Source of the DNA: a virus
DNA length: 23,158 nucleotides
IMG/VR virus record: IMGVR_UViG_3300046007_009966
Location: 1 to 23,158 of that record
Reading direction: 5' to 3' (one strand)
Shown here: positions 1 to 23,158 of the stretch, piece after piece
Position numbering within the stretch: position 1 is the first letter of the stretch
Layout: every line of letters begins with the position of its first letter
Made by a program: the position numbers and the translations under genes
Notes under the pieces: model-generated
Databases searched by the model: none
What the model saw: only the letters and a program-made list of their open reading frames with translations
What the model was told of the DNA's origin: nothing

Positions 1-22
1 TTATTTTTTGTATGTCTTTCAT
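1..22 (-). CDS. Possible start of a further gene, cut by the window edge
   Basis: An ATG at 22-20 overlaps the TGA stop of the GAF-like gene in an ATGA arrangement, as at three other junctions of this module. Only seven codons (MKDIQKI) are visible and no stop is met in frame before the edge. The call rests on junction style alone; nothing can be said about function. Confidence 0.3.
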
Positions 23-639
23 TTTTTCTTGTATAAATAGTCTGTTAAAAGGGAACCAATCGCCCCTACTTTCTGTCGTATAAATATCCATTCTTCTTTG
101 GATAATTTATGTTCTTTATCATTGAAAGCAATTCCCATTACTCCAATAAAATGATCATCTAGATCATCTATGGCAATCATGTAAAATGATTTAGTTCCGT
201 ATTCTTTAGCAAACATATTTAAATCATATGTTTCATCTGTTAAATAATTAGTAATTGATAATTCTCCATCTTTATAAAGTTTAGATAAAGTTTTTGGAAA
301 TATCGATACTGGTATTTGTTGGAAGATATGTTGGATTGGAGATATAACAGGAGTTAATTTTTCATAAAAAATTGAAAATTTCTGGATGGATTTTCCTGTA
401 GGATAAAAATGACCACCATTATGAAATTGTCCAATCCAAATTCTATCACAACCAAGTTCATCCATTAATTGGTCTAATTGACCATCAATTAAAGCATTTA
501 AGTCAATAGCTTCTTTAACAGGTGAATTGTCTTCTTTTTCTTTTTTTCTTAATTTAGTTTTAACCCATTCTATAACGACAGGGCCTATAACCGCAGTGAT
601 TATAGCAACTACAATAGTTGTGATCATAGTGATTTCCAT
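19..639 (-). CDS. Membrane-anchored GAF-like domain protein
   Basis: The 206-residue protein starts with a hydrophobic segment (about residues 4-26), followed by a basic stretch (KTKLRKKEKE). This predicts one N-terminal membrane helix with the rest in the cytoplasm. Residues from about 45 to the end have the alternating pattern of a GAF-like sensor fold: a helix (LNALIDGQLDQLMDELG), then the strand DRIWIGQFHNGG, and later FYMIAIDD and FIGVMGIAFND before a C-terminal helix. From memory, similar 'FHNGGHF' proteins occur in many phages without a known role. No kinase, cyclase or other output domain is present, so a signalling or superinfection role is only a guess. It lies two bases downstream of the zinc-ribbon gene and is probably cotranscribed with it. 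The fold call is moderate; the function is unknown. Confidence 0.6.
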   Translation of the reverse strand: MEITMITTIVVAIITAVIGPVVIEWVKTKLRKKEKEDNSPVKEAIDLNALIDGQLDQLMDELGCDRIWIGQFHNGGHFYPTGKSIQKFSIFYEKLTPVISPIQHIFQQIPVSIFPKTLSKLYKDGELSITNYLTDETYDLNMFAKEYGTKSFYMIAIDDLDDHFIGVMGIAFNDKEHKLSKEEWIFIRQKVGAIGSLLTDYLYKKK

Positions 640-641
640 TA

Positions 642-1211
642 TTATTTCTTTTGTTTATTTAAGTATTCTAAAGCCTCCTCTTTGTACTTTAATAACTTTG
701 ATTCACTAGAACCTTTCCAATTTTCAACATCACCATCTTCGGTAATGAATTGGTCTTTTTCATTTAATAACTCATCAAACCAAGCTTCAAAGTCATGAAT
801 TGTTCCTTCTAAGTGTTGGTTGATTACTTGTTTTTCAAATTCATCTAATTTTCCTTCTTTACGAAGATTTGCTTCAAAGTCTACTTGACAATTGAAACAA
901 TGTCCGTACATTACAAACCATTTTTTATCCAAATGTGGTTTCATAGTAGTAGAACAAGTAGGACAAAACAAAGGTAATACAATACCTTCTTTTGCTTTAT
1001 CTAATTTAGTAATATTTTGTTTTAAACCATTTTTAATAGTCCAAGTTCTACCATCTTCTTCCCAAACATCACCTTCATTATGAAATTCTTTTGCTTTCTG
1101 ATAACCAGTTCCCATAGTAGTTTTTTCTCCGTACTTGCCTTGAACCAAGTTACGAAGACGTTCTACGTCTTTATGTTTAAATTCTTTTTTTAAAACCGAA
1201 TCGTTTTTCAT
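642..1211 (-). CDS. Zinc-ribbon protein of unknown function
   Basis: This is a 189-residue soluble, highly charged protein. Residues 83-108 carry two CxxC pairs (CPTC at 83-86, CFNC at 105-108) about 18 residues apart, the spacing of a treble-clef or zinc-ribbon knuckle that binds one zinc ion. The N-terminal part is basic (LKKEFKHKDVERLRNLVQGK), while the C-terminal third is acidic and helical (DFEAWFDELLNEKDQ). Such a layout fits a nucleic-acid or protein-binding adaptor, but there is no catalytic signature. Its stop abuts the start region of the GAF-like gene, and its start abuts the stop of the 262-residue gene, so the three are packed as one transcription unit. I do not recognise the family. 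Confidence 0.7.
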   Translation of the reverse strand: MKNDSVLKKEFKHKDVERLRNLVQGKYGEKTTMGTGYQKAKEFHNEGDVWEEDGRTWTIKNGLKQNITKLDKAKEGIVLPLFCPTCSTTMKPHLDKKWFVMYGHCFNCQVDFEANLRKEGKLDEFEKQVINQHLEGTIHDFEAWFDELLNEKDQFITEDGDVENWKGSSESKLLKYKEEALEYLNKQKK

Positions 1212-2000
1212 TTATTTTTTTATTTTACCAAAATATTCGCTATATTTTGTTCTTGCTTTTTGTTGGTCACTATCTTCTAGTTGATTAAATATGTTTTTTA
1301 ACTTAGTCATATCGTAATAACTATCACCTTTTTCATATTGTTTAATGGCAAATTCTAAGTTATCAAATGATTTAAAATTTTCTTTTAAAAGATTTTTAAG
1401 TTCTTCTTTAATCATTTCTTTTAACTCAGATTTTTTCATTTTAGTGTTAGGTGGTAAAGTTTCACCTGAAGAATAAGGTTGTCCTTTTTTACCTTTAGTA
1501 ACCTGGTTCATAAAAGATGATTTTATTTTATCTGTAATAGCATCTTCACTTACTGATTCTTTTTCTTTTACTGAAAAATCAATACCAGCATTATCCATTA
1601 CAGTTTTGATTATTTTTTTAGTTACATCTTTTGCAGGATTAGTTCCTTTAGGAAAAACAATACTATCATCTTTAACAGTATATTTTAACAAATTAGGTTT
1701 ACTGGTAAGTGATTTAACTAAGTCATCAATTGCTTGTTTTGTTTTAATAGGGAATGTTTTGCCTAGTTTTTTTTCTAAAGCTTTTTTCTTAACAGGAACT
1801 GATGGACCAAAATAATCTTCTATTGCTTTTTCAATATTGGACTTATTTCTCATATTTGAAATATAAGAACCATAGTTATCTAGATTTTCTAAAGCCTCTA
1901 CTGCTTTTTTAATGTCTGATTTTGGAGTTAGAATTATATCATAATCCAAAGCCAATCTGGATTGAGAATCTTCTTCGTTTTCTCTTAATTTATATTTCAT
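1212..2000 (-). CDS. Lysine-rich protein of unknown function
   Basis: The protein has 262 residues, is very rich in Lys, Glu and Ser, has no membrane segment, and I do not recognise it. The middle contains repeated helical stretches (residues about 30-100) and a short beta-like part (LLKYTVKDDSIVFPKG). Near residues 193-210 there is an amphipathic segment, ELKEMIKEELKNLLKENF. It resembles the N-terminus of the 121-residue baseplate-module protein (FKKIIKEAVKEAIQEEL) and the short leaders of neighbouring enzymes, so it may be a shared docking or processing element. The start (ATG at 2000) lies inside the last codons of the HAD phosphatase gene (11-base overlap), implying translational coupling. 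The length and lysine richness would suit a virion-internal or DNA-associated protein, but this is inference only. Confidence 0.6.
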   Translation of the reverse strand: MKYKLRENEEDSQSRLALDYDIILTPKSDIKKAVEALENLDNYGSYISNMRNKSNIEKAIEDYFGPSVPVKKKALEKKLGKTFPIKTKQAIDDLVKSLTSKPNLLKYTVKDDSIVFPKGTNPAKDVTKKIIKTVMDNAGIDFSVKEKESVSEDAITDKIKSSFMNQVTKGKKGQPYSSGETLPPNTKMKKSELKEMIKEELKNLLKENFKSFDNLEFAIKQYEKGDSYYDMTKLKNIFNQLEDSDQQKARTKYSEYFGKIKK

Positions 2001-2535
2001 ATTTTTTTAGTTGTTGTATTGTATCTTGTGTATTTTTATGTAGTATTCCTATCCCACCTTGTGATACCCATTGTTCAATGTTGTCAAGACGGTCGTCGAT
2101 AAGTATTTTATTCCTTCCAGAATAATTCTGTTTTTTATCAGCTGCTGCTAAAATTAAAGGAGTTCCAGGAATGTTGTTTTTAACCCATAATCTTTTTCCT
2201 AAACGAGAAGCTGGTTTTCTAGATGGGGCTGATAATAAAGTTGGTTGTTTGTCTTTGATATAATCCCAAAGTTGTTTTCCGTCTGGCATCCAAGGAATGC
2301 CAACCCAAAATTTTACTTTATTTTCTTCATCAATAAAATTCCAAAACTTTTCTATACCATATTTGGTTTGGTATTGAGCAGCTGATAATTTTTCAGGATT
2401 TAAATCTTTAAATCGTTTATCAAAATCAGCTAAAACTCCATCCATATCACAATAAATTTTGTATTGTGGTCCAGGAGTAGCTGTTTCTTCCTCTTTAATT
2501 TGTTTGTATATGTTTGTTAACTTAAGTCTATACAT
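1990..2535 (-). CDS. HAD-superfamily 5'(3')-nucleotidase-like phosphatase
   Basis: Residues 27-38 (KIYCDMDGVLADF) are HAD motif I, with the nucleophile Asp30 and acid/base Asp32 in the form typical of 5'(3')-deoxyribonucleotidases. LLSAPS (100-105) is a plausible motif II. Lys residues near 115-135 could supply motif III, and KILIDDRLDNI (143-153), with Asp147/Asp148, is motif IV. At 181 residues it has the usual size for the small nucleotidase family, which dephosphorylates (deoxy)nucleoside monophosphates; phosphatase activity on nucleic-acid ends is an alternative. Before motif I there is a 25-residue extension (IYKQIKEEET) not needed by the HAD fold; see the leader-peptide finding. It overlaps the nucleotidyltransferase gene by 8 bases. 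The fold call is strong; the substrate is not known. Confidence 0.8.
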   Translation of the reverse strand: MYRLKLTNIYKQIKEEETATPGPQYKIYCDMDGVLADFDKRFKDLNPEKLSAAQYQTKYGIEKFWNFIDEENKVKFWVGIPWMPDGKQLWDYIKDKQPTLLSAPSRKPASRLGKRLWVKNNIPGTPLILAAADKKQNYSGRNKILIDDRLDNIEQWVSQGGIGILHKNTQDTIQQLKKYEI

Positions 2536-3727
2536 TTTTTATACCATCCTCCCAGTTACGTAACATCATGTTTCCTTTTTCGTATGCTTCTTTTTCAATT
2601 TCAGGTAAATCTCCATCCTCATTTGTGTTAGTAGTAGTAATATTGTTTAATCTACCTTCTAAATTTTGCATGTGATGAATCATTTCATGAGAAAATGAAC
2701 GTAAAATATCTTTTGAATGTCTACCAAAAGTATATAACGTAATAGATTTATCGGCTGGGTTGTAATGAGCTGTTTTACCTAGTATTTTAGAAGCATTTTC
2801 TTCATCATTGTTTATAAATTTTACTTTAGGTAATGGCTTAATGTTTAGACCATTCTTTAACATATATTTTGATAAAGATAAAATACTTTCTTTTAAATCT
2901 GAAGTTTCTTCAAATACTTCTTTTACAAATGTTTTTGCGTATTCGTTTAATCCAAAAGGATCTGATTTTTCTTTTACTGGAGCAAAACCTGAACCGTAAG
3001 GCAAAGCTGTACCTGCTTGTGGGTCAGATGCTTCTTCTAAATCAGGATTATTATCATGTCCACATTTGTGGCAAACATATAAATCATCTCCACCATCTGC
3101 TATTTTCCATTCCCAACCACAATTATCACAAATTATGTCTGTATTTGTTACTACTTCTATTATTTCTTCTTCTTTAACAATAGGAGAAACCATATCCCAT
3201 ATTTGTTCTTTTTCTTCAATGTCTGGGATTAGTTCAAAAAATTGTTCTTTATCTTTTAATTTTAAAGCTTGTCTTGCTTTAGTTCCACTAACACCACCTG
3301 GAGTGGTAATTATTTTGAGTACAATATTAGGGTATTTATCTAAAGATTTAGTTCGGTTTTCAATATCGGCTAAATCACCTTCATTTCCTTCTCTAGCACC
3401 TAATACCCAATAAATTTCTTCTTCAGGGTTTTGTTTAGCGTAATCAAAAACTGATTTGATTGGTGAAAAAGATGGTTCTATTTTAACTTTTGGGGAAAGA
3501 TATTTTTTATAAATGTCCCATATTTTAATTGATTCTTCTTGAGTAATATTATCCCTTACACCTCCTCCAACATATATGATAAGTTCATCTGCGTCAGAAA
3601 AGTCTTCTAAAGCATTTTTAACTACCTCAAAATGTCCTTTAGTAGGTGGTTTAAATCCTCCCACATAAATGATTACTTTCTTTGAGTAGTCTTCTTCAAA
3701 TAATATTTCTATAATAGAATCTATCAT
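2528..3727 (-). CDS. Nucleotidyltransferase / zinc ribbon / HExxHH peptidase-like fusion protein
   Basis: This 399-residue protein contains three parts. Residues about 17-185 form a cytidylyltransferase/NMN-adenylyltransferase-like Rossmann domain: the nucleotide-binding loop GGFKPPTKGHF (23-33) holds the (T/H)xGH signature, and GVSGTKAR (145-152) matches the ISSTxxR-type motif. Residues 200-222 form a zinc ribbon (C200, C203, C219, C222). The C-terminal part carries SHEMIHHMQ (346-354), an HExxHH zinc-metallopeptidase signature, with Glu376/378/380 downstream as candidate third ligands. The N-terminal domain suggests transfer of a nucleotide to a phosphorylated metabolite, such as NAD or CDP-alcohol synthesis. 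Nucleotidyltransferases of this type are, from memory, common in marine T4-like phages. The N-terminus (IIEILFEED) precedes the fold and looks like a leader. It starts in an ATGA overlap with the upstream gene. The domain calls are firm; the substrate is unknown. Confidence 0.78.
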   Translation of the reverse strand: MIDSIIEILFEEDYSKKVIIYVGGFKPPTKGHFEVVKNALEDFSDADELIIYVGGGVRDNITQEESIKIWDIYKKYLSPKVKIEPSFSPIKSVFDYAKQNPEEEIYWVLGAREGNEGDLADIENRTKSLDKYPNIVLKIITTPGGVSGTKARQALKLKDKEQFFELIPDIEEKEQIWDMVSPIVKEEEIIEVVTNTDIICDNCGWEWKIADGGDDLYVCHKCGHDNNPDLEEASDPQAGTALPYGSGFAPVKEKSDPFGLNEYAKTFVKEVFEETSDLKESILSLSKYMLKNGLNIKPLPKVKFINNDEENASKILGKTAHYNPADKSITLYTFGRHSKDILRSFSHEMIHHMQNLEGRLNNITTTNTNEDGDLPEIEKEAYEKGNMMLRNWEDGIKNV

Positions 3728-4068
3728 CTAAGTTTTTGGATTCTTTCTTTAGCTAATTTTTTCTTTTCGTCGATGCCTTTTTTAGCTTCTCTAAATTCAT
3801 TCATAGCTTCTTCAACTTCTTTCATCATCATATCATATTCTTTAAGAGCATCATTTGCATGACGGTTAGCTTCAGATTTGTTTTTGTAAACACCTTTAAC
3901 TTCTTCCATTTTGATTTCATCGAATACGGTAGCTTCATATACCATACTTTCTTTGGTTACACCTTTACCAGGTTTTTTAACTACAAAGAATTTTCCGATT
4001 TCATCTACTGGTCCTTCTTTAATATCTTTTTCTAATTCGCTTTCTTTTAGTAAGTCTAATAATTTCAT
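3724..4068 (-). CDS. Small charged coiled-coil protein
   Basis: This 114-residue protein has an N-terminal leader (MKLLDLLKESELEKDIKEG) and a short beta-rich centre (KFFVVKKPGKG, MVYEATVFDEI, KGVYKNKSEANRHA). It ends in a long charged helix (residues about 75-114), probably a coiled coil. No catalytic motif is visible and I do not recognise the family. It sits between the kinase and the nucleotidyltransferase, sharing ATGA overlaps with both, so it is made from the same message and might be a partner of either enzyme. The (L)KE triplet at residues 7-9 fits the T4 prohead-protease consensus. Confidence 0.6.
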   Translation of the reverse strand: MKLLDLLKESELEKDIKEGPVDEIGKFFVVKKPGKGVTKESMVYEATVFDEIKMEEVKGVYKNKSEANRHANDALKEYDMMMKEVEEAMNEFREAKKGIDEKKKLAKERIQKLR

Positions 4069-4826
4069 TTGTTTATAAATTTGGTGATTTTTTGTTGTGC
4101 TTGTTCTAATGTATCAAACTCTGGTTGGTTATTAAGAGATTGTTTTATATCTGAATAAATCTTTTCTGATTCTACTTTTGATTTGGCTTTTTCCTCAGGT
4201 GATTTTTCTTTACCTATTTGTCCTAAAGGTTCAATGTATGTTTTATAAATGTATTCTTCATCAAAGCTTTTATCAGCATCTTTAAGGTCATTATTTAATA
4301 ATATAAAATCATTACCAAAAACTTGTTTATACGTGTCTATACTTTTATTTACATCACGCCAAGAACGAATCACGATACTCGGCAACAATGATCTGTCTCG
4401 CTTCATATTACGTTCTAGTGAGGTAATAGGCGACACATAAGTCATTAGCATCAAAGTATCATAACCTAAATCTTCTAATTCTTGTTTTTTCTTTAATAAA
4501 GTTTTTGGTGAACCTCCTACGCTATCAATTAATAAATTTTTAGCATCTTTAGTAGCGTTTTGGAATTTAACGTCTGTAGTTTTTCTAGCTTGACCCATTA
4601 ATTCACCTGCTTTTTTTAATTTATCAGGTGACATTTGAGCTAACTTCATACCAATGCCTGAGGATTTAAGTAATTCCTCATAGGTATCATCTACATTTAT
4701 TGTTATAAAATTGGATGGGATTAATTGTTTTGAAACAGTTGATTTACCTGATCCTGCTGGACCTGCCATAAAAATAGCTTTGGGTTTACCTTGTATTTCT
4801 TTTAATAGAGAGACTAGTCCAATCAT
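4065..4826 (-). CDS. P-loop kinase, zeta-toxin/polynucleotide-kinase-like
   Basis: The 253-residue protein has a Walker A loop, AGPAGSGKST (21-30), preceded by a hydrophobic strand (KAIFM). It is followed by ITINVDD (41-47), where paired Asp residues occupy the usual substrate-binding place of zeta-toxin and polynucleotide-kinase folds. LMLMTYVSP and the Arg-rich stretch RNMKRDRSLLPSIVIRSWRD resemble the core strand and lid of that superfamily. The family phosphorylates UDP-amino sugars, nucleosides or 5'-OH nucleic-acid ends; which applies here cannot be read. The first ten residues (MIGLVSLLKE) lie before the first strand and look like a leader. A HAD phosphatase and a nucleotidyltransferase follow downstream, so an end-repair or nucleotide-salvage set is possible. 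The upstream gap of 34 bases holds a CATAAATA element. Confidence 0.75.
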   Translation of the reverse strand: MIGLVSLLKEIQGKPKAIFMAGPAGSGKSTVSKQLIPSNFITINVDDTYEELLKSSGIGMKLAQMSPDKLKKAGELMGQARKTTDVKFQNATKDAKNLLIDSVGGSPKTLLKKKQELEDLGYDTLMLMTYVSPITSLERNMKRDRSLLPSIVIRSWRDVNKSIDTYKQVFGNDFILLNNDLKDADKSFDEEYIYKTYIEPLGQIGKEKSPEEKAKSKVESEKIYSDIKQSLNNQPEFDTLEQAQQKITKFINK

Positions 4827-4839
4827 GGAAACAATTTGT

Positions 4840-4847
4840 CATAAATA
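4840..4847 (-). promoter_or_regulatory. TATTTATG element before the kinase gene
   Basis: The minus strand reads TCATATATTTATGACAAATT between the nuclease stop and the kinase ATG, one mismatch from TATTTATA, with 13 bases to the ATG at 4826. TATATTTA here is also within one base of the Bacteroidetes -7 consensus. Confidence 0.3.
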
Positions 4848-4860
4848 TATGAAAAAGAGT

Positions 4861-5643
4861 TTATATTTCCAAATTTCTTTTTACTGTAGTTTTAAATTCT
4901 GTAAATACAGGAGCCTCATTAGGGTTTTCTAAATCAAATAATCGTTTTACTGTTTTAAAGATTTCAATGTTTTCCTCTTGTGTACGAGATGGCAAAATCA
5001 TTTCCCATCCTTTACCTTGCATTTTATCTTTTGAACCTTTACGTTTTGTTGATTTTAACCATAAAATACCAGTACGATCAGGTTTAACACCAAAACACTC
5101 TTCATAACAATGAGCATAAACTGCTGCTTGTAATTCATAAGTTGTTTGAATATGGTTTGATGTTTTATGATCAATAATCCAAAGTTCGTTATTAATTTTA
5201 CAAACCAAATCTGTTGTACCTGCTACTTTAAGTGTGTCTGAAAATAAATGGATTTCTTGATCTATTAATTCAGGTTTATATGTTTCCCAGAAATCAACAA
5301 AACGTAAAAACATTTGCCAGATGTCAGGGTTGTATTGAGGATTACCCCATTCATTTAGAAAACTCATTTCTTTACCTTCTAAATATTCTTCAATCATTTC
5401 ATGAACTTTGGTTCCATCTTCGGCTGCTTTACGAACAATATAGTCAGCTGAACGACCCATATTTTTAAGCCATTCTTCAAAATGTTTACCTTTAGGGTAA
5501 GAACCTAAAACGTGAGTTATAGAAGGATAATATTCACCATTTCTTCTATAATAACGAGAATCAGGTAATGTAATTTGTTTATAATCTTCAGAAATTTCTA
5601 ATATTCTGTTGTTTACATGTTTGATGTTTCTTTTTTTATTCAT
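4861..5643 (-). CDS. PD-(D/E)XK nuclease, RecB/Cas4-like
   Basis: The 260-residue protein contains the ordered motifs of the RecB/Cas4-type exonuclease fold: GTKVHEMIEE (77-86, with His81), QEIHLF (129-134, Glu130), GTTDLV (142-147, Asp145), IIDHKTS (156-162, Asp158 and Lys160) and LQAAVYAHCY (171-180, the Q-xxx-Y motif). The His, Asp and Asp/Lys residues would bind the metal and cut DNA. The four-cysteine iron-sulfur cluster of Cas4 and AddB is absent. It starts in an ATGA overlap with the primase stop, so it is very likely cotranslated with the primase and acts in phage DNA replication, recombination or host DNA breakdown. Length is normal for stand-alone phage members. Confidence 0.85.
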   Translation of the reverse strand: MNKKRNIKHVNNRILEISEDYKQITLPDSRYYRRNGEYYPSITHVLGSYPKGKHFEEWLKNMGRSADYIVRKAAEDGTKVHEMIEEYLEGKEMSFLNEWGNPQYNPDIWQMFLRFVDFWETYKPELIDQEIHLFSDTLKVAGTTDLVCKINNELWIIDHKTSNHIQTTYELQAAVYAHCYEECFGVKPDRTGILWLKSTKRKGSKDKMQGKGWEMILPSRTQEENIEIFKTVKRLFDLENPNEAPVFTEFKTTVKRNLEI

Positions 5644-6578
5644 ATTGATAACTTTTTTCCTAACAATTCTGAAAATGTTAGGGGAGTTGTTTCTTGTATT
5701 AATTTAGTAAAATGTTCAAATCCCATTTCACTTGGGTCTTTATCTTTCATATTTACTAAATAAATTTCTTTACCTTCATTCATCAATTGCTCACAAAATG
5801 ATAGAGCTTGTTTTTGAGCATCTTTATCTAAAGCTATATATATTTTTTCTACACTAGACATTACAATCTTTTTCATCAAATTTGATTGTATGTTTTTACC
5901 TAATAATGGAATAACATTTCTCTTAATAGCAATGGCATCAAATGGTCCTTCACACAATATGATAGGCAAATCCCAATTTATAAATATTTCAAATGGTATG
6001 ATGTTACGAGAAACTGTTGGATTTTTATATTTTCTTTGAGTTTCTTTTTCAAATGAACGACCTGTAAAATAATTTAATTCTCCATTTTCATTGTAAGAAG
6101 GAATTATAATTGTGTTTTTGTAAGGTCCTGATTCACAATATCCAATATTGTATTTTAAAATATCTTCTTCACTAATGTTTCTAGATTTGGCATAAGATAA
6201 AGCATGTCTTCCTATAATGTCTAATTTCTGAATATTGGTTAATGATTTAAATTCTTTAGGTAAAGAAACCTTTTCAATTACATTTTCTTGTTTATCGTAA
6301 GGATTAAAATATTTAATAATGGTTTTTAATTCAGCCATTTTTTCAGGTGAGGCTGTTTTTTGTTTAAATACTTGAATTATTTTTTTACCCTTTTTATCAC
6401 AAGCCCAACAATGCCAAGGATTCTCTCCTTTTTGGTTTTCAGTAAAATTGATTTCTAACTTAGGTTTATGGTGGTTACAGAATGGACAACTATAAGCGTA
6501 GTTACCTCTTGCTGTTGGTTTACCATTACCTAATACAGAATTGACTAAGGCAATCAGTGGTTGATTGAGCATAACCAT
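5640..6578 (-). CDS. DNA primase (zinc finger plus Toprim)
   Basis: The 312-residue protein has an N-terminal zinc finger (C31-P-F-C34 and C57-W-A-C60), as in DnaG- and T7 gp4-type primases, for reading the template start site. A linker leads to a Toprim domain: ILCEGPFDAI (207-216) gives the catalytic Glu210 and Asp214, ALDKDAQ (249-255) gives the DxD pair, and KDKDPSEMG (278-286) is the usual third acidic motif. It would make RNA primers for lagging-strand synthesis with a separate helicase, which is not in this window. The size is close to that of T4 gp61. ATG at 6578 is preferred; another in-frame ATG lies two codons later. The start follows a hairpin at 6592-6611. Confidence 0.9.
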   Translation of the reverse strand: MVMLNQPLIALVNSVLGNGKPTARGNYAYSCPFCNHHKPKLEINFTENQKGENPWHCWACDKKGKKIIQVFKQKTASPEKMAELKTIIKYFNPYDKQENVIEKVSLPKEFKSLTNIQKLDIIGRHALSYAKSRNISEEDILKYNIGYCESGPYKNTIIIPSYNENGELNYFTGRSFEKETQRKYKNPTVSRNIIPFEIFINWDLPIILCEGPFDAIAIKRNVIPLLGKNIQSNLMKKIVMSSVEKIYIALDKDAQKQALSFCEQLMNEGKEIYLVNMKDKDPSEMGFEHFTKLIQETTPLTFSELLGKKLSI

Positions 6579-6591
6579 AATGTAATAAAGA

Positions 6592-6611
6592 AAGCTTGGT
6601 TTCCCAAGCTT
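6592..6611 (-). terminator. Perfect 8-bp hairpin with GAAA loop, terminator-like
   Basis: On the minus strand the arms AAGCTTGG and CCAAGCTT enclose a GAAA tetraloop (GNRA type), and the 3' side runs into TCTTTATT. It sits 21 bases after the stop of the 121-residue gene and 13 bases before the primase start. It could end the upstream transcript partly, or protect or process the primase message. The U-run is interrupted, so a strong terminator is not assured. Confidence 0.5.
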
Positions 6612-6632
6612 AACTAAATATTTTTTACTTTA

Positions 6633-6998
6633 TTAAATAGTATCATCTATACCATATATTAATTTAGCAGGTATAGTCATTTTGTAGTTATTTTTAAATT
6701 CATCATAACTCATAGGTCCCTCAATATCAAAATCCTCTGTTGAAATTTCCTCTCCTAATTCATTTTGTATTAAATCAGCTAATTGTCCTTTAGGTATGTC
6801 TAAATTAGATTCATCATTTGATGTAAAAACCATTTTTAGTGAAGGATTCATAATATCATCATTTTCTACATCCCAAATTAATAATACATAATCTTGTGGG
6901 GTTTTATGTGTGATCATACCTCTTTTTTCTAACATTTTATTAGCTTGGGTTTCTGTAATTAAACCTGCTAGTTTTTGCATTCTTATAAAATCTTTCAT
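6633..6998 (-). CDS. Small acidic protein of unknown function with leader-like N-terminus
   Basis: The 121-residue protein begins MKDFIRMQKLAGLITETQ, an amphipathic helix ending in ITE (14-16), like the leaders of the next two upstream genes. The remainder is acidic (DVENDDIMNPSL, DFDIEGPMSYDEF) with mixed alpha/beta character and no cysteine pairs or catalytic signature. The start is preceded by A-rich sequence and a TATAAATG-type element on the opposite strand at 7015-7022. I recall similar 'QKLAGLITE' N-termini in small proteins of marine phages but know no function. Being short and acidic, it may be a regulator or packaged accessory protein; that is a guess. Confidence 0.6.
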   Translation of the reverse strand: MKDFIRMQKLAGLITETQANKMLEKRGMITHKTPQDYVLLIWDVENDDIMNPSLKMVFTSNDESNLDIPKGQLADLIQNELGEEISTEDFDIEGPMSYDEFKNNYKMTIPAKLIYGIDDTI

Positions 6999-7014
6999 TT
7001 TGTTGTTTATTTTT

Positions 7015-7022
7015 TATAAATG
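7015..7022 (-). promoter_or_regulatory. CATTTATA element before the 121-residue gene
   Basis: The minus strand reads AAACATTTATAAAAAATAAA, with 16 bases to the ATG at 6998. It is a one-mismatch member of the recurrent element and overlaps no coding sequence. Confidence 0.25.
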
Positions 7023-7025
7023 TTT

Positions 7026-7229
7026 TTAGTTGTCATTATAGACATCAATCATATTTTCTAATACAGTTATTACATCTTCATATGTAACTGATGAATTTTT
7101 AACTAGATTATATATTCCTTTCATTAATTCCATTTGTTCTTTAGAAAGACTATTTACATCCTCTTTGATAATAGAATTAGCAGTAATCTTGTTTTCTATT
7201 AAGTATTTTTTTAAATCAAAATTGCTCAT
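7026..7229 (-). CDS. Short protein with FDLKKYL leader (copy 2)
   Basis: This 67-residue protein opens with MSNFDLKKYLIENKI, nearly identical to the start of the gene just upstream. After the leader the sequence is helical (EQMELMKGIYNLVKNS, YEDVITVLENMIDVYND) and unrelated to its neighbour. No functional motif is visible. The start ATG follows the upstream stop by 12 bases in an A/T-rich leader without Shine-Dalgarno. The conserved reading frame and the duplicated start argue that it is real despite its size. Confidence 0.6.
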   Translation of the reverse strand: MSNFDLKKYLIENKITANSIIKEDVNSLSKEQMELMKGIYNLVKNSSVTYEDVITVLENMIDVYNDN

Positions 7230-7241
7230 ATTTTTGTTTTG

Positions 7242-7481
7242 TTATAAACTACTAATTAAAGTATCCCATTTTCTCCCATCCCATCCTTTAACAGTATAGT
7301 CTTTTATATTTTTTTCATCAATAAAATTAAATAATTCTTTTAAATTTTTAGACATTAGTGTATTAGATTCTTTCCCAGGAACCATCCATTCTAACATAAA
7401 TTCATTATATTTAGCTTCGGTTAAAGTAGTTTCCTTTAATCTATTTTCTACTAAATATTTCTTTAAATCAAAATTATCCAT
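7242..7481 (-). CDS. Short protein with FDLKKYL leader (copy 1)
   Basis: This 79-residue protein opens with MDNFDLKKYLVENRL and then has LKETTLTEAK, giving two (L)xE triplets (LVE 10-12, LTE 20-22). The body (YNEFMLEWMVPGKESN, FNFIDEKNIKDYTVKGWDG) looks like a small alpha/beta domain of the kind that displays an argument through 'YTVKGWDGRKW'; I do not recognise it. It is the first gene after the terminator-like hairpin of the homing endonuclease and has an exact TATTTATA element 14 bases before its ATG, so it may start a new transcript. Confidence 0.6.
   Translation of the reverse strand: MDNFDLKKYLVENRLKETTLTEAKYNEFMLEWMVPGKESNTLMSKNLKELFNFIDEKNIKDYTVKGWDGRKWDTLISSL
7446..7481 (-). repeat. 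Duplicated 12-codon leader (partner at 7194-7229)
   Basis: The first twelve codons of the two adjacent short genes match closely in DNA as well as protein: both read AATTTTGATTTAAA from the third codon, followed by nearly identical codons for KKYL-(V/I)-EN. The remaining coding sequences are unrelated. This looks like a modular start reused on different proteins, or a duplication whose bodies have diverged fully. Confidence 0.6.
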
Positions 7482-7495
7482 ATCTTTTTATTTAT

Positions 7496-7503
7496 TATAA
7501 ATA
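7496..7503 (-). promoter_or_regulatory. TATTTATA element, possible promoter
   Basis: The minus strand reads TATATATTTATAATAAA, with the exact core TATTTATA, 14 bases before the ATG at 7481 and just after the T10 run. The plus strand reads TATAAATA, the T4 late-promoter octamer, but in the direction opposite to the genes. The same element recurs before several other starts. Confidence 0.35.
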
Positions 7504-7506
7504 TAT

Positions 7507-7539
7507 AAAAAAAAAATTAAGATACAAAGTCTTTATATC
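7507..7539 (-). terminator. Hairpin plus T10 run, terminator-like
   Basis: On the minus strand GATATAA and TTGTATC (one G-U pair) can form a seven-pair stem around AGACT at 7539-7521, overlapping the last codons of the homing endonuclease. The stop TAA follows, and then ten T residues (7516-7507). This is the form of a weak intrinsic terminator and would insulate the endonuclease gene from those downstream. Confidence 0.45.
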
Positions 7540-8197
7540 GAAAAACAAATCCTTTAATATGAATTTTATTACCTTTTAAAACTTCACATATGTTACCTTT
7601 ATTTAGATTTAAAACTTCACTTGCTTCTGATAATGATTTAAATTCCATTCCGAATAAAGTATCACAAATAATAGGTTTAAGTCCTTTTCCTATTTTATTT
7701 TGTGTAATTTTTTTACTTATTTCTTCTTTTTTATTTTTCCATACTTCTTTCATCATTATAGAAAGATTGTCTTTATGTTCTTGAGTTCTTTCATAAGATA
7801 AACCACAACCCTTTTCTTTTAAAAAAGCACTATGTTCAGGACGAGTTTTACCTTCCCAAACTCCTTTTCTACCTTTTAATCCTTTTGAGTGGTTTTTCCT
7901 CCATTGTTCATCTTTATAACCTTGTATTCCTCCTTTTGATGTTGAATTAAGTCCTTTTTTATAACTATCGTAATATTCAATCCAATATGTTTCTCTTTCA
8001 GATAAATGTTCTATTATACATTCTTCAAGGATTTCTTTTTTATGATTTTTCCAACCGTACTTATTTAAAGAATTTTTAAATTTTTTACCACTTCCCGAAT
8101 TATATTTGTGTCCTTTTTCCCAACGATCTTCTATATTAGTAGATTGACCTATATATATTTTACCTTTTGGGTTTGTAATTTTATAAATACCTATCAT
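7517..8197 (-). CDS. GIY-YIG homing endonuclease with NUMOD-like repeats
   Basis: The N-terminal nuclease domain has GIY at residues 3-5, YIG at 15-17, Arg25 after the DRW turn, the metal-binding Glu69 in ERETYWIEYY, and Asn84 in GLNSTSKGG. Residues about 95-125 (KNHSKGLKGRKG, KTRPEHSAF) match NUMOD3-type DNA-binding repeats. Residues about 187-221 (FKSLSEASEVLNLNKGNI, then VLKGN and IKGFVFRY) match a NUMOD1-type helix-turn-helix. This is the make-up of free-standing Seg/I-TevI-like mobile endonucleases. ATG at 8197 is chosen over the TTG one codon upstream; the protein has 226 residues. It lies between the tail module and the small-gene cluster, has a higher lysine content than its neighbours, and carries its own terminator-like hairpin, all fitting a mobile insertion. 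Confidence 0.88.
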   Translation of the reverse strand: MIGIYKITNPKGKIYIGQSTNIEDRWEKGHKYNSGSGKKFKNSLNKYGWKNHKKEILEECIIEHLSERETYWIEYYDSYKKGLNSTSKGGIQGYKDEQWRKNHSKGLKGRKGVWEGKTRPEHSAFLKEKGCGLSYERTQEHKDNLSIMMKEVWKNKKEEISKKITQNKIGKGLKPIICDTLFGMEFKSLSEASEVLNLNKGNICEVLKGNKIHIKGFVFRYKDFVS

Positions 8198-8201
8198 CAA
8201 T

Positions 8202-8209
8202 GATAAATA
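8202..8209 (-). promoter_or_regulatory. TATTTATC element before the homing endonuclease
   Basis: The minus strand reads TTAATATTTATCATTGATG, placing TATTTATC four bases before the ATG of the endonuclease. It is a one-mismatch member of the recurrent TATTTATA class. If it is a promoter the message would be nearly leaderless, so a translation-enhancer role is equally possible. Confidence 0.25.
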
Positions 8210-8234
8210 TTAAAAAATTTACCGAAAATGTCAA

Positions 8235-8675
8235 TTATTTAAAATCACTTATGTAGAATTTTCCAAGGATTGAATCATTATACCACCCATCCGAATTTTC
8301 TAATACACCATTTGTAAATAAATATTTACATTCATAGTAAGTTAAAAGTTTTTTATTAGAAACAAACTGTAAAATCTCACGAGTAAATTCCTCTTGTTTA
8401 CCTTCCTTAATGAGTTCTAAAATAGGTTTAGCAGATCCATAGTACGTTTTCCAATCCGATTCTTTTTGAACCACTTTTGAAATCGGTTTTCTACCAGGTC
8501 CTGTTTGTTCTGCTAATTCTTTTTTTGTTAATTTTTTCTTTACGTTATGAAATAACGATTTCTTACCCAAATAGGCTTTACCGCTTGGAACATGTTTTAC
8601 AATGTATATAAAACCGAAAGTACCTAGAGGCATGTCATCTATTGAATTTATAACTTGTTCGTTGTATAACCACAT
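8235..8675 (-). CDS. GIY-YIG-like nuclease domain protein
   Basis: This 146-residue protein contains FIY (22-24) and YLG (35-37) at the spacing of the GIY-YIG core, followed by a Lys-rich insertion (VKKKLTKKELAEQTG), WKTYYGSAKP (75-84), Glu115 in YYECKYL and Asn133 in WYND. The last two sit where the catalytic Glu and structural Asn of the fold are expected. The start MWLYNEQVINSI and the absence of NUMOD repeats set it apart from the downstream homing enzyme. It resembles compact phage GIY-YIG proteins that may act as structure- or host-DNA-specific nucleases. It follows the tail genes by two bases, so it is probably a resident gene rather than an insertion. The fold call is fair; activity is unproven because the Arg/His pattern is less clear. 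Confidence 0.65.
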   Translation of the reverse strand: MWLYNEQVINSIDDMPLGTFGFIYIVKHVPSGKAYLGKKSLFHNVKKKLTKKELAEQTGPGRKPISKVVQKESDWKTYYGSAKPILELIKEGKQEEFTREILQFVSNKKLLTYYECKYLFTNGVLENSDGWYNDSILGKFYISDFK

Positions 8676-8676
8676 A

Positions 8677-9651
8677 TTATCTGTCTATGTTTACTAAAAT
8701 TATTGTGTCTGTTACTGGGGATAGGGGTAGTGGTTGAGATAATTTCCCAACTGCTAATAAGTTTTGGAATTCATCATACAAACCAATTGTTGTTACGTAT
8801 GGTGTAAAATAAGAACCTGTTGCAAAATTATATAAAACTTCATTACTTGAGCCTGAAAGTATAGATGGGTTTTGGCTAAAGTTAAATTCATTTTCTCTAG
8901 CAGTACATTTATATTGTGTTTCATAAATGGTTAATGAAGAAGAAAATGAACAAGTTACATTTGAAGAAGTTATCATGTTTAGTATAACTCCTGCAGTTGC
9001 ACCATAAACTGATGTTCCATAAATTGCACTTCCATATAAAGCTCCTCCATCAAAACTACAAGTAGAAATTACAGCTATACCATGAGCATAAAATATATTT
9101 CCACAAATATCATCTGTACCAGAAAATAATAAATTACCTTGTCCATCATCATAAACTGAACCACTATCTGCTGACCATATAAAAGAACCTGGTTGGATAT
9201 AGTTTCCAAATAATCCTACAGGAATTGATAGGACTCCAATCACCGCATCAGATGATGTTGGAAAATATCTTCCAAAAGATAAACTAGATTGTTGATAATT
9301 ATCATATAATCCAGGAGAACCACCTGTACCTACAATAACATCTCCTGATGGATCTGAACCGGGAACTAAACTTGCTGTGTTGACAGGAGAACCAAATGGA
9401 TTTTCTAAATAATTTGAATAATATAATTCTTTAACAGAATCATATATTAGTCTTTGATATTGAGTACCATTTTGTCCTGTAGTAGGATCAGTTAATGGGT
9501 TAAATAATGAACTAGTATTTAATCCTAAAAATCTATCAATTCCAACATTAGATCCTATTAAAGCATCATTTCCTATAAAAGTAAATGATTTATTTACAGT
9601 TAGAGGAGTAACTATTATGTCCGAAGCTAGGAATTGTTTGTAGGCACCCAT
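8677..9651 (-). CDS. Tail/baseplate-associated structural protein (paralogue A)
   Basis: This 324-residue protein is rich in Gly, Ser, Thr and Tyr and poor in Lys, as expected for an extracellular beta-structured tail or fibre protein. The last 75 residues (NEFNFSQNPSILSGSSNEVL, then YVTTIGLYDEFQNLLAVGKL and SQPLP) align well with the end of the upstream 345-residue protein. The N-terminal part (FLASDIIVTPLTVNKSFTF, IGSNVGIDRFLG) is different. A middle run ALYGSAIYGTSVYGATAG suggests short-period beta repeats. It is the last gene of the tail module, five bases after its paralogue. A role in the baseplate periphery or fibre attachment is inferred from position and composition. Confidence 0.65.
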   Translation of the reverse strand: MGAYKQFLASDIIVTPLTVNKSFTFIGNDALIGSNVGIDRFLGLNTSSLFNPLTDPTTGQNGTQYQRLIYDSVKELYYSNYLENPFGSPVNTASLVPGSDPSGDVIVGTGGSPGLYDNYQQSSLSFGRYFPTSSDAVIGVLSIPVGLFGNYIQPGSFIWSADSGSVYDDGQGNLLFSGTDDICGNIFYAHGIAVISTCSFDGGALYGSAIYGTSVYGATAGVILNMITSSNVTCSFSSSLTIYETQYKCTARENEFNFSQNPSILSGSSNEVLYNFATGSYFTPYVTTIGLYDEFQNLLAVGKLSQPLPLSPVTDTIILVNIDR

Positions 9652-9656
9652 TCATT

Positions 9657-10694
9657 TTAGAAATCTAGTTTAACTCTAACTAATGCTTCTTTTGTAAAGT
9701 TTTTAGGTAATGGTCTTGATAATTTAGCTACAGCTAATAATTCATTTGAATCATTATATAATCCAACCGTTGTAATATATGTTTGAGGATTATTAATAAA
9801 GTTAGAATATAATACTTCACCTGTTGAACCAGAAATAAAGCTTGGGTTTTCAGAATAATTGAATTCTGAACTTCTTGGTCTTATAAATATATAATCAGAA
9901 GAAATTGTTTCTTGAGAATTTAACTGAAAATTACCTGAACCTGAAATTGCTCTAAATAAAGATAAATTAGGACTTACATTAATAGTTCCTGTTGCTGCAG
10001 CTGATCCACTATATACAAAACCAATACCACCACTAGATGTTGGTTGAGCTAATGCTAAAGGATTTAATATAATAGTTCCAATATCAGGTAATAACCAACC
10101 ATAAGAACCAGAAGTAGATGAATAACCATTAGCATTTAAACTTGTATTAATGGTTCCTGCTGAACCAGATACTAATTGAAATACTCTACCAGCGGCACCA
10201 AATTGAACTGCTAAACCATTTCCTGTAGCATATAAACTACTATTATCAGTTAATGAAATTGAACCTGAGCTTCCTGAAAGTCTTAATGTCATTGAACCTA
10301 AGAAAATAGATTCTTTATAACAAGCTCTTTCAATAGGTAAGGCAAAAAATTCTGATGATGTAATGGTACCAAATATAAAATTGGTATTTTCATCTCCAAT
10401 TACTAAATCTTGCCATTGACCATAAATAGTTGAAGTTGGAGATTTACCATTTACTAAATTATTATAGTTAGCACTACCACTTCCTTTTGCATTACCATAA
10501 GCAATTGCAAATTGGACTGAGGAAGTAGATGTAGTATCATATACGTTTATATAATAATTTCCTGAACTTCCATTAACTTGAACAGATGAGGTAAAGAAAG
10601 AAGTTAATGCTGGGTTTCCAGTTGTCCAACAAATGGAAGAAATAGCATCAGAGCTTACTACAAAATCATCGGGTTGTAATCTTACAAAAGACAT
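9657..10694 (-). CDS. Tail/baseplate-associated structural protein (paralogue B)
   Basis: The protein has 345 residues, is low in charged residues and high in Ser, Gly, Thr and Asn, and looks all-beta. The C-terminal module (SEFNYSENPSFISGSTGEVL, YITTVGLYNDSNELLAVAKL, SRPLP, ending VRVKLDF) is shared with the following gene. The N-terminal half includes IYGQWQDLVIGDENTNFIFG and SIFLGSMTLRLSGSSGSISL, typical of virion proteins with surface beta-sheets. It comes 15 bases after the conserved 219-residue structural gene. The shared ending probably docks both proteins to the same baseplate or fibre partner, while the differing front parts do different jobs. I do not know a named homologue. Confidence 0.65.
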   Translation of the reverse strand: MSFVRLQPDDFVVSSDAISSICWTTGNPALTSFFTSSVQVNGSSGNYYINVYDTTSTSSVQFAIAYGNAKGSGSANYNNLVNGKSPTSTIYGQWQDLVIGDENTNFIFGTITSSEFFALPIERACYKESIFLGSMTLRLSGSSGSISLTDNSSLYATGNGLAVQFGAAGRVFQLVSGSAGTINTSLNANGYSSTSGSYGWLLPDIGTIILNPLALAQPTSSGGIGFVYSGSAAATGTINVSPNLSLFRAISGSGNFQLNSQETISSDYIFIRPRSSEFNYSENPSFISGSTGEVLYSNFINNPQTYITTVGLYNDSNELLAVAKLSRPLPKNFTKEALVRVKLDF

Positions 10695-10709
10695 GTTTTA
10701 TATATTTTA

Positions 10710-11369
10710 TTATGCTTTATTTATAATGATAGGAACAGTTATACGAGCACCACTGTCTCTACCAACAATTTGTAGAGTTGCTTGTAAGAAATTATTTGAA
10801 CCAAATAAAGTATTTACAGTAGTGGCTGTTAAATTAATTACAGTACCAATTACTGTTTTAGATACACTAGTACCTAAAGTAGTTGTTTGATTTGTTAAAT
10901 TCAAAGCAGTAACTGCTGGATCTGTAATACCAACTCCTTCAAAAGTTTTCATTGTTCTTACATCAGAAATTGTTGCTGCATATCCTGAAGTTTCAAAAGT
11001 ATTTCCACCCAAATAATTTAGGGTTTGTGGAGTGATTGCTAATGTTGCTCCTTGAGTTAAGGAAATCGATGCATATCCAATGTCCAAAATTGGTAATTTA
11101 GCTGTACCACGAGGTAAAGTAATTAACTTATATTTCATGGTTTGGGTAGATTGAGGAAATGCCTCTAATAAAGGCATATTATCAATTGCTTGACCATAAT
11201 AAGCAGAACCTGATGGGTGATTAGGGTTGTAAAGAGTATAATCAATTTCATCATCTGCTAAGGCAAATTGAGTAATTCTAAATTGACCGTTTTGTTGAGC
11301 GAGTAATTGACGTCCTGTATCTGTTAAAATAGCGTCTACTGTTACTACTGTGTTATTTAAATATCCCAT
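10710..11369 (-). CDS. Conserved phage structural protein
   Basis: This 219-residue protein begins MGYLNNTVVTVDAILTDTG, then RQLLAQQNGQFRITQFALAD and DEIDYTLYNP. I remember this arrangement from uncharacterised structural proteins of marine T4-like phages, but no function is assigned there. The N-terminal half resembles fibre/baseplate connector proteins in which a short helical segment is followed by a beta-sandwich. The C-terminal half (LTNQTTTLGTSVSKTVIGTV, TVNTLFGSNNFLQATLQIVG) is beta-rich, probably an Ig-like domain. It sits between the giant tail protein and the two paralogous structural proteins. Its own start follows an A-rich leader and an exact TATTTATA element. Confidence 0.65.
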   Translation of the reverse strand: MGYLNNTVVTVDAILTDTGRQLLAQQNGQFRITQFALADDEIDYTLYNPNHPSGSAYYGQAIDNMPLLEAFPQSTQTMKYKLITLPRGTAKLPILDIGYASISLTQGATLAITPQTLNYLGGNTFETSGYAATISDVRTMKTFEGVGITDPAVTALNLTNQTTTLGTSVSKTVIGTVINLTATTVNTLFGSNNFLQATLQIVGRDSGARITVPIIINKA

Positions 11370-11381
11370 TTGTATTTTTGT

Positions 11382-11389
11382 TATAAATA
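11382..11389 (-). promoter_or_regulatory. TATTTATA element, possible promoter
   Basis: The minus strand reads AATATATTTATAACAAAAA in the 36-base gap after the giant tail gene, with the core 12 bases before the ATG at 11369. The stretch TATATTTA also comes within one base of the Bacteroidetes -7 consensus TAnnTTTG. Confidence 0.35.
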
Positions 11390-11405
11390 TATTAAATTTT
11401 GTTTT

Positions 11406-14400
11406 TTATTGAATTATTCCTGCTTTTTTAGCTAAATCATAAACATTATATTTAGGATTAAAATTAAAAGGTATTAAAAATCCTGGATCTTTATATGATT
11501 GGATATTTTGTATTGTGACTGAGATTTCACTTGGAATTCTTCTAAATACTCTAAATCTTTGATAATCAGGATTACCACCTGTGGCTGTTGCTACAGCTGT
11601 AGTATCATTCATTAAAGGAACAATAGATAAACTTGATGTTTGAATAGGTACTGTACTTCCTGTATATATTTCTTTTATTTGGTATAATCCTAAAGCATAA
11701 AAGGTATCATCTAATGAAGAAGTAGGGGAAGAACCAGTATCAGCTATTCTTATAAAGTCATAGTTTTGAAGAGGAAATAAAGTATCAGTAGGTAATACAT
11801 AAGAATCAGTTACTATAGTTTCTGTTGTATTTGGATTATAAACATTCAAAAAATTAAAACCATAATAATTTATAGAACCTGATGTAGGATCATTTAATGT
11901 TAATAAAGAATATAACCATGGTTTATACCCAATATCAGAACCAGTATCATTAAAAGTAGAAATACTTTGAGAATGGAAACGAGGAACATATATGGGGGAT
12001 GAAGTACTATTACTCCAATATGTAGTAAAGTTTCCTTCACTTCCTGTTTTAGCAAAAATAGTTTGATAATAAGCTCCACCGTCAACTATATTTACTGTAA
12101 CACTTGTTTTTCCAGCAGAATAAACAGCTGGTAAAATATATGCTGTTTGTCCTCCAACAAAAGTATTTTCAGTTATAAATAAATTATAATTATTTATAGT
12201 TAATGGTATAGCATTACCTTCAATATCTATTAAATAAATTCCATGTACAACACCCCCTCCTGGGTATTCTGGATCAGATGGACCAATCCAGTCAAAATAC
12301 ATAAAATAATTAGCAAAATTATCTATTGGATAACCCGTTGGAAAACTTGATGAAGCAAATGATTGTGAATAATTATATTGTCCTGTATAATCAGAACCAT
12401 AATATCTTGCATTTGCCCATCCTGTTTCAGGTGAGTAATTTGAATCAGGAACAGTAGCTTTAGTGGCACTTCCACTCAAAATAACTTGTTGGTTTACAGC
12501 TTGGATTTGACTACTGTTAAAATCAACGTCCATATATTTTGAACTTGGTCTGTCAATTTGAACATCATTTGCTGTTACTAAACAATCAGGTTCTATATAT
12601 GATTCAAAAATAGTAACATATCCTGCACCTACACTACCTGCTCCAGTTTTAATCCATCCTAATTTTATTATAGGATTATTAACTTCTAATTGATATACAT
12701 TTCTAACTACTGTTACTCCTGTAGAATTACTATCTGTAAAGTATACAGTTCCAATATTATCTTTTAAGGTAATAGATGTAGAATTAGCTAATTGATATTG
12801 AAATGATAAATAATAAGTAAAATCTGCATTAAAATCATATAATATTGGTTGGATTGAATTATCTCCAACATTAATATATGTGCCATCTAAATAAGTACCT
12901 ACTTGTACTATTTCAACATTACAATCATTTAAATCACCATCTTCAACTAAAATAGCTGAGCCACTAAATTCTCCATCATAAAATTCTGTTTGAGAATAAT
13001 CTGTAAATGAAACAGAACCACTTAATGATGGTGTTGTACCTGACCAACTTTGAGTAATATTTACAAATCTATCAAAAGATTGAGTTTGTCCAAACAAATC
13101 AGGCATTGAACCTCCACTTCCACCAGAAATTGTACCTACATCTATTGAACCTGTTATGGTTTGATCTTCAACTACATAAGGAATGTTTACAGAACCACTA
13201 CCTATATTAGCTATTGATTCAGAAGTATTTACTTGAGGAACTCTATACCTGTTTCTATCTAATAAAGTATTTTTTATTATTATACCAGATGCTAAACTTG
13301 TTCTTGCAGGAGTAAAATCTTGCAACATTTTAAATAAAGAGTTATCAAAGAATTTAATTAATCTTATGTAATCTACATAATTGTAATTTGAAGTATATTT
13401 TTCAAAATAAGAATATCTTATGGCATCTAAAGCAGGGTAAGTATCTAAAGATGAAGATTGGAATCTTGGATCTCCAATTACTTCTCCAATATTGAAATAT
13501 CCAATTTGTGAATTAATATCTTCATTTATTTCGTTTTGTGGTGAAAATCCTACTTCAACATAATCAATATCTCTAGTATAACTAGAACTTATTGAAGGAA
13601 ATTGTTGAACTGAAATAAACGGAGATAATACATTTGAATCAGGAATATTAGATAAACTTGTACTATAAGGTAAAACAATATTTTGTTGTTTTATTTTTTG
13701 GGAAACAGCATTTTGAATACCCGCTGGAACTTGATCAAAGTAAAATACTTCTGTATTTGGAACAAATTCACCACCTGAACTTATATAGAAATCACTATTA
13801 TCACTATCAAAGGAAGGTATTGGTGTCCAAGAACCTGTTACTCTAGGATGAACAGAAACAGATTCTGTATACAATTCACCTCCTAAAGGTGCTCTAAAAA
13901 TCAAATACTCACTTTGTTCAGTTGAATAAGGATTCATTACGTAAGCATCAAAAGTACTTTCTGAAATTGTTGTTGCGTAATATCTTATTTCTTGGAAAGA
14001 ACCTGTAAATATTTTGTAAGAGGCTGAACCAAAAGTAGATACTGCTATATTCTCCCAACTTTCATCTGGGGTTATTACTGATGAAGATGCTTGGAATCCT
14101 ATTGTATTACCATCAAAACCTTCATAATTTTTATTTTTAGCATATAATGTAAAGTCTCCGTAAGCATTTCTATTTAATAATACAGACCACCATCCTCCAT
14201 CGTAAAAAGGTAAATATATAGTAGCAGATGATGTTGGAGAATTTGATGGATCAGGAAAATACTCTAAAGTAGCATATTGGTAATAAGGATCAACAGTTGA
14301 ACCAGAATATGAACCACTAGTATAACCTGAACCTGTGTATTTTAAAGTTAAAGTCATTTCATAATCTGTTGACCATAAACTTTGAGTTGCTATACTAGCA

Positions 14401-16331
14401 GTATTATAAGGTAATCCGTCTGTTTTAAATCTAAATTCTATTGCTTGAGGTACAACTCCTGTGGCATTCCAAGCATCGTTTAATTCAAAAGAAGAAGTAA
14501 TGAAAGCAGAACCACTTGTATAAAATCCATAATTGTATGTATCTTCCCAATTGTCATAACTGTTTGAATTTTTATCTTTACCTCCAAACTCATTAATTCT
14601 TAAAATAGTATCAGGAATACCATAAGTAGTTATTAAATCTCTTAAACCAGTAACAGAACCTTTTTTCTTTAATAATAAAGGTAAGTTATGATAAATTCTT
14701 TTATATTGTTCTTTATTAATATCATCAGTAGGAGCTAAAGATGATGTTGAAGAAGCAGTTACATATGTTGTTATATAATCAAGGAAAGAACCTGATGGTA
14801 CGGGTAATTGAGTTGTTGTAAATGGTAAATTATATAAACTACCAGACGGGGTAATACCAATTAAAGCCTGGTATACATCATTGCTAGAGAAATTGTTTTG
14901 GTATATATTAATACCCATGTCTCTTAAAATGTCTGCTACTAAATCTTTTGATACACCATAAGTTAAACGGTTATCAGCATCAAATTTTGTGGTAATATTT
15001 TGTAAATAAATAAAAATATTATCAAACATTTGACCTATCATTTCAACAAATAATTCAAAATCAGTATTTTGTTCATCTTCTATAATATAAGATGGAATAG
15101 CTAATGTTAAAGCATTGTTATTTTCAATATCATATTCTTCAGCTACTAATAATTGACCTGATAGCCAATTTAATCCTGTAACAGATGTTGTTGAAACATT
15201 AATATAAGGAGGGGCACTATTTGTTTTAGGCCAAGCAGTAGATCCTGAAGAATAGTATAGGTAGTATTCGTAACTGTCAAATCCTGTAATTATTTCATTT
15301 ATTTTAGCTTGCCATATTATATTACTAGATGAAACATAGTAAGAACCACTTGAAGAATTTGATGATAAACTAGCACTGTAACTATAATTTTCTAATAATT
15401 GTAATTTATAATAAAAGTTTTCTAGTCTGGTTTGAGCTGAAGAGAAATGAATAAAATTAGAATAATCAGAGTAATCAATATTTACAGTTATTCCAGTTTG
15501 TGCTAAAATATTATTTAATTGATAATTTAAACTACCTGTTCCTTGAGATAATGAAGAATTTGTTGAAGATAAAGTTTGGTAATTAGAATAATTAGTGGAA
15601 TTATTTATCTTATCTAATGCATCTAAATTAAAGTTTGGACCTTTTAAATAAATATTATCATCTATAATATCAAAAGTTGGAGTAATAGAAATATTGTAAG
15701 CAATAGGATTAGCAATTTGTTCTACTACCCAACATGGATTTTTTAAAGTAAATTGAGGTGGTAAAGGTTCATATAATTTAATTAATATTGTAGGATCATT
15801 AGGATTAGTATTATCTAATAAAATATTATTAGCAATAATTAATTGATTGTCCCCAAAATTTAAATAAAAATCTATATAATCAAATTGTGAGTCCTGAATT
15901 TCAGTTATGAATTCATTAGTTAAAAATACAACATCTTCATTTAAGATTTCAGTAGTATTTAATCTAATTTCTGTTCTATCAGCACTTATTTCATCAATAT
16001 AATAAGTAGATAAAGGATTTGAACCTAATTTTCTTTTTAAAAAGTTATATAAAGTATTATAGGATCCTTGTTCATAACCAAAAGAAGCTAAATCACCTAC
16101 AGGATCTATAGATACTTGATTATTAATTAACTTATAACCAGGAAAACCATATATGTTTGAAACTAAAATTGAACCACTTAAATCATAAACATAATATTCA
16201 ATATAGTCTATTGAAGGATCAAAAGTAACTTCTGTTTCCTGAGTAGAAATCAGATTTAAATCATTTGAAGAATACTCTTGAAACTCAAAAGTTAATGGAT
16301 TTACTGGTTGTATATTAATTATTTCAGCCAT
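11406..16331 (-). CDS. Giant tail/baseplate protein with P2 gpI-like and LamG-like regions
   Basis: At 1641 residues this is the largest protein here and probably part of the outer baseplate. Near residues 535-585, YKRIYHNLPLLLKKKGSVTG and LRDLITTYGIP resemble the conserved segment of P2 gpI-type tail proteins, which join wedge and fibre. Residues about 620-810 (AIEFRFKTDGLP, SLWSTDYEMTLTL, WWSVLLNRN, SWENIAVSTFG, GSFQEIRYYATTIS) have the pattern of a LamG/concanavalin-like sandwich that could bind glycans. Around residues 920-1030, YVEVGFSPQNEINEDI and IKFFDNSLFKMLQDFTPART resemble what I recall from tail proteins of Bacteroidetes phages. The remainder is Ser/Tyr-rich beta sequence. It lies three genes after gp6, near the position that gp7 takes in T4, and starts in a TAATG overlap. 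Confidence 0.75.
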   Translation of the reverse strand: MAEIINIQPVNPLTFEFQEYSSNDLNLISTQETEVTFDPSIDYIEYYVYDLSGSILVSNIYGFPGYKLINNQVSIDPVGDLASFGYEQGSYNTLYNFLKRKLGSNPLSTYYIDEISADRTEIRLNTTEILNEDVVFLTNEFITEIQDSQFDYIDFYLNFGDNQLIIANNILLDNTNPNDPTILIKLYEPLPPQFTLKNPCWVVEQIANPIAYNISITPTFDIIDDNIYLKGPNFNLDALDKINNSTNYSNYQTLSSTNSSLSQGTGSLNYQLNNILAQTGITVNIDYSDYSNFIHFSSAQTRLENFYYKLQLLENYSYSASLSSNSSSGSYYVSSSNIIWQAKINEIITGFDSYEYYLYYSSGSTAWPKTNSAPPYINVSTTSVTGLNWLSGQLLVAEEYDIENNNALTLAIPSYIIEDEQNTDFELFVEMIGQMFDNIFIYLQNITTKFDADNRLTYGVSKDLVADILRDMGINIYQNNFSSNDVYQALIGITPSGSLYNLPFTTTQLPVPSGSFLDYITTYVTASSTSSLAPTDDINKEQYKRIYHNLPLLLKKKGSVTGLRDLITTYGIPDTILRINEFGGKDKNSNSYDNWEDTYNYGFYTSGSAFITSSFELNDAWNATGVVPQAIEFRFKTDGLPYNTASIATQSLWSTDYEMTLTLKYTGSGYTSGSYSGSTVDPYYQYATLEYFPDPSNSPTSSATIYLPFYDGGWWSVLLNRNAYGDFTLYAKNKNYEGFDGNTIGFQASSSVITPDESWENIAVSTFGSASYKIFTGSFQEIRYYATTISESTFDAYVMNPYSTEQSEYLIFRAPLGGELYTESVSVHPRVTGSWTPIPSFDSDNSDFYISSGGEFVPNTEVFYFDQVPAGIQNAVSQKIKQQNIVLPYSTSLSNIPDSNVLSPFISVQQFPSISSSYTRDIDYVEVGFSPQNEINEDINSQIGYFNIGEVIGDPRFQSSSLDTYPALDAIRYSYFEKYTSNYNYVDYIRLIKFFDNSLFKMLQDFTPARTSLASGIIIKNTLLDRNRYRVPQVNTSESIANIGSGSVNIPYVVEDQTITGSIDVGTISGGSGGSMPDLFGQTQSFDRFVNITQSWSGTTPSLSGSVSFTDYSQTEFYDGEFSGSAILVEDGDLNDCNVEIVQVGTYLDGTYINVGDNSIQPILYDFNADFTYYLSFQYQLANSTSITLKDNIGTVYFTDSNSTGVTVVRNVYQLEVNNPIIKLGWIKTGAGSVGAGYVTIFESYIEPDCLVTANDVQIDRPSSKYMDVDFNSSQIQAVNQQVILSGSATKATVPDSNYSPETGWANARYYGSDYTGQYNYSQSFASSSFPTGYPIDNFANYFMYFDWIGPSDPEYPGGGVVHGIYLIDIEGNAIPLTINNYNLFITENTFVGGQTAYILPAVYSAGKTSVTVNIVDGGAYYQTIFAKTGSEGNFTTYWSNSTSSPIYVPRFHSQSISTFNDTGSDIGYKPWLYSLLTLNDPTSGSINYYGFNFLNVYNPNTTETIVTDSYVLPTDTLFPLQNYDFIRIADTGSSPTSSLDDTFYALGLYQIKEIYTGSTVPIQTSSLSIVPLMNDTTAVATATGGNPDYQRFRVFRRIPSEISVTIQNIQSYKDPGFLIPFNFNPKYNVYDLAKKAGIIQ

Positions 16332-16675
16332 TATTTAATGCTACCTGATAAAAGTTGTTGTTGTAATTCTAAATTTTCTTGTCTTAAGGATGTTACTTCG
16401 TCTATTAGAGCTTGTATTGTTGGATCTTCTAAGGTTGTGTCTCCAATATATGCTTGGCTCGTTTTAATAAGGTACTCATGAGAATTCGTTTCTCCAAATT
16501 TAGGTATAGTAAAGAATATATCTTGGTAATTTTGGAAAAATTCAGGAACGGTTATTGTAGGTCCTACAGAAGCAGTAACTTGAGGTTGAACTAATTGGGT
16601 AAAAGAAGTATCAATAACCCTTTCATATTGGTTTTTATTATATGAAGTATTTATTAAAGTTATTATTTCTGACAT
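16331..16675 (-). CDS. Small structural protein with C-terminal coiled coil
   Basis: The 114-residue protein has a mostly extended N-terminal part (ITLINTSYNKNQYERVIDTS, TVPEFFQNYQDIFFTIPKFG) and ends in a heptad-like helix, TIQALIDEVTSLRQENLELQ, at about residues 84-108. This suggests oligomerisation. TAATG overlaps on both sides lock it between the DNRLRE-like protein and the giant tail protein, so it may act as a linker, trimeriser or chaperone for one of them. I do not recognise a named family. Confidence 0.65.
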   Translation of the reverse strand: MSEIITLINTSYNKNQYERVIDTSFTQLVQPQVTASVGPTITVPEFFQNYQDIFFTIPKFGETNSHEYLIKTSQAYIGDTTLEDPTIQALIDEVTSLRQENLELQQQLLSGSIK

Positions 16676-17811
16676 TATCCGTTAATTACTTTAAATGAAT
16701 ATTGGTCGTTAAATACTATTGTTGAGCCGTTTATAGTAGTTTTGATTAAAATAGTATAATATCTTTCTGGTTGTAAAAAGTTCATATAAACATCAAAATA
16801 ACTAGATGTAGCATCAGCACTCACCTGAGTATAAGTATTGTCAAAATTAACTATGTATTCATTAGTTTCTAAATCTTTTATAGCGTAAGTTGTTGAACCT
16901 GAAGGTAAATAGTAATTATTTAAGTAAACAGAAGATGTTTGCCATAATTGAATTGGATATTCTGGTCTGGCATCTATTCTAAATCTATTTATACTTTGAC
17001 TATAAAATACTCCTGGGTTTTCGGCTAAATTTATTATAGCTGGAAGAGTATTTAAAATTGTTTGAGTTGAAGAACCTGTATTCCATGAAAAATCATCCCA
17101 ACTAATTTGCAAATCTGGTGGGTAAATAGTGTTAGTATCAACTGAAAAATATTTTAATTGTGGTTGGAAATCAGTACTATTTACAAATTCAGTATCTTGT
17201 TTTAAGATAAAACCATAATTAGGTAATTGAGCTGCTACTGAACTTGTTGTCCAAGCTCTAACAGTATTGGTTACATTTAAATTTATATCTTTATCTGATC
17301 TGTAAGTAAAAGTTATAGAAGCAGAATATTGTGAACCTGTATACCAAATACCTCCACCAGCATCTACTGATGATGTATAAGAAGAGGTTGCACCTGTTGG
17401 TATACTTGATGTCCAAGGAGTATTTCCTGCATAATCAGCCCATATCCATGAGGTACCATTAGTTGTTATAGGATTATCTAAATATCTTCCAGTACCCATT
17501 CCCCAAGATTTTGCTACAGGAAAGCATTTTAAAGTAGTGTCTAGGTTTAAACCTTGAGCATTAGCAATAAAACATTGTAAAGTAGCATTCCAACTACCTG
17601 ATTGGTATTTATTTGTTGGGATTAAAGAAATAGCAGAATTAATATCATCATTAGAAAATTGAATCAAAAATCTACTTGCTTGAGGACTAGGGTCAGAATA
17701 TGCTTCAGTGACAAGTGAGGCTTCAATAATTTCATCCAATCCTGTATTCATACTAGGATATGCTGAATATAATGTAGCGTCTTTTTCGGGGAATATTTTT
17801 AATACTGCCAT
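16675..17811 (-). CDS. DNRLRE/CBM96-like virion protein
   Basis: The 378-residue protein starts MAVLKIFPEKDATLYSAYPS followed by MNTGLDEIIEA. This is the 'ADATV-x-P-x-N-x-G' pattern of DNRLRE/CBM96-type beta-sandwich domains. It continues with SRFLIQFSNDDI, ATLQCFIANAQGLNLDTTLK, KSWGMGTGRYLD and the Trp-rich SWIWADYAGNTPW, all as in that family. The C-terminal part (ERYYTILIKTTINGSTIVFN) resembles an Ig-like domain. Cellular members bind polysaccharides or shape cell-surface adhesins; here the domain is embedded in a baseplate operon right after gp6. A receptor- or glycan-contact role is therefore plausible but inferred. The gene starts 9 bases after the gp6 stop with no Shine-Dalgarno sequence. 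Confidence 0.7.
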   Translation of the reverse strand: MAVLKIFPEKDATLYSAYPSMNTGLDEIIEASLVTEAYSDPSPQASRFLIQFSNDDINSAISLIPTNKYQSGSWNATLQCFIANAQGLNLDTTLKCFPVAKSWGMGTGRYLDNPITTNGTSWIWADYAGNTPWTSSIPTGATSSYTSSVDAGGGIWYTGSQYSASITFTYRSDKDINLNVTNTVRAWTTSSVAAQLPNYGFILKQDTEFVNSTDFQPQLKYFSVDTNTIYPPDLQISWDDFSWNTGSSTQTILNTLPAIINLAENPGVFYSQSINRFRIDARPEYPIQLWQTSSVYLNNYYLPSGSTTYAIKDLETNEYIVNFDNTYTQVSADATSSYFDVYMNFLQPERYYTILIKTTINGSTIVFNDQYSFKVING

Positions 17812-17820
17812 TTTATTTTA

Positions 17821-19677
17821 TTATAAAGGTACTACTCTTCCTTGAATATCTTGGTTTGGATATTTAACTTCAAAAATACTAGGATCTAATGAAGGATAAA
17901 CTACATTTGATTGAGTAGCGCCTTGAATATCGTAAGCATATTTACTGTATCCTAAATTTTCTCCAACCAAATTAGTAATGTTAACAGTTTTAACTGTTTG
18001 AACACCTTCAATTCTGTCTAAAAGAACATAAATATCTCTTAAAACAATTGGTTGATTAATTTGCCATTTATCAATAGCAAAATAATCTTGTAAAGCTAAA
18101 ATACATTTGGATAAAATTTCATTACTATTGTAATTTGGTAATATTATTATATCAAAATTAACTCCAATATTAATAATAAATCCATCTTTAATATTAACGG
18201 AATCATTAACCATTTTATATTGAGAAAGATATGTAGTTATATTTTGTTTTAATGATGGTGAAGCTGTAGTTAATTGATTATTTATATTATAAGATAATAC
18301 ATATAAATCCAATACAGATTGTGACTCACCTGCTGAAATAGATTGTGCTTTGGTTGGTTCAATATATGCTTTAGAAACAACTCCATATTTAGCAGGCATT
18401 GAAAGAGTTCTTACTAAATAATCATTTTGGGTTACGTTACGTAATTGAGTTGCAAAATTGGCTGAAGAATTTTGTCTTATTTCTTCTATTGAATCTCCAT
18501 CTCCACCACCATCTGCTGCTTCAGGGTTAATAACACCTAAACTACCAAAAACATAATTAGCAGTATTTGTAGTTAAATTGGAATTTAAAAATTTAGCTGT
18601 ACCAGTAAATTGAGTTAAAGTATTGGCTGCTACATTTGATTCAACTCCTCCTCCAGTTAAATATCTAACTGTTAAAGTTGTATTTGAAGGAGCAATACCA
18701 TAAGTTTTTGTATATAAAAAATTGTCTGGAGCGTAAGCTGTTGTTAATTTTGTTTTTTCAAAAGGTAAACCAATACCTACATTATTTGGGTTAGGGATAA
18801 TTTCTTCATCAGTGTCATTAGCTGTTCCTGCACCAAATTGGAGTTGTAATAATTCTGAATTTAAAAATCTTGTTGTAAATCTACGTTGGATTTTTTCTAG
18901 TTTTAATAAATATGGTGTGTCTCCAGAATATTGAGATAAATTAGGATCATTTGTATTGGTATTTTTAATTGAATTGTATACCATTTCTTGACCTAAATAA
19001 TCAACTTCGTACCAATTATTTCCATCACTATCTACAATATCTAATATTCCTACTATTTTAGGGGCATTAATATTAACTGTTGAAAATTGAGTTGGTATTC
19101 CAAATGAAAATTGGGTTGTATTAATACTAACAGATACAGCTTTTCTTGTTTTCTTTAAAAGAAAATATGTTGGGTCCGTTCCTGATATTTCATAAACTGT
19201 AACTTCGGTTGGGTCTCCTGAACTTGAAACTGAAAAGTCAATAGGGTCTTCAATTAAAAATGTTACGTTATTGGCTAAATTTTGAGTTACAGTTGAATTT
19301 GGTTCAATATATAAAGCATAACTAAAATCAGGAACATATGTTGAACCTGAAAGTTTAGATGGTACTTGTTGGTAAAAATCAATAAATGTTGAAGCAACTT
19401 GGGTAACATTTGGTTTATAACCAAACATGTAAGCTAATTCATATAAGTTATTGGTTTGACGAGCATATTGTAAAAAGTTTTCTTGGATTTGATTATCCAT
19501 GTAAAACGATAAAACATCACCTACATAAGCAGCCATTTCCATAAACATCATACCAGGAGAAGCTGGGCTGAAGTCATTATAAGTTGTTGGGAAATAAGTT
19601 CTAGCATAATTAATTAAATTAGCTCTTAATTCCGTAAAATCTTTATTTATATATTGTATATTTCTTTTAATAATCAT
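17821..19677 (-). CDS. 6: Baseplate wedge protein, T4 gp6 / Baseplate_J type
   Basis: The 618-residue protein is close in length to T4 gp6 (about 660). The N-terminus (INKDFTELRANLINYARTYF, then DFSPASPGMMFMEMAAYVGD and VLSFYMDNQIQENFL) is the hallmark of Baseplate_J/gp6-type wedge proteins. The central part is beta-rich, and the C-terminal part (QLRNVTQNDYLVRTLSMPAK, ILSKCILALQDYFAIDKWQI and VLLDRIEGVQTVKTVNI) matches the conserved repeats of gpJ proteins. In T4, gp6 dimers form the inner baseplate ring that joins the wedges and switches during sheath contraction. Here it starts in a TAATG overlap directly after gp25, the neighbour order seen in many T4-related phages. A clear anchor for a contractile tail. 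Confidence 0.88.
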   Translation of the reverse strand: MIIKRNIQYINKDFTELRANLINYARTYFPTTYNDFSPASPGMMFMEMAAYVGDVLSFYMDNQIQENFLQYARQTNNLYELAYMFGYKPNVTQVASTFIDFYQQVPSKLSGSTYVPDFSYALYIEPNSTVTQNLANNVTFLIEDPIDFSVSSSGDPTEVTVYEISGTDPTYFLLKKTRKAVSVSINTTQFSFGIPTQFSTVNINAPKIVGILDIVDSDGNNWYEVDYLGQEMVYNSIKNTNTNDPNLSQYSGDTPYLLKLEKIQRRFTTRFLNSELLQLQFGAGTANDTDEEIIPNPNNVGIGLPFEKTKLTTAYAPDNFLYTKTYGIAPSNTTLTVRYLTGGGVESNVAANTLTQFTGTAKFLNSNLTTNTANYVFGSLGVINPEAADGGGDGDSIEEIRQNSSANFATQLRNVTQNDYLVRTLSMPAKYGVVSKAYIEPTKAQSISAGESQSVLDLYVLSYNINNQLTTASPSLKQNITTYLSQYKMVNDSVNIKDGFIINIGVNFDIIILPNYNSNEILSKCILALQDYFAIDKWQINQPIVLRDIYVLLDRIEGVQTVKTVNITNLVGENLGYSKYAYDIQGATQSNVVYPSLDPSIFEVKYPNQDIQGRVVPL

Positions 19678-20084
19678 TATGTAAATGTTACTTGTATATT
19701 ATCGTTAATTCCTGTATCTTTTATTGAGTATTTTAAAACCACATCCACTGTATTATAGTCTTCACTAGGAATAATATTTAAAGCTTCTACTACAACACTT
19801 GGAAAGAATTCAATAAGAGATTCTTGAATGTTTAATTTTAAAGAATCTAAATTATTTGTAGTTATTTGTTCAAATATAAATCTTCTTAAATTTCCACCAA
19901 ATAAAGGATTTAAATATCTTTCTGGTTGGTTTGTTAAGAAAAAATTAATTAGATTATATTTAATAGATTCTTGAGTAGTATAAGTTGTTCTAAATACACC
20001 AGGAGCATTAAAAGGCAAAGCAATTCCAACACCAACACTTGGTTTAGTATCTAGAGGGAATATTTTTTTAGCACCAAATGCCAT
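19677..20084 (-). CDS. 25: Baseplate wedge protein, gp25/GPW family
   Basis: At 135 residues it is the size of T4 gp25 (132). FFLTNQPERYLNPLFGGNLR is the family signature (L-x-T-x-x-GERxxxPxFG-x-x-L), followed by RFIFEQITTNNLDSLKLNIQ, SLIEFFPSVVVEALNII and VDVVLKYSI, the usual C-terminal helix and beta-hairpin. gp25 is the lysozyme-like-fold protein that clamps gp6 and starts sheath assembly on the baseplate. TAATG overlaps occur on both sides: with the 121-residue protein upstream and gp6 downstream. Among the most secure calls in the window. Confidence 0.9.
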   Translation of the reverse strand: MAFGAKKIFPLDTKPSVGVGIALPFNAPGVFRTTYTTQESIKYNLINFFLTNQPERYLNPLFGGNLRRFIFEQITTNNLDSLKLNIQESLIEFFPSVVVEALNIIPSEDYNTVDVVLKYSIKDTGINDNIQVTFT

Positions 20085-20449
20085 TATTTACCCATTAAAC
20101 TCATTATTTGATCTAGTCCAACTTGTCCTTCAGGTAAAGCTCCGTTAACAGTGTCAACTGATTTTGGTTGAAAATTTCCTGCATAAGCAGAATTTGCTGT
20201 TCCTCCGTTTTGCATTTCTTCTAAAATATTACCAAACATTGCTTGTCTTTCTGCAGGGGTTAGTTTTCTAGGTGATTCAATATGTGGTTGAGCATAAGTT
20301 CCTTTTGATTCTGTTACGGTACCAAAACCATTACCAGCAGGAACAATTTTAGGGGCCTTAATAGCTTCCAATAGAATGTCTTTCAATTCTTCTTGAATAG
20401 CTTCTTTTACTGCTTCCTTAATAATTTTTTTAAAATCTGATGGTTTCAT
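20084..20449 (-). CDS. Baseplate-module protein with amphipathic N-terminal helix
   Basis: This is a 121-residue protein. It opens with a long amphipathic helix (MKPSDFKKIIKEAVKEAIQE, then ELKDILLEAIK) that holds several (I/L)-x-E triplets. A Pro/Gly/Asn-rich, probably disordered middle follows (KIVPAGNGFGTV, QNGGTANSAYAGNF), and the end is a short helix, GLDQIMSLMGK. RKLTPAERQAMFGNILEEMQ is a second helix. This layout suits a scaffold, chaperone or proteolytically processed assembly factor. By position next to gp25 it could take the place of T4 gp26 or gp51, but there is no sequence evidence for either. It has an exact TATTTATA element just upstream. Confidence 0.65.
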   Translation of the reverse strand: MKPSDFKKIIKEAVKEAIQEELKDILLEAIKAPKIVPAGNGFGTVTESKGTYAQPHIESPRKLTPAERQAMFGNILEEMQNGGTANSAYAGNFQPKSVDTVNGALPEGQVGLDQIMSLMGK

Positions 20450-20453
20450 TGTT

Positions 20454-20461
20454 TATAAATA
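20454..20461 (-). promoter_or_regulatory. TATTTATA element close to a start codon
   Basis: The minus strand reads TTTTAATATTTATAAACAATG, so the core ends four bases before the ATG at 20449, inside the 18-base gap after the 292-residue gene. At this distance a role in translation initiation competes with a promoter role. Confidence 0.3.
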
Positions 20462-20467
20462 TTAAAA

Positions 20468-21346
20468 TTAGTATCCTTTTAAATTATCTCTATCAATTAT
20501 TAATTTAAGTTCATTAATTAATGTTTGATTATTTGTTGTAAATGATAGTTCTGTTTGAATTAAAACTATGCCTTGTTGATTTTTACCAATAGCTCTTCTT
20601 CTAATTACATTAGGTCTATAAGGTATTTCTTCTATTTCAATAACAAAGCCTTTATATATGTTTTGGTTTTGACTTATATCTGCTTGGATTTGATTTGAAA
20701 CAATTAAATCAATCTCTGGAGATGTGGAGTCTAAATTAGCATATTCATCACATTGTTTAATAAATGTATCTATTAATTTTAATGTCTCTACTGCTTTTAA
20801 AACATAAGAACCAATTATGGAAATAACTAAAGCTGCATTACTTACTGTTCCTAAACTTTTTGATAATTTTGAAGTTCCATATTTATCAAAAGTTGATCTT
20901 CTAATAAGAGTTTGAACAGTATTTAGTCCTGATACTATTGTTCCAGGGACAGGTAAAGTATCTAATGGTGGTATTCTTAAAGCAAGAGATACAGATACAG
21001 CTGTTATATCAATTGCCTTTAATATTTCTACGATTGTTTCTAAAAAATTTGATTCTCCTATTATTAGATTACCTGTTTGATTTATTTTTACTCCAATTCT
21101 ATTTAATTGATCTACTATATTATTTCTTTGATTAATTAATAATACTAAATTAGTATTTGTAGGACAAACTCCAGCATTAACATTATATTTAGTTATAAGA
21201 TTTTCTAATGAAGGTTGTATTATAGTAGGAATTTGGTTTCCTAAAGTTAATAATAAATTAGGTAATTTAGCATTTCCTTCTGCTTTTAATTCTGAAGGAG
21301 TAGCGTTTAATATTTTATTAACATCTATATCAGGTACTCTTTTCAT
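20468..21346 (-). CDS. Unrecognised tail/baseplate protein, hydrophobic helices
   Basis: The protein has 292 residues, is poor in aromatics and rich in Ile, Leu and Asn. The N-terminal half is helical (LPNLLLTLGNQIPTIIQPSL, LVLLINQRNNIVDQLNRIGV), and two strongly hydrophobic stretches lie at about residues 106-132 (IVEILKAIDITAVSVSLALR) and 170-188 (NAALVISIIGSYVLKAVETL). The C-terminus is beta-like (GFVIEIEEIPYRPNVIRRRA, GIVLIQTELSFTT). The hydrophobic helices could insert into the host membrane during injection, as tape-measure segments do, or be buried in a hub trimer. It is coupled by TAATG to the gp5-like gene. I do not recognise a homologue; a hub or tail-tip function is inferred from context. 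Confidence 0.65.
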   Translation of the reverse strand: MKRVPDIDVNKILNATPSELKAEGNAKLPNLLLTLGNQIPTIIQPSLENLITKYNVNAGVCPTNTNLVLLINQRNNIVDQLNRIGVKINQTGNLIIGESNFLETIVEILKAIDITAVSVSLALRIPPLDTLPVPGTIVSGLNTVQTLIRRSTFDKYGTSKLSKSLGTVSNAALVISIIGSYVLKAVETLKLIDTFIKQCDEYANLDSTSPEIDLIVSNQIQADISQNQNIYKGFVIEIEEIPYRPNVIRRRAIGKNQQGIVLIQTELSFTTNNQTLINELKLIIDRDNLKGY

Positions 21347-22581
21347 TAGGTTGTAAAATTATTTTTAGATCTAATATCACCTTCTTTAGATGATAAATCA
21401 GCATCTAAATTTTCTAATATTAATTGCATTTGTGAAGCAGCCATATTTAAAGGTCCTAAAGGAGTACCTGGAGGAGTTGATACTTGGGATGATGCTATCT
21501 GCATAAAAGATTTTAAATTAACTATTAGTTCTTTTAATAAAGTGAATGTTTTATTACCCAATAATAAAGGTTCAGTAGCATTTTTATCTCCTAAATAAAT
21601 ATTTTTTGTTTGAAAAACAGCTGTATTTGTATCAACATTTAATCCATTTTGAGAATTTAAATTTATAGATTTATTTGAAGATAATAATATATGATCATTA
21701 GTTGAATTAAAAACTAATCTTCCTGAATTAATAATTACTTGGTTTTTTATATATTGATTTGGTGTTGTTGGAGGATTATTTTTATAACTTGTATATGAAG
21801 TACTAGCTGCTTCTAAAGGTATTTGTTGTGTAGAACCAAAATAAATAGAACCTAAATCAGTATTAATATCTTCAGTTATGTATTTATATCCATTTCCTTC
21901 ATTAGGACCTTGCCCATTTCTAAGTATTAAAATAGGGTCACCATTATTACCTGTTGTTGACCAATTATTAGGTTTATTTTGAACAGTAGAACCAAATCTC
22001 ATACTATTACCCCATCTACCTTCATGAATTACATCTCCTTCAAAAGGTAATAATGGATTTATTGTATCTTTTTCTTTAAAGGTTTGTCCAAAATAAATTT
22101 CTGTTGGTTGGTTTGTTGTAATTTTTGGACTACCTAGTTCGGTTTGAACATAACTTTTTTGTTGGGTTGGTTGTAAATTTCCTTCATAATAAGGTAAAGC
22201 ATTGTGGTGTGGATGATTCCACATACTTAAAATACTCAAATAATAAAGTGATTTACTTGCAGTAGATGATTTAATCCCAACATCTGGTAGTCTAAATATT
22301 AAAACTATTTCATTAACTAAAGGATAATTTTTTGAATTTGGAAATAAGGGTTTAGCTGTCGTTAAATTATTTTGAGGATTGACACTAGATATATCTCCTG
22401 GGGTTGATTCTATTCCTACAAATTCAATATTTCCTATAGATTTATAATCATCTCCTTCTAATATAACATTAATAACTCTTCCTACTGATAATATATTATC
22501 TTGGTTAAAACTGTTTTTAATTCCAAAATCGTTTTTAGTATTAAGAGTACTATTAACACCACCAAACCCATATCTAGCCAT
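21346..22581 (-). CDS. 5: gp5-like baseplate hub / tail-needle protein
   Basis: The 411-residue protein has an N-terminal beta-barrel (residues about 30-120: ILSVGRVINVILEGDDYKSI, GNIEFVGIES, YPLVNEIVLIFRLPD) with the pattern of the gp5/VgrG OB-fold that threads the tail tube. It continues with DVIHEGRWGNSMRFGSTVQN and GDPILILRNGQG, which I recall as a conserved block in gp5-like proteins of marine T4-type phages. A C-terminal beta-helix-like segment follows (IKNQVIINSGRLVFNSTNDH, then ILLSSNKSINLNSQNGL), and the end is helical. T4 gp5 is about 575 residues and contains a lysozyme domain; no catalytic lysozyme segment is seen here. It couples through TAATG to its neighbours on both sides. The call is good; the gene symbol is by analogy. 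Confidence 0.75.
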   Translation of the reverse strand: MARYGFGGVNSTLNTKNDFGIKNSFNQDNILSVGRVINVILEGDDYKSIGNIEFVGIESTPGDISSVNPQNNLTTAKPLFPNSKNYPLVNEIVLIFRLPDVGIKSSTASKSLYYLSILSMWNHPHHNALPYYEGNLQPTQQKSYVQTELGSPKITTNQPTEIYFGQTFKEKDTINPLLPFEGDVIHEGRWGNSMRFGSTVQNKPNNWSTTGNNGDPILILRNGQGPNEGNGYKYITEDINTDLGSIYFGSTQQIPLEAASTSYTSYKNNPPTTPNQYIKNQVIINSGRLVFNSTNDHILLSSNKSINLNSQNGLNVDTNTAVFQTKNIYLGDKNATEPLLLGNKTFTLLKELIVNLKSFMQIASSQVSTPPGTPLGPLNMAASQMQLILENLDADLSSKEGDIRSKNNFTT

Positions 22582-22916
22582 TAATTATTTCCTTTCAAAT
22601 CATTCATAGCCGATAATAGTTGTTCTTTTTCTTCATCAGAAATAGTAAGTGAACCATCAGCGGCTTGTGTTTGCATAGCTCTTTGTGCTAACGCAGCCAT
22701 TTTAATTAAGATATCATCATTTTTAACACTTATTTCCATGTATTCCTTAATCAAAGGAACTACTAAGGTAGCATCCCCTATTTCATTAATAAGGGGTTTT
22801 AATTCGTTTATAAGGGCAGTAACCTGTTGATCTTTTTTCTTTTGGTTATTGTAAATTTCCTCTAAAATATCAGAAAACTTTTTTTTACCAAAAATTATGT
22901 TGTTGAATTGTGACAT
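22581..22916 (-). CDS. Small helical protein of the tail module
   Basis: The 111-residue protein is nearly all helical and charged (FSDILEEIYNNQKKKDQQVT, LINELKPLINEIGDATLVVP, IKEYMEISVKNDDILIKMAA, LTISDEEKEQLLSAMNDLKG). No membrane segment, cysteine pair or catalytic motif is visible. Its stop overlaps the gp5-like start in TAATG, so it is probably made in step with the hub protein and may be a chaperone or assembly factor. A sequence reading AAAGGAAATAATG at that junction is one of the few Shine-Dalgarno-like cases here. I do not recognise the family. Confidence 0.6.
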   Translation of the reverse strand: MSQFNNIIFGKKKFSDILEEIYNNQKKKDQQVTALINELKPLINEIGDATLVVPLIKEYMEISVKNDDILIKMAALAQRAMQTQAADGSLTISDEEKEQLLSAMNDLKGNN

Positions 22917-22937
22917 AAATATACAATATTAGTTTAT

Positions 22938-22945
22938 TATAAATA
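22938..22945 (-). promoter_or_regulatory. TATTTATA element, possible promoter
   Basis: In the 35-base gap before the tail-module operon the minus strand reads TTTTAATATTTATAATAAAC, with the core 21 bases before the ATG at 22916. It is the most plausible promoter position of the set, since it precedes the long run of TAATG-coupled baseplate genes. Confidence 0.4.
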
Positions 22946-22951
22946 TTAAAA

Positions 22952-23158
22952 CTAAAACTTTGCATAACCATGTTCTAAATAAAATAGATAGCCTTTTTTA
23001 AATATATCGTATAACTGATTAGCTATTTTTGTAATTTTAGGAGTTTTAACATCAATTTGTTCACGTATGTAAATGTAAAGAGCTTTTTTATTAAAAATAT
23101 CTAAATTTTCTCTTTTACGAAACAATTCTAGAATGGCATCTGCTATTTGAGCGTCGTA
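22952..23158 (-). CDS. C-terminal part of a small helical protein, cut by the window edge
   Basis: An open frame enters from the right edge and ends at TAG (22954-22952), giving 68 residues. It begins YDAQIADAILELFRKRENLD and ends KGYLFYLEHGYAKF. Predicted character is helical with alternating charge (IFNKKALYIYIREQIDV, ITKIANQLYDIFKK), and it could be a small DNA- or RNA-polymerase-binding protein such as a gp33-like late-transcription factor, though no motif proves this. Its stop lies 35 bases before the next start. The true start and total length are outside the window. Confidence 0.6.
   Translation of the reverse strand, partial: YDAQIADAILELFRKRENLDIFNKKALYIYIREQIDVKTPKITKIANQLYDIFKKGYLFYLEHGYAKF

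Follow-up and report, generated by a model that had tools for sequence, protein, structure and literature searches.

The closest described counterparts of the leaders examined here are found on the internal head proteins of phage T4. IPI, IPII, IPIII and Alt carry an N-terminal propeptide of 10-19 residues that the gp21 protease cleaves behind (I/L)-x-E (PMC9026906). In IPIII, residues 4 and 7 serve targeting and residues 8 and 10 serve processing, and the leader is known to be both necessary and sufficient for packaging in T4 (PMC9026906). It is common to otherwise unrelated proteins; T4 Ip1-3 share the leader only (PMC12373910). The locus described here is alike in its short leaders with gp21-type sites, in hydrophobic residues at positions 4, 7 and 8 followed by a Glu at 10, and in the sharing of leaders by unrelated proteins. 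It differs in that the putative cargo is made up of enzymes acting on nucleotides and nucleic acids, encoded together in a conserved block of genes, and in having several leader families, one of which matches the scaffold C-terminus; the C-terminus of T4 gp22 gave no leader-family match of this kind.

Two other systems are comparable. In the phiKZ-like phage SPN3US, ejection proteins bearing propeptides reside in the head and are cut by a gp21-family protease (PMC5694885). However, propeptides in phiKZ-like phages are mostly longer than 100 residues, the cleavage motif in phiKZ is S/A-x-E (PMC9026906), and no scaffold-tail leader is described in the relevant sections (PMC5694885). The T4-like cyanophages S-CREM2 and S-SCSM1 have a virion-associated NMNAT/cytidylyltransferase, SAM hydrolase and APH-like kinase. 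Their nucleotidyltransferase belongs to the same superfamily as the one reported here and is likewise encoded near a primase gene. In contrast to the present case, their proteins have been detected by mass spectrometry (MS), the host is cyanobacterial, and the leaders are of the T4 type and not of the scaffold-tail type; the sections of those papers that bear on these enzymes do not mention a leader. Capsid-targeting sequences (CTS) are thus already known from T4; what appears to be new is the leader of scaffold-tail type, together with the range of cargo. No description of scaffold-tail leaders was found in the open-access literature searched, which was limited to open-licence papers.

Seven short leaders and the proteins behind them

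The window, meaning the whole stretch of viral DNA analysed, is 23,158 nucleotides long. The first-pass annotation claimed that seven of its proteins start with a short helix holding an (I/L)-x-E triplet. This held for all seven N-termini, and all seven genes lie on the minus strand. One encodes a P-loop kinase of the zeta-toxin/polynucleotide-kinase fold (253 aa, 4065..4826; Pfam Zeta_toxin, 3.5e-10), whose structure model matched zeta toxin and polynucleotide kinase in Foldseek; its leader, MIGLVSLLKE, covers residues 1-10 (4797-4826), with a predicted cut after E10. Another is a 399-aa fusion (2528..3727) of an NMNAT/PPAT-like nucleotidyltransferase (Foldseek NadD/CoaD, E to 1e-7), a Zn-ribbon-like segment and a HExxH domain in which H347, E348 and H351 are invariant. 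Its N-terminus is MIDSIIEILFEE, with the leader MIDSIIEILFE at 3695-3727. The HAD phosphatase, an NT5C-like deoxyribonucleotidase of 181 aa (1990..2535; phrog_2643 5'-3' deoxyribonucleotidase, 8e-26), has an N-terminus given as MYRLKLTNIYKQIKEE and the leader MYRLKLTNIYKQIKE (2491-2535); a sequence search of solved structures returned no match for it.

The remaining four are small. A 114-aa protein of unknown fold (3724..4068) begins with MKLLDLLKE (4042-4068), and a 121-aa protein (6633..6998) begins with a leader termed type D, MKDFIRMQKLAGLITE (6951-6998), a relative of the scaffold C-terminal tail. Type A leaders, recognised by a type A HMM, open a 67-aa protein (7026..7229; MSNFDLKKYLIE, 7194-7229) and a 79-aa protein (7242..7481; MDNFDLKKYLVE, 7446-7481), and the homologue of the latter in the close relative G002 bears the same leader. 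Two further genes of this stretch, also on the minus strand, serve as controls: a leaderless DnaG-type primase (5640..6578; phrog_47, 1e-42), which is the negative control and synteny anchor, and a PD-(D/E)XK exonuclease (4861..5643; phrog_298, 3e-47), a false-positive control whose triplet belongs to the fold. For nine large proteins, encoded in the leader block or at related loci, Pfam offered no function.

Two other minus-strand proteins carry type B sequences. A 262-aa protein (1212-2000) has an internal leader-like segment, MKKSELKEMIKEELKNLLKEN, at residues 188-208 (1377..1439). It scored an i-E of 1.3e-6 with the type B HMM, but it is one of the ten sequences that seeded the HMM. A second 121-aa protein, in the baseplate cluster (20084..20449), starts with the type B sequence MKPSDFKKIIKEAVKEAIQEE, found with the same HMM; it may belong to the packaged set, although its membership is uncertain.

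Register, enrichment and exchange of the leaders

Across 31 kinase sequences, 31-83% identical to the window protein, M1, L4, L8 and E10 are invariant and I2 and L7 are conserved at 90% or more. The invariance of L4, L8 and E10 down to 31% identity points to selection and not to recent descent. L4/L7 and L8/E10 coincide with the targeting and processing positions of IPIII, and conservation in the T4 register is thus shown by computation. In the other leaders of the window, a comparable spacing is displaced along the chain, or the leader is of a different type. All 27 distinct kinase leaders have [IL]xE, compared to a mean of 6.8 and a maximum of 17 in shuffles; the CTS criterion of a gp21-type (I/L)-x-E at the leader end is therefore satisfied there, and is satisfied in other families too. 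The leaders are also shown to be detached from the folds. In the kinase model, residues 1-10 have a mean pLDDT of 50 against about 90 for the remainder, and the fold begins near residue 16; in the fusion model, the mean for residues 1-10 is 45, and residues 1-11 are of low confidence except residue 8. Low-confidence helices (2-12 and 2-9, respectively) precede confident folds, which is the short N-terminal extension, of about 10-20 aa, that a CTS requires.

A referee may object that Lys/Glu/Leu-rich N-termini yield (I/L)-x-E by composition, and that the shared stretches are recent functionless paralogues. In favour of this view, roughly 12% of proteins encoded elsewhere than in the block have the triplet at residues 7-16, and it is found in 40/46 members of the exonuclease family, within the conserved NRILEIS of the fold. 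The triplet alone is not diagnostic because of this family and was rejected as a criterion, which agrees with the earlier caution that it is common and is not evidence by itself. Against it, the triplet is present in 30/32 kinase, 34/36 nucleotidyltransferase, 19/20 HAD and 27/27 114-aa unique N-termini, each count exceeding all 1,000 composition-preserving shuffles, and it is absent from the families of two neighbours, the primase (0/51) and a 189-aa protein (0/21 homologues). The invariant kinase positions also speak against it.

The predicted enrichment of an N-terminal motif was found as well, the block counted being the syntenic primase-to-capsid stretch. In Flavobacterium phage immuto (MW353175), whose host is Flavobacterium sp. 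LMO8, 15 of the 33 block proteins have the triplet within residues 7-16 versus 24/206 elsewhere (P=1.6e-5), and 2,000 shuffles of the block gave a mean of 4.0 and a maximum of 11. The figures for G002 are 17/36 versus 24/184 (P=1.3e-5). The stricter form PHI-x-x-PHI-PHI-x-E occurs in 12/33 versus 13/206 proteins of immuto (P=1e-5) and 8/36 versus 8/184 of G002 (P=0.0012). For this form too, shuffles that keep the composition fell short of the counts observed. Chance is all but excluded as a general explanation: it is ruled out for the kinase, nucleotidyltransferase, HAD, 114-aa and type D leaders, but not for single small proteins.

Leaders are also shown to be swapped between folds. For example, the HAD leader is replaced by MIKLKELLEE in three loci (L050, L054 and L065), homologues of the 114-aa protein have either a short MKLLDLLNE or a long MKLTDLRKLILEELANIQEE leader, and one kinase (L067) has MPKDFNVHEWNKKRYLGEA in place of the usual one. 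An MNxLTKxLI leader can precede a nucleotidyltransferase, HAD or Zn-ribbon domain. In seven genomes, the four leader types are found on 12, 11, 12 and 7 unrelated mature families; the type A HMM alone gave 15 N-terminal matches across 12 such families and no internal ones. Homologues that keep a fold without the leader, which would count against the targeting reading, do exist in part. In immuto, L036 and L057 the nucleotidyltransferase fold is leaderless and lies behind a domain of about 288 aa, the enzyme of phage SP27 has no leader, and that of HTVC008M has no triplet adjoining the fold. Gene 182 of immuto, the syntenic neighbour of the kinase, was not recognisable as a kinase homologue.

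Scaffold-tail likeness of the type D leader

A set of 6,903 ORFs was searched with an HMM whose only input was the C-terminal tails of scaffolds. At i-E<1 this HMM found 79 scaffold C-termini, 23 N-terminal leaders and 2 others, with 17 of the leaders at i-E<0.01. The leaders matched, that of the window's 121-aa protein among them, are of the RMQKLAGIITE type, in the form RMQKLAGI(I/L)TE. A protein of L219 that shares its N-terminus with the 121-aa protein of the window (6633..6998) scored an i-E of 0.0036, and permuted control patterns of type D gave 0 matches. In 19/19 type D leaders, a PHI-x-E site has been added to the scaffold-tail-like stretch. The computed likeness makes the type D leader a relative of the tail with which the scaffold itself ends. 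By inference, it probably binds the same partner as that tail, either coat or scaffold. Types A, B and C were tried as scaffold-tail relatives and were unconvincing, with best scores of about 2 bits.

Packaging, delivery and the data from relatives

The proposed explanation is that the leaders act as propeptides for capsid targeting. While the prohead assembles, a leader would attach to its core or to the inside of its shell and pull the cargo (the kinase, the nucleotidyltransferase-metallopeptidase fusion, the HAD nucleotidase and the small proteins) into the prohead. A gp21-type protease would then cut after (I/L)-x-E, and the freed enzyme would remain in the head and enter the host with the DNA. 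The leaders are predicted to be cuttable tags, one kind copying the scaffold tail, and therefore the enzymes are probably packed in the head and delivered. As a whole this explanation is likely, with cleavage, packaging, injection and catalysis all inferred in this phage. Packaging is a strong inference, and remains one because no virion proteomics was found for the clade; injection rests on analogy with T4. The first-pass annotation, which had proposed T4-like targeting with packaging and injection, is supported to that extent.

Since the window has no head genes, the protease is seen in relatives only. A PF03420 search gave no match in the window's record, but it was uninformative because the control genomes gave nothing either. 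In immuto the order is primase-exonuclease-nucleotidyltransferase-HAD ... terminase-portal-protease-scaffold-MCP, with a protease of the gp21 type (gene 201; phrog_207, 6e-53). With it as the query, the protease was also found in G001, G002 and G006, the other relatives covering the head region, as the earlier reading would require. An alternative is that the proteins with leaders belong to the prohead core and, like T4 gp67/gp68, are degraded as the head matures instead of being delivered to the host. Leader-like N-termini do occur on small proteins between the portal and capsid genes (immuto 199 and 202; L188 and L218), and gp21 cuts up T4 core proteins (PMC9026906). This is nonetheless very unlikely, as the kinase, nucleotidyltransferase and HAD proteins have enzyme folds and conserved motifs, and members of the nucleotidyltransferase superfamily persist in mature virions of two cyanophages.

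In those cyanophages, S-CREM2 (PMC10665884) and S-SCSM1, virion MS detected the nucleotidyltransferase, and its leaders are MKNFSSFLTE and MKSFLQFLKE, the latter on the S-SCSM1 virion NMNAT. Other T4-like phages are thus shown to have leaders on proteins detected in their virions. Among S-CREM2 non-structural proteins outside the structural region, the register motif, which was fixed after the sequences had been seen, occurs in 4/14 detected versus 1/159 undetected proteins (P=1.3e-4; PMC10665884). Across the full set of S-CREM2 virion proteins, the PHI motif gave no significant result (P=0.24), which plausibly reflects the tail and baseplate proteins, for which a leader is unnecessary. The S-CREM2 authors noted that co-purification could account for the enzymes (PMC10665884).

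Another alternative is that the leaders are uncut docking helices for some other late complex, such as the replisome or an assembly at the membrane or baseplate, and that the proteins remain in the cell that made them. In its favour, an amphipathic helix is not restricted to one docking site, the baseplate-cluster protein opens with a type B segment, and MS data are lacking for the clade. However, the kinase register is identical with that of IPIII, cleavage Glu included, the type D leaders combine scaffold-tail likeness with an added site, and equivalent leaders are on virion-detected S-CREM2 and S-SCSM1 proteins, leaving this alternative unlikely.

Under the capsid-targeting explanation, the cargo could possibly act early on nucleotides, NAD-like compounds or RNA ends, or work against host defences; these roles, catalysis included, are inferred. 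A bolder reading, which could go either way, is that there is a modular packaging code of several address tags, each grafted onto many unrelated proteins; that at least one tag arose when the C-terminal tail of the scaffold was copied and gained a protease site; and that each genome has at least a dozen enzymes and effectors that enter the head via different core contacts, are injected, and act at the very start of infection. If the capsid-targeting explanation is right, packaged and injected unknown proteins could be predicted from sequence alone across abundant uncultured T4-like phages, yielding a list of likely first-contact effectors, and the scaffold tail would be one possible origin of a targeting peptide. 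Immuto is a cultured relative that allows a direct test. The unexplained nucleotidyltransferase in cyanophage virions would also be accounted for; a scan of viral contigs with the S-CREM2 enzyme returned a single locus.

Probable head packaging of leader-bearing enzymes

It is very likely that the phage represented by the window packages a set of enzymes in its head, a strong inference made with no proteomics found for the clade. Their injection into the host is argued only by analogy with T4. Capsid targeting is already known from T4; what varies here is the presence of several leader families, a scaffold-related leader, and a conserved block of enzyme genes as cargo.

The window covers 23 kb of a T4-like myovirus record, and its main genes all lie on the minus strand. 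After gp6-like and gp25-like genes at the baseplate end come a primase, PD-(D/E)XK exonuclease, P-loop kinase, 114-aa protein, nucleotidyltransferase fusion, and HAD phosphatase. Judged by baseplate protein, the closest cultured relative is the 160-kb Flavobacterium phage immuto, with 46.6% across the gp6-like protein. Its primase, exonuclease, fusion, and HAD are followed by terminase, portal, prohead protease, scaffold, and major capsid protein. This order, with the kinase and the 79-aa protein included, is also found on G002, an environmental contig of 165 kb. Pelagibacter phage HTVC008M retains the order kinase, nucleotidyltransferase, HAD; its kinase leader is MIPFILKE, and its nucleotidyltransferase has the fold without an adjoining triplet. 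A GIY-YIG homing endonuclease (7517-8200; TTG or internal ATG start) sits immediately before the cluster of leader genes, on its upstream side, and G002 has one at the equivalent position.

The first-pass annotation had claimed that seven proteins begin with a short helix containing (I/L)-x-E, like T4 targeting sequences; this held, with all seven leaders present. The triplet occurs in 15/33 immuto proteins in the primase-to-capsid block versus 24/206 elsewhere, and in 17/36 versus 24/184 in G002, the block counts far exceeding composition-preserving shuffles. Over residues 1-20, its density per position is about 4% in block proteins and 1 to 1.5% elsewhere. It is never found in the primase or the neighboring 189-aa protein. 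The triplet alone is unusable as evidence, because the exonuclease family carries it within its own fold. Gene starts are predictions, and the leader is lost in some homologues (immuto, loci L036 and L057, and SP27). In Synechococcus phage Bellamy, the annotated start of gene 170 (L132:100-1287) is downstream of the S-SCSM1 leader position, so database start-site misannotation may hide leaders.

When 31 kinases sharing 31-83% identity with the one in the window are aligned, leader residues M1, L4, L8, and E10 are invariant, as are the Walker A residues; I2 and L7 are conserved at ≥90%, and the P2 position between L8 and E10 varies freely. In T4 IPIII, residues 4 and 7 determine targeting and residues 8 and 10 processing (PMC9026906). 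Kinase L4, L7, L8, and E10 fall at these positions, so the register is shared. The AlphaFold model gives the kinase leader helix a pLDDT of ~50 versus ~90 for the remainder, and the fusion's leader is similarly low in confidence relative to its fold. Residues as strict as catalytic ones, yet predicted by the models to be unpacked on the fold, are consistent with recognition by a partner.

Leader exchange and the putative cargo

The same leaders precede different folds. For example, MNxLTKxLI precedes the nucleotidyltransferase domain, the HAD domain (loci L025, L047), or a Zn-ribbon segment (contig G001, locus L068). In the kinase family, locus L067 has MPKDFNVHEWNKKRYLGEA where others have MIKL..LLKE; the 114-aa family uses either short MKLLDLLKE or MKLTDLRKLILEELANIQEE; and HAD leaders are MYKLTDLYKQLKEE, MIKLKELLEE, or LADLLLEE (immuto). 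Across seven genomes, profiles of four leader types found 15, 15, 15, and 7 N-terminal carriers in 12, 11, 12, and 7 unrelated mature families, with few internal matches.

The 262-aa protein (1212-2000) contains a complete type B leader, Met included, at residues 188-208, which might represent a fusion of two leader-bearing genes or a C-terminal propeptide. In the baseplate cluster, the protein at 20084-20449 starts with a long helix of type B-like character (MKPSDFKKIIKEAVKEAIQEELKDILLEA), which is conserved across five genomes and is unexplained for a gene of that cluster.

The kinase has a zeta-toxin/polynucleotide-kinase fold, and the HAD protein is related to 5'-3' deoxyribonucleotidase. 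In the fusion (2528-3727), a NadD/CoaD-like domain and a Zn-ribbon-like segment precede a C-terminal domain whose HExxH is invariant and which is present in homologues of 361 to 1230 aa. This conserved domain (SHEMIHHMQNLEG) occupies residues 338-356 and, predicted from its motif, is likely a metallopeptidase. The cargo would act during the first minutes of infection, with nucleotides, NAD-like cofactors, or the ends of nucleic acids as possible substrates, or with host defense as the target; both activity and timing are inferred.

Prohead protease and virion proteins

The immuto protease matches phrog_207 head maturation protease (6e-53), with homologues in contigs G001, G002, and G006; none was found in the remaining eleven contigs searched, all fragments. 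Putative cleavage sites of the leader kind occur at its own N-terminus (VLIET...QLTEG), at that of the scaffold (LLKEA), and near residue 60 of the capsid protein (QLVTEA). T4 gp21 has a comparable site, LIE-9, close to its N-terminus.

Non-structural proteins in the S-CREM2 virion proteome (PMC10665884 Table 3) include a cytidylyltransferase (MKNFSSFLTE), SAM hydrolase (MKDFDSFLEE), APH-like kinase (MKRFDAFLTE), and ORF13 (MKDLHSFLTE), all beginning as shown. Outside the structural region, the T4-register motif occurs in 4/14 detected non-structural proteins versus 1/159 undetected (P=1.3e-4). The motif was set from IPIII data yet after the S-CREM2 sequences were known, so this value is not blind. 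The Cas9/Csn1-like protein also detected there, ORF12 (L122:7704-10313), has RFASFMAE|AA close to the N-terminus and may be a packaged nuclease. In S-SCSM1, the virion NMNAT begins MKSFLQFLKE, and several flanking genes carry virion-protein annotation. The authors of these studies proposed packaging or co-purification for the virion enzymes (S-CREM2: PMC10665884); the relevant sections searched do not mention the leader.

In T4 itself, the motif marks 4/273 called proteins, including IPII, IPIII, and gp24. These three are among the gp21 substrates. The 54-aa T4 protein 61.1 (L126:18966-19130, minus strand) starts MKTFKEFIKE, in the IPIII capsid-targeting register, and may be an unrecognized internal protein.

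A leader resembling the scaffold tail

In 71 relatives, the scaffold, taken as the ORF immediately upstream of the capsid gene, mostly has M.NRDLLKEAIADAK at its start and K.PI(I/L/M)E..(N/D)..F.R(W/M/F)Q.LAG(I/L) at its end. The window 121-aa protein (6633-6998), which carries a type D leader, begins MKDFIRMQKLAGLITE, and immuto 188 begins MKKQILSEQFRRMQKLAGIITES. A count over 5,286 unique ORFs places the octapeptide pattern at 67 scaffold C-termini, in 19 N-terminal leaders (17 unrelated families), and 5 times elsewhere, with 3 of these 5 resembling scaffolds that have been truncated; for permuted control patterns the count was 0. A PHI-x-E site follows the octapeptide in 19/19 leaders. An HMM of the scaffold tail only, run on 6,903 ORFs (i-E <1), matched 79 scaffolds, 23 N-terminal leaders, and 2 others. 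Together, the counts and HMM matches identify type D as a scaffold-tail relative with an added, predicted cleavage site; the sequences do not show the direction of copying. Profile comparison found no convincing scaffold likeness for the other leader types.

Small proteins whose genes adjoin that of the protease (immuto 199 and 202; loci L188 and L218) likewise have type B-like and type A-like N-termini; in T4, gp67 and gp68 occupy this position. The immuto scaffold (L083:25626-26867) contains an internal duplication, with GFEQWLDSVSAQMDKFGKNNPTIQAIEKAV... present twice.
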